64,000 nt of DNA, from contig NZ_CP044545.1 of NCBI RefSeq assembly GCF_008935075.1, forward strand, positions 1,515,501 through 1,579,500. The letters are read 5' to 3'. The notes under the pieces are model-generated. The model did not search any database and had not been told where the DNA came from. It was given only the letters and a program-made list of their open reading frames with translations. This DNA comes from Pradoshia sp. D12 (GTDB lineage Bacteria > Bacillota > Bacilli > Bacillales > Pradoshiaceae). The position numbers and the translations under genes were made by a program. Each line of letters starts with the position of its first letter. Positions within the stretch are counted from its first letter, which is position 1. Positions 1 through 64,000 of the stretch are shown in pieces.

Positions 1-64
1 CGGCAAAAGTAGCAGCTTGAAGAATTTCTGTTTCTCTGTATCTTTCTAACTCGTTCAAAAACAT
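1..64 (-). CDS. N-terminal fragment of an unidentified protein
   Basis: An ATG at 64 on the minus strand follows a GAAGGTGA ribosome site seven bases upstream and opens a frame that runs off the window edge. Only about 21 residues are visible (beginning MFLNELERYR), predicted helical and charged. The family cannot be recognised. The well-placed ribosome site is the reason to call it. Confidence 0.45.
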   Translation of the reverse strand, partial: MFLNELERYRETEILQAATFA

Positions 65-443
65 AGATTCACCTTCTATTCGTGGATTATTAAATTGAAG
101 TACAGAGCTTTGTGGCTAAAAAAAGGGTGTGCGTGTGCGGTTCTTTTTTATTTATTTTCCAACCCCCCTAAGAGAATTGCTGCTATTGCAACCATACTGA
201 AATGATAGATTTTCCTATAAAAAGTAAAACCTTTTTATATAGAAGAATATTGATTTCTAAATCAGTTCACTCCATTTTTATATTGAAATTGTACTACTTA
301 TTTTACAAACAGATTACATAGAAGACATCATCCTTACAATAACGTTATAATCTGATGAATTCATACATTTCTGGCAAAGACTTTTGATATAGTACAAGAG
401 TAACAAAAAGTAGTAAAAAAGTTGCTAATGAAAAGGAGTTTAT
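65..443. other. Intergenic, AT-rich, nothing recognised
   Basis: About 380 bases between the divergent partial gene and the SLT-fold gene. It presumably holds both promoters, but no convincing -35/-10 pair, hairpin or coding remnant stands out. Confidence 0.4.
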
Positions 444-1004
444 ATGATTAAATTACAACCTAAACTATTTGGGAAAATTGCTATCAGTTTACTATTCATT
501 TTTGCGTTAATCGCAAGTACGACTATACCGGGACAAAAAGCTGATGCAGCAAGTAGCAGTTTAGCTGGATTTAAGTATTCAAAAAAAGTTCCTTTGCCTA
601 AAGCTCAACAACAATATCTCTATAAAATGACTAAACAAAGAGGATTGGATTATAAAGAAACGCTGGCAGTGATGCTGCATGAAAGCAATATGAAAGTAAA
701 AGCAAAAGGTGGAAGTAATTACGGATATTTCCAAATTAATAAAATTAACCATAAAAATTTAGCTAAAATTACAAAGACAAAGAACAAACCCTATGATCCA
801 TACGTAAATATGAATTGGGGAACATACATGTTATCCGATTTACAAAAGAAATATAAGAAAAAAGGTTATAAGGGTACTGCTTTAAAAGAAGCTACCTTGA
901 GTGCTTATAACAAAGGTGAAGGTGGATTTAAGAAGTATGGAAAAGCCAAAGCCTACATAAAAAAGCATAACCAATGTCTAGCGAAAGTTAAAAAATGGTT
1001 CTAA
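444..1004 (+). CDS. Secreted lytic-transglycosylase-like (SLT fold) protein
   Basis: The 186-residue product has a Sec signal peptide (hydrophobic core at residues 12-28, a likely cut after ADAAS around residue 36). The mature domain is lysozyme/SLT-like: MLHESN around residues 77-82 places a Glu where the catalytic acid of SLT transglycosylases sits. YGYFQIN around 93-99 and the later LSAYNKGEGG correspond to the substrate-cleft motifs. It is expected to cleave peptidoglycan outside the membrane. AAAAGGAG lies nine bases before the ATG. The domain is short and very lysine-rich, with no LysM or other wall-binding module. It stands alone and is followed by a strong terminator. Activity is inferred from the motif only. 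Confidence 0.75.
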   Translation: MIKLQPKLFGKIAISLLFIFALIASTTIPGQKADAASSSLAGFKYSKKVPLPKAQQQYLYKMTKQRGLDYKETLAVMLHESNMKVKAKGGSNYGYFQINKINHKNLAKITKTKNKPYDPYVNMNWGTYMLSDLQKKYKKKGYKGTALKEATLSAYNKGEGGFKKYGKAKAYIKKHNQCLAKVKKWF

Positions 1005-1018
1005 TTAACACTAATTAA

Positions 1019-1050
1019 CAACAGCGTTCGTTTATCGGACGCTGTTGTTA
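1019..1050 (+). terminator. Intrinsic terminator
   Basis: Twelve-base stem CAACAGCGTTCG / CGGACGCTGTTG with one G-T wobble and a five-base loop, just after the SLT-fold gene stop. It is followed by a weak T-rich run. Confidence 0.8.
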
Positions 1051-1179
1051 TTTGATTAATGAAAGTGCATAAATATCTATAATTATAAGGAACAGTACTA
1101 TAATGATTAAGGTTTATCGGAAGAATTTTATTTAAACAGCAATTAAAAAGAAGTATCTAGAATCTCGTGTACCAGTAGC

Positions 1180-1659
1180 TTAGGTCTTCTTTATAGAAAC
1201 TTTACCTTCTTGATTTCTCTCATTATCCAATTCGACCTGAATCTCAAATGTTCCTTCTTCAAAAAACAATGGAAATCTTCTTCTTATAGATTCTTGCATA
1301 GGGAGATTAGAAGCTTCATCTATATGAACCCATACAGGTTTACCCTCGGTTGAGTTTTGCAACAATGTGCCGCTAAAACTAGTAGCTAAATAGTTAAAAA
1401 TAATATGTCTGTCATGTTTTTCGGGATTGACATACTCATAAAGCCCTTTGTAGACAAGATTACTTACATTTAACCCTGTCTCTTCTTTCACTTCTCTAAT
1501 AGCGGAATCCGTAAAACTTTCTGGAAACTCTACTTTTCCTCCTGGTGGTATAAATCCCTTGAAATGATCGTGTTGTCTATTTAATAACAGGACATAATCT
1601 CCATTCTGAACCAAACAAACAGTCCAAAATTTGTAATGAATAGATTGCTCCAGTTCCAC
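1180..1659 (-). CDS. Nudix hydrolase
   Basis: The 159-residue protein holds a complete Nudix box at about residues 40-62, GxxxxxExxxxxxxREVxEExGL, the signature for Mg2+-dependent hydrolysis of nucleoside diphosphates linked to another group. The preceding PPGG is typical of MutT/8-oxo-dGTPase-like members, so nucleotide sanitation is a reasonable guess, but the substrate cannot be read from sequence. Translation likely starts at the GTG at 1659, eight bases after GAGGTGA. It is monocistronic, and its neighbours give no functional hint. Confidence 0.85.
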   Translation of the reverse strand: MELEQSIHYKFWTVCLVQNGDYVLLLNRQHDHFKGFIPPGGKVEFPESFTDSAIREVKEETGLNVSNLVYKGLYEYVNPEKHDRHIIFNYLATSFSGTLLQNSTEGKPVWVHIDEASNLPMQESIRRRFPLFFEEGTFEIQVELDNERNQEGKVSIKKT

Positions 1660-1860
1660 CTAATTCACCTCGATCATCAGTCTTTAATAACTATCGGTAT
1701 TAAATTTAATTTTACCTTAAAATTCCATAATATCACCAAACTAAATTAGATAAACCAGATTGATCAAAAGATAAAAAAGAATGGAGAAGAAATGAGGGAT
1801 GTCGGGGATTGAACAAAGTGTTTGGTGGTTTAATCGATCCTTTCCTATCTATATAGACAT

Positions 1861-1900
1861 AAAAAATGGCCGATTTCTAAAAATCGACCATTCTTTTTTT
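1861..1900 (-). terminator. Terminator of yfkAB
   Basis: Hairpin with arms AATGGCCGATTT and AAATCGACCATT and runs of T on both strands, placed just past the yfkAB stop. Confidence 0.7.
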
Positions 1901-1936
1901 AAATAGCGGTCTGTTCGTATTTAAAAGATGGAACCG

Positions 1937-3064
1937 TTATAAATTGGTTTTATTTAATTTGAAATTCATTTCTGGATAATAAGCGTTTTTAACCAATACA
2001 TTTGGACCTAGGCATTTTACTGTCGGGCAATGGCAATTTAATGAATCGGCCAGGCTTGATTTCATCCAATTATTATAGGCGACAGGCAATGACTGCTCCT
2101 TAATATTGCCAAGTGGCGGAGTATCTCCAAAGTCAGTTACGATTACATCACCACTAAAGATATTTACATTTAAACGAGATCGTCCGTCAGGGTCGTTCCG
2201 AACAGTCACGTTTTTACTTGAATATAATCTTTGCAGTAATTCGAGATCTTCACTGTTTTGGCTGCATGGGTAAAAAGGCAGTGTACCAAACAGCATCCAA
2301 ATGTTTTCATTACGAATATCCAGAAGATGGTGAATGGCTTTTCTTGTTTCATCCAATGAAAGTGTTTCTAAAGTAGATGCAAAAGAACTAGGGTACATAG
2401 GATGCACCTCATGCCTTTGGCAGCCCATTTCTTCAACAATTTGTTTGTGAATATGTTCTAAATGGGGGAGCGTTCTTTTATTGAGCATGGTTTCAGCAGA
2501 TACGAGTACTCCCGCTTTCGTTAATGCCTGGGAATTGGTAATAATTCTATTAAATAAGACTTCTCGCTGTTCACGAGTTGGTTTTCTTTCCATCATAGCA
2601 AAACCGCCATCTATAAAATCATCGATGGTTCCCCAGTTATGTGAAATATGTAAAACATCCAAATAAGGAATAATTGTTTCATATCTCTCTAACGGAAGTG
2701 TTAAATTAGAATTTATTTGTGTTCGCACCCCACGTGAGTGTGCATATTTTAATAGAGGCTGAACATAATTTTCAACACTCTTTTTTGAGAGCATAGGTTC
2801 ACCGCCGGTTATACTGATGGAACGTAAAGCAGGGATTTCTTCCAGACGGTGTAAGATTAGTTCCAAAGGCAGAGCATCAGGATCTTTCGGTTGCAGGGTA
2901 TATCCAACAGCACAATGCTCACAACGCATATTACATAGAGTTGTGGTTGTAAATTCTATATTAGAAAGGGTTAGCTTTCCATATTGTTCTATATCCATAT
3001 AGGTTTCCCATGGGTCATAATCCGGGCTTAAAGGCGTTGCTTTTTGTGTGCTTTTCGTGATCAT
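1937..3064 (-). CDS. yfkAB: Radical SAM protein YfkAB
   Basis: This is a radical SAM enzyme of about 375 residues. CNMRCEHC (a CxxxCxxC variant, about residues 45-55) should bind the [4Fe-4S] cluster with S-adenosylmethionine, and TGGEP follows about 40 residues later. The C-terminal CHCPTVKC matches the CxCxxxxC motif that names the YfkAB subgroup and probably holds an auxiliary cluster. The substrate is unknown in the family. I prefer the ATG at 3064 because AGGAG lies seven bases before it. An in-frame ATG at 3079 overlaps that site. Length agrees with the Bacillus subtilis protein. It is monocistronic with a terminator at 1861-1900. Confidence 0.88.
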   Translation of the reverse strand: MITKSTQKATPLSPDYDPWETYMDIEQYGKLTLSNIEFTTTTLCNMRCEHCAVGYTLQPKDPDALPLELILHRLEEIPALRSISITGGEPMLSKKSVENYVQPLLKYAHSRGVRTQINSNLTLPLERYETIIPYLDVLHISHNWGTIDDFIDGGFAMMERKPTREQREVLFNRIITNSQALTKAGVLVSAETMLNKRTLPHLEHIHKQIVEEMGCQRHEVHPMYPSSFASTLETLSLDETRKAIHHLLDIRNENIWMLFGTLPFYPCSQNSEDLELLQRLYSSKNVTVRNDPDGRSRLNVNIFSGDVIVTDFGDTPPLGNIKEQSLPVAYNNWMKSSLADSLNCHCPTVKCLGPNVLVKNAYYPEMNFKLNKTNL

Positions 3065-3079
3065 CCTATTACTCCTCAT

Positions 3080-3460
3080 AAAAATTCATATCCCATATTA
3101 TGGTCATTAATTTAGAAGTATGTCAACATTCTTATAATTGAGATTCTATAAAATTATTAAAATTGAAATGGAGAGAAGACTCGGATAATAGATAAAGGGC
3201 ATAAGAATATCCTATTAGCTTCAGTGAAAATAAATGATTGGGTTAAGAATGGGTAGGATATGAGGATTTAATCCCCACTTACAGAAATATTTGGTAAAAA
3301 GCGGAAAATATATAACGAATATGCTAATTTTATTTTGATGGTAGGCGTTTAATTTATACTTCGAGAGCTAAGGGAAATTTTATAAGTGATAATTCAAGAT
3401 GGATTAAGAAATTAGTATCTACAATGTAACGGTAAAGTTTAACGCACTGGGGGAGCAAAC
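3080..3460. other. Intergenic, nothing recognised
   Basis: Roughly 380 AT-rich bases between divergent genes. No hairpin, repeat or coding remnant could be supported. Confidence 0.4.
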
Positions 3461-3892
3461 ATTAGGATAATCATAAGAAATTTACTATCGGTTATTATTG
3501 TTTCTGTATTAACATCCTTATTTCTTACAGGTACTTCATATATCTTAGGAGAACAAAGTGATAATGTAATTAAATTTTTTTAATTCTTGGCATTTCCATA
3601 TTCATTCCTGTTTGTTTTTCTTTATGGATTTATAGCATCAATCATTGGAGAAATATTCGCTGGTCTAGTACAGCATAAAAAAGCACGACTTCTAATAAAA
3701 ATTACAGTATATGGAATGTTTCTTTCGGGATTTTTATTTGTAGCAATGGAGACTAAATTTTTTGCTTATCTTGGGATTGTTGCAGCGATTTTGTATGTAG
3801 TAATAGATGAATATCTTAGAAAAAGAACAAACCTAGCTTTTACAGATTCACACTATAATAAAGGATCTGTTGGGAATGACCATATCGATTAA
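3461..3892 (+). pseudogene. Small membrane protein gene interrupted by a stop codon
   Basis: One reading frame runs from 3461 to 3892 but is broken by TAA at 3584-3586. The first part encodes a signal-anchor-like helix (RNLLSVIIVSVLTSLFLTGT) and the second continues in the same frame through three more hydrophobic segments, starting LAFPYSFLFVFLYGF. Together they would make a four-helix membrane protein of about 143 residues. The only codon well spaced from the GGGGGAG ribosome site is ATT at 3461. Otherwise translation could begin at TTG 3587 and give a 101-residue protein. The simplest reading is a nonsense-inactivated gene. Family not recognised. Confidence 0.55.
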
Positions 3893-4248
3893 TAGAAAAA
3901 GGATTTATTGAAATAGCAGAAGCAAAGGTAAGCTTATATGTAAAAATTGTTTTCTGCATTCGAATAGAACTACACCCATTCGAACGAGCGACCCAAATGA
4001 GGACATCTCTACTGATTCTTGCAGTGTGTTTTTTAATAAATCAATCGCTTCTTCTGTTTGTTCTATAGACATTAGATGTAACTATAGCATAAAAAACCTC
4101 CATTACAGTAATCTCCTTATATAAGCCTATTGTACCAATTTTTGGAGAGAATAGTTATTATTGTAAACATTATAATAAGCATTTAAAATGTGTAAAGTAT
4201 TTAAAATGTTTACTATAGTAATAGAGAAAGAGAAGGGAGATTTAGAGA
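3893..4248. other. Intergenic with a possible minus-strand ORF
   Basis: On the minus strand an open frame of 55 codons (4072 to 3905) begins MSIEQTEEAIDLLKNTLQES and reads like protein, but the only GGAGG is 23 bases upstream, which is too far. It could be a truncated remnant of a larger gene. Nothing else is recognised before ydbP. Confidence 0.3.
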
Positions 4249-4563
4249 ATGCAACAAGTTACATCTATAGAAGAATTTGATAATCAAATAAAAAGCGATA
4301 AACTAACAGTAAATATATTTACGACTACTTGGTGTCCAGATTGTAAACGACTTGATTTATTTATTGACGAAATTATTACGGAGCATCAAGATAAACAATG
4401 GTTTACAATTGATAAAGATGAATTACCCGAATTGGCAGAAAAAGAAAATGTTATGGGAATTCCGTCCTTATTAGTTTATAAAAATGGAGAAAAAATAGCT
4501 CATTTACATAGCGCTAATGCTAAAACGCCTGATCAAGTCAGAGATTTTTTAAGCAATTTCTAA
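4249..4563 (+). CDS. ydbP: Thioredoxin-like protein YdbP
   Basis: A 104-residue single-domain thioredoxin-fold protein. The redox site WCPDC is at residues 28-32, the cis-proline lies in MGIPSLLVYKNG (about 69-80), and there is no signal peptide, so it acts in the cytosol. The ending LHSANAKTP is shared with Bacillus subtilis YdbP. It probably catalyses thiol-disulfide exchange, with partners unknown. GGGAGATTTAGAG precedes the ATG. A strong terminator follows, so it is a single-gene unit. Confidence 0.85.
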   Translation: MQQVTSIEEFDNQIKSDKLTVNIFTTTWCPDCKRLDLFIDEIITEHQDKQWFTIDKDELPELAEKENVMGIPSLLVYKNGEKIAHLHSANAKTPDQVRDFLSNF

Positions 4564-4627
4564 AAAAGAGGTTAACCAATCATCTCTATTGCTGAGAAAA
4601 ATTATCCAGGTATAAAGTAGATTAAAT

Positions 4628-4671
4628 AAAGAGCATAACAGATTAGAATATCATATCTGTTATGCTCTTTA
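4628..4671 (+). terminator. Intrinsic terminator of ydbP
   Basis: Long near-perfect stem AAAGAGCATAACAGAT / ATCTGTTATGCTCTTT, about 65 bases after the ydbP stop. Confidence 0.85.
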
Positions 4672-4979
4672 TTATTGGCTTTATTCGTATATATTATTGC
4701 TTTTGCACCTATTTTACATAGTTTGCTTTATAAGAGAAGTAGATATGTATAGTACGTCTCAAACTAGGTTGGTCTAATATGGATGCTTCTCATTAAATGG
4801 GAATGGATTCTATAGCCAGTGAGAACGTTCTGATTAAACTTTTTGAATATAATCACTCAGTAGCGAGTGGAGAGGGATTCGATCCGCTAAGCTGTTCGCT
4901 CCCTAGAGAAGGACCTTAGCAAGCAAATGAAAAATATCTATCACTATATTATGTAAATAAACGAGAATATAAGGAGTAA

Positions 4980-5521
4980 CTGAAGAAAATAAACGGAACG
5001 AAATCTTTAAATATTGCATTTTTAATACTGATAATATCTGTCCTATCAGCTTGTGTTTCAAATCCCGATTTCGAGTTATACGAAGGAAATGCCTTACGGA
5101 TAGCTGTTGTTGGAGAAAAACCGGAAGTGAAAGAAGAACAAGTGGAATTTACAGAAATTTCATTTGGAGAAATGACAAACAAAGAAATGAACTCTTATGA
5201 TGCTGTCATTATTTCGGAAAATAACCTTTTGAAGCTGCTGAAAGTCAATATGCAGATGTTTACTTAAATTCTGCTATCCCTTACTTTTTTATGAGAACAA
5301 ATCATTATGCCTCTTTTACTGAAAAAGATTTGGAATACGATAAAATAATGAATTGGACTTCAGGTAATAGTTATGCTGTTGGAATTTTTACAACACAAGA
5401 TGATGATACATTAAAAAAGTGGGGATATGGTTTATATAATGATGAAAAAAATGATGAACATATAAAAGATGTATATTCCAGGATTTTCAAGACAATAGAT
5501 GAACTAAATTCAAATGAATAA
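4980..5521 (+). pseudogene. Frameshifted lipoprotein gene
   Basis: The frame at 4980 encodes a lipoprotein start (KKINGTKSLNIAFLILI, then the lipobox LSAC about residue 23) and continues to a motif reading YDAVIISENNL. It then shifts: reading on from CCTTTTG at 5223-5229 in another frame gives AAESQYADVYLNSAIPYFFM and the rest of the protein to 5521. One extra T in that run restores a continuous product of about 180 residues. The codon after AAGGAG is CTG (4980), not ATG. This is a Bacillus lipoprotein family of unknown role that I know only as hypothetical proteins. Either the gene is decaying or the T run is miscalled. Confidence 0.7.
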
Positions 5522-5547
5522 TCCTAATAATATATTGGGGCGTTAGA

Positions 5548-5592
5548 TCAATAATGGAGACAGCTATAGTCGGCTGTCTCCATTATTGATTT
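5548..5592 (+). terminator. Intrinsic terminator
   Basis: Perfect stem TCAATAATGGAGACAGC / GCTGTCTCCATTATTGA around a TATAGTC-type loop downstream of the lipoprotein pseudogene. Confidence 0.8.
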
Positions 5593-5872
5593 ATTAGCAA
5601 CAAATGTCTGGACAGAGCCCTGTTATTTAAGCTGAATTACAGTAGTATAATATTTGAAGTAATTTAGTCTAATTTATGGATTTCCTGATAATTGGATAAT
5701 TCATAACAAGAATATCGACTTAATCATTGCGAAATAGTGAATTATAGGGTTAGATTATTAGTCTTATCCTCTCTATTAACAAAGTTTTAGTTTTCGCTCA
5801 TTTTACCTCTATCTTTTCAGAAAAATTATTGTACAATATATAGGCATTGATTGATATTAAATGTGAAGTGAG
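5593..5872. promoter_or_regulatory. Upstream region of the ThrE-type exporter pair
   Basis: About 280 bases without a gene. A plausible promoter, TTGTACAATATA, ends near 5842, but no operator-like repeat was seen. Confidence 0.3.
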
Positions 5873-6643
5873 TTGACGAAAGTGGCAGTAGACAAAAATA
5901 AGATTATTATTGATGCCAGTCTTCTGGCCGGGCGTATTATGCTGGAAAACGGAGCGGAAACGAGCCGGGTAGAGGATACAATGGAAAGAATGATTAGTAC
6001 TTCACTAGGAATAAAGCACGGAACAAATGCATTTACATATGTGACAGTTAATGGAATTTTTGTGAATATAGGCTTGGACAATACGAATTTCGTTAGAATC
6101 GATAATCGGGATCATAATCTTGAAAAGGTAACGAAGGTCAATCAAATATCAAGAATGTATTCAGAAGGCCGTCTGACAATTGAGGAAGTTCTTTCGGAAC
6201 TGAAAGCAGTGGATCAGGACCCGCTTGACTACCCCTTATGGTTCAGACTTATTTGTACAGCTGTATTGAGCGGAAGCGTTATGCTGATTATGAATGGCAC
6301 ATTTGTGGATTTACCGGCTAGTATGATTGGTGGCCTTTTGTGTTATATAACCTATTTAATTGGCTTTAAAATAATGAAAACACCATTCATAGTGGAATAC
6401 ATAGCTGCTTTTTTGGGTGGGATTGTTGCCTATTATATTAACAGTATAATGGGAAGTCATTTAAATTCCGTCATGATAGGGACGGTTGCACCGCTTGTAC
6501 CTGGAATTGCGATGACCAATGCTATTCGCGATATGATGGCAAAGCATTATCTCTCAGGAACAATCCGGTTAGTGGAGGCTGTCTTCATTGCGGGTGCGAT
6601 TGGTACGGGTATTGCTACCGTCTATTATTTATTTATCAATTAG
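5873..6643 (+). CDS. ThrE-family exporter, large subunit (YjjP-like)
   Basis: This 256-residue protein matches the ThrE N-terminal half. A cytosolic domain of about 115 residues contains the typical MLENGAETSRVEDTMERM and is followed by five hydrophobic segments including APLVPGIAMTNAIRD. It pairs with the small membrane protein encoded 12 bases downstream. Such split pairs (YjjP/YjjB in Escherichia coli) are thought to export small carboxylates such as threonine, serine or succinate. The substrate here is unknown. The start is TTG at 5873 after a weak AAGTGAG. The two genes form an operon ending at the hairpin at 7110. Confidence 0.85.
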   Translation: MTKVAVDKNKIIIDASLLAGRIMLENGAETSRVEDTMERMISTSLGIKHGTNAFTYVTVNGIFVNIGLDNTNFVRIDNRDHNLEKVTKVNQISRMYSEGRLTIEEVLSELKAVDQDPLDYPLWFRLICTAVLSGSVMLIMNGTFVDLPASMIGGLLCYITYLIGFKIMKTPFIVEYIAAFLGGIVAYYINSIMGSHLNSVMIGTVAPLVPGIAMTNAIRDMMAKHYLSGTIRLVEAVFIAGAIGTGIATVYYLFIN

Positions 6644-6655
6644 GAGGCGGAAATA

Positions 6656-7108
6656 GTGAATCAGATCCTTATTCATATGGTTTTTAGCTTTCTATCATCG
6701 ATATCCTTCGCAGTTATTTGTAATGTTCCGCGCAAGTCTATACCAATAGGAGGACTTGTAGGGATGTGCGGTTGGATGGGATACTGGATTTTAAGCACGG
6801 AAGGGTACGGCGTATTTCTATCCAGTATAGTGTGTTCGTTGTTATTAGCCTTTGCCGGACAAATCTCTGCACGAATTTTTAAGATGCCGCTGACTGTCTT
6901 TTATGTACCGGGACTGGTGCCAATCGTTCCGGGAATAACAGCTTTTCAGGCATTTCGTTTATTAACACTACAGGACTATGATGGTGCGCTAATCGGATTT
7001 TTAAATGTTGGTTACTGTGCAGTTGGAATTGCAATTGGACTGGTTGTATCAGATATCCTATTTAAGAGCAGTTTATATATGATTAAAAATTTCAAGATAG
7101 TTCGTTAA
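6656..7108 (+). CDS. ThrE-family exporter, small subunit (YjjB-like)
   Basis: A 150-residue protein of four to five membrane helices, matching the C-terminal half of ThrE. It holds the conserved VPGLVPIVPGITAFQAFR near residues 83-100. It starts at GTG 6656 with a strong AGGAGG eight bases before it. It should assemble with the product of the preceding gene into a two-subunit exporter. Confidence 0.83.
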   Translation: MNQILIHMVFSFLSSISFAVICNVPRKSIPIGGLVGMCGWMGYWILSTEGYGVFLSSIVCSLLLAFAGQISARIFKMPLTVFYVPGLVPIVPGITAFQAFRLLTLQDYDGALIGFLNVGYCAVGIAIGLVVSDILFKSSLYMIKNFKIVR

Positions 7109-7109
7109 G

Positions 7110-7138
7110 GCAGTATGATAATAATCATACTGTTTTTT
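7110..7138 (+). terminator. Terminator of the exporter operon
   Basis: CAGTATGAT / ATCATACTG with an AATA loop and six T residues, directly after the small subunit gene. Confidence 0.88.
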
Positions 7139-7247
7139 AGTGGAGTTAATTAGGAGAGAAAATTATCTAGTGGAATAGGTTCCTTTAAATGAATATATGA
7201 TAAAAATGGAAGAAATGTTGCTAGATTAGAAATTCATGAACCGAGCT

Positions 7248-7308
7248 AAATAAACAATAAAGGACGTTCCAGAAAAAGGGTTGGTTCTTTATTGTTTATT
7301 TTTTTGCT
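7248..7308. terminator. Bidirectional hairpin between convergent genes
   Basis: Arms AAACAATAAAG and CTTTATTGTTT flank a longer loop, with T-rich sequence on both strands. It may end hemH transcription from the right. Confidence 0.55.
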
Positions 7309-7352
7309 GGTTATGATAAAATTAAATTGGAATATTTTCCAATATTGCTATG

Positions 7353-8327
7353 CTAAATGATTTTTATTGGAGCCAAATAAGGCTTAATGATATCCATCAG
7401 GCATTCAATAAATAAAGGATCGTCATTGGCAGCTTCTATATAATGATATTTTTCACCGCCGTTTTCCATAAAAATAGTATGATTCTCAACCTGAAGTTCT
7501 TCCAGTGTTTCCAGGCAATCTACTGTAAAACTGGGAGCGAGAATGTGAATATGTTTAGAACCGCTTTTGGCAAGATGACGTAACGTTTCACTGGTTGAAG
7601 GTTCAAGCCAAGGTTCCTTACCAAATTTAGATTGATAGCATGTAATGATAGTGTGATCTGGCAATTCTTTTTTTAGAGCTTGAGTGGTTTTTAAGCATTG
7701 GTATGGATAATCGTCACCATCAGATACATATCTTTTAGGTATGCCATGATAGGACAGGACTACCGCATCAGGGTGGCCATGTTCTTTTGTGCATAGTTCA
7801 ATACGCGTTTTTAATAATTTAATCCATATTGGATGATCAGGGTAGTCACGTATAAATATTACTTCCGGGATATCTCTCCATTTAGATAATGTTTGGTTCA
7901 AATGATCCCATACAGATCCTGTAGTAGTGGAGGAATATTGCGGAAATAAAGGCACGACAATTAATCGGCGCATTCCCCATCTATGCAGCTTTTCTAATTC
8001 ATCCTTTATAGATGGTTTACCATAATTCATAGCAAGTGAGACTTTAATATTAGAATGTGCGAATTGTTTCTCTAATTCTTGTTTTTGTTTAATAGAGATG
8101 GTTAATAAAGGTGATCCTTCATTCGTCCATATAGATTGGTAGAGCTTTGCGGTTTTCGGCGGCCGTGTTCTCAGAATAATTCCGTGCAGGACAGGCATCC
8201 ATTTCCACCTAGGTAAATCAATTACTCTACTGTCACTTAGAAATTCTTTTAAATACGAACGTACAGAGGACGTGGTTGGTTGATCAGGTGTACCCAAGTT
8301 AACTAAAAGAATAGCTGTCTTTTCCAT
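7353..8327 (-). CDS. hemH: Ferrochelatase of the proteobacterial (protoporphyrin) type
   Basis: This 324-residue protein inserts Fe2+ into a porphyrin. It aligns along its length with Escherichia coli HemH rather than with the short Bacillus coproporphyrin ferrochelatase. NLGTPDQP is at residues 10-17, LLTISIKQ follows, PLFPQYSSTTTGSVWD begins at about 125, the catalytic-type His is at 194 in SYHGIP, and DCLETLEE is at 270-277. Bacillus CpfC instead has SAHSLP and DHLEVLYD. I start at ATG 8327, six bases after AGGAGA. An ATG six bases earlier abuts that site. It diverges from the esterase gene, and the shared leader contains an AT-rich dyad at 8345-8366. Lateral acquisition or a second isozyme is likely. 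Confidence 0.88.
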   Translation of the reverse strand: MEKTAILLVNLGTPDQPTTSSVRSYLKEFLSDSRVIDLPRWKWMPVLHGIILRTRPPKTAKLYQSIWTNEGSPLLTISIKQKQELEKQFAHSNIKVSLAMNYGKPSIKDELEKLHRWGMRRLIVVPLFPQYSSTTTGSVWDHLNQTLSKWRDIPEVIFIRDYPDHPIWIKLLKTRIELCTKEHGHPDAVVLSYHGIPKRYVSDGDDYPYQCLKTTQALKKELPDHTIITCYQSKFGKEPWLEPSTSETLRHLAKSGSKHIHILAPSFTVDCLETLEELQVENHTIFMENGGEKYHYIEAANDDPLFIECLMDIIKPYLAPIKII

Positions 8328-8344
8328 ATCCATTCTCCTGCCGT

Positions 8345-8366
8345 ATAATAATATTGTTATTATTAT
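8345..8366. promoter_or_regulatory. AT-rich dyad between hemH and the esterase gene
   Basis: ATAATAAT and ATTATTAT form a perfect eight-base inverted repeat with a six-base centre. It sits between two divergent starts, where a Fur/PerR-family operator would be expected for an iron-haem gene, but it does not match those consensus sites exactly. Confidence 0.3.
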
Positions 8367-8462
8367 TTTAATATATATATAATTTATATTACAAAAACTT
8401 TTTGTACAAAAACGTACTATTTGACTCAATTGTTACAGTCCCAGATAAAAGGAGTGTGTATA

Positions 8463-9347
8463 TTGCTTGTTCTAAATCAAAAAATACTCGCAAAGACCAT
8501 TCGGATGATGGAACGTAAGATGGTACAGGCCTCCTTCCTGAAACCTAGTATAAAACCTAACGTTGAAAGGGAGGAGCGGTTGATTGAAACAAATTTAGGA
8601 AATACTCGCGTCATTACATATCGGCCAAACCGTAATACAGAGGGACCATTACCCGTTTTTGTGAATATGCATGGCGGTGGATTTGTGATGGGAAGTGCTG
8701 AATTGGATGATGCGTGGTGTCCTGTGATAGCGGACCGAGCCAGTTGTTTAGTAGTGAATATTGATTATCATCTGGCACCAGAATACAAATTTCCTGCTGC
8801 AATATATGAATGCTATGATATTCTGAAATGGCTTTATGAGAACCCCAATGTCCTTCAGGTAGACAATAAGCGAATAGCAGTTGGGGGACATAGTGCAGGT
8901 GGGAATTTAGCAGCTGCTCTTTGTTTGCTGAACAAGGAGAGAGAGCAGATTCCTTTAGTGAAGCAAATCCTTAATTATCCACCGCTGGACCTTGCTACTG
9001 ATCCGGACCTGAAATTCAAGCATAAAAAAGCCATACCACCCAGACTGGCAAAACTGTTTAATGAATCCTATTTAAAATCAATGAAAGATGCGGAAAACCC
9101 ATTGGTCTCTCCTGTATATGCTGAGGATTTGGAAGACTTGCCGCCTGCTTTAATCATCACTGCTGAATTTGACTCTCTTGCAGATGAAGCCGACTACTAT
9201 GCAAGCCAGCTTGAAGAAGCTGGGGTGACAGTCAAGAAGAAGAGGTACATGGAAGCTGCACATGCATTTACTCATACAGGTGAATTGAAACAGGCTGAAG
9301 AGGCATGGCACTTAATTAGTGATGAATTAAAAGAGGCCTTTTCCTAG
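8463..9347 (+). CDS. Alpha/beta hydrolase, hormone-sensitive-lipase family esterase
   Basis: The product (about 294 residues from TTG 8463) shows the HSL signature: the oxyanion motif HGGGF near residue 65, nucleophile GHSAGG near 140, catalytic Asp in EFDSLADEAD near 237, and His in AAHAFTH near 268. These enzymes hydrolyse short acyl esters, and the physiological substrate is unknown. The frame stays open upstream to a TTG at 8421, but the ribosome site AAAGGAG is spaced correctly only for 8463. There is no signal peptide, so it is cytosolic. The gene stands alone, divergent from hemH. Confidence 0.8.
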   Translation: MLVLNQKILAKTIRMMERKMVQASFLKPSIKPNVEREERLIETNLGNTRVITYRPNRNTEGPLPVFVNMHGGGFVMGSAELDDAWCPVIADRASCLVVNIDYHLAPEYKFPAAIYECYDILKWLYENPNVLQVDNKRIAVGGHSAGGNLAAALCLLNKEREQIPLVKQILNYPPLDLATDPDLKFKHKKAIPPRLAKLFNESYLKSMKDAENPLVSPVYAEDLEDLPPALIITAEFDSLADEADYYASQLEEAGVTVKKKRYMEAAHAFTHTGELKQAEEAWHLISDELKEAFS

Positions 9348-9761
9348 ATTAATGCTGGGCTTACGCTGTCCTGATGATTTTTGATAAATCTATATAAATA
9401 AATAAATCGAAAAACAATGGCGGTTCAATTCATTTAGAGTTGGACTGCTTCTTTTTATAAGCGCATATCCTTAAACATATTTATTAAAAAAGTTCATAAT
9501 AATGTTATTAAATGGATATATATACATGAATGATGGATTTTATTAATAATAAGGCTGTTTTGTATAGTTTGTGCCCTGTATAAATGGGTATAATTGATTT
9601 AAGGATAATATTGGAAATTATCTCTATTGGTTCCATTGGCTTGAATCAGGAAAAGATTTAGGATTTAATAAACGCGTGGAACAAATGTTTATTTCAAAAA
9701 AATCTAATTATAAAACAGTTGGAATGTTGAGAAATGCATAAAAAGACCTTGATATGTGTGA
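9348..9761. other. Intergenic with a decayed coding fragment
   Basis: From 9598 to 9741 on the plus strand an open frame without any start reads like the end of a protein. It includes NYLYWFHWLESGKDLGFNKR and stops at TAA 9739. It is probably the tail of a deleted gene, family not identified. A weak inverted repeat near 9425-9455 may end the esterase transcript. Nothing else is seen. Confidence 0.4.
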
Positions 9762-10310
9762 TCACCTTAAAGAGATATCTAAATATTTTTCATATCTTTG
9801 CTTTTCAATGTTCAGTTCATATATTCTAATAAAATCTACTGTAAAATTAGGGTACGGTTTCAACTCTCTATCTGCTATTTTTTCCATTTCTATTAGTTCT
9901 TTTTTAGAGAGCCCAGTAGAAATATTTCCACCGTATTTTTCTTTCCCCAGAGTTAAGTGAGGTACAAAGGCATCAAGTTCAAAATACTGTTTTATTAAGT
10001 CTTCTGACGGTGAAATCTCATTAATGATTTTTTGATGCAATTTGTGTAAGTTAGTTGAGTTAACACTCAAATATAAAACGCTATCTCCAAAATAGTTGGG
10101 CTTATCTAATGATACTTGAAAAGGTTTGAAGGTATCGCATACGGTTTGTACCTTATCAATCCATTGTTTATCTGGAGTTAGTCCTCCTTGTGCTTTCAAT
10201 GTTATGTGTGGTTCTACACCCGATTGTTTAATCCATTTACTTTGAAAATACTCAATACGTTCCAAATATTCTTCAGGTGGAACAATCCCTATAAAATACT
10301 CCAAATTCAT
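9762..10310 (-). CDS. 2H phosphoesterase (2'-5' RNA ligase-like)
   Basis: A 182-residue protein with the two HxTL motifs of the 2H superfamily: PHITL about residues 34-38 and PHLTLGKEKYGG about 116-127. The fold binds phosphate between the two histidines and members cleave 2',3'-cyclic or 2'-5' phosphodiesters. The in vivo substrate is unknown. AAGAAGA precedes the ATG closely. It is a single gene, and the flanking sequence gives no context. Confidence 0.82.
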   Translation of the reverse strand: MNLEYFIGIVPPEEYLERIEYFQSKWIKQSGVEPHITLKAQGGLTPDKQWIDKVQTVCDTFKPFQVSLDKPNYFGDSVLYLSVNSTNLHKLHQKIINEISPSEDLIKQYFELDAFVPHLTLGKEKYGGNISTGLSKKELIEMEKIADRELKPYPNFTVDFIRIYELNIEKQRYEKYLDISLR

Positions 10311-10609
10311 TCTTCTTTACACCCTTATTTTCAGTTTTAATTATTTTAACAGAAAATTCCGAAGATGCAAATGGAATTATTACGTGAAAAACAACAGCCA
10401 TAAAAAAGATGCTATTCATATACTTTTAATGAGACAAAGAAACTTTAACTGTCTCGAAGTTTAAGACTTTAATATAAAATTTGTATTCAATTATATCTTC
10501 AATAGTCCTTATGAGGATTAGCTTCTAAAATGTTATATACCGATAATCAACCAGTCTATTCATATACTTTACAGATGTCAAAAATAATAAAAGATGGGAG
10601 AGGGTTATT
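10311..10609. other. Intergenic, nothing recognised
   Basis: About 300 AT-rich bases between divergent genes. No convincing hairpin, repeat or ORF. Confidence 0.35.
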
Positions 10610-10888
10610 GTGCCTGGCTGTAGTAACGATTTTTATATAGCAATTGGCGGTAATATTGTTGCTCAGATAGAATTTGTGGCAGATGAGCAAGAGGTATCTG
10701 AACAAGGGAGTATCATCATTAATCATACATTAGTTGCAAATAGCTACAGGGGGAAAGGTTTGGGCAAGGCATTAGTAAACCGTGTAGTATTGCATGCAAG
10801 AAATGAAAATAAATATATTAAGCCCGTTTGTCCATTTGCAAAAATGATGCTTGAAAATAAAAAAGAATATCAGGATGTTTTAATGTAA
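10610..10888 (+). CDS. Small GNAT N-acetyltransferase (COG2388/YjdJ type)
   Basis: A 92-residue protein, the usual length for the minimal GNAT subgroup. It has NSYRGKGLGKALV at about residues 43-56 (acetyl-CoA pyrophosphate loop RGKGLG) and the conserved CPFAK at about 74-78. It begins at GTG 10610 after a GGGAGAGGG-type ribosome site. The acceptor substrate is not known for these proteins. No operon partners. Confidence 0.82.
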   Translation: MPGCSNDFYIAIGGNIVAQIEFVADEQEVSEQGSIIINHTLVANSYRGKGLGKALVNRVVLHARNENKYIKPVCPFAKMMLENKKEYQDVLM

Positions 10889-10920
10889 TCCAATAATCTA
10901 AAATGTACACACCTATTTCA

Positions 10921-10956
10921 CTTCCTTATTTGCAAAAGTAAGGATTTTTGTTTTTA
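10921..10956 (+). terminator. Probable terminator of the small GNAT gene
   Basis: TCCTTA / TAAGGA stem with a ten-base loop followed by a T-rich run. Confidence 0.6.
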
Positions 10957-11169
10957 AAATATGGATATACAAAATCTGTTTGGGCCGAGGTACTTCTTGT
11001 TTTGCTGACATTAAAGAGGCTTTCACCCCTTTATGTTAATGATTTGTTATTTCGAATACAGATTTTTACGAAAAGCAGAAATAGTAGATATTCCGTCTTC
11101 CAAAAAGTATGATAAAAGTATAGAAATAACAAAATATGGCGATGCATGGAGTGGGAGTGTGAATAGGTA

Positions 11170-11700
11170 ATGAAAGTAATAGGATTATCAGGTTCCATAA
11201 TTGGTGAAAAAACACCTAAATCAGTGGAAGAGGTATTGGCAGCTGTAAACAAAATAGATAATCAATTAGATACAGAATTAATAGATCTTAGAAATTATAA
11301 TGTGGAATTTGTAAGAGGCATTCCTTTTTCATCCTATAATCAGGATACCCGAACGGTAGTCAATAAACTAAACGATGCGGATATTATAATAATTGGTACA
11401 CCCATTTATCAGGCGTCGATACCGGGTGTTCTAAAAAATCTATTTGATCATTTAGCTCCGGATTGTTTTAAAGGAAAAGTGGTAGGAATTGTTACGAATG
11501 GAGGATCTGAAAAACACTTTTTAGTAACTGAGTACCAATTAAAACCGATATTATCTTATTTCAAAGCGATAATACCATTTAATAATGTATTTTTACATAC
11601 AAGCTGCTTTGGACCTGGCAATAAAATTGTAAATGAAGAGGAGAATAATAGGATCCAAGCATTGGCTCAGGAAGTTATTGATTTAAAGGAGATTCACTAA
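11170..11700 (+). CDS. NADPH-dependent FMN reductase
   Basis: A 176-residue flavodoxin-like protein. GLSGSIIGEKT at residues 4-14 forms the FMN phosphate loop and GTPIYQASIPGVLKNLFD at about 76-93 is the isoalloxazine-contacting segment of the NAD(P)H:FMN reductase family. The related SsuE/YhdA enzymes supply reduced FMN or reduce quinones and azo dyes. No sulfonate genes are nearby, so a specific role cannot be assigned. The ribosome site is weak (AATAGG). It is monocistronic. Confidence 0.82.
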   Translation: MKVIGLSGSIIGEKTPKSVEEVLAAVNKIDNQLDTELIDLRNYNVEFVRGIPFSSYNQDTRTVVNKLNDADIIIIGTPIYQASIPGVLKNLFDHLAPDCFKGKVVGIVTNGGSEKHFLVTEYQLKPILSYFKAIIPFNNVFLHTSCFGPGNKIVNEEENNRIQALAQEVIDLKEIH

Positions 11701-11919
11701 AATTTTATCAGATCCTCTAACTAAATGTGAATGAGAAAAATGGTATCTGCATTCCTAGCATTTCAATAGAATATAGAGCATTCAAGATAAAGATAGGAGT
11801 AGACGACTTACTAAGACATAAAAAAGTAAGAGATTTTCTTCCTACAGAGAATTGGATGAAGAGATTGAATTGATTTTTAAACTGCTCAATCTCTTTTTCA
11901 TTCAATTTATATGAAAGGG

Positions 11920-12129
11920 TTAATTGTGTTTATTAAAATCAGATGAATAGTTTGAAATATCGCTTATTAATGATTTATCTTCATTGATATCCAATGTACG
12001 AAGTTTCATAATTAAATGTACGCGTCGTTTATAAAAATCTTTGTGTGATATGGACCGGTTATCATAGTACATTTGATAATTTTTTCTCAATTCATTTAAT
12101 AATTCATTATATTTTTTTTGAGCGCACAC
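11920..12129 (-). CDS. Small hypothetical charged protein
   Basis: I place the start at GTG 12129, which follows GAAGGTGAT correctly, giving 69 residues. The frame remains open upstream to 12213 but without a ribosome site. The product is highly charged and helical, with KKYNELLNELRKNYQMYYDN near the start. There is no cysteine cluster, membrane segment or recognised domain. It could be a small regulatory or sporulation-related protein. Function unknown. Confidence 0.5.
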   Translation of the reverse strand: MCAQKKYNELLNELRKNYQMYYDNRSISHKDFYKRRVHLIMKLRTLDINEDKSLISDISNYSSDFNKHN

Positions 12130-12457
12130 TATATCACCTTCTTTCCTCATGATGTTATATTTAAATAATATCACAAAAGATTCTGTTAATTCACCGTTAA
12201 AATTTTTCCACATTCAAAATATTATGTAAATTATAACCCTTAAGACTAATGGTTAGTATCAAGTTCCTGTTAAAGGTAGAATCCTATTTAGAATTAGACC
12301 GAGATTGTTTATAGTAAAAATTGTATCACGACGAATTTCCTTTCGTAGGTTCCAACCTTCGCATAGAATGACATTCAAAAAAGCTTCAGGTAATGATAAA
12401 TGGTCTAAAATAGACCATGATATCAAAGAGAAAAACTTACTGCCTTTTAAAGAGAGG
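12130..12457. other. Intergenic left of the inverted-repeat element
   Basis: A short plus-strand frame around 12366-12490 (MTFKKASGNDKWSKIDHD) reads like protein and continues into the repeat element, but has no ribosome site. It may be a remnant. Confidence 0.3.
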
Positions 12458-12789
12458 CGAGGCTGGGACAAGTATTTCAGTTAATGATAAACCCAAACTA
12501 TTAGGTGATATTTCAATTGGATATTCGCCGGCTAGGTTGCGTTTTAATTGTCTTCAATAGAAAGGTTCATTCTGCATACGATTATTCATATCAAGTGGAA
12601 TGGAACGGAAGCCACTCGACTCCTTGGGAAGTAGAGGAGGCTTAAGACCCAGCAGGCTCAGCCGAGGAAGCGCCCAATGGAACAGACTTTTTTCTCAAAC
12701 TTAACTCTTTAATAAGCAACAAAGTCTAGTAAGATTAATTTAGATATCGTTCGTCTACAGGATTGTTTTCAAGTTATTTCCCAGCCTCG
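12458..12789. repeat. 332 bp element bounded by 11 bp inverted repeats
   Basis: CGAGGCTGGGA at 12458-12468 is matched exactly by TCCCAGCCTCG at 12779-12789, and the right end is followed by seven T residues. The GAGGCTGGGACA motif is a common intergenic motif in Firmicutes. The interior carries no ORF but holds a second repeat at 12595-12684. The whole looks like a small non-autonomous mobile element or a terminator-like repeat into which another has inserted. Confidence 0.6.
12595..12684 (+). repeat. Copy of a widespread Bacillus intergenic repeat
   Basis: The segment runs from AGTGGAATGGAACGGAAGCC through ACTCGACTCC, AAGACCC, AGCAGGCTCAGCCGAGGA to CCCAATGGAAC. These blocks, in this order, match the G+C-rich multicopy repeat found between genes in many Bacillus genomes, recalled from general knowledge. 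Its base composition differs clearly from the flanks. This copy is degenerate. Function unknown, probably a transcribed structured RNA or MITE-like repeat. Confidence 0.6.
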
Positions 12790-12926
12790 TTTTTTTATTT
12801 GCTTATCTATAATACTCTCACAGCGAACGATTATGATTATTGGAATTTAGATGATAGAAGAATGAAGATTTAATATAGGACGGTTCTCTTCAACGATTTA
12901 ATGTGGTACGTAAATATAATTTGTCT

Positions 12927-12973
12927 AAAAAGGCAGTGCAACAGGCCATAAATGACTGCCGCACTGCCTTTTA
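12927..12973 (-). terminator. Terminator of nsrR
   Basis: Arms AAAAGGCAGTGC and GCACTGCCTTTT enclose a 21-base loop, just past the nsrR stop. It could act on both strands. Confidence 0.75.
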
Positions 12974-13012
12974 AATAGATTTGTATCATAAATGTTATTT
13001 CTAAAGTGGATT

Positions 13013-13465
13013 TTACGAATCATTGTTTACTTCGGAATAAGCTCCTAGAAATTGAGCTAACACTTCTTTGTTTTGAGATATATCTGCGAGTGTATAGCCA
13101 TCTAATACGTTTAAAAAAGCATACAATGCTTTATTTAAAATACCTCTCAACGTACAAACAGGAGAGATGGGACATGTATTATGATCAGAAAAACACTCAA
13201 CTATGTTAAAATCTTCTTCAGTTTTTCTTACTAAACCCCCGATATTGATTTCATGAGGTTTCATTGCCAGTCTCATGCCGCCATTACGCCCACGTATTGT
13301 TTCTATATAACCTAACTTGCCCAGCTGGTATATAATTTTCATTAAATGATTTTTGGATATGCCATAGGCATCAGCAATTTCTTTTATATTTACTAATCGA
13401 TCGGGATGACTTGCCAAGTACATAAGCACCCTGATGGAATAGTCACTGAAATTTGTTAATCGCAT
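13013..13465 (-). CDS. nsrR: Nitric-oxide-sensing Rrf2 regulator NsrR
   Basis: An Rrf2-family repressor of about 150 residues. An N-terminal winged helix (RLTNFSDYSIRVLMYLA onward, recognition helix NHLMKIIYQLGKLGYI) is followed by the cysteines of ECFSDHNTCPISPVC (about C91, C98, C104). In NsrR these bind the NO-sensitive iron-sulfur cluster. NO destroys the cluster and releases the repressor from DNA. The gene diverges from hmp, its classic target. Two NsrR-like dyads lie between them, so autoregulation is possible. ATG 13465 is preferred because GGGGCGTGA precedes it. A GTG lies two codons earlier. Confidence 0.92.
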   Translation of the reverse strand: MRLTNFSDYSIRVLMYLASHPDRLVNIKEIADAYGISKNHLMKIIYQLGKLGYIETIRGRNGGMRLAMKPHEINIGGLVRKTEEDFNIVECFSDHNTCPISPVCTLRGILNKALYAFLNVLDGYTLADISQNKEVLAQFLGAYSEVNNDS

Positions 13466-13543
13466 AGTCACGCCCCGCTTCAGATTATCTACTTATCTTT
13501 AATACTACCATACATAAATAGGCTTCCAAAGAAAGTTCACAGA

Positions 13544-13568
13544 AAAGATGTATCTGAAATATTGCTTT
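13544..13568. promoter_or_regulatory. Second, degenerate NsrR-like operator
   Basis: AAAGATGTATCT-G-AAATATTGCTTT keeps 20 of 24 positions of the perfect dyad at 13591-13615. Its centre is 47 bases from that of the hmp operator and it overlaps the -35 of hmp, closer to nsrR. Confidence 0.55.
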
Positions 13569-13589
13569 TACTTTCCAATAGAGTAAAAT
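13562..13589 (+). promoter_or_regulatory. Predicted hmp promoter
   Basis: TTGCTT, a 16-base spacer and TAAAAT. The -10 hexamer abuts the left end of the NsrR operator, so bound repressor would block RNA polymerase. Confidence 0.55.
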
Positions 13590-13617
13590 TAAAGATGTAT
13601 TTCAAATACATCTTTAA
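13589..13617. promoter_or_regulatory. NsrR operator of hmp
   Basis: A perfect palindrome: AAAGATGTATTT, one central C, then AAATACATCTTT, extended by TT/AA on the outside (29 bases). This agrees with the general NsrR site AAGATG-N-ATTT/AAAT-N-CATCTT known from other bacteria and lies just upstream of the hmp ribosome site. Confidence 0.85.
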
Positions 13618-13631
13618 AAGGGGATTTTTAT

Positions 13632-14843
13632 ATGTTGTCTACTCAAACAATCGAAATTGTGAAATCAACTGCACCAATATTGGAAACAAGGGGTAAGGAA
13701 ATAACTACGGTATTTTATAAAACGATGTTTGAAGCACATCCTGAGCTTTTGAATATTTTTAATCATGCAAATCAAAAAAGAGGCAGACAGCAGACTGCAT
13801 TAGCAAATACGGTAACAGCTGCGGCCTATTATATCGATCAATTGGAAGTGCTTCTGCCGGTTGTAAAACAAATTGCACATAAACACCGTAGTTTAATGAT
13901 TAAATCTGAGCATTATCCGATTGTAGGAAAATATTTATTGTTGGCTATTAAAAAAGTATTAGGTGATGCGGCTACAGATGATATTTTAAAAGCGTGGGAA
14001 GAGGCCTATGGGGCAATCGCTGATATCTTCATAGGGGTTGAACGTGAAATGTATGAAGAAGCGGAAAATAAGGTTGGTGGTTGGAGAGACTATCGAGAAT
14101 TTGAAGTCATAAAGAAAGTGAGGGAAAGTGACGGTATTACTTCCTTCTATTTAAAACCAACCGATGGGCTGGCAATACCCGAATTTGAACCGGGCCAATA
14201 TATAACTGTTCGGGTTCAAATTCCAGGAGAACAGTTTATGATGAATCGCCAATATAGCTTAACGAATGTATCCAATGGTGAATACTATCGAATTTCTGTA
14301 AAAAGTGAAAGTATGCATGACAATCCTGATGGTAAAGTATCTAATTACCTGCATAAGGAAGTTTGTACGGGTGATATAGTACAACTAACGGTACCAGCGG
14401 GAGATTTTACTTTAGAAGAGGACACCGAGCCAATTACCTTTATAGCTGCCGGAGTAGGGATAACGCCATTTATTAGTATGTTGAATACACTTTATAAACA
14501 GGAATCATTAAGAAAAATTACTTTGATACACGCGTTTAAAAACAGGAAGCTTCAAGCATTTGCTGATGAGCTCTCCATGTTAAACAGGCAAATGCATGAT
14601 ATGACAATCAACTTTTATAATGAAGAAGCTGATGTAATCGAGGAGAATTATAAAATAGGCAGAATCAATGAAGAGGTATTGAGGCAATTAGATCAGAATG
14701 GAATTTTCTATGTTTGTGGGCCAGTCGAATTTATGCAAGGTGTCATTCAAATGCTTTATAAACTAGGCGTACCGCAAGAAAAAGTACGGTTTGAATTTTT
14801 TGGACCTTCCATGAAAATCGAAACAGTAACAGAAAAAGTGTGA
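13632..14843 (+). CDS. hmp: Flavohaemoprotein nitric oxide dioxygenase
   Basis: A 403-residue fusion of globin and ferredoxin-reductase modules. The globin part (1-140) has Tyr29, Gln53 and the proximal haem His85 in AHKH, the same numbering as Escherichia coli Hmp. The FAD domain carries RQYSL at 206-210 and the NAD domain carries GVGITPF and CGPVEFM. The enzyme converts NO and O2 to nitrate using NAD(P)H in the cytosol. AAAGGGG precedes ATG 13632. Control by NsrR through the dyad at 13589-13617 is strongly suggested. It is monocistronic, ended by a hairpin at 14851. Confidence 0.96.
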   Translation: MLSTQTIEIVKSTAPILETRGKEITTVFYKTMFEAHPELLNIFNHANQKRGRQQTALANTVTAAAYYIDQLEVLLPVVKQIAHKHRSLMIKSEHYPIVGKYLLLAIKKVLGDAATDDILKAWEEAYGAIADIFIGVEREMYEEAENKVGGWRDYREFEVIKKVRESDGITSFYLKPTDGLAIPEFEPGQYITVRVQIPGEQFMMNRQYSLTNVSNGEYYRISVKSESMHDNPDGKVSNYLHKEVCTGDIVQLTVPAGDFTLEEDTEPITFIAAGVGITPFISMLNTLYKQESLRKITLIHAFKNRKLQAFADELSMLNRQMHDMTINFYNEEADVIEENYKIGRINEEVLRQLDQNGIFYVCGPVEFMQGVIQMLYKLGVPQEKVRFEFFGPSMKIETVTEKV

Positions 14844-14850
14844 AAAAAAC

Positions 14851-14884
14851 ATGCTGGGAAGTTTATTCCTGGCATATTTTTTAT
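14851..14884 (+). terminator. Terminator of hmp
   Basis: ATGCTGGGAA / TTCCTGGCAT (two G-T wobbles) with a GTTTA loop and a following T run. Confidence 0.7.
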
Positions 14885-15404
14885 AAATTCCTCGTCTGTT
14901 AAACTCTTTGTTGTGAAAATCAGCAGAGAATATGTTTTGTCTCCGTAACTCACCATGATTTTATTATTCTATAACGATCCCAAACATTACTAAAAGTGTG
15001 CGTTGAATTGATTGGTTTAATAGATTAAAAGAGGGGAGGATGGTAAAGGAATATACAGAGATAAAGATTATAAAAAACAATAAGAAGAATTCCTCAAGCA
15101 CCTTTAGTGCGTTTGTTGATCAGGTATTAATTACCGTCATTTGTTTAGTGAAAGACATTCAAATGAAGTGCCTAAGGATTAATCTAATACTTCTTGCCTT
15201 AAATCGGTATGTTCAGAGACACAACTATCTCAGCTGGTTAACCCTAAATGATTAATCTGCAGCTGTACACAAAAACCAGGTTTCTTTTAGTCTATATGTA
15301 CATTTCATATGTTTGCATTGACATTTCATAAAGGTAGCTGATTGAATGGCTAGATAGTCAGTATACTTAATAAAAGGATCACCCGATAAAATCAGTCTCT
15401 ATTC
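14885..15404. other. Intergenic, one doubtful ORF
   Basis: A 71-codon frame (15040-15255) has AGGGGAGG touching its ATG with no spacing, and its product has no family resemblance. It is not called a gene. No repeat or RNA structure is recognised in the rest. Confidence 0.35.
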
Positions 15405-15674
15405 TTATCGGTTAATAATTTGGTGTCGTGTATAATATGTACCGTAGCGAAACAAGAATTTCAATTGTAATTGACTCTCATTGATACAGAAATAATAAAC
15501 AGTGTTAGTCGAATTTGACTCTTTTTTATAATTAATTGATAAAGAGCTTGCAACATTTTCTATATAATGTTCCATTTCCATCCGTTTAATTATGTGGCTG
15601 CCTAATAATTTCTGTTTCTTAAACGAATCTAATCTGTCTAATAGTTCCTTCTTTATTAGTATACAATCTTCCAT
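15405..15674 (-). CDS. Small hypothetical protein
   Basis: An 89-residue frame beginning MEDCILIKKELLDRLDSFKK, with a charged helical N-terminal half and a more hydrophobic, Tyr-rich end. The ribosome site is weak (GGGGATG about 15 bases upstream). No domain is recognised. It lies downstream of the DUF2294 gene on the same strand but is separated by a terminator. Plausible but unproven. Confidence 0.4.
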   Translation of the reverse strand: MEDCILIKKELLDRLDSFKKQKLLGSHIIKRMEMEHYIENVASSLSINYKKESNSTNTVYYFCINESQLQLKFLFRYGTYYTRHQIINR

Positions 15675-15717
15675 ATTTATAGGTAATCATCCCCTGTTTT
15701 TTTTGAATTTATTCATA

Positions 15718-15764
15718 AAAAAAGCCAGAAAAGGACAAATTTATTAATCCTTTCCTGACTTATG
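15718..15764 (-). terminator. Terminator of the DUF2294 gene
   Basis: On the minus strand AAGTCAGGAAAGGA pairs with TCCTTTTCTGGCTT (wobbles) and is followed by seven T residues. Confidence 0.75.
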
Positions 15765-15856
15765 TATGGTTCTATGCCCACTCATTGCTATCAGTTATTT
15801 TATTAAGATGTTACAGATAACTTTATCGCAGATGGGGGTTATTGTCAATCAACCAA

Positions 15857-16603
15857 TCAACTTTGCAAAATGAAAATAATATAGCTAGTATCTTTCTCGA
15901 AATTCCAAAAAGTAAATTTATCGATTATTTTGGTGTTTAAATAGTTCTCGAAGTTTCTTTTATGCTCTATTATCAAACGTTTCTCCAAATCCCGCTTCGC
16001 GATCGTTAATTGTTCAGTAAAGCCGAACTTGATCAATTCCTTTTCGATCGGAACCATTATACCTTTTCGGACAATCATCAGCTGCCGCTTATTGAGCATA
16101 GTTGAATAGATTTCCACTGGTTCTTTTTGAGCAAGCTTGGTAACCTTCGCTAATTCTCGTTCGACTTTCTCTCTATTTCTATAATCACTGATGCTCGTTG
16201 CTGTTTTTGATAGCGTAATAATAAACATGCCAGTCGAAGTTTGCAAATTCCAATCATAAAAGAATTCATCAACTTTTGTTCCTAATGCTGCTTCAATATA
16301 GGAGGTGATGTCTTTGATTATGGTTTCCATGAGAAGGTCCCGGTTCTTTTGCACGTAAACTTCACCATCTTGATTAGCCAATAAGGATTTCTCCATAGGG
16401 GAAAGGAAATCGGCAAGATGCACAGCAAGAGTAGGAGACGATAACGTACAAATAACGTGGCTGGGGCCCCGTCCGAAGGTTTCTCTTAGCATTCTTCCTA
16501 TATAACTGCTAATGTCTTTTTCGGCTTTTGTTATATCCATATCATACACCTCAGGCTTTGTGACTTTCTTATCATTTATCCCTAAGTAATTTTTTTGAAA
16601 CAT
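15857..16603 (-). CDS. DUF2294-family protein with a duplicated domain
   Basis: The 248-residue protein has a clear DUF2294 unit at about residues 25-130: ETFGRGPSHVICTL, then SPMEKSLLANQDGEVYVQKN, then the ...GTKVDEFFYDWNLQTSTGMFIITL ending. A more divergent second copy lies at about 150-248: PVEIYSTMLNKRQLMIVRKG, VPIEKELIKFG and the parallel ending IIDKFTFWNFEKDTSYIIFIL. Single-copy members are about 120 residues. The function of the family is unknown. There is no signal or membrane segment. Start at ATG 16603 without an obvious strong ribosome site. An internal ATG at 16543 follows GAGGTGT and is an alternative. Confidence 0.7.
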   Translation of the reverse strand: MFQKNYLGINDKKVTKPEVYDMDITKAEKDISSYIGRMLRETFGRGPSHVICTLSSPTLAVHLADFLSPMEKSLLANQDGEVYVQKNRDLLMETIIKDITSYIEAALGTKVDEFFYDWNLQTSTGMFIITLSKTATSISDYRNREKVERELAKVTKLAQKEPVEIYSTMLNKRQLMIVRKGIMVPIEKELIKFGFTEQLTIAKRDLEKRLIIEHKRNFENYLNTKIIDKFTFWNFEKDTSYIIFILQS

Positions 16604-16740
16604 CAGACAAAGACTTATTACAGGGGATTTTAGTCTGAATTAAAAGATTAAAGTCAACGAAAACATCTAGAAACGATTAGGACATGAGAGGGGTGATTGG
16701 TCAAACTTTGGCGCTGCGGAAATAATATTTAATATTATCA

Positions 16741-16776
16741 AATGTGCCGGGAAGTTTTCTTCCCGGCACATTTGTT
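16741..16776 (-). terminator. Terminator of the heterodimeric ABC exporter operon
   Basis: Perfect stem AATGTGCCGGGAAG / CTTCCCGGCACATT with a TTTT loop, immediately after the stop at 16777. Confidence 0.88.
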
Positions 16777-18630
16777 TTATACAGCTTCATCTGCAAACTG
16801 GCTGTTATAAAGATCCGCATAGAAACCATTTTGTCTCAGCAACTCATCATGAGTACCTTGTTCAATGACGGTTCCTTTATTCATTACTAGAATTAAATCT
16901 GCATCTTTAATCGTGGATAAACGGTGAGCGATCACAAAGCTTGTACGATTTTCCATTAAGCGATTCATCGCTTTCTGAATAAAGATTTCAGTTCTTGTAT
17001 CAACACTGCTTGTTGCTTCATCCAAGATTAGAATAGAAGGGTTTGCTAAAATGGCACGAGCTATTGTAAGCAATTGTTTTTGACCCTGTGATATATTGGA
17101 TGCTTCTTCATTTAATTCAGTTTCATATCCTTCTGGCAATGTACGAATAAAATGATCGGCATGAGCTGCTTGGGCTGCTTCAATAATTTCTTCACGAGTG
17201 GCACCTTCACGACCATAGCCAATATTATCTGCAATGGTACCATTAAAGAGCCATGTATCCTGAAGAACCATACCGAATAATCCATGGAGATCTCCGCGTT
17301 TCATTTCTTTAATATCGACACCATCAATTTTTATGCTTCCGCCATTTAATTCATAAAAACGCATTAACAGGTTAATCATTGTTGTTTTACCTGCACCGGT
17401 CGGACCTACTATGGCTACTTTTTGCCCTGGTTTGACATCAAGATTCATATCTTCAATCAATAGCTGATCCTGCTTATATCCGAATGCAACATGATCAAAA
17501 ACCACATGTCCTTTTGGATGAGAAATCATTTGTGGATTCGTTGTTTCTGCTTCCTCCTCCTCCTCATCTAGCAGTTCAAATACACGTTCTGCAGAAGCAA
17601 CAGTAGATTGAATAATGTTAGCGATATTCGCCGTTTGAGTAATCGGTTGTGTGAATTGGCGTGCATATTGTATAAAAGCCTGTATATCACCAACTGTTAT
17701 TCTTCCGTTTGTAACAAAAATACCGCCAACTACACATATGAGTACATATCCGATGTTTCCGATAAATTGCATGAAGGGCATAATTACACCTGAAATAAAC
17801 TGTGCTTTCCAGGATGATTCGTATAATTTTTCATTTATTGCCTCAAACTCTTCCAAAGCTTTTTCCTCTTGGCCAAAGGCTTTCACGACCTCATGTCCAG
17901 TATAGATTTCTTCAACATGGCCACTTAAATTTCCAAGTGATTTTTGTTGGCCAGCAAAGTAGGTTTGAGATTTTTTGGCTACAAATACAGCGACTACTCC
18001 GCTTAAAGGTAACGTTAAAAGAAGAATTCCTGTCATAACCGGGCTGATCGACAGCATCATAATAATAACACCAATAATCGTTACTACACTGGTAATAAGC
18101 TGTGTTAAGCTTTGTTGTAAGGTAGTGCTGATATTATCAATATCATTCACAATCCGGCTTAAAGTTTCACCTGTAGTTGTTCCATCAAAATACTTTAAAG
18201 GCAGCCGAGATACCTTAGCTTCAGCTTCTTCTCTTAATGTAAATACCGTATTTTGAGCAACGCTTGCCATAATATATTGCTGGATAAAGGCGAAGATTGA
18301 GCTAAACAAATATAAGGCGCCGAGTAGGAAGAGAATTCGAATGATATACTCAAAATCGATGCCTGCGCCAGGAATACCTGACATTTTTTCCATAATGCCT
18401 TCAAATATTTTGGTTGTCGCTTTACCTAATACTTTTGGGCCGACAATGGTGAAAACCGTACTGAGGATTGCAGCCAGCAATACAGTTAAAAGGCGAAATT
18501 TATAAGGTGCTAAATAACGAATTAATCGTTTTAACGTACCCTTAAAATCTTTTGCTTTTTGTATCGGTGCTCCTGGACCACCTGGAGGACCAAATCCCGG
18601 ATTTGATTGTCTTCTTGTCATTCTGCTCAT
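16777..18630 (-). CDS. ABC exporter half-transporter, catalytic partner (YfiC-like)
   Basis: A 617-residue fusion of a six-helix exporter domain (about 40-330) and a nucleotide-binding domain. Walker A is GPTGAGKTT and Walker B LILDEATSS keeps the catalytic Glu, but the signature reads NISQGQKQ instead of LSGGQ. That is the usual division of labour in heterodimeric exporters such as TM287/288: this chain supplies the working Walker B and the partner supplies the working signature. The N-terminus has a Gly/Pro-rich tail (PGFGPPGGPGAP). Its ATG overlaps the partner's stop by four bases (ATGA). Expected to export drugs or lipids; the substrate is unknown. Third gene of a MarR-ABC-ABC operon. Confidence 0.9.
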   Translation of the reverse strand: MSRMTRRQSNPGFGPPGGPGAPIQKAKDFKGTLKRLIRYLAPYKFRLLTVLLAAILSTVFTIVGPKVLGKATTKIFEGIMEKMSGIPGAGIDFEYIIRILFLLGALYLFSSIFAFIQQYIMASVAQNTVFTLREEAEAKVSRLPLKYFDGTTTGETLSRIVNDIDNISTTLQQSLTQLITSVVTIIGVIIMMLSISPVMTGILLLTLPLSGVVAVFVAKKSQTYFAGQQKSLGNLSGHVEEIYTGHEVVKAFGQEEKALEEFEAINEKLYESSWKAQFISGVIMPFMQFIGNIGYVLICVVGGIFVTNGRITVGDIQAFIQYARQFTQPITQTANIANIIQSTVASAERVFELLDEEEEEAETTNPQMISHPKGHVVFDHVAFGYKQDQLLIEDMNLDVKPGQKVAIVGPTGAGKTTMINLLMRFYELNGGSIKIDGVDIKEMKRGDLHGLFGMVLQDTWLFNGTIADNIGYGREGATREEIIEAAQAAHADHFIRTLPEGYETELNEEASNISQGQKQLLTIARAILANPSILILDEATSSVDTRTEIFIQKAMNRLMENRTSFVIAHRLSTIKDADLILVMNKGTVIEQGTHDELLRQNGFYADLYNSQFADEAV

Positions 18631-20357
18631 GCAATCTCCTCCTCAGAAAGCTGTGACTTCACAATTTCTTGATAGGTTTCACATGATTTTAGTAATTCTT
18701 CATGTGTACCAATTCCCATAACATTTCCTTCATCCAATACAATGATACGATCGGCATCCATAACCGTAGATACACGTTGGGCAACCAATAAAACCGTTCC
18801 TTCCGTGGTTTCACTTTTTAAAGCTTTCCGCAGCTTAGCGTCCGTTTTGAAATCCAGTGCAGAAAAGCTGTCATCAAACATATAGATTTCCGGTTTTCGA
18901 ACCAAGGCTCTCGCAATGGACAGACGTTGCTTTTGTCCTCCGGAAATATTTGTACCGCCCTGAGAAATAGGAGAGTCAAAGCCTTCCTTCATATTAGAAA
19001 CAAAATCATAGGCTTGTGCGACTTTTGCAGCATGGATGACTTCCTCATCACTGGCATTCTCATTTCCGTAGAGGATATTTTCCTTTACGGTACCGGTGAA
19101 TAAAACAGCTTTCTGAGGAACTAGACCAATTCGGTTACGTAAATCCACTAATTCCAGTTCCTTAATATTGATTCCATTTAGATAAATACTGCCTTCAGTC
19201 GGTTCATAAAAACGAGGAATCAGCTTTAATAATGTTGATTTCCCAGAACCAGTTCCGCCGATAATGGCTGTAACCTCACCAGGACCAGCGCTAAATGAAA
19301 GGCCTTTTAAGGCAGGTTCTTCGGCACCTGGATAGCTGAATGTAACATTCTTAAATTCCAGGTAGCCAGTTTTAGTTGGTTTAGCTTCATGTTTAATTGG
19401 CTCATCTTTAATAGTGGGCTTAATCGCCAATACTTCATTAATACGAGCTGCGGAAGCAGAAGCACGAGGAATCATGACAAACATCATGGAAAGCATAACC
19501 ATGGAGAACATAATTTGCATGGCATATTGAATAAAGGCCATTAAATCACCGACCTGCATATCTCCATGATCAATCCTGATTGCACCAAACCAAACAACCG
19601 CAATGGTTGTATAGTTCATAATCAGCATCATGAGCGGCATAAGTGTAGCCATTAATTTATTCACTTTGATAGTAGTGTCTCTTAAGTCTTTGTTGGCCTT
19701 CTTAAAACGTTCCTTTTCAAAATTGATCCGATTAAAGGAACGAATGACACGGACACCAGTCAAATTTTCGCGAATGACACGGTTTACAGCATCCAATCTG
19801 CGTTGAACCAGTTTAAATAGAGGGACGCCTTTCCAGATGACAAAAAGAATAACGCCCACTAAGACCGGAATCGCAAGGATGATAACCCAGGATAGTTCGG
19901 GATCTTTTGAAAAGGCCATAATAATGCCACCAATAGCCATTAAAGGTGCCATTATCATCATTCTAAGGATCATGTTAAGGACCAATTGTACCTGTGTTAT
20001 ATCATTGGTTGTTCTTGTAATTAAGGAAGCAGTACCAACTTGTTCAAATTCATGAAGTGAAAAATTCTCAACATGGGAGAATACTCTGGAGCGAAGATTT
20101 TTGCCAAATGACATGGATACTTTGGCGCTGAAGTAACTTGCCGTAATAGAGCAAAGCGTACCAACTGCAGCAACCAAAAGCATAAATCCGCCAATTTTCC
20201 ATATGTATGGTATGTTCTGATTAATGACACCTTTGTCGATGATGTCAGACATCAATGTGGGTAAGAATAATTCTGATAATGACTGTATAAATACCAATGC
20301 GAATATAAAAACAATCGGTAATTTATACGGTGCTAAATAGCGAAACAATTTCCTCAA
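18627..20357 (-). CDS. ABC exporter half-transporter, degenerate-site partner (YfiB-like)
   Basis: A 576-residue exporter subunit with six membrane helices (about 15-300), Walker A GGTGSGKST, canonical signature NISGGQKQR and Walker B MFDDSFSALD. The residue after the Walker B Asp is Asp rather than Glu. With the next gene's altered signature this makes one degenerate and one active ATP site in the dimer. The start is TTG 20357, eleven bases after AAGGAG. Only 14 bases separate it from the MarR gene stop, so the regulator probably controls this operon. Confidence 0.9.
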   Translation of the reverse strand: MRKLFRYLAPYKLPIVFIFALVFIQSLSELFLPTLMSDIIDKGVINQNIPYIWKIGGFMLLVAAVGTLCSITASYFSAKVSMSFGKNLRSRVFSHVENFSLHEFEQVGTASLITRTTNDITQVQLVLNMILRMMIMAPLMAIGGIIMAFSKDPELSWVIILAIPVLVGVILFVIWKGVPLFKLVQRRLDAVNRVIRENLTGVRVIRSFNRINFEKERFKKANKDLRDTTIKVNKLMATLMPLMMLIMNYTTIAVVWFGAIRIDHGDMQVGDLMAFIQYAMQIMFSMVMLSMMFVMIPRASASAARINEVLAIKPTIKDEPIKHEAKPTKTGYLEFKNVTFSYPGAEEPALKGLSFSAGPGEVTAIIGGTGSGKSTLLKLIPRFYEPTEGSIYLNGINIKELELVDLRNRIGLVPQKAVLFTGTVKENILYGNENASDEEVIHAAKVAQAYDFVSNMKEGFDSPISQGGTNISGGQKQRLSIARALVRKPEIYMFDDSFSALDFKTDAKLRKALKSETTEGTVLLVAQRVSTVMDADRIIVLDEGNVMGIGTHEELLKSCETYQEIVKSQLSEEEIA

Positions 20358-20371
20358 AAATTAACAACTCC

Positions 20372-20818
20372 TTAATACTGATTTTCATTAAAAAACTCAT
20401 ACACTTTGGTTAATAATCGGGTGAGTTCCTTACTATCATCTAATCCGATATATTCCTCTAGAAGGGTAAAAGTTTGATGTAATTTAGCAAGTGCTGCATC
20501 TGCTACAGAATCTCCCTCACATGTTAATGTAACCAGTACCACCCTGCGATCATTTTTATCAATTCTGCGGGTAATTAGGTTATGCTGTTCCAGCTTATTT
20601 AAAATGGGGGTAACAGATGGCATTTTAACATTTAACTGCTTGCTGATCTCGGATACCTTAATCTCGGTAATATGTTGAGTTTTTTCTTTGATACATGTCA
20701 AAACTCTTATTTCACTTGGTTTATATCCTTTTATTGTTTTCTTTTCCCAATCCAATTTGTCAAACTGTGTAAAAGCCCTGATCAATTTTTCAACTGATCG
20801 GTCTTTGTTAACTGTCAT
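20372..20818 (-). CDS. MarR-family regulator of the ABC exporter operon
   Basis: A 148-residue winged-helix protein. EIKVSEISKQLNVKMPSVTPILNKLEQHNLI covers the helix-turn-helix and RRIDKNDRRVVLVTLT forms the wing, with the conserved DxR(R) pattern. MarR proteins repress neighbouring efflux genes until a ligand or oxidant releases them. GAGGTGGAGGT precedes ATG 20818. It is the first gene of the operon, so autoregulation is expected. No clear palindrome was found upstream by eye. Confidence 0.88.
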   Translation of the reverse strand: MTVNKDRSVEKLIRAFTQFDKLDWEKKTIKGYKPSEIRVLTCIKEKTQHITEIKVSEISKQLNVKMPSVTPILNKLEQHNLITRRIDKNDRRVVLVTLTCEGDSVADAALAKLHQTFTLLEEYIGLDDSKELTRLLTKVYEFFNENQY

Positions 20819-21128
20819 ACCTCCACCTCTAAAACAAAGTCTTCCTAATAGTTAAGTAACCAAATTAAAAGCAAATAAAATTATATTTATATAATATATA
20901 CAAGTCAATATAGCTATACAGTTTCAGAAAGTGTAAAATATGACAAATTAAATACGATGGTTTTGTAGGTCTGTTAAATAAAAGAAATAGGAAATGAAAA
21001 AATGTATAATGTATAAAACATATTAAATTCAGCTTAAAATCCTAATGTTTTACATAATTAGGATTGTCTTTATATCAGTTCTTCGGTAACGTTATATATA
21101 GAAGCTAAACTCAGGAGGAAGAAAGTTT
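20819..21128 (+). promoter_or_regulatory. Leader of bmrA with a hairpin
   Basis: The 310 bases between divergent marR and bmrA contain AATCCTAAT (21038-21046) and ATTAGGATT (21057-21065), a nine-base stem with a ten-base loop followed by GTCTTTAT. It lies about 60 bases before the start of bmrA and could be an attenuator or an operator. Otherwise AT-rich. Confidence 0.4.
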
Positions 21129-22889
21129 ATGAAAGAAAGAAAACAGAAGGGGAGTTATAAACGCTTTTTTCGGTTATTGCATGCAACGAACCCTTCATAT
21201 GGAAGACTTGGTTTTGCACTCGGTCTGAGTATTATTACTACCCTTATTGGGTTGCTCATTCCATTGTTAACAAAGGAATTGGTAGACGGCTTCAGTATGT
21301 CTTCATTATCTAAAAGTCAGATTCTCATAATTGTATTGGTGTTTATTGCTCAAGCTGGTTTAAGTGCATACGCGACCTATGCACTTGGATATAATGGTCA
21401 AAAAATCATTGCAGGCTTGCGGGATTTATTATGGAAAAAGTTGATTAAGCTGCCTGTATCGTACTCTGACAAATATGGTTCAGGGGAAATGATTAGCAGA
21501 TTAACAAATGACACAATGGTCGTCAAAGAATTGATAACTACCCATTTAGTTGGGGCTATTACTGGAATGATTTCAGTTATTGGGTCTATAACGATATTAT
21601 TTATCATGAACTGGAAATTAACCCTGTTAATATTTATTGTTTTCCCAATAGCAGCCATGATTTTAATACCAATTGGCCGAATTATGCTTAATATCTCGAA
21701 GGAGACCCAAGCTGAAACTGGTAGATTTACAGGGGTATTAAATCAGGTCCTACCTGAAATCCGCTTAGTCAAGGCATCCAATGCAGAAGAAATTGAATAT
21801 AATAGGGGAATGTCAGGTGTAAACCGGTTGTTCGCTCTTGGTTTAAAAGAAGCGAAGACCCAGTCTCTTGTTTCACCAATTATCACATTAGTGCTAATGG
21901 CTGCTCTAGTAGGAATTATTGGGTATGGCGGTATGCAGGTAGCGAGCGGAATTATTACAGCAGGTTCGCTTGTAGCTTTTATTCTTTACATTTTTCAAAT
22001 TATTATGCCTATGGGGCAAATTACGACATTTTTTACTCAATTGCAGCGTTCGATGGGAGCAACCATGAGAATAATTGAAATCCTGAATGAAAAAGAAGAG
22101 GATTTACTCAAAGGGAAAGAACTAGTAAAAGCAAATGTCGATATCGTTCTCGATGATTTATCATTTGGATATGCAGAGGAGTCTTTAATTCTTCGTCATT
22201 TAAATGCAAAGATTGAAGCGGGAAAAGTAACAGCGATTGTTGGACCAAGCGGTGGAGGGAAGACGACTCTGTTTAAATTGCTTGAACGCTTTTACGAACC
22301 AAGTGAGGGATCAATCAGGATAGGTGAAATTCCTATCGGTGAATACAATTTGCAATCGTGGCGGAAGCATATTGGGTATGTATCTCAAGAAAGCCCGCTG
22401 TTGGCAGGTACGATCCAGGATAATATATGTTATGGTTTGGAAAGGGAAGTCACCTCCGCTGAACTGGAGCAAGCAGCTGAAATGGCTCATGCACTTGAAT
22501 TCATTCAGCAGCTTCCAGAAGGATTCCAAACGGATGTAGGGGAGAGGGGATTGAAGCTGTCAGGAGGACAGCGCCAACGAATTGCGATAGCAAGAGCGTT
22601 ATTGAGAAATCCAAGTATTCTAATGCTAGACGAGGCCACATCAAGTTTAGACAGCCAGTCTGAACAAATCGTGCAGGCTGCATTAAATAAACTAATGGTA
22701 GGGAGGACGACAATCGTTATTGCCCATCGATTATCAACCGTCGTCAATGCCGATCAGTTGTTATTTATTGAAAAAGGTGAAATTACAGGTAGAGGAACAC
22801 ATGAAGAATTAATGCAAACTCACAAGCTCTACCATGAATTCGCAACACAGCAATTAAAAATTAATGAGAATTTAAAAGAGAAGGCATAA
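21129..22889 (+). CDS. bmrA: Multidrug ABC exporter BmrA
   Basis: A 586-residue homodimeric exporter subunit, nearly the length of Bacillus subtilis BmrA and alike throughout: TNPSYG near the start, [15 protein letters not shown] in the coupling region, Walker [11 protein letters not shown]-loop SQESPLL, signature KLSGGQRQR, Walker [10 protein letters not shown] with catalytic Glu, and switch His in VIAHRLST. It pumps lipophilic drugs across the membrane with ATP. GGAGGAAGAAAG precedes ATG 21129. It is a single gene, ended by the hairpin at 22948. A hairpin in its leader may regulate it. Confidence 0.94.
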
Positions 22890-22947
22890 ATTGCACAAAG
22901 CATAACAATTTTTTTTGATATTTAAGAATGAACAACTAGCTAAACGA

Positions 22948-22997
22948 AACCAAAACTCGCTTAGAAATATTTTACTAAGCGCGTTTTGGTTTTTTTA
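22948..22997. terminator. Bidirectional terminator between bmrA and ampS
   Basis: AACCAAAACTCGCTTAG pairs with CTAAGCGCGTTTTGGTT and is followed by T runs on both strands. Confidence 0.85.
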
Positions 22998-23043
22998 AAA
23001 GCAATTTTACTATTATTTAAGGGTTATAAACCTGTAAATAGAA

Positions 23044-24270
23044 TCAAAACGCCCAATTCCCATTTCGGAATATGGCCTCACGTGTACCATCAGGCAATTC
23101 TCCATCAATGTCCATATCAGCTGAACCAATCATAAAGTCCTCATGCACTTGGCTGATATTTACCCCATACTTATGCAATTGTTCGATATTCATTTCTTCT
23201 CCACCTTCGAGGCAAAATGGATATCCAGCTCCAATGGCGAGGTGGTTAGAAGCATTTTCATCAAATAACGTATTATAGAATAAGATATTTGATTCAGAGA
23301 TCGGTGAATGGTGAGGTACCAGCGCAATTTCACCCAGGTATTTAGCTCCTTCATCAACATTGATAAGATGATTTAAAATTTTATTTCCTTTTTTTGTCAC
23401 GGCATTTACGATTCTTCCTTCTTCAAATGTTAACGTAAATTCATCAATTACATTGCCGCCATAAGCTAACGGTTTTGTGCTTGAAACCGTGCCATTTACT
23501 CCATTTTTTAAAGGAATCGTAAATACTTCTTCAGTAGGCATATTGGCTACGAATTCTTTGCCGGTTGAGTCTTTAGCTCCTGCTGCGCACCACTTATGTT
23601 TCTCGGAAAGTTCAATTCTTAAATCCGTACCAGGTGCTTTATAGTGTATGTATTTATATTTTTTGTTATTTAAATAATCAGCTTTACTGATTAATGTATC
23701 AAGATGCTCCTCCCATGCTTGGATAACATTTTCCTGATCAACACGGACTGAAGAAAAGATGGCATCCCAAAGTAAATCTAAGCTGTTTTCTTGTCCAGGG
23801 AATATTTTTTTGGACCAACCCTCACCTGCAGCAGCAACGACTGTCCAACTGATCTTATTGGACTGCATTGCTTCGCGTAAATTATTGAGAGCCTTACCTG
23901 CAGCCTTTTGAAAATTAGCGATCCGATTTGAGTCGATCCCATTCAGTAAATCCGGATCTTGAGAGACAATCGTTATAAAAGTTGCACCTCTTTCAACCAT
24001 TTCGTTTCTGGAGGCAGCCATCCATGAAGGAAATTCAGTAAATGCCTCGTCAGGTGCCAGCAAATATTTCGTTCGGTTAATTTCTTCATCACTCCATTCC
24101 ACAAAAACCTGCTTTGCACCTGCTTCATAGGCTTTTTTAACAAGTTTACGTGTAAATGGTGCAGTTTCAATAGTGGATATGATGAATACAATTTGATCCT
24201 TTTGTACATTAGCAGCTTTCTTAACAGTCAAGTCAGCATAACGATCTAATTTTTCTTCAAAATTATTCAT
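23044..24270 (-). CDS. ampS: Metallo-aminopeptidase AmpS (family M29)
   Basis: A 408-residue cytosolic aminopeptidase. The metal-binding residues of M29 can be seen in order: Glu in MPTEEVFT (about 250), Glu in YLGEIALV (about 315), His in NASNHLAIGAGYP (about 345) with the catalytic-region Tyr just after, and His/Asp in VHEDFMIGS (about 376-378). It releases N-terminal residues from peptides with two divalent metals. The ATG at 24270 follows GGGGAGGAT. It stands alone. Confidence 0.92.
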   Translation of the reverse strand: MNNFEEKLDRYADLTVKKAANVQKDQIVFIISTIETAPFTRKLVKKAYEAGAKQVFVEWSDEEINRTKYLLAPDEAFTEFPSWMAASRNEMVERGATFITIVSQDPDLLNGIDSNRIANFQKAAGKALNNLREAMQSNKISWTVVAAAGEGWSKKIFPGQENSLDLLWDAIFSSVRVDQENVIQAWEEHLDTLISKADYLNNKKYKYIHYKAPGTDLRIELSEKHKWCAAGAKDSTGKEFVANMPTEEVFTIPLKNGVNGTVSSTKPLAYGGNVIDEFTLTFEEGRIVNAVTKKGNKILNHLINVDEGAKYLGEIALVPHHSPISESNILFYNTLFDENASNHLAIGAGYPFCLEGGEEMNIEQLHKYGVNISQVHEDFMIGSADMDIDGELPDGTREAIFRNGNWAF

Positions 24271-24354
24271 GGATTAATCCTCCCCATACAATATTATTTA
24301 CTATAAAAGTATATCATCTAGATATCAGAAAATATCAAAAATTTATTTGGATAA

Positions 24355-24396
24355 AAATATAGAGCTGGATCTATAAGAAATCCAGCTCTATATAGC
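24355..24396 (-). terminator. Terminator of pbuG
   Basis: TATAGAGCTGGAT / ATCCAGCTCTATA hairpin followed by a T run on the minus strand, just past the stop at 24404. Confidence 0.8.
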
Positions 24397-24403
24397 ATTT
24401 TTA

Positions 24404-25720
24404 TTAATGTCCTCCTAAGAAGACCAATTGAATAAGGAATAGTACACCAAAGATGTAAACAAGAGGTGGAACTTCTTTCGCTTTGCCACCAACTAATTTC
24501 AAGATTGGATAAATAATAAATCCAAATGCGATTCCAGTAGAGATACTTGAAGTTAAAGGCATCGCAAGGATAATAACAAATGCTGTAAAAGCTTCATCAA
24601 ACTCAGACCATCTAATCTTTGATATACCTTCCATCATAAAGCACCCAACAATAATTAAAACAGGAGCTGTAATGGAAGCTAAGTTTGAGATGGCTCCAAT
24701 AAATGGTGAGAAGAATAATGCTAAGCTGAACAATATAGCAACAACTACTGCTGTTAAACCAGTACGACCACCGGCAGCAACACCTGTACTTGATTCTACA
24801 TATGCTGTTGAAGGACTTGTACCAAAAGCAGCACCAACAGTAGTAGCGATAGAATCACCAAGGAAAGCTTGCTTTGCCCTAGGAAACTTACCGTCTTTTA
24901 ATAATCCGGCCTGTTCGGATACAGCCACCATTGTACCTGTTGTGTCAAAAATCGTTACGAGTAGGAATGAAAATACAACGGCGTATAAGCTGTTAGTGAA
25001 TACACCACCGAGATCTAAATCAAAAAATGCTATTCCTTCTGGAAGTGAAGGGAGTAATTGCTTGGCTGTAATGTCCAGCATGCCTGTAAAATAGCCAATA
25101 ATTGCTGTAATAATCATTCCAATAAACAAAGCACCAGGTACTTTTCTTACCATAAGAATAAGGGTAATGAATAAACCGGCAATTGTTAATAATGGAACAG
25201 GAGCAGTTAAATCACCTAAACCAACAAGATTGCTTTCGTTTGCGACAAAGATTTGTGCTTGTTTAAAACCAAGAAACGCTATGAATAAACCAATACCGGA
25301 TGTAATTCCATATTTAATAGAAAGAGGGATGGAATTAATGATCTTTTCACGTAAATTACTAAAACTTAATAACATAAATAAAAGTCCGGCGATAAATACT
25401 GCGCCTAAAACCACTTGATAGCTAAGTCCTTGTGTCGCAACAACACTCGTAAAGTAAGCGTTTATTCCCATACCTGGCGCAACGGCGATTGGGTATTTTG
25501 CATACAAGCCCATAATTAAAGTACCAATTACTGCCGAGATAATGGTAGCAATAAATACCTGATTAAAGGGAATTCCTGAAGCGGAAAGGATTGCCGGGTT
25601 AACTATTACAATGTACACCATTGTAAAGAAAGTAGTTATACCAGCTAAAACTTCCGTTTTAACAGTAGACCCGTTTTGGCTAATTGAGAAAAATTTGTCT
25701 AACAATTCGTATACCTCCAT
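24404..25720 (-). CDS. pbuG: Hypoxanthine/guanine permease, PbuG/AzgA type
   Basis: A 438-residue transporter of the NCS2 purine branch with about 13 hydrophobic segments. The family motifs GITTFFTMVYIVIVNP (about 28-43), APGMGINAYFT (about 80-90), VTIFDTTGTMVAVSEQAGL (about 255-273) and GTSPSTAYVESSTGVAAGGRTGL (a Q/G-rich substrate helix) are present. It imports purines with protons. AAAGGTGA precedes ATG 25720. In Bacillus subtilis pbuG is under a purine riboswitch. I could not find that aptamer upstream here, although a terminator-like hairpin exists. PbuO is a close alternative name. Confidence 0.88.
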   Translation of the reverse strand: MEVYELLDKFFSISQNGSTVKTEVLAGITTFFTMVYIVIVNPAILSASGIPFNQVFIATIISAVIGTLIMGLYAKYPIAVAPGMGINAYFTSVVATQGLSYQVVLGAVFIAGLLFMLLSFSNLREKIINSIPLSIKYGITSGIGLFIAFLGFKQAQIFVANESNLVGLGDLTAPVPLLTIAGLFITLILMVRKVPGALFIGMIITAIIGYFTGMLDITAKQLLPSLPEGIAFFDLDLGGVFTNSLYAVVFSFLLVTIFDTTGTMVAVSEQAGLLKDGKFPRAKQAFLGDSIATTVGAAFGTSPSTAYVESSTGVAAGGRTGLTAVVVAILFSLALFFSPFIGAISNLASITAPVLIIVGCFMMEGISKIRWSEFDEAFTAFVIILAMPLTSSISTGIAFGFIIYPILKLVGGKAKEVPPLVYIFGVLFLIQLVFLGGH

Positions 25721-25734
25721 CTATTCACCTTTAA

Positions 25735-25785
25735 AAAAGCGAACGTTTTTGACGACATTTAATATAATATTCGCTTTTAGGTTAT
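25735..25785 (-). promoter_or_regulatory. Terminator-like hairpin in the pbuG leader
   Basis: On the minus strand AAAAGCGAAT is followed after about 28 bases by GTTCGCTTTTTT, right before the pbuG ribosome site. It has the form of a transcription attenuator. The purine aptamer core was looked for upstream and not found. Confidence 0.45.
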
Positions 25786-26127
25786 TTTTCAACCACAAAT
25801 TAATAATTATATTAATTATTTGCAATAACTACTTATAATATGAGGATTAAAGAGAGGCTTTATCCTAGTTATGAGGTTGATATTTAAAACATTATCATAC
25901 TAAAACTGATTGTTAGTATTAGAAGTCATTATGAATAGTGCTTCAACATTTCAGGACTTTGATTTGTAAATGGTTGATGTTACTTTTGTGACTTCTGTAT
26001 AGGTTGAAATACAAAGTAGACTGTGACCAAAAAACAAAAAGAAATTTATGTGAATAAATTAAAAATATACAAAAATTAGTAGATGAAAATATTTACATTT
26101 TTCATATCGGGAGTATTATTATCAAAG
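25786..26127. other. Intergenic between pbuG and the c-di-AMP riboswitch
   Basis: About 340 AT-rich bases presumably carrying the two divergent promoters. No aptamer or ORF recognised. Confidence 0.35.
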
Positions 26128-26332
26128 TTTCTAATTTCTAAATCGCTTAAGCATAATTGCGCGGGGGACCCATTGTGTTCTGGGGTGAATCCATTATGGT
26201 AGGGCTACTCAGTAGGCACGAATCCGACAGCTAACTCCTCAGCGTTTTATGAGAAGGAAGGTGGAACTTGTGAGACGAAACTAATATAACGTCTGCAGGT
26301 CTATTTATTGATGGCTTGCAGGCGTTTTTTGT
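26128..26332 (+). ncRNA. c-di-AMP riboswitch (ydaO/yuaA type) with terminator
   Basis: The conserved blocks of the ydaO aptamer appear in order: AAATCGCTTAAGC (26140), GGGGGACCCA (26163), GGGGTGAATCC (26182), AGGGCT (26201), CGAATCCGACAGCTAACTCC (26219) and GAGAAGGAAGGTGGAAC (26251). A terminator follows at 26288-26330, with arms AACGTCTGCA and TGCAGGCGTT plus six T residues. In characterised members c-di-AMP binding favours termination and shuts off potassium importers or wall hydrolases. Here the gene it should control is only a 17-codon remnant. Aptamer edges are approximate. Confidence 0.92.
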
Positions 26333-26384
26333 TGATCAAGCTATTAATTTATTAATTTCTTAATAATAAAAGCGGGTGAGCAGA

Positions 26385-26438
26385 GTGGTTTCATCAATAA
26401 AACGTATACTCATTGGTCGTACTTTAAAGTCAATATAA
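26385..26438 (+). pseudogene. kimA: Remnant of a KimA-type potassium importer gene
   Basis: GTG 26385 begins a frame of 17 codons, VVSSIKRILIGRTLKSI, then TAA. The pattern xxxIKRxLIGxxLKS is the N-terminus of KimA (formerly YdaO) APC-type transporters, the classic target of this riboswitch. The remaining about 600 codons are missing, replaced by a terminator and the two-component genes. GGGTGAG lies upstream as a weak ribosome site. The homology rests on a short stretch and is recalled from family knowledge. Confidence 0.65.
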
Positions 26439-26442
26439 ACAC

Positions 26443-26482
26443 AGAGTGATTTCCGCTATTAATGGAATCACTCTTTTTTTGC
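26443..26482 (+). terminator. Terminator after the kimA remnant
   Basis: AGAGTGATTTCC / GGAATCACTCT stem with seven T residues. It seals off the riboswitch transcript from the two-component genes. Confidence 0.88.
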
Positions 26483-26620
26483 TTAAACTACACATCCCTT
26501 TAGATTTAATAGTTATATGAAATAATGATGGCATTTTTATGCATAAAAATACAAGTAAGTATTTACCTCAAAAAATTATGGTGATATAATTTATTTACTT
26601 TTTTAAAGAGGGTGATTCCC

Positions 26621-27283
26621 ATTAGAATGTTAATTTTAGAAGATGAGCCTGTTGCGAGAAAAGTACTAAGGAAAAGGCTTGAATTACAAGGATATACAGT
26701 AGATGATTTTGACGATCCAGAGGATGCAATTATAGCTTGTGATAAAGTGAAATACGATTTATTAATTTTTGATATTACCATTCATGGTGCAATTATTGAT
26801 GGTTTGGAAGCTGCTTCTATTATAAGGAAAAAACATAATATTCCCTTTGTCCTCGTTACCGGAGCAGATTCGTCAGATGCAAGATTGCGAGGATTACAGG
26901 AAGGTGCGCTTTTGTATTTTACAAAGCCTTTCAGCTACAAAGAACTTGTCCTTAACATAAAAAATATTATGGAAAGTACAGCAGTAAAAAATAATTCGTA
27001 TTATATACATAGAGGATTAAAAATTGAGCCTCTTCGTGGTACGATTACGAAAGAAGATGGCAGTGTTGAAACGCTATCGAAAATTCCAATGCAGGTGTAT
27101 ACGTATTTATTAGAACATAAAAATCAAGTTGTCAGTAAACAAGAATTATGGGAAAAAATATGGACTGAGCATGGGGATATGAGTGATGACATTATTAATA
27201 CAACGATAAATCGGATTAGACGAAAGATAGGTAAGAATAGCATTAATACGATTAAAAATGTTGGATATGAAATCAATGACTAA
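26621..27283 (+). CDS. OmpR-family response regulator
   Basis: A receiver domain (LILEDEP acidic pocket, phosphoacceptor Asp in LLIFDITIHG about residue 51, Thr in LVTGAD, Lys in FTKPFSYKE) is joined to a winged-helix DNA-binding domain ending in INTTINRIRRKIG and IKNVGYEI. It should act on DNA when phosphorylated by the kinase that overlaps its 3' end. The ribosome site AGAGGG is eight bases from ATT 26621, 14 from ATG 26627, and overlaps GTG 26612. ATT is therefore the best-spaced start, ATG the conservative one. Target genes are unknown. B. subtilis orthologue not recognised. Confidence 0.88.
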   Translation: MRMLILEDEPVARKVLRKRLELQGYTVDDFDDPEDAIIACDKVKYDLLIFDITIHGAIIDGLEAASIIRKKHNIPFVLVTGADSSDARLRGLQEGALLYFTKPFSYKELVLNIKNIMESTAVKNNSYYIHRGLKIEPLRGTITKEDGSVETLSKIPMQVYTYLLEHKNQVVSKQELWEKIWTEHGDMSDDIINTTINRIRRKIGKNSINTIKNVGYEIND

Positions 27284-28754
27284 AAATTGGCTTACTGTTA
27301 AACGGTTTACCATTTTATCCAATATTCTCATGTTCTTGATATTTACAGGCATAGTCTTACTGCAAAATATTAATCGGGTAAACGATTATGCAAAACATCG
27401 AATCAATGAAGTATTGCCGAACTTCTATTTGGTTGAAACTCATTTAGCTGAATACGGTTTACAGGAAGACTTTCTAAATGATAAATTCGGTAAGCTACCT
27501 GGTGCTTATGAGTATATGATGATTTTGGATAATGACTCAAGTTATCAAAATATTGCTTATAACCAAACATCAAAGAATATCAATATTTATGAAGGAAAAG
27601 ATAAAAAATATTTACCAATAATTAAGTGGTTATTAGGTCAGAGTCGAGAAGACATCTATGTAAAAGATGGTTTAAGTGATAAAAAAATTAAGGTTGAGTT
27701 TTATGAAGTTAATGGATCTGTAATAGCTGAAATTGAGCATGCCATTCATACGGAAGCATTCAATGGTCAGTTATATACGAAAATAAATCTCTCGGTTCTG
27801 CTTATTGAAGATTTTAAAGAAATACTCATCACGAATGGTTATTTATATTTGATTATATTCATTTTTTTCTTTTTGTTTCAGGCCTTATTATTTGAAACTA
27901 TTTTTAAACCTTTATCGAAGATGACCAATCATTATAAGCTGAAAAACAAGTTTAATATTACACCCCATTTTATGAATGACTATATGTTAAGGGAAATGGA
28001 AGAGTTAAACAATGTTACCAATAGTAGTGTTGAAAAAATGCTCGCTGTAACCGACGAGACGCATGCTTTCCTAGAAGAGATTGTCCATGAGGTTCGGAAT
28101 CCTGCTCATAATATTAAGAATACCATCGAATATTTGGAGGACCTGATTGAAACGGATACCCTTCCTGAGATAAAGGAAGGATTATTTCATATTAAAAATG
28201 AATCTAGTAATATAGATTCATTATTAAAGGGTATTAAACTATCGCATGAACTTTATTATTTAGGAGGAAATCCTCCAGATAGCTGGATAGAACCAAAAAG
28301 CTGTATTGAACCATTAATGGCTGCCTATATGAGGAATTACCCCTCCTACACATTTATTTTTAATGATAATGTAAGTAAAACCACCAAAATCTGGATTGAT
28401 GAGTATTCATTTGAATTAGTCATGCAGAATTTATTGAGCAATGCAGTGAAATATTCTACAAAGGAATCAACCATTTTTGTGGGAATTAGAGAGAATAAGC
28501 TTGATAATACTATTAATATTGACGTAACCAACACTGGCTCATCTATCCATTATTCTAATATCAATAAGATCTTTGATAAGTATGTACGTCTAAGTATGGC
28601 TAAGCAGATAACGTCTGGATCGGGTATTGGGTTATGGATTGTTAAAAGGGTTTCTGAAATTTATGATGTGAATATTGATGTAAATAGTACAAATCAATCA
28701 GCAACCTTTTCGCTGAAGTTCAAGCATATTAAACAGGAAAATATTGAAGAATAG
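27258..28754 (+). CDS. Sensor histidine kinase
   Basis: A kinase of up to 498 residues with two membrane helices (about 17-36 and 195-216) around an extracellular sensor of about 155 residues that resembles no domain I know. There is no obvious HAMP. His277 in EEIVHEVRNP is the phosphorylation site. The N box is MQNLLSNAVKYS, the G1 box is altered (TNTGSSI instead of DNGxGI), and the G2 box GSGIGLWIVK is normal. It overlaps the response regulator by 26 bases, so translation is coupled. ATG 27276 is an alternative start. The signal is unknown. Confidence 0.88.
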   Translation: MLDMKSMTKNWLTVKRFTILSNILMFLIFTGIVLLQNINRVNDYAKHRINEVLPNFYLVETHLAEYGLQEDFLNDKFGKLPGAYEYMMILDNDSSYQNIAYNQTSKNINIYEGKDKKYLPIIKWLLGQSREDIYVKDGLSDKKIKVEFYEVNGSVIAEIEHAIHTEAFNGQLYTKINLSVLLIEDFKEILITNGYLYLIIFIFFFLFQALLFETIFKPLSKMTNHYKLKNKFNITPHFMNDYMLREMEELNNVTNSSVEKMLAVTDETHAFLEEIVHEVRNPAHNIKNTIEYLEDLIETDTLPEIKEGLFHIKNESSNIDSLLKGIKLSHELYYLGGNPPDSWIEPKSCIEPLMAAYMRNYPSYTFIFNDNVSKTTKIWIDEYSFELVMQNLLSNAVKYSTKESTIFVGIRENKLDNTINIDVTNTGSSIHYSNINKIFDKYVRLSMAKQITSGSGIGLWIVKRVSEIYDVNIDVNSTNQSATFSLKFKHIKQENIEE

Positions 28755-28760
28755 CGCAGG

Positions 28761-28803
28761 GAAGAGTGGGGCAACAATTTAATGCATGCCTCACTCTTTT
28801 TTA
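28761..28803 (+). terminator. Terminator of the two-component operon
   Basis: AAGAGTGGGGCA / TGCCTCACTCTT with a 12-base loop and a T run. Confidence 0.82.
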
Positions 28804-28928
28804 CATTACTGAATATTTCTTGGAGAATACGTTTTATTACTTGAAGTTTTAGCTGCTTTAGAGCATTTATCATAGCGGTTAAAATAGAATGTGAATGCTA
28901 TTATGCTGAATGGAAATCGAATTAATAG

Positions 28929-28968
28929 AAAAAAGCGGAATATCCAATCTCGGACCTTCCGCTTTTTT
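28929..28968 (-). terminator. Terminator of the MFS gene
   Basis: AAAAAAGCGGAA / TTCCGCTTTTTT, 16 bases beyond the stop at 28984. Confidence 0.8.
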
Positions 28969-28983
28969 CCTTAATGGTGATCT

Positions 28984-30207
28984 TTAATTTGATTTTGTTT
29001 GCTCTAGCTTTATTAATTTATTGCGCATCTCTAAAGAATCCTTTTTTCCATGCATAAAATAATAGACTACGATTAATGCCAATACGAGAATCGACATGAT
29101 TAGATAGAGATTTCGATAGCCTGTGAAAGGAATAATCATTCCAAGTACATATGGGCCAATTCCGAAGCCTACATCCAAAAAGATAAAAAAGGTTGCTGTT
29201 GCTAAACCGATTCGGTGAGGAGGAGTCACTTTTACGGCAATAGCCTGAGTTGTAGATTGGATATTCCCAAAACCGAGTCCAATAATTGCGCCGGCTAAAA
29301 GCAAAATAAATCCGTTATTAGCATAGCTTAATAGAAGAAGTCCAAGGGCAAATACAAGTAAGCAGGGGTACATAATAATATTAGATCCTTTTAAGTCTAA
29401 CAAGCGGCCAGTAAAAGGTCTTGACACTAAAACCGCTGCTGCATAAACGACAAAAAAGAAACTTGCTGCTTCAACTAATTGAATCTCTTCTGAATAGAAA
29501 GTAATAAATGATAAGACGCTTGAATAGCATAGGGCTCCCAGCATCATAACGATAGCAATGGGGATAGCCTTTGGTTCAATAAAACTGGAAAGCTTAACTC
29601 TATTGTTTTCTGATTCAACAGAAGTGTGAGATTGTTCATTTTGTATTTTTAATAGAAAGGCAGTTAAAAAGCTAACAGCTCCCAATGCTATACAAAAGCT
29701 GAAAATGACTTCAAATGTTGTATGCTGTTTTAAATAAATACCTAAAAAAGGACCAATCGCAGTAGCAAGAGTGGCACTAAGGCTAAAATATCCAACGCCT
29801 TCACCACGTCGTTCTGCTGGTATGATTTGCGCTACAATGGTACCGGTAGCCGTACTTGCAATTCCTAATCCGATTCCATGTAATAAGCGGTTAACCATCA
29901 AAAAAGACAAGCTATTAATCCCAAAATATAAAATAGTTGTTAATGTAAAAACGATAAGTCCGAATAATAATATTCTTTTTCTGCCGTATTTATCGATAAT
30001 TCTACCTGTCAGAAGTCGGCCAATAAGTGCTCCAATAATAAAAATTCCGGTAACCAGTCCTGCTTCACTCGTTGAAGCACTAAATTGTTCAACAGCATAG
30101 ACCGAAATTGACACCATTAATAAATAAAAAACAAGTGTTAATAAAAAATTAATGGTGGATACAATGATAAAATCTTTTGTCCATAATTTTGCTCGTTCCG
30201 TTTGCAT
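28984..30207 (-). CDS. MFS transporter (YwoG-like)
   Basis: A twelve-helix major facilitator of about 407 residues. The family signature GRLLTGRIIDKYGRKR lies between helices 2 and 3, and VNRLLHGIGLGIASTATG in helix 4 resembles drug:proton antiporters. The substrate is unknown. ATG 30207 is chosen because AAGGAG lies six bases upstream. The frame is open to an ATG at 30225 inside the regulator gene. The upstream MarR gene ends ten bases before, as in ywoH-ywoG of Bacillus subtilis, so the pair probably forms a self-regulated efflux unit. Confidence 0.85.
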   Translation of the reverse strand: MQTERAKLWTKDFIIVSTINFLLTLVFYLLMVSISVYAVEQFSASTSEAGLVTGIFIIGALIGRLLTGRIIDKYGRKRILLFGLIVFTLTTILYFGINSLSFLMVNRLLHGIGLGIASTATGTIVAQIIPAERRGEGVGYFSLSATLATAIGPFLGIYLKQHTTFEVIFSFCIALGAVSFLTAFLLKIQNEQSHTSVESENNRVKLSSFIEPKAIPIAIVMMLGALCYSSVLSFITFYSEEIQLVEAASFFFVVYAAAVLVSRPFTGRLLDLKGSNIIMYPCLLVFALGLLLLSYANNGFILLLAGAIIGLGFGNIQSTTQAIAVKVTPPHRIGLATATFFIFLDVGFGIGPYVLGMIIPFTGYRNLYLIMSILVLALIVVYYFMHGKKDSLEMRNKLIKLEQTKSN

Positions 30208-30217
30208 AGTTATCTCC

Positions 30218-30637
30218 TTACTCATTAAAATTTTGCTTAATCCTTTCTAGGATATTTAGGAATTGTTCTTGTTCATCTGTCGTAATACCTATTAACTTTC
30301 CAATCTGAAATTCATCAATCTCACTTCTTACAACTTTATATTGTTTCTCTCCTTTAGCAGTCAGTTGAATATTTTTCTTCCTTTTATCTGAGCTTGAAAA
30401 TGACTGAATATACCCTTGCTGCTCGAGGCTGTTGACTGTGCGGGTTATCGCTGGCTTTTCGATACTTTGATATTTAGATATCTCAACAAGGGTATGTGGC
30501 CCATAATTAAAAAGGATATACATAATTGTCCATTGTGGTCTGTTCAAAGCATATCTACCTAGAATTTCATTTAACTGGTCAATATAAGGTTTATGCACCA
30601 TAGACAACTCGTGAAATAACTGTTGATATCTTTCCAT
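30218..30637 (-). CDS. MarR-family regulator (YwoH-like)
   Basis: A 139-residue winged-helix regulator: HTLVEISKYQSIEKPAITRTVNSLEQQGYI is the DNA-binding helix pair and the wing follows as SSSDKRKKNIQLT. It precedes the MFS gene with tight spacing and likely represses that operon until an inducer binds. GGAGGTAAA precedes ATG 30637. The intergenic sequence to azoR (30638-30817) has AGTTACTTTAGTTAACTAA, which may include its operator. Confidence 0.85.
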   Translation of the reverse strand: MERYQQLFHELSMVHKPYIDQLNEILGRYALNRPQWTIMYILFNYGPHTLVEISKYQSIEKPAITRTVNSLEQQGYIQSFSSSDKRKKNIQLTAKGEKQYKVVRSEIDEFQIGKLIGITTDEQEQFLNILERIKQNFNE

Positions 30638-30649
30638 TTTACCTCCTTA

Positions 30650-30672
30650 TAAATTAGTTACTTTAGTTAACT
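30650..30672. promoter_or_regulatory. Possible MarR operator
   Basis: The stretch TTAGTTACTTTAGTTAACTAA contains overlapping TTAGTTA and TTAACTAA half sites, as common in MarR-family operators, right upstream of the MarR gene. Assigned by pattern and position only. Confidence 0.35.
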
Positions 30673-30817
30673 AATCCAATTTTTTTATTATGGCAGAGAA
30701 GAGGAGAAGATGTCCAGTCTTTTTATAATGGTAAAAGATAGGCATATTATTTTGCTTTGAATTCAAACTATATTAAAATAAATTTACAAATCATATATCG
30801 TACATGGAGGTATACAT

Positions 30818-31438
30818 ATGACTAAAATTTTATTTGTTAAAGTAAACGATCGACCGGCAGACCAAGCTGTTTCTGTTCAAATGTACAATGCATTTTTACA
30901 TGCATATAAAGAAGCAAATCCAACTGATCAAATTACAGAGCTGGATTTATTCCAAGTAGAACTCCCTTACTATGGAAATGCGGCGATTACCGCTCTTTAT
31001 AAAAACAATCAAGGAATCGAATTAACAGAAGAAGAAACTAAATATGTTAATTTAGCAAATCAATATATCGATCAATTCTTATCCATGGATAAAATTGTTT
31101 TTGCCTTCCCTCTTTGGAATTCAACTGTTCCTGCGCCATTAATTACGTATATTTCGTATTTGGCTCAAGCCGGAAAAATGTTTAAGTATACTGCTGAAGG
31201 TCCGATAGGATATGCAGCTGATAAAAAGGTAGCACTATTGTCTGCAAGAGGTTCTGATTACTCAGCTATACCAGGAGCGGAAATGGCAGTTAATTTAGTT
31301 AAATCTGCTATTAGCCTTTGGGGAATTACTAACCCAGAAGTTATGGTTATTGAAGGACATAATCAATACCCAGACCGTACGGTTGAAATTGTTGCAGAAG
31401 GGCTTGAGAAAACAGCTAAACTTGCTGCCCGCTTCTAA
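30818..31438 (+). CDS. azoR: FMN-dependent NADH-azoreductase
   Basis: A 206-residue flavodoxin-like oxidoreductase. The start KILFVKVNDRP, the FMN-binding FAFPLWNSTVPAPLITYISY (about 94-113) and the LLSARGSDYS loop (about 138-147) are those of AzoR. These enzymes reduce quinones and azo dyes by two electrons with NADH and protect from electrophile stress. A strong GGAGGTATACAT ribosome site precedes ATG 30818. It diverges from a MarR gene, which could also control it. Confidence 0.92.
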   Translation: MTKILFVKVNDRPADQAVSVQMYNAFLHAYKEANPTDQITELDLFQVELPYYGNAAITALYKNNQGIELTEEETKYVNLANQYIDQFLSMDKIVFAFPLWNSTVPAPLITYISYLAQAGKMFKYTAEGPIGYAADKKVALLSARGSDYSAIPGAEMAVNLVKSAISLWGITNPEVMVIEGHNQYPDRTVEIVAEGLEKTAKLAARF

Positions 31439-31491
31439 TTAAGAAACATCAATACTATATCGTTGGATTTACCATTAATATAGAAAACAAT

Positions 31492-31536
31492 AAAAACAGT
31501 GGGATTCGATTAAGAATTCCCACTGTTTTTATATAT
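31492..31536. terminator. Bidirectional terminator between azoR and the EamA gene
   Basis: AAAAACAGTGGGA / TCCCACTGTTTTT stem with a 12-base loop between convergent genes. Confidence 0.85.
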
Positions 31537-31560
31537 AAAGGACGATAAATGACGCGTTTG

Positions 31561-32421
31561 TTAAAAAATAAGCAGAATAGTACCAATTGTAATCGCAATA
31601 CCACCAATAATCGTATTTTTATTAGGTTTTTCTTTTAAAATAATAAAGCTTAACACCATTGTAATGACTACGCTGAATTTATCGATGGGAGCTACGATAG
31701 ACACCTTTCCGATTTGAATGGCAGCAAAGTAGCACAACCAAGATAAGCCAGTTGCGATACCCGATAGGATTAAAAAGACATAGGACCTATTAGAGATCGT
31801 TTTAAGATCTTTTTGCGTTCTTTGGAAAAATACAATGCTCCAGGCAAAAATTAAGATCACTACAGTACGAATGAAGGTGGCGACATTTGAATCGACATCC
31901 TCGATACCGATTTTCGCCAATATACTGGTTAGTGCTGCAAAAACGGCTGATAAGACAGCCAGGAAAATATACGACTGAAGATAGCCTTCTTTCTTCTTTT
32001 TTTCTCTCTTACCGATAAGAATAAAAGTACCAATCGTAATAACGACCCCTCCTGCAATCACTAACGGAGTCAACGGTTCCTGAAGGATGATAAAGGATAA
32101 AATAATTGTAATTATGACGCTTGATTTATCAATAGGAACTACTTTTGATACATCACCAATTTGTATGGCCTTAAAAAAACATAGCCACGATAGGCCAGTG
32201 GTTATACCTGATAAGATAATGAAAATCCATGCCTTAGGATGGATAGTATACAGCTCATCCCATTGCCCGGTTATTCGAACAACGGCATAAGCCATAATTA
32301 GGACTACAAACGTTCGAATCGCAGTGGCCAAATTTGAATTCACATTATTAATCCCGATTTTTGCTAATATTGACGTTAATGCTGCAAATAAAGCAGCCAG
32401 TAAAGCTAACAGTATGCTCAT
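31561..32421 (-). CDS. EamA/DMT transporter built from two near-identical halves
   Basis: A 286-residue protein of ten predicted helices in two EamA units. Each half repeats FAALTSILAKIGI, a VATxIRTxVxLI segment, SGIxTGLSWLCxF, AIQIG and a PIDKxSVxITxxLSFIIL stretch with most residues identical. A charged linker (KREKKKKEG) separates them. DMT proteins arose by duplication, but here the halves are much more alike than usual, suggesting recent fusion of a single-unit COG2510 gene. The substrate is unknown. GAGGATTTTC precedes ATG 32421. Confidence 0.87.
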   Translation of the reverse strand: MSILLALLAALFAALTSILAKIGINNVNSNLATAIRTFVVLIMAYAVVRITGQWDELYTIHPKAWIFIILSGITTGLSWLCFFKAIQIGDVSKVVPIDKSSVIITIILSFIILQEPLTPLVIAGGVVITIGTFILIGKREKKKKEGYLQSYIFLAVLSAVFAALTSILAKIGIEDVDSNVATFIRTVVILIFAWSIVFFQRTQKDLKTISNRSYVFLILSGIATGLSWLCYFAAIQIGKVSIVAPIDKFSVVITMVLSFIILKEKPNKNTIIGGIAITIGTILLIF

Positions 32422-32565
32422 GAAAATCCTCGCTTATTTATGTACTTAGAATCGGTTTGTTCCTCTGGTTTTTTCTAACTTTAACTATAACTCAATTCCA
32501 TTTAAAAAGGTATTTGGTTTCATATAAGTTTAAATACTTGATTCTTGAGTTGTATTTACATGAAG

Positions 32566-32625
32566 AAAAAATACACTCCTTATGTCACATAGATTATCTA
32601 CCCGGCATAAAAAGTGTATTTTAGT
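32566..32625 (-). terminator. Probable terminator of yhfW
   Basis: AAAATACACT / AGTGTATTTTTT arms with a long loop on the minus strand, about 50 bases after the yhfW stop. Confidence 0.5.
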
Positions 32626-32677
32626 TTTAGGATTCAAAGGATATATAGTAGGGATATGGGAATCTCATTTCAAGCTG

Positions 32678-34210
32678 TTAATTCAAACGTTCCAACGGTT
32701 TAACTGCTGGGCCTTCGATGACTTCCCCGTTAGGTGCAAAGCGGGATCCATGACATGGGCAATCCCAGGAACGTTCTCCATTATTCCATTTCACTTCACA
32801 CCCCATATGGGTACAGGTAGTATCTACTACACAAACGTTACCTGTATGGTCGCGATAGGCACCGGCTCTTTTACCATTAAAGGTAACGATACTGCCTTCA
32901 TCGGGTTTAAGTTCATCTGGACTGATATCTTTATCAGCAAGTTTTCCTTTAATTAATTCTTTTGCTACATTTATATTTTCTTTTATGAATTTACCGGCAG
33001 ATTGTATATGTGTTTCTGAACGAGTGGGGGTAAACAGATCAAAATATGGATTTTCTTTTCCACGTACTAAATCACTTAAAATTAGAGCAGCGACAGCTCC
33101 GTTCGACATTCCCCATTTCCCAAAACCAGTTGCAACAAAAATATGATCCTTCATAGAAGAATATGGACCAATATAAGGGACATAATCCAATGTTTCTAAA
33201 TCCTGTGCTGACCATCTGTATGGAAGGTCATTAACTGTGTAATACTTTTCGGCAAAATCCTTTAGTGCTTCATAATGCTTAAATGGATTTTCGCTTTGAC
33301 CGGTTTTATGACTTTCTCCTCCAAATAATACCAGGGTTTTATCCCCGTCTTTTGTATGGCGGATTGAGCGGGTAGGCTGCTCGGCGCTAATGTACATTCC
33401 ATCTGGTAGGTCTTCCTTGATTTCAGCGGCAACAATGTAAGAGCGTTTCGGGCTCAGGCGAGAGAAGTACAGTCCCTGCATATCATAGAATGGATAGTGG
33501 GAAGCAATCACAACTTTATTGCAATAAATGGTATGTCCATTCTTCACTTTAACTTGAACAGGTCCTTTATCGTCATCTTCAATAGCTTCTACTGGCGATT
33601 GTTCAAATACTTGTCCGCCTTTTTTTATAATCAGGTTTAAAATATGGCCTAAGTATTTAACTGGATGAAATTGTGCTTGATTAGGCATAATAATGGCATT
33701 TTTGATTGGATAAGGCAAAGGCAGGTGTTCGACAAGTTTACCTGGAATGCCCAGTTTTTGATAAGATTCGAACTCTGACTTGATTTTCTTTTCAAATTTT
33801 TCAGTCTCTGCGTAAAGGATGGCTTCCTGTTCTTCATAATCACAATCGATCTCTTCTTCTTTGTAGAGAGAATGGATAAATTCAAGGCCATCCATATTTG
33901 CCTGATAGTATAGTTTCGCTTTTTCTTCACCTACCGAATTAATTAATTTGTCATAAATTAATCCATGCTGGGCGGTTATTTTTGCTGTTGTATGGCCTGT
34001 TGTCCCATTCATCACTTCGCTTGCCTCAACTAATGCAACCTTTACTCCTTTGCTGACCAATTGATAAGCCGTTAAAATACCGACTATTCCAGCTCCAACT
34101 ATAACAACATCTGTTTCTAAATCATTTTGTAGCTTATTAAATTTCAGTTCTTCTTGATTCTGCATGAACTTCGTCCAATATGAACTCGATTGATTAGGTA
34201 ATTGATTCAT
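32678..34210 (-). CDS. yhfW: FAD oxidoreductase with C-terminal Rieske domain, YhfW
   Basis: A 510-residue two-domain enzyme. The N-terminal FAD-binding DAO fold begins with VVIVGAGIVGILTAYQL (about 35-51) and GHTTAKITAQHG. The C-terminal Rieske [2Fe-2S] site is CTHMGC...CPCHGSRF (about 465-490), with both Cys-His pairs intact. Length and order match Bacillus subtilis YhfW. The substrate is not known; such proteins oxidise amines with electrons leaving through the Rieske centre. There is no signal peptide. GGAGGGG precedes ATG 34210. Divergent from the DUF2243 gene. Confidence 0.92.
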   Translation of the reverse strand: MNQLPNQSSSYWTKFMQNQEELKFNKLQNDLETDVVIVGAGIVGILTAYQLVSKGVKVALVEASEVMNGTTGHTTAKITAQHGLIYDKLINSVGEEKAKLYYQANMDGLEFIHSLYKEEEIDCDYEEQEAILYAETEKFEKKIKSEFESYQKLGIPGKLVEHLPLPYPIKNAIIMPNQAQFHPVKYLGHILNLIIKKGGQVFEQSPVEAIEDDDKGPVQVKVKNGHTIYCNKVVIASHYPFYDMQGLYFSRLSPKRSYIVAAEIKEDLPDGMYISAEQPTRSIRHTKDGDKTLVLFGGESHKTGQSENPFKHYEALKDFAEKYYTVNDLPYRWSAQDLETLDYVPYIGPYSSMKDHIFVATGFGKWGMSNGAVAALILSDLVRGKENPYFDLFTPTRSETHIQSAGKFIKENINVAKELIKGKLADKDISPDELKPDEGSIVTFNGKRAGAYRDHTGNVCVVDTTCTHMGCEVKWNNGERSWDCPCHGSRFAPNGEVIEGPAVKPLERLN

Positions 34211-34352
34211 TTTAACCCCTCCGGTTTTTCCAATATAGTATATAGTTACCCATGTTTTGTTAAAAAAATCAGCTAATTATGATAAACGGATTGTTTATAA
34301 TGAAGACCGATTGGATATTAAGTAAAAAAATGGGGGCTGGAGGGGAATTCGA

Positions 34353-34826
34353 TTGAGGAGTCAAACTAAAAAGAAATTATTAGTAATAGGAAGCTTTCTG
34401 TTGGGATTCGGCTTTATGGGTGCTATGGATGGGATTATTTTTCATCAGCTTTTACAATGGCATAGTGTCGTGATGGAAACGAGTCGCTCAGGTCAAATCA
34501 TGAGTGATGGGATTTTTCATTTTGCGGTGACGATTGCTTTGGTGGCAGGGGGCTTTATTTTATGGCTTGCTGGTAACCCATCAGACCAAAAGCAGGGTGT
34601 CAAACAGATTATTAGTTGGTTTTTAATTGGCTCAGGTTTATTCAATATGTTGGAAGGGATTGTTAATCATCATATCCTGCAGATTCATAGGGTAAAACCA
34701 GGTGATCCCAATGCTTTATTCTATGATATAGCGTTTCTGATAGTTGGAGCTATTTTATTTTTGATTGGTTTGTATTTGAAAAATAGTGCGTCCAGGCATA
34801 AGGGTGGCGAAGAGATTCATGTATAG
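34353..34826 (+). CDS. DUF2243 membrane protein
   Basis: A 157-residue, four-helix membrane protein with the DUF2243 hallmarks: GFMGAMDGIIFHQLLQWH (about 20-37), SDGIFHF (about 51-57), and LEGIVNHHILQIHRVKPGDPN (about 92-112). The repeated His residues at helix ends suggest metal or haem binding, but the family's function is unknown. It begins at TTG 34353 after GGAGGGG. Its stop overlaps the ATG of the next gene (ATGTATAG), so the two are translationally coupled and probably work together. Confidence 0.85.
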   Translation: MRSQTKKKLLVIGSFLLGFGFMGAMDGIIFHQLLQWHSVVMETSRSGQIMSDGIFHFAVTIALVAGGFILWLAGNPSDQKQGVKQIISWFLIGSGLFNMLEGIVNHHILQIHRVKPGDPNALFYDIAFLIVGAILFLIGLYLKNSASRHKGGEEIHV

Positions 34827-35277
34827 AATACTTAGCTTTATTGTTATCGCTGGGTTTGTATCCATCATGCTATATTTTCATCAACAAAGCAGCCATTTCA
34901 GCAATGATGCTCATGCTGGGCATACGGGACAACATGATGGATTAGAAATAAGCAATATAAGTGAAGTGAAAATTCCGGAAATTAATGGATGGATCAAGCA
35001 GGATCAAACAGGGTGTTGGATGCTGAAAATCAACACAAAAAACTTTTCGTTTAAACCAGAAAAGCTGGGTTCGAATGAGCAACGAATTAATGAAGGTCAT
35101 GCCCATCTATATATGAATGGAGATAAAAAGAATAGAATTTATGGTCAATATTATGATTTAGGCACACTCAAACCAGGGGTGTACAAGGTGAAGGTTACGT
35201 TAAATACGAATAATCATAAAGCACTAATGTATAACGGTAAGGAGATTGCCTATCACTATAAACTTAAGGTGAAATAG
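34819..35277 (+). CDS. Exported His-rich protein coupled to DUF2243
   Basis: A 152-residue product from ATG 34819 with an N-terminal signal or anchor (ILSFIVIAGFVSIMLYF), then a His-rich stretch NDAHAGHTGQHDG and a beta-rich domain containing INEGHAHLYMNGDK and LKPGVYKVKVTLNTNNH. The GHAHLY-NGxK motif resembles DUF4399-like and copper-handling extracellular domains. Outward-facing metal binding is an inference. An upstream GTG (34786) is in frame but within the preceding gene. It forms an operon with the DUF2243 gene. Confidence 0.72.
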   Translation: MYRILSFIVIAGFVSIMLYFHQQSSHFSNDAHAGHTGQHDGLEISNISEVKIPEINGWIKQDQTGCWMLKINTKNFSFKPEKLGSNEQRINEGHAHLYMNGDKKNRIYGQYYDLGTLKPGVYKVKVTLNTNNHKALMYNGKEIAYHYKLKVK

Positions 35278-35378
35278 ATTACAAACAGTCATCTGACAAT
35301 TCAGAAGATATACCTATATGGTAATTTGGAATTAAATGGTATGATTATTCATATAAATGATTATCGATGGAGGATGAA

Positions 35379-36176
35379 ATGTTTGGAAAAATTTATATTG
35401 CTATTCTAGTATGTTTTTCTCTCGTTTCTTGTATGATGGCCATCGTAAAACCTTCCATATTTGACTTGCATTTAAAAAATTTTCGCCGAAGCCTTTATAC
35501 GTTATTTGTGCTTTGCCTCGGAATCGGCATTATTGCAGGCGGAATAAATATAACCAACTGGACATATATATTGAGTTTAACTGCAATCGTTGTTTTTATC
35601 GATTTATCCGTTCTTTTAACACCAAGCATTTTAAAGATATGGCAGGCAGAGTTTATAACAGGTTCTGAATTTCTTGAAGCTACCATAAAGGAAAATGAAA
35701 AAATTCAACGAGCGACGGTGACAAAGGTAGAGCATATGTCCTTATTAGTACAGGATGCTATCTATTATTTTGAGCAAAAGCCTGTTCCTGAAAACGGAGA
35801 AGAATATGAGAGAGAGTTAAAGAAATATCTTGTCCTGTATTGTGAGGAATTTGGTTTGTCAGTTGATATCAATCAGTACGAAGCTGACGATTCGATTGAC
35901 TTAGATATATCCGTCAGGGAGAGAATTAAACAAAAGCTTATCAGGATTGATCATATACATAATTTCGATTTTAATCAGCAGCTTTTACAAAGCTTTACCG
36001 ATTCGATTTTCAATTTAGAGGTTATCACCCTTGAAGACCACGATGCTTTGTTAATTCCTATCCATTTACAAATGTATAACTTTATTATAGTTTTAAAGAA
36101 AGATAAGGGCATTCCCATTGAAGTGGATGGTGTTCATATTGCTAATTTAGTTCACATTTATGATTCGTTTATGTAA
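35379..36176 (+). CDS. spoIISA: SpoIISA-family membrane toxin
   Basis: The 265-residue product has three membrane helices in the first 90 residues (beginning KIYIAILVCFSLVSCMMAIV) and a cytosolic domain of about 170 residues ending with ALLIPIHLQMYNFIIVLKK and LVHIYDSFM. These match in order the VLIPFTIETQNYVIKL and LTSIYDLV of Bacillus subtilis SpoIISA (248 residues), a toxin that damages the envelope unless bound by SpoIISB. ATG 35379 lies five bases after GGAGG. Two small basic ORFs follow, as expected for the antitoxins. Overall identity is low, so it is a divergent member. Confidence 0.8.
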   Translation: MFGKIYIAILVCFSLVSCMMAIVKPSIFDLHLKNFRRSLYTLFVLCLGIGIIAGGINITNWTYILSLTAIVVFIDLSVLLTPSILKIWQAEFITGSEFLEATIKENEKIQRATVTKVEHMSLLVQDAIYYFEQKPVPENGEEYERELKKYLVLYCEEFGLSVDINQYEADDSIDLDISVRERIKQKLIRIDHIHNFDFNQQLLQSFTDSIFNLEVITLEDHDALLIPIHLQMYNFIIVLKKDKGIPIEVDGVHIANLVHIYDSFM

Positions 36177-36181
36177 AACTT

Positions 36182-36190
36182 TGGTATAAT
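36182..36190 (+). promoter_or_regulatory. Extended -10 promoter for the antitoxin
   Basis: TGGTATAAT overlaps the region just past the toxin stop. A -35 match (TTCGTT at 36164) is weak. It would give the antitoxin its own transcript, as described for spoIISB in Bacillus subtilis. Confidence 0.5.
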
Positions 36191-36223
36191 AAGGGTATAA
36201 AAGTTAAGGAAGAGAGGAGTAAG

Positions 36224-36403
36224 ATGGCTATGAGGCGTAGGAGAAATAACATTCAGTCTGACGATTCCGCTGAGGCAATGGCAAAAAACTCCCAGTCAGG
36301 TCCCAAAATCACCCATCTCTCTGATAAATCAGTCAGTAAGCAGACAAAGAAAGTAAAAGAAATGAATAAAAAAGCATTGGCTTATATATACTCTGTAAAA
36401 TAA
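36224..36403 (+). CDS. spoIISB: SpoIISB-like antitoxin
   Basis: A 59-residue basic protein (MAMRRRRNNI..., ending KALAYIYSVK) encoded 47 bases after the toxin gene, with AGAGGAG six bases before ATG 36224. Size, charge, position and the disorder-prone composition match SpoIISB, which wraps the cytosolic domain of SpoIISA. Sequence similarity is limited to a V-S-x-x-T-x-x-x-K-E type stretch (SVSKQTKKVKE). It is directly followed by a terminator. Assigned mainly by context. Confidence 0.65.
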   Translation: MAMRRRRNNIQSDDSAEAMAKNSQSGPKITHLSDKSVSKQTKKVKEMNKKALAYIYSVK

Positions 36404-36433
36404 CAAAGTGATGGGACTTTGTTATTTTTTTTT
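36399..36433 (+). terminator. Terminator after spoIISB
   Basis: AATAACAAAGT / ACTTTGTTATT stem overlapping the stop codon, followed by seven or more T residues. It separates the second antitoxin candidate from the first two genes. Confidence 0.85.
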
Positions 36434-36495
36434 GTATTGCTTTTTTGTGTTATAGCATAAGCTATAACAAAATGCACATGTTAGGAGCATAAAAT

Positions 36496-36633
36496 ATGAC
36501 ATCTAAGAATGTAACTAAACAATTAGGAAAAAACAGAAGGTACACAGTTTTGGGCAATAAGGCATTAAGGATCAGTAAAATGAATCATGAGGCCATTAGA
36601 GTTTTAAAAAAACTTCGAGGTAAATTTGGATAA
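36496..36633 (+). CDS. spoIISC: Second small antitoxin candidate (SpoIISC-like)
   Basis: A 45-residue basic protein, MTSKNVTKQLGKNRRYTVLG then KALRISKMNHEAIRVLKKL, with TTAGGAGC eight bases before ATG 36496. Bacillus subtilis has a third gene, spoIISC, at this position whose product also counteracts SpoIISA. Size, position and the RISKMN-x-EAI pattern, which parallels ARIFKENERLI of SpoIISB, support the same identity. It lies beyond a terminator and may have its own promoter. Too short for the call to be firm. Confidence 0.6.
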   Translation: MTSKNVTKQLGKNRRYTVLGNKALRISKMNHEAIRVLKKLRGKFG

Positions 36634-36671
36634 TTGAAGAGACTAAAGGCTAAATAAAACATTCGTTAAAG

Positions 36672-36710
36672 ATAAAAAAGACAGCTTCCGGATAGGGAGA
36701 GCTGCCTTAA
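36672..36710 (-). terminator. Terminator of yplQ
   Basis: On the minus strand AAGGCAGCTCTCCC and GGAAGCTGTCTT pair, followed by a T run. Confidence 0.7.
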
Positions 36711-36730
36711 ATTGTAATAAGAATATGTTA

Positions 36731-37381
36731 TTATTTATCCCATGGAAGTAAGTAGAAGAGAATACAGAAGAAATGCATAACACTTCCGGCGATAACGAAA
36801 AGATGCCAAATGGCATGATGGAATTTGAAGCCTCTCCATACATAAAAGATAGCACCTACCGTGTATAGAATACCTCCAGTAACTAATAAAATCATTCCAT
36901 TTGGCTCAAGGAAGTTGACCAATGGTTTCCATGCGAAGACAATCATCCAACCCATTACTATGTAAAGAAGTGTTGATACGATCATATATTTTTTAACAAA
37001 AAATGATTTAAAAACTGTTCCCCCAAAAGCTATTCCCCAGACAATACCGAATAAAGTCCAACGTGTCCAACCGTCCAATACAATAAAACAAAATGGCGTG
37101 TACGTACCTGCGATAAAAAAATAGATAGCTGAATGGTCGAATATTTCAAATACATTCTTAGCTTTGCCCTGGGGTAAGCTGTGCAAAAGAGTGGAGCACA
37201 GATACATAAGAAGCATTGTTATTCCAAATATAGTAAAACTAACGATGTGCCAAGCGGTCCCATATATAGAGGAATGGAAAACCAGCAAAATCAGCGCTAC
37301 TATACTTAATATAACACCCAGGCCATGGGTAACTGCATTTGCGATTTCTTCACCTTTGCTATAAACATGAATGTCCTTCAT
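36731..37381 (-). CDS. yplQ: Haemolysin III family membrane protein YplQ
   Basis: A 216-residue, seven-helix protein of the PAQR superfamily. The conserved metal-site residues are in NAVTHGLG (about 15-22), STLLHSLP (about 63-70), FDHSAIYFFIAGTYTPF (about 80-96) and the final KFHHAIWHLFVIAGSVMHFF (about 185-204). Members are zinc-dependent hydrolase-like membrane proteins with unclear bacterial roles. Lytic activity is not established for most. AGAAGGAAATTTA precedes ATG 37381. Monocistronic. Confidence 0.9.
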   Translation of the reverse strand: MKDIHVYSKGEEIANAVTHGLGVILSIVALILLVFHSSIYGTAWHIVSFTIFGITMLLMYLCSTLLHSLPQGKAKNVFEIFDHSAIYFFIAGTYTPFCFIVLDGWTRWTLFGIVWGIAFGGTVFKSFFVKKYMIVSTLLYIVMGWMIVFAWKPLVNFLEPNGMILLVTGGILYTVGAIFYVWRGFKFHHAIWHLFVIAGSVMHFFCILFYLLPWDK

Positions 37382-37789
37382 TAAATTTCCTTCTTTCTAG
37401 TACAATATGAATTATTATCATTAGTATAATGCAATATCATTAATATGTAAATATTAATACTCTATATTATTGCTTCGACAATTCATTATATAGTTTTAAT
37501 AACTACTTATCACCCTTTTTATAGTATGCATGTTAAATGAGATATTTTTGAATTCATCTTAATTAAGAAAAGGAAACTGGTTATCAGTTTTTTTGTGGTT
37601 TACGCAGGTCTGTTATATGAAAGATTTAACTATACCAAGACTCGCATTAGTTCTTCTGAGGCGTGTTGTTTAACTATTCAATAAGAATCATTATTTTAAC
37701 CATTATAAATAATGAATGGCTTCTACGAATTTAATGAATATAGTAGTATACTAGTATGGTATTTATTTAAGTTACAGTAAAAGGAATGA
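37382..37789. other. Intergenic between divergent yplQ and HAD genes
   Basis: About 410 bases. AACTG-GTTAT-CAGTT followed by seven T residues at 37573-37595 is a small terminator-like hairpin with no gene before it, so it may end a short leader or unannotated RNA. No ORF or repeat recognised. Confidence 0.35.
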
Positions 37790-38674
37790 TTGACGTTGAG
37801 ATTAATTGCAACAGACATGGATGGGACTTTGTTGAATGGTAAAGGTCGTATCAGTAAGGAGAATATAATCGCAATTGAAAAAGCACAGGCGGAAGGGATT
37901 CAGGTAGTTATTGTTACAGGAAGACCATACAGTTATGCCTTGATGCCATTGGAACTGGCTGGATTGTGTTGTCCTGTAATTGCATTAAACGGAGCTGAAA
38001 TAAGAGACGAGCAGGGAGAAGTATTAAATAAACTCCCACTAAAAAAAGAATGGTGCCGCTCAATTCAAAAAGTACTGGAAAATAAAAACGTATATATTGA
38101 GTTTTTTACTAACGTTGGAGTTTTTTCTAAAAGTATGGAACAGTATATTGACATTAGAATGCAATTAAAAATGGAGAGATTCCCATACGCTGATGAAGCT
38201 CTAATGCTAGAGGATGTTAGAAGAAGAGCGGAGGAACGATTTAAATTCGAACACTGCCATTTTGTAGATAACTTTGAAGGTATATACCTGGATGAAGAAT
38301 TGATTATCTATAAGATTTTAGTATTATCAGCTGATATGGATGAATTGGCACGTATAAATAGCGAATTAGCCGGTGAAACCGAGTATATCATTACCTCTTC
38401 TGAGCGCGGAAACATAGAATTTAATCATCCAAAAGCTCAGAAAGGAACATCATTAAAGATGTTGGCTGATCAATTTAATATCGAGATGAAAGAAGTTATG
38501 GCACTTGGTGACCATTTAAATGATGTTTCCATGCTTCAGCTGGCTGGACGTGGAGTAGCTATGGGAAATGCTTCCGATGAGGTGAAAGAACTCTGCCAAT
38601 ATCATACTAAAACGAATGTAGAACATGGTGTTGCCTGTGCGATTGAAGAAGTCCTTGCAATACGTCAAGTTTAA
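37790..38674 (+). CDS. Cof-type HAD phosphatase
   Basis: A 294-residue HAD hydrolase of subfamily IIB. The four motifs are clear: DMDGTLLNG (about 9-17, nucleophile Asp and acid Asp), TGRP (about 43-46), the Lys in HPKAQKGTSLKML (about 223), and GDHLNDVSML (about 247-256). The large cap between motifs II and III marks sugar- or flavin-precursor phosphatases. The related Bacillus YwtE/YitU dephosphorylate a riboflavin intermediate. The substrate here is not readable. The start is TTG 37790 after AAGGA; TTG 37796 is an alternative. Confidence 0.87.
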   Translation: MTLRLIATDMDGTLLNGKGRISKENIIAIEKAQAEGIQVVIVTGRPYSYALMPLELAGLCCPVIALNGAEIRDEQGEVLNKLPLKKEWCRSIQKVLENKNVYIEFFTNVGVFSKSMEQYIDIRMQLKMERFPYADEALMLEDVRRRAEERFKFEHCHFVDNFEGIYLDEELIIYKILVLSADMDELARINSELAGETEYIITSSERGNIEFNHPKAQKGTSLKMLADQFNIEMKEVMALGDHLNDVSMLQLAGRGVAMGNASDEVKELCQYHTKTNVEHGVACAIEEVLAIRQV

Positions 38675-38973
38675 GGTAGTTAGTATGATTACAGCTTAAG
38701 TCAATTCTAAATGAGATTGCTAATAATATATTTCATCAAGTCTAATTCTAACAAAACTCAAACTTTATATATGATATATGATTTTCTGCTGATTCTAACG
38801 TGATATGTTTATAAATTTTCAGTTGTTAACATCCGTATATACATTCATTTTGTTTATATAAATATGTAAAACAATAGCGAAATAGAATGATTGGTGTATA
38901 ATGGTAACGGAGCTGACTCCGTAAAATTTTGCAGGGTTATAATTGATTTAATTATAGCCTCAGGAGGAAAAAC
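38675..38973. other. Intergenic, leader of the GNAT gene
   Basis: Just under 300 bases. ACGGAG-CTGA-CTCCGT (38908-38923) is a short hairpin about 50 bases before the GNAT start. Role unknown. Confidence 0.35.
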
Positions 38974-39411
38974 ATGACGATAAGCACAGAAAATATTATG
39001 GAATTGATTACGGTTGACCAATGGGATGATGCATATTCAATAATGAAGCAATTACGTACTGATTTGGATAAGCATTCGTATTTAGAATTAATGAATCAAA
39101 TGCATAAAGAAGGGTACAGGCTTTTTGCATTGTTTTTAGGTGAAGAAGTGGTAGCTGTAATTGGTGTTAGTTCTCGTGTGAATTTCTATAATAAACGTCA
39201 TATCATTGTTCATGATTTGGTAACAACTGAAAGTAAACGTTCGAGAGGATATGGGGAAAAGCTGCTTGTTTTTATTCATGAATGGGCTAAGGAAAATGGT
39301 GCGAATTATGTAGCATTAGAATCTGCTCTTTCACGCACGGATGCTCACCGCTTCTATGAAGAAAAGTTAGGCTACGATAAATGGTGTTACTCATTTCGTA
39401 AAAAGCTGTAA
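38974..39411 (+). CDS. GNAT family N-acetyltransferase
   Basis: A 145-residue acetyltransferase. The GNAT fold is seen in VHDLVTTESKRSRGYGEKLLVFIHEWAKENG (about 77-107), with the acetyl-CoA loop SRGYGEKL, and in the C-terminal DAHRFYEEKLGYDK (about 126-139), where small-molecule GNATs carry HRFYEKxGF. The acceptor is unknown. GGAGGAAAAAC precedes ATG 38974. Single gene. Confidence 0.85.
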   Translation: MTISTENIMELITVDQWDDAYSIMKQLRTDLDKHSYLELMNQMHKEGYRLFALFLGEEVVAVIGVSSRVNFYNKRHIIVHDLVTTESKRSRGYGEKLLVFIHEWAKENGANYVALESALSRTDAHRFYEEKLGYDKWCYSFRKKL

Positions 39412-39420
39412 TACATGATT

Positions 39421-39564
39421 TCAGATTCTGCGGAACGCCCTTCTTTCGGCATACAAGGTGCAAGCTTTGCATATTTTATTTTTTTTGCCGTGACCATTTT
39501 GATATTTGCGTAAATCTTTATCTTTCTTTTTGCAAATAGAACATTTATTGAAAAAAGTGAACAT
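39421..39564 (-). CDS. Small four-cysteine (zinc-ribbon-like) protein
   Basis: A 47-residue protein from ATG 39564, which has AAAGGAG eight bases upstream. The frame is open further but without a ribosome site. Two CxxC pairs (KCSICKKK and KICKACTLY), spaced about 23 residues, should bind one zinc ion. The rest is rich in Lys and Arg, so it may bind nucleic acid. It converges with the GNAT gene, with stops ten bases apart. No named family recognised. Confidence 0.65.
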   Translation of the reverse strand: MFTFFNKCSICKKKDKDLRKYQNGHGKKNKICKACTLYAERRAFRRI

Positions 39565-39632
39565 ACAAACTTTCTCCTTTAGGAATAAAATAATAGTAGG
39601 ATAGAACAACTATGAGTATGATAATGAATAAC

Positions 39633-39682
39633 AAAAAAGCCGAAGAAATGTTGTTAATCAGCATTTCTTCGGCTTTTTTGAT
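39633..39682 (-). terminator. Terminator after the 124-residue protein gene
   Basis: AAAAAAGCCGAAGAAATG / CATTTCTTCGGCTTTTTT, a perfect 18-base stem with an 11-base loop. Works on either strand by sequence. Confidence 0.9.
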
Positions 39683-39695
39683 ATTTGCTGATGAC

Positions 39696-40070
39696 TTAAA
39701 AAGCTTCATGCCACAGCATAGTTATGGTTAAGGCACTGCTGGAGTCATTTGGATTACCTGGGAATAATTTAATTAATATGGCTCCTGGTGTAAAGACTAC
39801 CTCTGGGCGATGCTTTAAAGGTAAACTGTTAAGCATTCCTAAGATTTCATTTTTTTGCCCATGCTGAGCATACGTCATTATTTGTCTTGAAAACTGTGGA
39901 TTGTTTTGAATGTGGTTAGTTATGGTGTAGGCATCATTTATAAGCTCCTTGGCAACCCCTGCTGAATTAATAAATATTACTGGTTGAACTGGAGGAAGCT
40001 GGCGATCATAATTTTGGTAATTATTATGGTAACCGGGGTGCATATTATTCATGTCATATGGATTATTCAT
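39696..40070 (-). CDS. Hypothetical protein with Asn/Tyr-rich N-terminus
   Basis: A 124-residue product from ATG 40070 (AAAGGAG eight bases upstream; an upstream in-frame start lacks one). The first 30 residues are Asn-, Tyr- and Pro-rich (MNNPYDMNNMHPGYHNNYQN), as in some spore-associated proteins. The rest is a compact domain containing INDAYTITNHIQNNPQFSRQ and EVVFTPGAILIKLFP. No catalytic motif, signal or membrane helix. A spore role is only a guess from composition. Single gene with a strong terminator. Confidence 0.65.
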   Translation of the reverse strand: MNNPYDMNNMHPGYHNNYQNYDRQLPPVQPVIFINSAGVAKELINDAYTITNHIQNNPQFSRQIMTYAQHGQKNEILGMLNSLPLKHRPEVVFTPGAILIKLFPGNPNDSSSALTITMLWHEAF

Positions 40071-40192
40071 GTTCCTATCTCCTTTTATCAAAGTAATTAT
40101 AAATGAATGGATATTAAAGATGGTCTATAGTATTCATACCTATGAAGAGGACTGGCGATAGGTGAATCTTTGGATATGTAAGGAGAAGATGC

Positions 40193-40270
40193 CTGGTTAA
40201 AGTGTTAATGATACTTTTACTTATAATTACTCCTTGTTTTATTGGGATTTTAGTTGGGTCCTTAACCTAG
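40193..40270 (+). CDS. Candidate 25-residue hydrophobic peptide
   Basis: AAGGAG at 40180-40185 is seven bases from CTG 40193, which opens LVKVLMILLLIITPCFIGIL plus VGSLT and stops at TAG 40268. In-frame GTG (40202) and ATG (40208) are further from the ribosome site. The product is a single membrane helix. A terminator starts at the stop codon, so this looks like a complete tiny transcription unit. It resembles small membrane toxins or regulatory peptides only in general form. Confidence 0.4.
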   Translation: MVKVLMILLLIITPCFIGILVGSLT

Positions 40271-40302
40271 ACAACCTATATAGCTGGTTGTCTTTTTATT
40301 TA
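40269..40302 (+). terminator. Terminator of the small-peptide unit
   Basis: GACAACC / GGTTGTC stem around TATATAGCT, followed by TTTTTATTT. Confidence 0.8.
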
Positions 40303-40459
40303 CTCTTCTTTAAAAGAAGAACTAAGAAAAAAATTCCACTAATAATCTGCTTTAAATAAGGCATGATATATCAGAAAAATGATATAGACGATCTAGCAGA
40401 TTAACTCATTGTAAGTGTATTAGAAACTTTTTGATGTGAAGCTAACAGGAGGTATTTCA

Positions 40460-41896
40460 TTGAATGCTGGAAAAGTGGATTTAGAAGAGAAAAAGGAGTT
40501 CAGGGCTGTACCAATGATGGCAGTTTTGGCAGTGGCAGCATTCATTGGTTTATTCAGTGAAACAGCCTTAAATTTGGCTTTAATCAATATTATGCATGAC
40601 TTTAATATAGAAGCTTCAACAGCACAATGGCTGACCACAGGATATTTATTGACATTGGGAATTTTGGTACCTGTTTCGGCTATCTTAATTCAAACGTTTA
40701 CGACCAGGCAATTGTTTTTTTTCTCTCTGGCGATGGGAATTGTTGGCACATTGATTGGTGGCCTTGCGCATTCATTTCCTATATTGGTGTCGGCGCGAGT
40801 CATCCAGGCCATTGGAACCGCTATTCTTTTACCCTTAATGACTAATTGCACACTTATTATTTTTCCTCCGCATAAACGTGGGGTAGTGATGGGATTAATG
40901 GGGCTTGTTATCATGTCTGCTCCTGCATTTGGCCCTACCTTCTCTGGAATCATTGTAGACCAATTAAGTTGGCATTGGATTTTTTGGACATGTTTGCCGA
41001 TATTATTGCTTTCCATGGGTGCCGGGATATTTATTATGAAAAATGTTACAAAACTAACAAAACCAAAGATCGATATAAGGTCAGTAATACTTTCCTCAAT
41101 TGGATTTGGCGGGATTGTTTACGGATTTAGTGCTGCCGGAGAGGGCGGAGGTGGATGGGGAGAAGCACATGTGTTACTCCCTATTGGAATCGGTCTATTT
41201 TTCTTGATATTGTTCTCCTTCCGTCAAATTTATACTGATAATCCTATGATTAATTTGCGCGTATTCACTTACCCTATGTTTTCCCTGGGTGTCTCATTGG
41301 TTTTTTTAGCTATGTTAATGATTTTATCGAATGCCATTCTATTACCGATGTATTTAAAAGGAGGGCTACTATTATCGGCATTTACAGCTGGTTTAACGGT
41401 TTTGCCTGGTGGGATAATGAATGGGATTATGTCTCCAATTAACGGAAAATTAATGGATAAATATGGGGCGAGATGGTTGGTGGTTATTGGGTTTGTATTA
41501 ACTAGTATAGCGAGTATTTTATTTTTACAAATCACAGCTGATACTTCTTTATCGACAATTATCATAATGCATGTTTGCTTATCAATTGGCATTGCTTTTA
41601 TCATGATGCCTTCACAGACAAATGGCTTAAATCAATTACCCAGAAAATATTATCCTGATGGGACCGCTGTCATGAGCACGCTTCAGCAAATTGCCGGAGC
41701 TATCGGAACTGCATTGGCGATTACCTTTATGACAATGGGGCAAAATTCATATTTAAATGAAGCAGGGAGTTATCCTAATTCAGAGGTTCTAACGGAGGCT
41801 CTCATTTATGGTGTGAAAAAAGGGTATATCCTTATAATGGTTGCTTCAATTACCGGGTTATTATTATCTTTATTTCTGAAAAGAGTGAAAGTATAG
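40460..41896 (+). CDS. lmrB: LmrB-type MFS multidrug exporter (DHA2)
   Basis: A 478-residue, 14-helix exporter. Similarity to Bacillus subtilis LmrB runs end to end: FIGLFSETALNLALINIM in helix 1, STAQWLTTGYLLTLGILVPVS, FPPHKRGVVMG, SAPAFGPTFSG, GFGGIVYGFSAAGEG and MPSQTNGLNQLPRKYYPDG. LmrB exports lincomycin and puromycin with protons. The start is TTG 40460, seven bases after AGGAGG; the frame opens earlier at GTG 40436, which overlaps the site. No LmrA repressor gene is adjacent, unlike in Bacillus subtilis. Confidence 0.9.
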   Translation: MNAGKVDLEEKKEFRAVPMMAVLAVAAFIGLFSETALNLALINIMHDFNIEASTAQWLTTGYLLTLGILVPVSAILIQTFTTRQLFFFSLAMGIVGTLIGGLAHSFPILVSARVIQAIGTAILLPLMTNCTLIIFPPHKRGVVMGLMGLVIMSAPAFGPTFSGIIVDQLSWHWIFWTCLPILLLSMGAGIFIMKNVTKLTKPKIDIRSVILSSIGFGGIVYGFSAAGEGGGGWGEAHVLLPIGIGLFFLILFSFRQIYTDNPMINLRVFTYPMFSLGVSLVFLAMLMILSNAILLPMYLKGGLLLSAFTAGLTVLPGGIMNGIMSPINGKLMDKYGARWLVVIGFVLTSIASILFLQITADTSLSTIIIMHVCLSIGIAFIMMPSQTNGLNQLPRKYYPDGTAVMSTLQQIAGAIGTALAITFMTMGQNSYLNEAGSYPNSEVLTEALIYGVKKGYILIMVASITGLLLSLFLKRVKV

Positions 41897-41901
41897 AGAA
41901 A

Positions 41902-41938
41902 GAAAACTCCTTATGTGAAATAGGGAGTTTTCTTTTTG
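41902..41938 (+). terminator. Terminator of lmrB
   Basis: AAAACTCC / GGGAGTTTT stem with a T-rich tail, close to the stop codon. Confidence 0.8.
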
Positions 41939-42202
41939 GGTATATAGGCCGATTATTTTGAAATAAATTATTAAAGTAAAAAAATAATCAAAAAGTGTAA
42001 AAAGGGTTTATAAGTTTGTAAATAGAGGAATTTAGGTATAGGTGTTGTTCTGTTTGTATAATATGAAAGCTAATACAAAACATATAACTAACTATCTTTT
42101 ATACAGATAGTAAATCGGAAAAGATAGTGAATTACCATAGAATACCACAAAAAATCTTGAATATTTTCACAGAAGCAGAAGAACAAAAGGGGTTGCTAAG
42201 AC

Positions 42203-43648
42203 TTGAAGCTTAAAAATTTGTTGAGTGATGTCGCAAAAGTGTCAGATAAGGATAAAGAAATATATATTACCGGGATTGCTAATAATTCATTAGAGGTAAA
42301 AGAGGGATTCATATTTGTAGCCATTACAGGATTTCAGGTGGATGGTCATACGTATATTGAAAAGGCAATTGAAGCTGGAGCGAGAGTTATAATCGGCGAA
42401 AAAGAAATCACTGATCTATCGGTCCCGTATATTAGGGTTGAAAATAGCCGCGCTATCCTGGCTGATTTAGCTAAACGTTTTTATCCTGTGCAAGCAGATA
42501 GAACAATTATTGGAGTAACAGGTACAAATGGAAAAACTACTACTTCGTTTATGTTGAAGCATATCCTTGAAGCTTATGGTAGATCCTGTTCTTTATTTGG
42601 TTCGGTTTATAATTATATAAATGGTGAAAAATCTACACCCTCTGTAAATACAACCATGGATGCATTGCAATTACAAAAAGAATTATCAAGAAGTCAAGAT
42701 GATATTGTCATAATGGAAGTATCTTCACACGCACTGTCACAATATCGAGTGAAAGGGATTAGCTATGATTATGCTCTTTTTACAAACTTAGACCATGACC
42801 ATTTAGATTATCATAAGGATATGGATGATTATTTTTCAGTAAAAGCACAGCTTTTTACTCAATTAAAGCCAGATGGTGCTGCTGTGATTAATACGAATAA
42901 CAAATGGGGCAGTAAACTTGAAAAAAGGTTATGCGGTACTAATGACCAAATTTTTTGTGTAGGGAATAAAGAATCTGATTTGTATATTCAGCAAAATAAA
43001 ACGGGTGATATACAGTTTGTATATAAAAATAAAGAAATCTATCCTATTAGGCTTTCTATTAAGGGAAAACATAATATTCAAAATGCGGCGCTTGCATTTC
43101 TAACAGCGAGAAATATGTGTGTACCAGGTGAAGTAATAATTAATGCACTACAATCATTCCCTGGCGTGCCGGGGAGATTTGAAGTAGTGAATCACCCGAC
43201 AGGTGCACAGTTAGTTGTAGATTATGCTCATACTTGCGATGCTTTTGCACAATGTCTTAAAACCGGAAGAGAGATGGGGGCAAAGCGCATCATTCATATC
43301 TTTGGATTTAGGGGAAATCGAGATGTGACAAAGAGACGTGGTATGGTTGAAATCTCGAAAAAGCACAGTGACCTATGTATTTTAACGCTGGATGATTTAG
43401 GGACCGAATCTTTTGAGGGGATGATAGAAGCACTACATGATTTAAAGCCATCTGCCAAAGGGAAGGTCATACCGGATCGTACGTCGGCAATCGAATGTGC
43501 TTGGAAAATTGCAAAAGATGGTGACTGGATTTTTATTACCGGAAAAGGCAATGAAGTTTATAAAAATACGTATCTTTTACCGACTAATTCCGACATAGAT
43601 ACATTAACTTATCTTTCAAAAGAGGAAAAAACAGTTAAGGTAATTTGA
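42203..43648 (+). CDS. MurE-like Mur ligase lacking the DNPR motif
   Basis: A 481-residue Mur ligase with three domains. The ATP loop GVTGTNGKTTT is at 104-114, EVSSHAL at about 175, DHDHLDYHKDMDDYFSVKAQLF follows with the Lys that is carbamylated in MurE, then FPGVPGRFEVV, VVDYAHTCDAF and GFRGNRDVTKR. In meso-diaminopimelate-adding MurE a DNPR motif binds the amino acid; here residues 397-402 read DDLGTE, and GKGHE is GKGNE. So another amino acid or another acceptor is likely. It lies outside any cell-wall cluster. Start TTG 42203 after AAGGGG. A hairpin follows at 43737. Confidence 0.82.
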   Translation: MKLKNLLSDVAKVSDKDKEIYITGIANNSLEVKEGFIFVAITGFQVDGHTYIEKAIEAGARVIIGEKEITDLSVPYIRVENSRAILADLAKRFYPVQADRTIIGVTGTNGKTTTSFMLKHILEAYGRSCSLFGSVYNYINGEKSTPSVNTTMDALQLQKELSRSQDDIVIMEVSSHALSQYRVKGISYDYALFTNLDHDHLDYHKDMDDYFSVKAQLFTQLKPDGAAVINTNNKWGSKLEKRLCGTNDQIFCVGNKESDLYIQQNKTGDIQFVYKNKEIYPIRLSIKGKHNIQNAALAFLTARNMCVPGEVIINALQSFPGVPGRFEVVNHPTGAQLVVDYAHTCDAFAQCLKTGREMGAKRIIHIFGFRGNRDVTKRRGMVEISKKHSDLCILTLDDLGTESFEGMIEALHDLKPSAKGKVIPDRTSAIECAWKIAKDGDWIFITGKGNEVYKNTYLLPTNSDIDTLTYLSKEEKTVKVI

Positions 43649-43736
43649 GCCTAATTGCAAAATTTGTTGAATAAATAATAATATAGTCGAATTTCCAAGA
43701 AAACGTTTGACTATAGTAAGTAGTTAAATTATATTA

Positions 43737-43769
43737 AGTATGTAGTAATGATTACTACATACTATTTTT
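43737..43769 (+). terminator. Perfect palindrome after the MurE-like gene
   Basis: AGTATGTAGTAAT, one G, then ATTACTACATACT and ATTTTT. It can act as a terminator, but a 27-base perfect dyad 52 bases before degV could also be an operator. Confidence 0.6.
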
Positions 43770-43814
43770 AATATAAAATTGGTCATACCATTTTGTTTAA
43801 AAGGGGAAGAGGGA

Positions 43815-44669
43815 ATGAAACAAGAACCACCAAGAATTGCTTGGATTACAGACACGACATGCACATTAAACGAGAATTTTATTAAAAAAAATCGAATAAA
43901 TATTATTCCTTTACAAATTGTTATCGATGGAGTTTCATACAAAGAAACAATTGATATTACAGAAAAAGAATTTTACGAAAGAATGGCAAGTGAAAATACC
44001 ACTTTCCAATCATCACAACCATCAATTGGTGAATTTGTTGAATTATATGAAAAACTGAAAGAAGAGTATGATTATGGAATAGCGTTCCATTGCTCGGGTA
44101 AACTATCTGGTACTTTTTCAACATCTGTAATGGCTGCTGAGCAAGTAGGTTTTAAATTGTTTGCAATTGATTCACGTACTGGATCTTACCCTCTTTCTTA
44201 TTTGATGAAAAAAGGTATAGAGTTATTTGAACAGGGTTTTGATGCTGAAGAAATTGTCAGACAAATCGAAGAAATCAAAACGAATGCAAGGCTTTTCCTC
44301 ATACCGTCTAATCTTAATCAGCTCCATAAAAGCGGGCGAGTCTCAGGAAGCCAACGGCTCATTGCTAACTTGTTTAATATTAAGCCTATTCTTTCTATAG
44401 AAACAGAAGGGGCTAAAATTAGAGAAAAAGTTAGAACTGAAAAGAGAGCTATCCATTATATATTGGATTTATTAAGAGAAGATATGAAAGTTTGTAAGGT
44501 TAGTAAAATAGTAGTTATCCATGCTGATGACGAAGAAAATGCGCGTAAATTGGAAAAACAAATAAATGAAGAATTTAACTCCATTCCTACTGAGCGAATG
44601 CTATTGGTTCCTGTTGCTGGAGTCCATACAGGAGTAGGAACAATCGGAGTCTCATGGGTATGTGAATAA
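43815..44669 (+). CDS. DegV-family fatty-acid-binding protein
   Basis: A 284-residue DegV protein. ITDTTCTL near the N-terminus, SSQPSIGEFVELYEKL (about 72-87), FHCSGKLSGTFSTS (about 100-113), and the lipid-pocket region PSNLNQLHKSGRVSGSQRL are characteristic. In Firmicutes DegV/FakB proteins present a fatty acid to the kinase FakA. No fakA is in this window. ATG 43815 is chosen after GAAGAGGG; the frame extends back to 43779 without a ribosome site. It ends at a strong hairpin shared with the convergent lipoprotein gene. Confidence 0.88.
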   Translation: MKQEPPRIAWITDTTCTLNENFIKKNRINIIPLQIVIDGVSYKETIDITEKEFYERMASENTTFQSSQPSIGEFVELYEKLKEEYDYGIAFHCSGKLSGTFSTSVMAAEQVGFKLFAIDSRTGSYPLSYLMKKGIELFEQGFDAEEIVRQIEEIKTNARLFLIPSNLNQLHKSGRVSGSQRLIANLFNIKPILSIETEGAKIREKVRTEKRAIHYILDLLREDMKVCKVSKIVVIHADDEENARKLEKQINEEFNSIPTERMLLVPVAGVHTGVGTIGVSWVCE

Positions 44670-44684
44670 ATAGTAAAACTAAAG

Positions 44685-44722
44685 AAACTAAAGCTCCTCG
44701 ACTGGGAGCTTTAGTTTTTTAT
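44685..44722. terminator. Bidirectional terminator between degV-like and lipoprotein genes
   Basis: AAACTAAAGCTCC / GGAGCTTTAGTTT with a seven-base loop and T runs on both strands. Confidence 0.9.
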
Positions 44723-44724
44723 AG

Positions 44725-45615
44725 TTACATACTGGTTGTATCATTTAAATTTATTTCGTTTGGATTATCCAATGCTTCCTTAGGAAGTACAATCTTATCA
44801 ATTTTATTATAGTCATAGTAGCTAGATTCAATACTTTGTTCTAATACAAGGGAATTTCCGTTTTCCGAGATACCTATATTCATATCTACATTCATCACCG
44901 ATGGTAAAAAAGTATTTTTGTCTATAAAGATTTCATATTCGACTTCTTGTAGTGTCATAGATTTCAGAGCTGTTTCTAATTCAGGTATATTAGCAGGTAA
45001 TGATCCTTTTACGTATTCATTTAATTTTTCATCATTGCCTGCTAAAGTTAAAACATATTGATCAGCTTCCTGCTCAAAGGTAAAGTCGTCTGCAAATGAC
45101 TCTAAATCTTTCAGAGAATCTAATTGATTCGTTCCCGGCTGTAAATTAAGCCCTTTCGCCACCTCAGTATAATCTGCATTATATCTTCCCCACTGATCTC
45201 CCTCGATATCGTGCATGAAAAATCCTTCATCTGTTAAATATTGATCGATTTTACCTTCCTGTTCTCCGGTTGCTGGATTTTTATAATAAATTTCAATCTG
45301 TTGGTATAAGGAGAAAGGTTCCTGAATCATTTTAGAGTCTGTCCTTGTTTCTGTTGTCAAAATGATTCCATCAGCTTCAGTTGATATTTCTTGATCTATA
45401 TCTAATTTAAGACCAAGACTTTTAACTTCAGAAGAAGCCTCAACCATTTTTTTATAGACTTCCTTGGCTGTTAGTTCAGATTCACCATTTTTTGTTTCCT
45501 CTGCCTTTGCTACCTCATTGCCATTTTTAGATACCGGTGAAGCTTCCTCATTACAAGCAGTTAAAAATAAAATGAAAAAAATACTTCCCAAATAAGATAC
45601 TGACTTCTTCAACAT
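44725..45615 (-). CDS. DUF6612-type lipoprotein
   Basis: A 296-residue lipoprotein from ATG 45615, which has AAGGAGG five bases upstream. The signal ends in a lipobox FLTAC (about residue 20). The mature part begins with a Ser/Glu/Lys-rich linker, then LTAKEVYKKMVEASSEVKSL and a beta-rich domain with EGFFMHDIEGDQWGRY and PSVMNVDMNIGI, which resembles DUF6612/LppX-like lipid-shuttling folds. Attached to the outer face of the membrane. Function unknown. Single gene. Confidence 0.78.
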   Translation of the reverse strand: MLKKSVSYLGSIFFILFLTACNEEASPVSKNGNEVAKAEETKNGESELTAKEVYKKMVEASSEVKSLGLKLDIDQEISTEADGIILTTETRTDSKMIQEPFSLYQQIEIYYKNPATGEQEGKIDQYLTDEGFFMHDIEGDQWGRYNADYTEVAKGLNLQPGTNQLDSLKDLESFADDFTFEQEADQYVLTLAGNDEKLNEYVKGSLPANIPELETALKSMTLQEVEYEIFIDKNTFLPSVMNVDMNIGISENGNSLVLEQSIESSYYDYNKIDKIVLPKEALDNPNEINLNDTTSM

Positions 45616-46174
45616 ATGTTCCTCCTTGATATTGAATTCACTGAAAACGAAGTACATTCTAAAGCATATTAAGCAAAGTCATATATGTATAAATTAATTG
45701 CAAGTTTGCAAGTGCTTAACTAAGTAGACAATTGGACTGATATCAGGAAATGAATTTTTTATACTGATTGAGATGATACCTAATGAAGAGAGCATCTGGA
45801 GATTATTCATAGTGGTAATGATCAAATCAACAATAACACAATACCCTAAATTTTGTAAAAAATGCATCTTTATAAATATAATTAATATTTTGTTTGAATA
45901 TGATTATAGCAACTGTATTACTAGTTATATAAGTAAACAAAACAGAAGAGAAGGGGGGCAAAAGCTGGTGTGAATTCTGAATGGAGGATACCGCTACATT
46001 AATCTAAACTTTAAATTTATAAATGATAATCTAAAAGTAGCAAAGAATGGCTGGATCAATGAAAGGGGTTCTGGCCTATTTTATATAGCCGGTTTTGTCA
46101 GAATGCAGATAAATTTTTTACTAGCAATATTGGCAAAAAATGGATTGTCTTAATATCCAATCTTAAATAGTGTT
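45616..46174. other. Intergenic, no convincing gene
   Basis: About 560 bases between two minus-strand genes. A 66-codon plus-strand frame (45773-45973) lacks a ribosome site and family likeness. MNSEWRIPLH after GGGGGGC near 45970 is only ten codons. Probably a site of past gene loss. Confidence 0.35.
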
Positions 46175-46210
46175 TAAAAAATAGGCTGTCGACAAAGTCG
46201 GCAGCCTAAA
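46175..46210 (-). terminator. Terminator of the DUF3900 gene
   Basis: TAGGCTGCCGAC / GTCGACAGCCTA with a three-base loop and a T run on the minus strand. Confidence 0.8.
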
Positions 46211-46298
46211 AACCATCTAATCTAAAGGTTATCATATATCAGGATTTATAGCTTTAAAATCAGAACCCTTCTTTAAATCATGGAATTTAACCTATGAT

Positions 46299-47369
46299 TT
46301 AAAAAGTATTATTTTCATAGGTCTTTTTATTTATTTTATCGATTACCCTATGCAGGTCATCAGGTTTGTGGAATTCGATGGGGGAGAATCCCTTCTCAAA
46401 TAAAATTTGCTCTGCTTCAATCACCAATACATAACGATTGTTAATTTTGGCTAAATGAATGGTTTCACCGAAATCGGCCAGCAATCCTTTAATATTCGTA
46501 TTATCCAGCTTCATCTTTAGTTCAATATCCGGTTCTTGTTCAACAATTTGAGCGGCTGCTTCTACAACTTGTTCAGTTGTTAATCGTTCCTGAAGCTCAC
46601 GCTTGGGACTGTCAGCCCAGATTTCAATAGCTTCTTCAAACTGACGGCGTTCCTCACTTTCGGGCTCATATACTTCACCAATATGCTCCTGTACCATGTC
46701 AATGACATGATTCTTCACTAATTCTTGTTTAGATTCACCATACTCTACAAATTTTAAAAAATCTTCGAAATATCGGGCATGTGAGGATTGATGAATTTTT
46801 AATTCGCTTTCCTCAATCATGCCTTCTTCAGGCATATGAGGGTATAGAATGGATTTCATATTTTTAGTAGTGATGGCCATCTCGACATTGCGAATTAATG
46901 TTTTTTCATCAGATATAGAAGCGACCTTTGGTTCAAAATCACATTTCATTAAAAATAAAAATCGATGTTCGAAAAATTTCCGCGGTACGGCTGAAGCCAT
47001 AACAAACACACCGCCCCGAACTGCACTTGTATCAAGATAAGCATGAACGAATTCCTCACTGAATGCTTTAAAATCTTCTTTATTATCAGCAAAGCGAGTA
47101 CGGTTAAATGCATTGTAGTTTGGATTTGAATCCAATGTATGACCTGGTTCAATTATAAAATGGCCCAGCTTTGTTGGTACTTGTTCTGAATTGGGATGAC
47201 GATCGACTTTACGCTTTACGATTTTCTTGAATTCGCCATCAAGGAAATCTTTAAGAGCACTTTCCTCATATTCATCTGTATCAAGTGTTTGATAATGCTT
47301 AGCTGTAGGCTGTTCCTTATCTTCTGTTTCCACAACAAAGAAAGATAAAAATTTAATCTCAAATTCCAT
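46299..47369 (-). CDS. DUF3900 family protein
   Basis: A 356-residue cytosolic protein from ATG 47369 (AAAGGTG six bases upstream). It matches the Bacillus DUF3900 family throughout: EFEIKFLSFFVVETEDKEQ, DTDEYEESALKDFLDGEFKK, DTSAVRGGVFVMASAVPRKF, FLFLMKCDFEPKVASISDEK, SILYPHMPEEGM and KIHQSSHARYFEDFLKFVEY. The order of a GGxFV strand, a FEPK strand and a Y-F-x-x-FL helix is reminiscent of the nucleoid-associated NdpA/YejK fold, but this is inference. Function unknown. Two paralogous unknown genes follow upstream on the same strand. Confidence 0.82.
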   Translation of the reverse strand: MEFEIKFLSFFVVETEDKEQPTAKHYQTLDTDEYEESALKDFLDGEFKKIVKRKVDRHPNSEQVPTKLGHFIIEPGHTLDSNPNYNAFNRTRFADNKEDFKAFSEEFVHAYLDTSAVRGGVFVMASAVPRKFFEHRFLFLMKCDFEPKVASISDEKTLIRNVEMAITTKNMKSILYPHMPEEGMIEESELKIHQSSHARYFEDFLKFVEYGESKQELVKNHVIDMVQEHIGEVYEPESEERRQFEEAIEIWADSPKRELQERLTTEQVVEAAAQIVEQEPDIELKMKLDNTNIKGLLADFGETIHLAKINNRYVLVIEAEQILFEKGFSPIEFHKPDDLHRVIDKINKKTYENNTF

Positions 47370-47529
47370 GTTATACACCTTTTTTCCTTAGAGTCAGCCT
47401 TTTCAGTATCCCAAAACAGAGGTATTTCGTCAATGAAGACATGGTCGAAGATCGAAATAAAGAAAGCTGAGAGTTCTTTTTAAATTTAACCAACCATCTA
47501 GCCATGAACTTTCCTTAGTGATGCAATAA

Positions 47530-47562
47530 TAAAAGCGAATGAACAGGGTGCTTCATTCGCTT
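47530..47562 (-). terminator. Terminator of the 153-residue protein gene
   Basis: AAGCGAATGAA / TTCATTCGCTT stem with TTTATT following on the minus strand. Confidence 0.75.
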
Positions 47563-47575
47563 AGAAGGTAGATAT

Positions 47576-48037
47576 TCAGGAGGCTTCTATACTGTTTTTA
47601 TGATTCCTGTTAAGTACCAATAAACGTCTTTTTAATTCATTGGCATATAGGATATCATGATGTTTCATAGCTATATTAAGTAAATCTAATAAATCATCAA
47701 GTGTTAGATGAGGGGTTGATTGTTCGTCAACAGAAGGCATTTGATCTTTAAGAGGGTTATCTTCATTCTGATTGGTATAAAAATCAGTGAAAATATCTAC
47801 CAATAAGGCATCTGTGATTTTTTCCCCATTTGTTTCTGGTAGTCGATTCTGAGACTCAAGTTCTTCTACAACACAATCGAATCCTTTATCGGATAAGGAA
47901 AACTCTCCGTTTCTGCCGAATAATTGTTTGAAAATAGTAAGTAGGACTGGAGTTGTTAATGATATCAATAGCTTTTCATATACAGTTTTTGTCTGCCTGA
48001 TTTCTGATACTATGATTTCCTTAGTCGTTGATTTCAT
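47576..48037 (-). CDS. Unknown protein, paralogue of the next gene
   Basis: A 153-residue protein of mostly helical composition. It shares with the protein encoded at 48351-48794 an N-terminal block (KLLxSLxxPxxxxxFxxLFG, followed by LS..) and a C-terminal block LTxDDLLDLLNxAxxxHDxLYAxxxKxRL. The last block resembles the IDEAL motif of Bacillus regulators in spacing, but is not a clear match. Glu/Asn/Asp-rich linker between the blocks. No signal or membrane helix. GAGGGGGATTTAA precedes ATG 48037. Function unknown. Confidence 0.65.
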   Translation of the reverse strand: MKSTTKEIIVSEIRQTKTVYEKLLISLTTPVLLTIFKQLFGRNGEFSLSDKGFDCVVEELESQNRLPETNGEKITDALLVDIFTDFYTNQNEDNPLKDQMPSVDEQSTPHLTLDDLLDLLNIAMKHHDILYANELKRRLLVLNRNHKNSIEAS

Positions 48038-48305
48038 TTAAATCCCCCTCAAAAAATAATAATCGCACAATATTTTGTTGGGACCATAATAACATATACC
48101 TTTATATGATTTACACTGTAGTGAACTGAATAATTGCAATTGTCACAATATAGTAGTATTTTCCCTATATTAGAAGGAATACCCTGTAATTAGATGGCAT
48201 CTTTGTTGGAAATACTTCTATATGTAATCGCTTGGCAAAATAATCTATTTATAATGGTTGCTGATCAATTTTGATATTTTATTGTAATTAACATTTGTAC
48301 GCATT
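48038..48305. other. Intergenic between the paralogues
   Basis: About 270 AT-rich bases. No feature beyond the terminator at 48306 recognised. The two paralogues therefore appear to be separate transcription units. Confidence 0.35.
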
Positions 48306-48333
48306 AAAAAGGATGCCTTTTAAAAAAGCATCC
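48306..48333 (-). terminator. Terminator of the 147-residue protein gene
   Basis: GGATGC / GCATCC hairpin with flanking A and T runs just after the stop at 48351. Confidence 0.75.
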
Positions 48334-48350
48334 CCACATATTTATAATTT

Positions 48351-48794
48351 TTATCGTAATAAAGAACAAATTTGAGAAAGGCGATCTTTAATATGTTCTG
48401 CATAAAGCTCATCATGATCTTCGTTTGCGAAATTAAGTAAATCCAGTAGGTCATCTACTGTTAAATCATTTGTTTCTTCTTTGGAGTCCCCTTCATCATC
48501 CTCCAAAACGGTCTCAGCCGTGACGTGCCTGCCAATCTTGTCATAAAATAAATGAATCAGTGTTGAACTGGCATATGGCACAGAAGTGTTTGGAAGCTCT
48601 TCCGTGTGGTCTTTCAATTCAGTAAGAATTTTATAATAAGCATTTTCACTTAACCGGTGTGTCCCAGAAGGTCCGAATAAATTATAAAACATTTTTATAA
48701 TAATCGGAGCTGATAAAGAATGTAATAATTTTTGAGAAACTTGGTCTGATTGATTTAGTTCAGCAATAATTGTATGATATGTGTTTTTTTTCAT
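48351..48794 (-). CDS. Unknown protein, paralogue of the previous gene
   Basis: A 147-residue helical protein. The blocks shared with the 47576-48037 product are KLLHSLSAPIIIKMFYNLFG near the start and LTVDDLLDLLNFANEDHDEL near the end, separated by an acidic linker (VLEDDEGDSKEE). The similarity of both ends and the divergent middle point to an old tandem duplication. No family recognised. A weak AAAGGAAAG ribosome site lies 12 bases before ATG 48794. Confidence 0.63.
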   Translation of the reverse strand: MKKNTYHTIIAELNQSDQVSQKLLHSLSAPIIIKMFYNLFGPSGTHRLSENAYYKILTELKDHTEELPNTSVPYASSTLIHLFYDKIGRHVTAETVLEDDEGDSKEETNDLTVDDLLDLLNFANEDHDELYAEHIKDRLSQICSLLR

Positions 48795-49056
48795 CTTAAG
48801 ACCTAACTTTCCTTTTTTAATAATCTATGATAGAACAAAAAATAAAAAAAACAAAATATTTTGATTCCATATGAATCATATATTTATAATTTCATCTAAC
48901 ATAAATCATTCTTATAGCAAGGTTTTAACGTTTGTTTTTTAGAGGTCCTCTTGAAATACGGAAATGTTATTACAAAATAAAGGAAAATAGGTGTTAACAT
49001 TTGGCAAGGGATTACGGTATAGTGAAAGTAGAAGACTTTCAGAAAGGTTGAATAAG

Positions 49057-49221
49057 ATGGCTCATATTATAATATTTAACAAAAATATTCTTACCACTAT
49101 TATTTCTTTTATAAAGATAATTTGCTCTGCACTATTTGTTGGATTCATTGCTGTTGCTGGTATAGCATTAGTGATTTACACTTTTATGATATTAGAGGAA
49201 TTCATTTCCTCAATTATATAG
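49057..49221 (+). CDS. Small membrane protein
   Basis: A 54-residue protein from ATG 49057, after AGAAAGG. Two hydrophobic stretches (ILTTIISFIKIICSALFVGF and AVAGIALVIYTFMIL) make it a two-helix or long hairpin membrane protein ending EEFISSII. The frame stays open to 48991 without a better ribosome site. Family unknown. Confidence 0.45.
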   Translation: MAHIIIFNKNILTTIISFIKIICSALFVGFIAVAGIALVIYTFMILEEFISSII

Positions 49222-50005
49222 GTTGTGCTCGGTTTAACATATGCTTAGATTTTAAAATGATTGTTTACATAATATTTTTATTTAGTATTAGTAAAAGTTT
49301 TGACTAATGAATCTAAAAACAACTAAAAGTATAGAATTATGTATATATCTCTACATTATATAATAAGAATTAACTACATAGTTAAGGTGACAGCTTGTCT
49401 CTTCATTGGTCATTCAAATTAAGTATGTTCTACATATTTTAAAATTAGAGGTTATGGCTACTCCAATCATATAAAAAAGGATGCTAACGCCTGGCATTAT
49501 TCTTTTTATAATATGATTGGTGATTCGAGCTGTTTGAATACTGTTGCCAAGACCACACTATAACTTTATAGGTCTTTCCATCCTTGTACATATTTTTCCC
49601 CTTGATAACCCCAACATTTACTCCAAACATCAAGACAAGCACTGGGGGTACTAACCCTGTTTCTGAAAACGTGTTTGTACATAATCTTCCTAACTCACAG
49701 TCTTTTTTAGCTGTTTCTTCATCCCCACACTATATAGCTAATAAATCAGAATATATAAAGTTAAGGGGGAGCAACCAATGTATTCGCGAACTATATCCCT
49801 TCTCTGAATGTTTTAACAATAGAAGCAGTACTAGTAAATATGATTAGGGAGAAGATAATTAGTAAAAAGTGTGAGGTCATTTTTTTAAAAATGATTCTCC
49901 TTTTAGGTGCTTTCATATACAAATTAATATGGCTATGCCTTCATAGCCAGTTATACTCTGCTGTTTAATAAAAGTGTTTAAAAAAATATAGAAGGGGAGA
50001 GTCCA
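49222..50005. other. Long intergenic with possible gene remnant
   Basis: About 780 bases. On the minus strand a 48-codon frame (49630 to 49484), containing VIKGKNMYKDGKTYKVIVWS, reads like the end of a protein but lacks a ribosome site. A plus-strand frame of 87 codons (49584-49847) has none either. Both are probably remnants. The rest is AT-rich, and GGGGAGA before dacC is its ribosome site. Confidence 0.35.
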
Positions 50006-51487
50006 TTGTACAAGCAGATGAAATGGTTATGTCTGTTAATGGTTGTTATGGTTATTAGTTTTAGCTCTGTCAGTCCCTTGAAAAAGGACGAGGCTTCTAA
50101 TGCCGCTGGAGGAAGCCAGTTAAGCTCTAAAATCGCCAAGGTGCTAAGCCATCCTGATTTAAAAGGTGCCAGTATTGGAATAAGCGTGAGAAATGCATCT
50201 AATGGAAAAATAATATACAAGCATAATGGGGATACCAGATTAAGGCCGGCCTCAAGTATGAAGTTAGTTACCGGTGCTGCTGCTCTTCAATTACTTGGAG
50301 AAAACTATCGTTTCAAAACTGAGATCTATACAGATGGTAAACAAAAAGGAAGTACCTTAAAGGGAAATATTTACATCAGGGGGAAGGGGGATCCTACTCT
50401 AGGGGAGAAGGATCTAGACAATATTGCTTTAGCTCTAAAAAAGAAGGGGATAAAGAAGATTAAAGGAAATCTTGTGGCGGATGATACATGGTATGACCAA
50501 ATCCGATTATCATTGGATATGCCATGGAGTGATGAGCAAGAGTATTATGGTGCTCAAATTTCTGGATTAACCTTTTCCCCCAATGCTGATTATGATGCAG
50601 GTACAGTGATTATACAAGTCAAGTCTGGCAATAAAGTAGGTAAAGCCGCCTCTGTAACCATGACTCCAAAGACGGATTATGTGAAGATATCGAACAAAAC
50701 CAAAGTTGGTAAGGTTAACAGTAAAAATACTGTTAAGATACATAGAAAACATGGCAGCAATGGAATTACTGTCACCGGGAATGTCCCTCTAAATTCCGGT
50801 ACTACAAAAACATGGATTTCTGTATGGGAGCCTACTCGATATACCCTTGCTTTATTTAAAAGATCTTTAGAAAAGCAAGGCATTAAAATTACTGGGAATT
50901 ATACAGCCGGAAAAATACCAGCTAAGCCTACAAAGCTTGCCACCGACCATTCACCTAAATTGGGTACGATTCTTGTACCATATATGAAGCTTAGTAATAA
51001 TACAATATCTGAGGTTCTTGTAAAAGAAATGGGCAGGGTAAAAGGAAAAGTGGGAAGCTGGGATAAGGGATTATCAGTTGTTGAGGGCCAGTTTGTCGAT
51101 TTGGGGATTGGAAATGATGCCATACTTATGAGAGACGGTTCAGGGTTGTCTCATGTTAGTATGATCTCAGCTAACGCATTAACAAATTTACTTTATAAAG
51201 CGCAAACCAAACCATGGTATAAAACATATAAGAATGCACTTCCAGTAGCAGGTGATAGTGATCGAAGTGTAGGAGGGACATTAAGAAACAGAATGAAGGG
51301 CACAGCTGCACAAGGTAAAATCATAGCCAAAACAGGTACGATTTCAACGGTCAGTAGTTTGACGGGATATGTAAAAGGAAAGAAGGGGAATAAATACGTT
51401 TTCTCCATCATTATTAACAATGCCAAGAAAGAAAATCAGCTGAAGAAAATTGAAGACGAGATGGCTGTCATTCTGGCTAGCAATTAG
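50006..51487 (+). CDS. dacC: D-alanyl-D-alanine carboxypeptidase/endopeptidase PBP4 type
   Basis: A 493-residue S13-family penicillin-binding protein. A signal peptide (WLCLLMVVMVISFSSVSP) is followed by the penicilloyl-serine motif SSMK (about 83-86), then the long insertion typical of class C enzymes, SNN (about 331-333) and KTGT (about 439-442). It trims or cleaves peptidoglycan stem peptides outside the membrane. Length equals Bacillus subtilis DacC, which is a stationary-phase protein. The start is TTG 50006 after GGGGAGA. Single gene. Confidence 0.93.
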   Translation: MYKQMKWLCLLMVVMVISFSSVSPLKKDEASNAAGGSQLSSKIAKVLSHPDLKGASIGISVRNASNGKIIYKHNGDTRLRPASSMKLVTGAAALQLLGENYRFKTEIYTDGKQKGSTLKGNIYIRGKGDPTLGEKDLDNIALALKKKGIKKIKGNLVADDTWYDQIRLSLDMPWSDEQEYYGAQISGLTFSPNADYDAGTVIIQVKSGNKVGKAASVTMTPKTDYVKISNKTKVGKVNSKNTVKIHRKHGSNGITVTGNVPLNSGTTKTWISVWEPTRYTLALFKRSLEKQGIKITGNYTAGKIPAKPTKLATDHSPKLGTILVPYMKLSNNTISEVLVKEMGRVKGKVGSWDKGLSVVEGQFVDLGIGNDAILMRDGSGLSHVSMISANALTNLLYKAQTKPWYKTYKNALPVAGDSDRSVGGTLRNRMKGTAAQGKIIAKTGTISTVSSLTGYVKGKKGNKYVFSIIINNAKKENQLKKIEDEMAVILASN

Positions 51488-51611
51488 AAAGAACAATCCA
51501 ATTAAGTAGGACCTGCACTATTATGAGCTCAAGACCATCTAACCTTGGTGCAGGTCATGCTGATATCTGAATTAGTTTTGTATTTTATAGTAATCTATAA
51601 ATTATTTGAAA

Positions 51612-51839
51612 TCATGAGTATAAAGTGATGAAGATTCTTAATAGGAAGATCATTGGTAATAAAATGATAAATTTTGTCACGGAGTATTTCGATAGTCCTT
51701 CAATAACTAAAATGGCAAATACGGCATATATGGTTATAAGCAATCCGAAAATCCAGTCATTAAAGCCAAAGTTCAACTGTAAAAAGGTTATGCAAATAAT
51801 CGCTAAGAAATGGAGACCGTCGTACTTATCTCTGTTCAA
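51612..51839 (-). CDS. Small three-helix membrane protein
   Basis: A 75-residue protein. TTG 51839 lies nine bases after AAAGGAG, a good ribosome site. The sequence consists almost wholly of hydrophobic segments (LHFLAIICITFLQLNF, WIFGLLITIYAVFAILVI, FIILLPMIFLLRIFITLY). No motif, no family recognised. It sits alone downstream of dacC in the opposite direction. Confidence 0.6.
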   Translation of the reverse strand: MNRDKYDGLHFLAIICITFLQLNFGFNDWIFGLLITIYAVFAILVIEGLSKYSVTKFIILLPMIFLLRIFITLYS

Positions 51840-51864
51840 AAAAAACCGCTCCTTTCCTTTATAG

Positions 51865-52252
51865 TCTATTCATGATGTAGGAATGGGAACATTTTAAAAA
51901 CATCATTAAAACAAATAAACATGTAACTGACGTCTTTATTCTGAGGCACATTCGTTCCTTTAAACTGTACACTATGTCAATTGTATTTTTATAAACATAA
52001 GGGGGAGACCTATATTAGGTATTACCTTATACTATAAAGTTAATGGCAAAGGTATACCTCCTATTTTTGTAAAATTCATTGGTACATAGAATAATGCTAA
52101 TTAGTTGGAATCCTTTTACTTAAAAAGCGGCATTTAGCAATTCTAAATGATAATTTTTGATGATAAAATCAATAAATAAGTTTCACTTAATTATTGAAAA
52201 AATCAGAATACATGTTTAAGAATATGCTGATGAATTATGAGGAGGAAAGAGA
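51865..52252. other. Intergenic, nothing recognised
   Basis: About 390 AT-rich bases. It includes the ribosome site GAGGAGGAAAG of the next gene. A loose inverted repeat around AGGTATTACCTTATACTA (52018) was seen but not convincing. Confidence 0.35.
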
Positions 52253-52566
52253 ATGCTTTTGCCTTCTGTTGTACTTGCGGTGATCGGTATATTACTCATG
52301 ATGAGTGGGAACTCGATTAGAAAAAAAGGAAAAACGTCCTTTATCGCAGGGAATAATGAAGTCTTTATTCCGAAGAATGAGAAAAAATTGGCTGAAAGAA
52401 TAGGGTGGCTATTGGTTTTATTTGGTTATGAAACCGTTGCTTTTCCCATCTTTTTTATTATATAAAAATCCTTGAAGGATACCATTTCGCAATATTGGCA
52501 ATTCTTCATTTGGCGATTGTTTTTATTTTTATGCTTATGGATCAATTCGAAGCAGGGAATTCATAA
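52253..52566 (+). pseudogene. Frameshifted small membrane protein gene
   Basis: ATG 52253 (GGAGGAAAG before it) opens a 70-codon frame with two membrane helices (LPSVVLAVIGILLMMSGNSI and WLLVLFGYETVAFPIFF). Right after its stop, the -1 frame continues with KILEGYHFAILAILHLAIVF and ends MDQFEAGNS at 52566. One extra T in the run of six at 52451-52456 would join the two into a protein of about 104 residues with three helices, like DUF3784-type proteins. Either a recent frameshift or a homopolymer miscall. Confidence 0.6.
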
Positions 52567-52766
52567 GAAGATATGCCTCTTGGAGTACTCCTTTTTAAAA
52601 CTATTCATTACAAAAACATTGACTTAGCACATTAGACATATCGACAATGGGATGGTTTTTGCAATTCCGCTAATCTCATCCTTAATCATTAACAGAGTTG
52701 AAACAAAAGAATGTCGCAATAAAAGGAGTGGAATTTTCACTCCTTCTTTTAATTATTGGTATTATT

Positions 52767-53252
52767 TTAAGTCTCATTTTGCTTAAATGTAGATTGTGTG
52801 AGTGTTTGAGTAAAGTGCTGATAGGCTAAGAGAGAGGAAATAATAACTCCTGATAGTAGTATGCTGGAATAAATAAATTTTGTCCCCACATGATCAGAGA
52901 GTATCATTAAACCTGCACTTGCCATTACACAAGCCAAGACCGAAAAATAATAAGCATGAGTCTTTGCATTTTTAATACCAATATAACTAGCTAAGATGAG
53001 GATACTAATGAGACATATCAACATAATAGCAGGAAAAAACGGCTGGAGTTTTGCAGCATAAACCAGGTAATCTAATTTTGATACTTGATCGGCATGTGAA
53101 ATTCTTTCTGCTGTAAGCATAGTAAATGGAGTGGACCACCGCCATTCGAAAATGTCATCTCGGAGAGCACTTCCTTCATAGAAAGCGGCCATTGTTGATA
53201 AACATAGCAATAACAATGAAGCTGAAAGCGGAATAATGGTTTTCAGTTTCAT
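52767..53252 (-). CDS. DUF4306 (YjdJ-like) membrane protein
   Basis: A 161-residue protein from ATG 53252 (GAGGGA upstream). The first 90 residues resemble Bacillus subtilis YjdJ: hydrophobic start, STMAAFYEGSALRDDIFEWR, WSTPFTML, SKLDYLVYAAKLQPFFPAIM. Two further helices follow (VLACVMASAGLMIL and FIYSSILLSGVIISSLLAYQ), so it is longer than the roughly 110-residue family norm. Function unknown. The frame upstream to 53318 lacks a ribosome site. Confidence 0.72.
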   Translation of the reverse strand: MKLKTIIPLSASLLLLCLSTMAAFYEGSALRDDIFEWRWSTPFTMLTAERISHADQVSKLDYLVYAAKLQPFFPAIMLICLISILILASYIGIKNAKTHAYYFSVLACVMASAGLMILSDHVGTKFIYSSILLSGVIISSLLAYQHFTQTLTQSTFKQNET

Positions 53253-53350
53253 TTTGTATCCCTCATTTTTTATAGTATGGATCATGTAGTTACCAAAAAA
53301 TATGACTGGAATCTTCAATTGTTAGCAAACTCTGAAAAAATATCTTATAA

Positions 53351-54388
53351 TCATGTGAAATCCAGCTCAGGAAAATCAATATAGGGATTTCGATTTCCTT
53401 GGAGTTTAAAAATTGCCCAATTTCGATGTTTTTCATGAAGAGAGACCGGATGGTTGTTGTGCCATTTTTTGTATAGGTCGATATCAATCAATGACATTTT
53501 TTCTTGTATAATTTCATCAGGATACCTCATTAAAAAATATAAGCATGCTCGTGCTATTTCACCTTTGCCATTTTCAGGCTCAAACCTTTGATTGCCATCT
53601 CTTTTTCCGCAAAAGGATTTTATGACTTCTTTATAAGCTCCAGGTTTGTAGTCTTCAAAATCATAATAAGGAATATTACTTCTGAATGAATTACAATCTT
53701 TTTCACACGTAAATAAATGATGAAGATCTCCAACCATGGGGTGTCTTTTCTCAAACCACGATTGTGGAATGACATGTTCAATATTGAATTGGAGAGACCG
53801 CAATACGGACTCAATCAATATATTTTTATGTTCATGAAGCACTCCGAAATCCTTACTCAATACTTGTATCATTTGGTCGATTGCCGCATCTTCCAGCAGT
53901 TTATCCTGAGCAATTACATTACTGGGATTTAAGCTTTGGCCGGAATATATGCTTTTTATTTGACCATCTTCACGCAAATCTACCCATGAATGGAGCGCTT
54001 TTCTGCTGGTTGAATAGGAGAGCTGGGGATTATGAGTTCTTGTCAGCAATTCGGTCAGCTCCGAAACTAAATTGTCATTTGAAAAGTCATCCAGTGGAAG
54101 GTTTTTGTAATACATATCAATAATGCTCTGGTCCTCTTTTTCATCGTAATAAATTTCATTAATCATGTCTGTAACTAGCTGGAATTCAATTTTCTCTGTA
54201 GGTTGTTCCTGAAGTTGGCGGGTAAGGGGTTGTGTAACATGAATAATAGAGTCATAGCATACATTAAGAGTTTCCTTTATCAAACGGTGTGAGGGATTTT
54301 TATGGAATAAAGCTAGCAAAAAATGGACGGTATCCTGCAAGATTATTTCATAGGAATGAGAAAAAGACGGATGGATTCTTTTTTTCAT
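53351..54388 (-). CDS. Endonuclease I family (His-Me finger) nuclease
   Basis: A 345-residue protein from ATG 54388 (AGAGGTGA upstream). Residues about 205-330 form an endonuclease I domain: FNIEHVIPQSWF with the catalytic His, DLHHLFTCEKDCNSFRSNIP with the metal-binding Asn, and GKGEIARACLYFLMRYP. The first 200 residues are helical with no known fold. Unlike secreted relatives such as Bacillus YurI/Bsn, it has no signal peptide, so it is intracellular unless exported otherwise. Single gene. No partner immunity gene or mobile element is adjacent. Confidence 0.85.
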   Translation of the reverse strand: MKKRIHPSFSHSYEIILQDTVHFLLALFHKNPSHRLIKETLNVCYDSIIHVTQPLTRQLQEQPTEKIEFQLVTDMINEIYYDEKEDQSIIDMYYKNLPLDDFSNDNLVSELTELLTRTHNPQLSYSTSRKALHSWVDLREDGQIKSIYSGQSLNPSNVIAQDKLLEDAAIDQMIQVLSKDFGVLHEHKNILIESVLRSLQFNIEHVIPQSWFEKRHPMVGDLHHLFTCEKDCNSFRSNIPYYDFEDYKPGAYKEVIKSFCGKRDGNQRFEPENGKGEIARACLYFLMRYPDEIIQEKMSLIDIDLYKKWHNNHPVSLHEKHRNWAIFKLQGNRNPYIDFPELDFT

Positions 54389-54397
54389 CAGCTTCAC

Positions 54398-54782
54398 CTC
54401 TTTATTTTGATAATATCAAGTGTGGAAACAAATGTAAATAAATGATGGTTACAGATTATCTAGAGGTTAAGAAATATATGATTTCAGTAGAATGATTATA
54501 AGATAATCATAGAGTGAATATTAACAAAAAGGGTGAAGAAATTCTTCGAATAATAAAATTTTCTATAAATCAATGTATAATATATCGTTTAAAGTTAGAA
54601 TTAGCTATTGTATACGAGGGTAGAACTATTTATTACATAATGTAATCATTATTCCAATATTGTAGTTATATTTAAAAGAAAATTCTAAATATAATTACTT
54701 TTTATATCCTTCCATATATAAGAAGACAACTTTTGGTAAACCGTTTATACTTTTAAGTACTTAGCAGAAGGAGTTGGTATTT
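54398..54782. other. Intergenic between divergent genes
   Basis: About 385 very AT-rich bases. It carries the AAGGAG ribosome site of the next gene and nothing else recognisable. Confidence 0.35.
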
Positions 54783-55178
54783 ATGGTTACAAGCACTAGT
54801 TTAGAAGTAGAAGAAGAGATTAAGGCTATACAAGCTGAACATGAAATGTTAGAAGACACGCCTGAGGATTTCTTTGAAAAAGCTCCGTATCACTACAAAA
54901 ATAATTACGGTGTAAAATTTGCTGCAATCATTGAAGAAGACTCTGTATTATTTACGAAGGATGATCAGGATTGGGGAAATAAGCTTTTAAGATTCTCAAA
55001 AGGTCAAGCTGAAGAAGCTATTATTCAATTAAAAAAAGAACAGATAGGTAAACTTGATAGAGAATCGATTAATATGCATAATCCAATGAATCGAATTTTA
55101 ATCAGTATAGGAGAAACTCTTTTTTTAGCATCTGTATTACAGACTGCACTTGAAAAATGGCGCAGTCCCAAAAAATAA
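54783..55178 (+). CDS. Hypothetical acidic protein
   Basis: A 131-residue protein from ATG 54783, nine bases after AAGGAG; a TTG at 54774 touches that site. The sequence begins VTSTSLEVEEEIKAIQAEHE (acidic helix), continues YGVKFAAIIEEDSVLFTKDD and ends with NPMNRILISIGETLFLASVL. No membrane segment, motif or known domain. Single gene ended by the hairpin at 55216. Confidence 0.6.
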   Translation: MVTSTSLEVEEEIKAIQAEHEMLEDTPEDFFEKAPYHYKNNYGVKFAAIIEEDSVLFTKDDQDWGNKLLRFSKGQAEEAIIQLKKEQIGKLDRESINMHNPMNRILISIGETLFLASVLQTALEKWRSPKK

Positions 55179-55215
55179 ATATTTGAATATTACTATTATA
55201 ACGAAATAATACCTC

Positions 55216-55247
55216 TAGTCTCATAGACTTGTCTATGGGGCTTTTAT
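55216..55247 (+). terminator. Terminator
   Basis: AGTCTCATAGA / TCTATGGGGCT (G-T wobbles) followed by TTTTATT, about 40 bases after the stop. Confidence 0.7.
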
Positions 55248-55634
55248 TATATCGGCCGATGTTAATTTATCATGAACTATAAAAAGTGCTTTTTCTCTTT
55301 TGGCTTATTTAATACTCTGATTATCGTTTGTTTCACAAAGTCCCTTACTGAAAGATTCAGTATGATTAGACTATGTATCGTCTTTTACCGCTGCTCCTTC
55401 ATTTATTAAAAATATTTGTATATCTAGCACCCAAGAGGAAATAAATGTTAGAAGTGATAAATGCTTGATCAAACGCTAGCAGGAAGCGAAAAAATTATAG
55501 ATATGTTCGGTATCTGATAAATGGAAATGTTTACGGATATTACTTTTGGGCATACATCTAATGTAAAATACTCTAAAATTTGAAACCATGAGTGTTGCTG
55601 TACGTAATGATAGTATATGTTAAATAACTAAAGG
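55248..55634. other. Intergenic, nothing recognised
   Basis: About 390 bases. No repeat, RNA motif or ORF with a ribosome site. Confidence 0.35.
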
Positions 55635-56411
55635 ATGAAAAATTTGTTACATTATAAAATCTATAGTCAACAACATAAAGAATGGGTTGTTTTAGTACAC
55701 GGTGCAGGAGGTAGCTCAACTATTTGGTACAAGCAAATTCGAGTATACCGTAAGCATTTTAATGTGTTGGTCGTCGATCTTCGCGGCCATGGTGATTGTG
55801 AGATTGAGAACAGTCCAACTAAATATACACTTGATTTGGTTAGCGAAGATATTTTAAATGTTTTAGATGAAGTAAAGATTGATAAAGCTCACTTTGTAGG
55901 AATTTCACTGGGGACAATGCTGATTCGTCAGTTAGCTGAGACGAACCCTGAAAGGTTTCATTCGATGGTACTTGCAGGCGCTGTAATACGTATTACACCA
56001 AGGCTACACTTTTTACTTGGTATCGCAAATATGTTTAAGAAAATAATCCCATTTATGTGGTTATATAAACTATTTGCCTGGATTTTAATGCCGAGAAAAA
56101 CCCATGAAACTTCACGTCATTTATTTGTTCAAGAGGCGAGAAAAATTAAGCATAGAGAATTTTTGCGTTGGTTATCACTAACTGGTGATATCGCAAGCTA
56201 TTTATTGAAAATCAATGAAAAAGATACACATATTCCTACATTATATATTATGGGAGATGAGGATTATGTGTTTTTAGAACCAGTGAAGCGGCTAGTAAAA
56301 AAACAATCATCAAGTCAGTTAGTCATATTAAAGGATAGCGGTCATGTATGTAATATAGATCAAGCTGCCCAATTCAATGAGATATCCTTACAATTTTTAT
56401 TGGCGCATTGA
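55635..56411 (+). CDS. Alpha/beta hydrolase
   Basis: A 258-residue alpha/beta-fold hydrolase. The oxyanion motif HGAGGSS is at about 22-28, DLRGHGDCE at about 48-56, nucleophile Ser in GISLGT (about 93), the acid in GDEDYVFLEP (about 218) and His in DSGHVCNID (about 241). Substrate unknown; similar proteins range from esterases to haloperoxidases and bacterial lipases. AAAGG touches ATG 55635, whereas TTG 55644 is better spaced, so the true start may be the latter. Monocistronic. Confidence 0.82.
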   Translation: MKNLLHYKIYSQQHKEWVVLVHGAGGSSTIWYKQIRVYRKHFNVLVVDLRGHGDCEIENSPTKYTLDLVSEDILNVLDEVKIDKAHFVGISLGTMLIRQLAETNPERFHSMVLAGAVIRITPRLHFLLGIANMFKKIIPFMWLYKLFAWILMPRKTHETSRHLFVQEARKIKHREFLRWLSLTGDIASYLLKINEKDTHIPTLYIMGDEDYVFLEPVKRLVKKQSSSQLVILKDSGHVCNIDQAAQFNEISLQFLLAH

Positions 56412-56744
56412 AATAACAAAAAGCCAAAGTTGATGATAGTAAAGCGATTGGCATATATATCGATTAAACAATTCATTTACTAAAATAGACTTAATTCTTT
56501 TACATCGGTTATTAAACCTTTTAGAGTGATGTGGTAATCTCTCTAGAAGGTTTTTTATTTTGGACTGTGAATGGGTGTGATGAGAGAATATAGTCCACTC
56601 TCCTCTTAATATTAGTACTTGTTTTGTATATATTGAATATAAACCCAATTATTCATCATAGGTTATTATATAAATCAATCAATAAGTTTTTTAATCCAGT
56701 ATTGAGGGAAAAGAGAGATAGATAGAGAGATGGGGGTATACAGA
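56412..56744. other. Intergenic upstream of the CorA-like gene
   Basis: About 330 bases. TAAACCTTTTAGAG...CTCTAGAAGGTTTTTTATTT at 56513-56561 forms a terminator-like hairpin (AACCTT / AAGGTT plus TTTTTT) that may end the hydrolase transcript. Nothing else is seen. Confidence 0.4.
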
Positions 56745-58167
56745 ATGTCTAAGATAGAAATCCCAGAACTTCAAGTGGAACAATCCTACCTACAGTTCAT
56801 CTTCCCCTTTCAAATAAAGGACTCACGGAGTGAGGGGCTTGGTTCAGCAGTTAATAAAAGAGCAGTGGGAGTTTTTTGATTTAAGAGATACAAGTCAGGA
56901 TTGCAAATTTTATGGAGATATACGAGTATCTCATGAACGCATGGAGAAATTTTTTCTTCCTAATATGGAGCCCATTTTATTTCCCCCAACTATAAAGGAT
57001 AAAAATGCATTTCGTCGCTTTAGTAAAATTATCAATCAAAAGGGTTGTTTACAATCCAAGTATTTAGAAACTGATTTTATATTAGTATCTTTTGATATCT
57101 TTGTTTGTCCGTATAATATTGGCATTATGAATATGCGAATTAATTTGCCTGATCATATGAGCTATAATGATGTTCTTCATTTTATAGACTTATTCAGACA
57201 ACTAGATAAACCGCATGATATAGTTATTAGATTAAATGAAAAAGAGTATTCTGAAACAAAAGGAATTATTTTCAATGAATATTGTCCATGGCTGGAGGAT
57301 CATTTATCAAAGAAAGAGCATACAACCTATTTTGGCAGTTTGCCATTTTTTATAGAAGAACGTATGCAAGTTTACTACTATTTAGCTTTCGAAAAGAATA
57401 CCCTCCTGGATGAAATTTCTTTATACAGAGCCGCTTTGATTAAGGGATATGATAGGGAAGGACATCCCTATGCCGGTGCTAAATCGGAGGCATACATCCA
57501 TCGCTTTTGTGATCAGCATGTATATGATCGATGGGGCGATTCTTCCTATTATATAATCAGTAATTATGCATTTGTCTGTCTATCAAATGAATGTGAAGAG
57601 AAAAGTAAATTTATTGCTGAGCGTATGTATGGAGAAAATTTTTACACAAATATTTTATTCTTTTTCAATCGACTCCTCTTATTAGAATTATCGTATGAGA
57701 ATTCCCAGCTGAGAGTGGATGATAAAAAAGGTTCTATTGAAAAGCTTATCATTCGAATCACGAATTTTTCTGCACAATTTTATCAGCCTGAAGTACATAG
57801 CCGGATTTTTGGGAAAGAAATCTATTTAAAAATGAAAGATATTTTTCATATGGATGAGCTTTATAATCATGTGAACCGAACACTTGGCAATCTCTATAAA
57901 AACCACGAAAAGCTAACAGGGAAACGACATGAATATTTACTTACGTTTTTAACTACATATACGGTTATTTCGGGAATTTACGGCATGAATCTGGTCATTG
58001 AACAGGATTGGAAAGGGAATATTAACTGGTCCCAGGCTGCATCCTATTCCTTCTTTGAATATATCGCTTTATTTGTAGCATTATCCGGAATTGCGTTGGG
58101 TGGAGTGTTAGGAATCGTAACAGTCTATAAATGGATGAAGGAAAAAATAAAATCTAAGAATGATTGA
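56745..58167 (+). pseudogene. CorA-like divalent-cation transporter with a frameshift
   Basis: ATG 56745 follows GGGGG and encodes MSKIEIPELQVEQSYLQFIF up to KDSRSEG. The frame then ends early, while the +1 frame from 56830 carries on with LVQQLIKEQWEFFDLRD and 430 more residues. Dropping one G of the GGGG run at 56834-56837 joins them into a protein of about 473 residues. The C-terminus has two membrane helices, and the first ends in YGMN, the signature filter of the CorA Mg2+ channel family. The large N-terminal domain is divergent. GTG 56830 could start a shorter protein but has no proper ribosome site. Confidence 0.68.
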
Positions 58168-58229
58168 GCAGGGGAATGGCAGATGATTGTAGAACCTAAC
58201 AAACAAAGGAATTATAAGGAGGTGTGAGT

Positions 58230-58706
58230 TTGAAAAAAAGTCTAAGCTTTATTTTATGTATCCTCCTGTTGGCAGCATGCGGGCAAGAACCCAGTCCAAA
58301 CAAAGGAAGTGATGATAAACCAGTGAATATAGATAAGAGTACAAATCGTATCAATGATGCAAGTTTAACGTCAAGCTTAGTCCAAAAGAACAAAGTCGAA
58401 AATGATTACTTATTTGTATATACAGTTGAAAACGAGACAGCGAAACCGATTAAATTAACGTTTAACAGCGGCCAAACGTTTGATTATATTTTAAAGGATC
58501 AAGCGGGAAAAACAATCATCCAGTATTCAGAGGGAAAATCCTTTATACAGGTTATTACTGAAAAAGAACTGGTTAAAGGAGCGCAATTAACGCATGATAT
58601 CCATTTGAAAGACCTTGAACCTGGAGAATACACTCTAGAAGCATGGTTAACAGCCAAAGGGGTGAAGGATGACTCAAGGAAAAAAATTCAGTTCAAAGTA
58701 GACTAA
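58230..58706 (+). CDS. Lipoprotein with BsuPI domain
   Basis: A 158-residue lipoprotein from TTG 58230, six bases after AGGAGG. The signal peptide ends in LLLAAC (lipobox about residue 16). After a Ser/Asp/Lys linker, the BsuPI-type beta sandwich is seen in YLFVYTVENETAKPIKLTFN, SGQTFDYILKDQAGKTI, YSEGKSFIQ and LEPGEYTLEAWLTAKG. BsuPI was described as an intracellular protease inhibitor, but anchored homologues have no known target. It lies 62 bases after the CorA-like gene and may share its transcript. Confidence 0.85.
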   Translation: MKKSLSFILCILLLAACGQEPSPNKGSDDKPVNIDKSTNRINDASLTSSLVQKNKVENDYLFVYTVENETAKPIKLTFNSGQTFDYILKDQAGKTIIQYSEGKSFIQVITEKELVKGAQLTHDIHLKDLEPGEYTLEAWLTAKGVKDDSRKKIQFKVD

Positions 58707-58762
58707 CGAAAGGAGGGTACCAATTTATATTATATTTGGATACTCAACCTTCAAATCAATGT

Positions 58763-58817
58763 AAAAAAATAGCCCAATCATATTTTAATTTTATAATATG
58801 ATTGGGCTATTTTTTTA
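58763..58817. terminator. Bidirectional terminator
   Basis: AAAATAGCCCAATCATATT / AATATGATTGGGCTATTTT, a 19-base stem with T runs on both strands, between convergent units. Confidence 0.92.
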
Positions 58818-58885
58818 TGATTCAATTCCTAATGATTCTACCTTATACAACTATCAAGCCAGACACATTCGTGTTCATTAAATAG

Positions 58886-59875
58886 TTAGTTTTGTGTTTC
58901 TATCTTCTTCTTAGCAGCACGTTTTCTCGGTTTAGATACTTTAGCCAGATATAAAGCTTTATTATTTATTACATCTGTGAACCCGCTTAGCATCATTTGA
59001 GCGGATAAAATGGTTAATCCTAAAAATAGGATAGGTATAAGTGGTAACCAGGGATACCCGATCAGATTATCGTAAGCTTGGCCAATCAAACCTGACCATT
59101 CGTGAGAAGCTGAGTTAGCATTTCCATCAGAATCCTGTAATGTACCGCCAAAGAAAATTTTTAGTACTCCTAGATGAGCTAATACAACGAGTACTTGTAT
59201 GTACTGCTGAATCAAAATAATAACGATATTTTCTTTTAAATGAGGAAGTATATGTGTCTTTAATTTATGTAGTTTACCGCCACCTAACACCATAGCAGCC
59301 TCCATGAATTCTTCTTTATGAAGTTTTTTTATTTCATTAGCTTGATAGATAGCCAATGTCGGTACAGCATAAAAAGTTAGAATTGCTATTTCAAACAAAG
59401 CTCTTTCCCAAAATGGAAAAGGAGAACCATCTCCTCCATAGACAATTACACTGAATAGAACATAGTATGCTACTAACGTTAGTGGAATCACCGTAATTGG
59501 ATCAAATATTTTTTCGTACCAACGAATATACTTTTGGCAATATACTCCTAAAAAAGCGCCAAATATTAAGGCAAATAAAACCCGTAAGATAGCAATGAGA
59601 AAAGCAATCCCTATCGTAAATTTTGCACCATGTATAATCATATGAAGTAAATCTCTTCCACCTGAATCTGAACCAGCTATAAACCCATGTGTAAATGGCT
59701 GGTAAGGAGGAGAATCTACTATATTCGCTTGATCATCCATATATAGAGGCACAGTTCTAATCGTACTATCGTTAAAGAGTGTATTAGCCATACTCAAAAT
59801 CAATAAGATAAATACAAATAAAAATCCAACCATAAATGTTTTATTTTTTAGCAAAAGTTTAATCAATCGCTTCAC
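58886..59875 (-). CDS. ABC permease, OppC-like
   Basis: A 329-residue permease of the peptide/nickel type. An N-terminal helix is followed by a periplasmic segment with HGFIAGSDSGGRDLLHMIIHG, the region before helix 2 that marks OppC/DppC proteins (normally GTDxxGRDxxSR). Five further helices follow, and the EAA loop is EAAMVLGGGKLHKLKTHILPH (about 194-214). The C-terminal tail is basic. Its start overlaps the upstream permease by 17 bases. No ATPase or binding-protein gene is adjacent, so the rest of the transporter must be encoded elsewhere or missing. Confidence 0.83.
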   Translation of the reverse strand: MKRLIKLLLKNKTFMVGFLFVFILLILSMANTLFNDSTIRTVPLYMDDQANIVDSPPYQPFTHGFIAGSDSGGRDLLHMIIHGAKFTIGIAFLIAILRVLFALIFGAFLGVYCQKYIRWYEKIFDPITVIPLTLVAYYVLFSVIVYGGDGSPFPFWERALFEIAILTFYAVPTLAIYQANEIKKLHKEEFMEAAMVLGGGKLHKLKTHILPHLKENIVIILIQQYIQVLVVLAHLGVLKIFFGGTLQDSDGNANSASHEWSGLIGQAYDNLIGYPWLPLIPILFLGLTILSAQMMLSGFTDVINNKALYLAKVSKPRKRAAKKKIETQN

Positions 59876-60722
59876 CTCTTACAACCGGGGGAATTAACCA
59901 ATCGCATATACGATAAATAAGATATAATGGCAAATAAATCATCAGTATACCGATTACAAATATTTCGGGTGATTTTCTAAAGATAAAATAGATAATCCCT
60001 GTCATATTGAACATATACTCCAAAATAACCAAATTAGATATAACAAACCAAATCGCCGTTTTGGAATAGTGGTATAAACTGAATAATACATTTTTAAATA
60101 TATGAATATTAAATATGTATAGTGGCTTCATTCCCTTAGTTACAGCATATTCTACATATAACTTCCCTTGTTCTTTCTCAAATTGCTGTATTAAAAATTT
60201 AGTCAACAGTAAGGTTAAAGGCAAACTAAGACATACAATAGGGAGAAAAAAGGCCCGATCATCCCCCGCGGAAGCTACGTTAAATAAGAGCGTACCTGTT
60301 TTTTTAAAGGACATAATAGTAAGAAATTGAAGTGCGATTATATAAAATATATCTGGTAGGGACTCAATAATCGTGAGAAACCACATAATCTTACCTTTAA
60401 TTGTTTGAAAAACTAATAGGATTAGGTAAGTTAATAAGAATGCAAGTATGGTTGAAATTAAAAGTGATGCAACAATCAGTAGGACTGATTCTTTATAATG
60501 GTAGAATATTTGTGGAAAAACTGGTCTTTGGATGCCCATCCCATATGTGATATCTAGAGGGTGTAATAACGATAGAAAAGTGTTTTTGATTTCTACTAAG
60601 AAAGCAAAAAAATTAACAGAAATATCTCTGAAGAGTGTTGGCAATGCACTAACGCAGATAATTACAAAAATGGCTATAAGCACTTCTGTTATCATTACTG
60701 CAGTTTTTTTGAAAATTAAAAT
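59859..60722 (-). CDS. ABC permease, OppB-like
   Basis: An approximately 287-residue membrane protein of the OppB type, with six helices and an EAA loop (YVEYAVTKGMKPLYIFNIHI at about 194-213). The conventional ATG at 60695 has no ribosome site, while AAGGAG at 60731-60736 is eight bases from an in-frame ATT at 60722. Starting there gives MLIFKKTAVMI, a typical permease N-terminus. I therefore extend the gene to ATT. It is translationally coupled to the OppC-like gene. Confidence 0.75.
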   Translation of the reverse strand: MLIFKKTAVMITEVLIAIFVIICVSALPTLFRDISVNFFAFLVEIKNTFLSLLHPLDITYGMGIQRPVFPQIFYHYKESVLLIVASLLISTILAFLLTYLILLVFQTIKGKIMWFLTIIESLPDIFYIIALQFLTIMSFKKTGTLLFNVASAGDDRAFFLPIVCLSLPLTLLLTKFLIQQFEKEQGKLYVEYAVTKGMKPLYIFNIHIFKNVLFSLYHYSKTAIWFVISNLVILEYMFNMTGIIYFIFRKSPEIFVIGILMIYLPLYLIYRICDWLIPPVVRGEAID

Positions 60723-60891
60723 AAAATCATCTCCTTTTTATCCTAATTTTTGGATATAATTTTATCATAATTATATCTATCTTTTTTGTCTATAAATTAT
60801 TTTTGTTTCCAGAATACGAATCTTTAAGTCTATTTACACGAATATATGGTTATTTAATAAAAGGAAGTTTGTTAAAAATAACTGAGAGGAA

Positions 60892-61346
60892 GTGATTAAT
60901 AATAAAAGGTTTCTGCCCATATTTTTGCTTATTTTTCTTGTAACGTTAGTAAGCTGTTCTCCAAAAAAAGAAACCGAAAATAATAAACCAAAAGAAACCA
61001 TAATGAATCAAGAATGGCAAGTTCGTAATGAATATAAATTTTATTAACGGTAAATCCAGAACCTAATTTAATAGCAGGTAAACCATTTGGGTAGGTATTC
61101 CATTTTACTGCCCCTTTTAAAACCTTTGAAGGTAAAGAATTAGCTATATATGCCTATCATAAAGAAACAGAAGAGAAGATAACGGCTCTAAATCCAATAA
61201 GAATCAAAGAACCGTCACCGGGTTATTCAAAATTAGAGCGTTTTACAGTTAATTTTGAAGTTCCTCAAAGTGGGTTATGGCGTTATGAAGTTATATAAGA
61301 CAATGAGTTTTATGCAGACGTTGTTTTTTTAATTAAAAATAAATAG
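60892..61346 (+). pseudogene. Decayed lipoprotein gene
   Basis: GTG 60892 starts a lipoprotein: NNKRFLPIFLLIFLVTLVSC with a lipobox Cys about residue 24. A missing T in the TTTT run near 61039-61042 shifts the frame, after which LLTVNPEPNLIAGKPFG continues until TAG at 61091 (likely TGG before), then VFHFTAPFKTFEGKELAIYA to TAA at 61297 and DNEFYADVVFLIKNK to 61346. One frameshift and two nonsense changes make this clearly a pseudogene. It diverges from the orphan permeases and might once have been their binding-partner lipoprotein. Family unknown. Confidence 0.75.
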
Positions 61347-61505
61347 AGTAATAGATTTAATAGCGGCATTGATTCAAGGCGAATTACTGCCTTTTTTCGA
61401 TGAATTCTTACAGGGGTAAAGGGCAGTTCTTCGGAAGAAAGAAGGACTTTCTATTTTATCTGTCGAATAAATTTAAATTATATGTCGTTAAAAGGAATGG
61501 TCTAT

Positions 61506-61880
61506 ATGAAGTTAATTAAACAATTTATTTTAAAACGTCCTGCTGAAAAAAGACTTACTTATTTTTATGCTATGGTTGTGACGGATGAACAGGTGTGGCT
61601 ACTTCGTGATAAAAATAATGGCGACTTATTACTATTAGAAGATGAAGGAGAATATCATTTTTTGCTTCCAGTTTGGCCAAGCCGAAGTTTTGCTGAAATA
61701 GAGGCTGCTAAAATAGATCATAATTCATACGAAGCTTTTAACGTTCCATTAACTACATTTTTAGATGATATACTTGTTGATATTGAAAATGACCGTGGTA
61801 TTGCGGTGATTTTTCCTAACGGGAAAGATTCGAACATTCAATCACGTGATGAAATTAAGGAAATGATTCGTAATCTATAG
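61506..61880 (+). CDS. DUF2750 family protein
   Basis: A 124-residue protein from ATG 61506 (AAAAGGA about ten bases upstream; the frame opens earlier at 61482). The DUF2750 signature is present: RLTYFYAMVVTDEQVWLLRD, LLPVWPSRSFAEIEAAKI, VPLTTFLDDILVDIENDRGI and VIFPNGKD. Small cytosolic proteins of unknown role, sometimes linked to contact-dependent immunity-like genes. None is seen here. Single gene. Confidence 0.82.
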   Translation: MKLIKQFILKRPAEKRLTYFYAMVVTDEQVWLLRDKNNGDLLLLEDEGEYHFLLPVWPSRSFAEIEAAKIDHNSYEAFNVPLTTFLDDILVDIENDRGIAVIFPNGKDSNIQSRDEIKEMIRNL

Positions 61881-61960
61881 GATAGGTTGTTCCTACTGGC
61901 TGGGTAGGTTAAATGAATAATAAATGGAATTATTTTGTACTGTGAAAGGGGAATAGGATT

Positions 61961-62090
61961 GTGATTTTTAATTATAGTGATTTTATTAGTCTATCTCTTT
62001 GACTTTGTAAAACTGAGAAAGCAAAATGAAATAATAATCGCACAAAACGAAAAAGTTATTGCCCTATTGGAGAAAATTGAAAATAAGTAG
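61961..62090 (+). pseudogene. Frameshifted small membrane protein gene
   Basis: GTG 61961 follows GGGGAATAGG. Removing one T from the TTTTT run at 61965-61969 gives a 42-codon frame, MILIIVILLVYLFDFVKLRK and then QNEIIIAQNEKVIALLEKIE up to TAG 62088: a membrane helix plus a short amphipathic coiled segment, common among small Bacillus proteins. As sequenced, only a 37-residue frame starting at GTG 61977 is open, without a ribosome site. Either a true frameshift or a homopolymer error. Confidence 0.55.
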
Positions 62091-62185
62091 TATATATTTT
62101 GCGGCTTGCGGAGGGATATAATTGGGGTTTTAATAGTTCTTTTATATTGGATATACCATTTTCCTTGTCTGGTTAAATTCAAATA

Positions 62186-62230
62186 AAAGAGGATACCTAG
62201 CCTCTATAATAGACTTGGTATCCTCTATTC
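62186..62230 (-). terminator. Terminator of pepT
   Basis: AGAGGATACC / GGTATCCTCT arms with an 18-base loop and TTTTATTT on the minus strand. Confidence 0.8.
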
Positions 62231-62257
62231 TGCACACTCTTTTTCATATAAGAGAAA

Positions 62258-63490
62258 TTATGCCCGTTTCTCAAATAATTGTACAAGTTCTATGATGACT
62301 TCGGTGGCTTTTTCCATACTTTCAACAGCTACATATTCATATTTACCGTGGAAATTTTCTCCTCCGGCAAAGATGTTAGGAGTAGGCAGGCCCATATAGG
62401 ATAGTTGGGAACCATCTGTACCGCCGCGAATTGGTTTAACAATTGGTTTAATGCCCAAGTTTTCCATGGCTTGATGGGCGACATCGACTATTTCCTTTAC
62501 AGGTTCAATTTTTTCTCCCATATTATAATATTGATCATTCATATCTAATATAATATTTTCTTCGCCGTATTTAGCCTTGTATTTTGCAACAAGGTCTTTC
62601 ATCGTCGCTTTTTTGGCTTCAAATTTTTCACGGTCATGATCGCGGATAATATAAGCGGCATGAGTACGTTCTACATCACCGTTTAACGATAGGAGATGAT
62701 AGAAGCCTTCGTAGCCTTCTGTATATTCGGGTGATTCTTCTTTTGGAAGCTCATCATTGAAATTCATGGCAATCTTTAAGGAGTTGACCATTTTATTTTT
62801 AGCGGATCCTGGGTGGACATTGGTTCCTTTAAAAGTCAATTTTGCCCCTGCAGCATTAAAGCTTTCAAATTCAAGTTCACCAATGGGACCGCCATCCAGT
62901 GTGTAAGCAAAGTCAGCATTAAAACGCTCCACATCAAACTTATGAGGGCCTCTGCCAATTTCTTCATCCGGTGTAAAAGCGACACGAAGTTTGCCGTGCT
63001 TAATTTCCGGATGTTTAATTAGGTAATCCATTGCCGTTACGATTTCAGCGATGCCTGCTTTATCATCAGCACCAAGCAGAGTAGTGCCGTCAGTGGTAAT
63101 AAGTGTTTTACCTATATACTCTTTTAGCTCAGGAAAGTCTTTCGGTGATAGGATGACATTAAGATTTTTATTAAGCGTAATATCACCGCCATCATAATTC
63201 TCTACGATTTGTGGTTTTACATTCTTACCGGTAAAATCAGTAGCCGTATCGACATGAGCAAGGAAGCCGATTGTTGGTACTTCTTTTTCTGTATTCGCGG
63301 GAAGGGTGGCAAATAAATAGCCATTTTCATCAAGTGTTACTTCTTCCATTCCTATTGTCTGCAATTCATCTTTTAGAAGATTTAAGAGGTCAAATTGCTT
63401 CTCTGTAGAAGGGCATGTTTGACTGTTTTCATCGGATTGGGTATCAATTTTTACATATGTAAGAAAGCGTTCAACTAATTTTTTATTCAT
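62258..63490 (-). CDS. pepT: Peptidase T (tripeptide aminopeptidase)
   Basis: A 410-residue M20B peptidase, the normal length, starting at ATG 63490 nine bases after AAGGAG. Metal and catalytic residues are visible: GFLAHVDTA (about 74-82, His and Asp), GADDKAG (about 138-144, bridging Asp), TPDEEIG (about 171-177, catalytic and binding Glu), YTLDGGPIG, and a C-terminal [13 protein letters not shown] with a metal His. It removes N-terminal residues from tripeptides in the cytosol, using two zinc ions. In-frame starts upstream overlap the ribosome site. Monocistronic. Confidence 0.96.
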
Positions 63491-63654
63491 CAGATTCATC
63501 TCCTTCTGTATTCCTATTATAACGAAAGTTTTATTGATCAACAAAAAGTTATTCGAATTTTCTTTAGGTTAATATTTCCGTACAGAGGTAATTTTATTTA
63601 TTTCGGGTATTCTTATATAATGGGGATGGAAAGAAAGAAGGGATCGATACAACC

Positions 63655-64000
63655 ATGTTTACAATTGGAAGCCGCACAGTTAAGACAGCGATTGGCGCGA
63701 TGATTGCCTTGGTTATTGCTCAAGTTTTGTCGCTGGAAAATACAGCAACCGCTGCAGTTATCACCTTATTAAGTGTTCAGAGTACACAGCGCAGAAGTAT
63801 ACAGATTGCATGGCAGCGGTTTGCAGCTTGTATACTTGGGATTTTATTGGCTGTATTGATATTTGAAGGATGTGCTTATACAGCTGTTGCAGTAGGTTTA
63901 TTATTATTTATTTATATACCGGTCATGGCTAAGCTGGGGCTTCAGGACGGTATTGTACCTGGTTTTGTTATTGTCATGCAATTATACATATCGCAAAATA
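63655..64000 (+). CDS. Aromatic-acid-exporter family membrane protein, partial
   Basis: ATG 63655 opens a frame running off the window edge (about 115 codons seen). The N-terminus IGSRTVKTAIGAMIALVIAQ, NTATAAVITLLSVQSTQRRS and WQRFAACILGILLAV match the ArAE_1/DUF939 family, such as Bacillus subtilis YqjA. Four hydrophobic segments are visible, and the cytosolic C-terminal half lies outside. Transport of aromatic compounds is inferred from family naming only. Confidence 0.8.
   Translation, partial: MFTIGSRTVKTAIGAMIALVIAQVLSLENTATAAVITLLSVQSTQRRSIQIAWQRFAACILGILLAVLIFEGCAYTAVAVGLLLFIYIPVMAKLGLQDGIVPGFVIVMQLYISQN

Follow-up and report, generated by a model that had tools for sequence, protein, structure and literature searches.

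In this study, a c-di-AMP riboswitch leader of the kimA type, with no kimA gene behind it, was found in Pradoshia sp. D12, and it is probably a decaying leader left after truncation or deletion of kimA. The unit has the anatomy of a kimA leader and is homologous to such leaders; two core pairs of its aptamer are broken, its expression platform is intact, and KimA is absent from the genome. The unit lies in a stretch of 64,000 nucleotides (G000:C1:1515501-1579500, hereafter the window) of a genome assembled as a single contig of 3.93 Mb with 100% completeness.

Layout of the locus

The left neighbour of the unit is a gene for a purine permease of the xanthine/uracil type (PF00860; 24404..25720, minus strand), which is divergent from the riboswitch, and the right neighbour encodes an OmpR-type response regulator (26612..27283, plus strand). 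The gap between these two genes is 891 bases long and holds a promoter-like site, the aptamer, an antiterminator/terminator pair, a short reading frame and a second terminator, all on the plus strand. The putative promoter (TTTACA, 16-base spacer, TATTAT; 26092..26119) follows the conserved pattern of kimA leaders. It is followed by the c-di-AMP (ydaO/yuaA) aptamer at 26134..26260, an antiterminator at 26259..26307 (-14.6 kcal/mol) and, mutually exclusive with it, the intrinsic terminator of the riboswitch at 26288..26330 (-21.9 kcal/mol), with a T run after the stem. The reading frame at 26385..26438 consists of GTG, 16 further codons and the stop codon TAA at 26436-26438. A second intrinsic terminator (26443..26480; fold of -12.8 kcal/mol with a T run behind) parts the unit from the response-regulator gene, which has a promoter-like site of its own at 26562-26590. 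The aptamer, terminator, KimA-like stub and second terminator had been described in the initial annotation, and this anatomy was borne out by covariance search, folding and an N-terminal profile. A histidine kinase gene (27258-28754) overlaps the end of the regulator gene; in the congeners no such kinase is found beside the regulator.

Identity and damage of the aptamer

In an Rfam covariance search, RF00379 was the sole family above threshold in the 64-kb window. It matched 26134-26260 (+) at 75.2 bits (gathering cut-off 38; E value 1.2e-15), in agreement with the ydaO-type assignment made earlier. The score of 75 compares with 104-106 for the aptamers of the two congeners and with 110 and 113 for the kdp riboswitches of the same genome. 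Among 21 kimA leaders the window copy likewise scored lowest (94.5 versus 108-133 bits).

The damage was located by aligning 51 aptamers to a covariance model from whose training set the window's copy had been left out; it lies in the core helices, which are not fully paired in the window. At one position the window has G26203-A26218, where the other aptamers have G-C (49) or G-U (1), so that 50 of 50 are paired. At the other, C26162 is unpaired, the G that should face it being absent between 26238 and 26239; here too all 50 other aptamers are paired, 48 with C-G and 2 with U-A, and it is this covariation that marks the pair as one that matters. Both broken core pairs are unique to the window copy among the 51 aptamers. 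Across the 21 kimA leaders, two pairs are broken in the window, one in each of nine others and none in the rest, and the end branch of the window copy in the leader tree measures 0.45 against a median of 0.072. The change from CCTC to CTCC (T to C) was dropped as a candidate for aptamer damage, as leaders of family f46 have the same change.

The initial annotation had described both the aptamer core and the terminator as undamaged. The terminator was correctly described, all its pairs being standard, whereas the core has two breaks at pairs that are otherwise invariant; the argument for retained use drawn from an undamaged core is refuted as it was stated. On its sequence, the window aptamer is best filed as a degraded member of RF00379 rather than a working one, and it has presumably lost its response to the ligand.

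Promoter and switch hairpins

Searching the 20 other leaders with the promoter pattern TTTACW-N17-TATNAT recovered 18 and missed two; in the window the spacer is N16. The promoter hexamers, the start codon and the start-site spacing survive. In the pairing check, 17 of 17 pairs were standard in the terminator and 17 of 17 in the antiterminator, although some excess of intact pairs is expected in the window copy since the hairpin structures were derived from it. The expression platform of the window riboswitch thus comprises a terminator and an antiterminator that competes with it, and the antiterminator pairing is kept, with covariation, across the kimA leaders. The outer base common to both helices, read along the antiterminator, shared and terminator strands, is G-C-G in the window, A-T-A in nine leaders and C-G-T in five. 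This coordinated change in three strands implies that for some time selection acted on both helices in the window lineage, and it suggests that the switch stayed under selection until rather late.

The KimA stub and the missing kimA

With a profile built from KimA N-termini, 52,989 stop-free 15-mers were scored across the six frames of the window; the stub, VVSSIKRILIGRTLKSI, reached 33.2 bits and the runner-up -0.7, which upholds the earlier reading of this 17-codon frame as resembling the start of KimA. It follows the KimA N-terminal pattern ..KRxLIGxPLKS with Thr in place of Pro (IGRTLKS). All KimA N-termini seen have Pro here; it was a requirement of the search expression by which the profile sequences were gathered, and separately examined open frames, free of such a requirement, still showed it. 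KimA is an APC-type membrane protein of about 610 residues, and the window frame stops after 17 codons. The stub represents only the 5′ end of kimA and not a KimA gene. The reference protein, taken from a congener, was verified as KimA by its match to the solved structure PDB 6s3k ('Potassium transporter KimA', 3.7e-249), with an alignment that begins at residue 3, HSIKRFLIGKPLKS. In an alignment of the 21 leaders, the stub sits at the kimA start of the others, and the homology that it shares at DNA level with leaders in front of an intact kimA extends to 26431, within codon 16, and no further.

KimA was not found in the single-contig window genome with a query that reaches 73% identity in both congeners. 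When positions 26250-26490 were used as a query against 397 genomes of the order, the same leader was found in 20 other genomes, with E values up to 1.2e-5 and matches in the antiterminator-terminator part, and kimA followed directly and in frame in 20 of 20. The window genome is the sole exception among the genomes found with this leader, and no second gene-less copy was present among them. A search for a scar in which the kimA terminator or the 3′ end of the gene survived gave no remnant; the second terminator has no counterpart behind kimA in six relatives and resembles none of the kimA 3′ ends examined. Among the loci examined, three (L019, L024 and L098) seemed to have a c-di-AMP riboswitch without a gene and were rejected, as a gene stands further downstream. 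In the last of these, from Paenibacillus timonensis (L098 4365-6001), about 1.4 kb separate the riboswitch from the kimA gene downstream, the usual distance being 0.1-0.2 kb.

An in-frame TGA was observed right after ..LIGRPMKS in the kimA frame of Paenibacillus dokdonensis (NZ_STGQ01000001.1, L073 about 5985-6040). This is nearly the same codon as that at which the window stub ends; the remainder of the gene is open, and no riboswitch was found at this kimA locus by model search.

Comparison with the congeners and origin of the unit

In both congeners the purine permease adjoins the response regulator, the two genes lying head to head across a gap of about 0.26 kb with no riboswitch in between. 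Their riboswitch and kimA are located between an EamA-type transporter gene and rnz-zwf, and the rnz-zwf region of the window genome has neither. The riboswitch-stub unit is thus not at the kimA locus of the congeners, and synteny of the riboswitch with sister genomes, proposed earlier as a check, was ruled out, both congeners lacking a riboswitch at this place. In the window genome, a chemoreceptor-like frame and several unrelated frames (G000:C1:2662000-2667100; L060 2000-7100) stand in place of the congeners' EamA transporter and riboswitch-kimA.

It is plausible, at somewhat less than an even chance, that the promoter-riboswitch-kimA unit, or its 5′ piece alone, entered the permease/regulator gap from another lineage, in which case kimA may never have been functional there. 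Besides the short riboswitch-free gap of the congeners and the position of their kimA at rnz-zwf, this history is favoured by the identity of the aptamer, which is 82-88% to four family-f46 leaders versus 71-72% to the congeners, and by the best leader tree, which groups the window leader with f46 (support 77/82). However, grouping with the congeners was not rejected (p 0.36), the window row is a long branch in this tree, and the search for a mobile-element signature gave no flanking direct repeats and only one short TATTAATT array. A plasmid origin was also considered and gave no match. With the response regulator as query, only the three members of the genus were found among the 397 genomes at E<=1e-50, with no outside relative having the same permease/regulator locus. 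Such an arrival concerns how the relic arose and does not conflict with its being one.

Decay of the leader and alternative explanations

In the ancestral state the unit would have been a c-di-AMP-off switch in front of kimA, if the direction known for the family applies. With c-di-AMP bound, the terminator (26288-26330) would form and transcription would stop; in its absence, the antiterminator (26259-26307) would form and RNA polymerase would read into kimA. The kimA coding sequence is gone past codon 16, either by deletion in place or by arrival of a truncated copy only, and the 17-codon stub closed by the second terminator is left. Subsequent drift would account for the two broken core pairs, the spacer shorter by one base and the change of the invariant proline. 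The probable order of events is a working switch, loss of kimA and drift of the aptamer, the last being too recent to have ruined the platform. Either outcome of the switch would now give a short RNA, ending at the first terminator (about 200 nt) or at the second (about 350 nt, including the 17-codon frame), and any present output is most likely a dead-end transcript without function. The initial suggestion of a fresh deletion agrees loosely with the intact expression platform and less well with the several lineage-specific changes in aptamer, promoter spacer and stub.

Several observations weigh against this interpretation as a decaying leader. The terminator and antiterminator are fully intact with their coordinated three-strand change, and the start codon, start-site spacing and promoter hexamers survive, all of them features that a neutral relic of great age should have lost; the damaged aptamer might still bind c-di-AMP; and with one genome of the species only, the decay cannot be dated. 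The same intact promoter hexamers, hairpins and start site would suit a leader that is still used, yielding a c-di-AMP-dependent terminated RNA of about 200 nt or, at low c-di-AMP, a longer RNA with a 17-residue peptide, acting in trans. Riboswitch-derived RNAs that act in trans have known examples. Nevertheless, the core damage unique among 51 aptamers, the alteration of the stub at an otherwise invariant KimA residue and the lack of a second gene-less leader among the genomes found in the search of 397 make such use unlikely, and a c-di-AMP-controlled small RNA or peptide from this leader is possible but unsupported. Less likely still is a variant in which, after kimA loss and a shift to riboswitch-controlled Kdp, the leader was kept as a stand-alone RNA, for example as a c-di-AMP sponge or for pairing with other transcripts, its terminator switch being intact and its aptamer changed in affinity. 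Recruitment of the riboswitch to control the response regulator and kinase by read-through would fit the position of the next gene (26612) on the same strand; with the strong second terminator (26443-26480) in between, the regulator's own promoter-like site (26562-26590), and the same regulator gene standing without a riboswitch in the congeners, it is highly improbable. That kimA was deleted by an assembly or sequencing artefact is hardly credible: only one genome of the species is available, but it is a complete single contig, KimA is absent from it everywhere, and base-level changes are spread across the leader.

Relation to known riboswitches and potassium uptake

The window unit shares with the RF00379 leader of kimA the promoter, aptamer architecture, antiterminator/terminator, start-codon spacing and first 16 kimA codons. 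It differs in having no kimA behind, two broken core pairs and a second terminator right after the 17-codon stub. Riboswitches of second messengers without a detectable downstream gene have precedent: in Clostridium difficile, no coding sequence is detectable downstream of five class I c-di-GMP riboswitches (Cdi-1-4, -5, -6, -7 and -10), which are faintly transcribed (PMC6200980), a point in favour of retained use. In contrast to these, the window unit belongs to another class with another ligand, the identity of its lost gene is clear, and a stub of that gene is still present. We consider the unit for the most part a common scar of gene loss, of value as an experiment of nature and not as an element of a new kind. 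It offers a clean, nameable case of the fate of a riboswitch after gene loss, in which the sensor decays and the switch hairpins still stand, and it can serve as a natural test of where selection on a riboswitch is strongest. Should the RNA turn out to have a function, it would be an example of a riboswitch converted into an independent small RNA.

Riboswitches for c-di-AMP control kimA and ktrAB in Bacillus subtilis (PMC5573677) and kdp in B. thuringiensis, where binding of c-di-AMP favours the terminator (PMC6488665). The aptamer class of the latter is that of the window riboswitch, and kdpFABC of the window genome stands behind two tandem intact RF00379 aptamers of 110 and 113 bits, which keep their operon, whereas the window riboswitch has none. 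KdpA is absent from both congeners and KimA present in both. Potassium importers under one second messenger thus show a contrast, KimA being lost and Kdp standing behind two intact riboswitches in the window genome, and the reverse in the congeners. We infer that the Kdp pump may have removed the selection that kept kimA. The window genome also encodes two proteins with diadenylate-cyclase domains and one TrkH/KtrB-type importer.

The tandem riboswitches of this genome (G000:C1:279423-279788; L033 2424-2790) are near-identical, each is followed by a terminator-like hairpin, and downstream of them are kdpFABC and two small ORFs, of 61 and 136 aa. At another locus (L024; G007:C19:16871-20019), three c-di-AMP riboswitches stand in a row on one strand, with a fourth divergent from them; a KdpA-like frame follows the row and a KdpD-like frame the divergent riboswitch, both named by eye.
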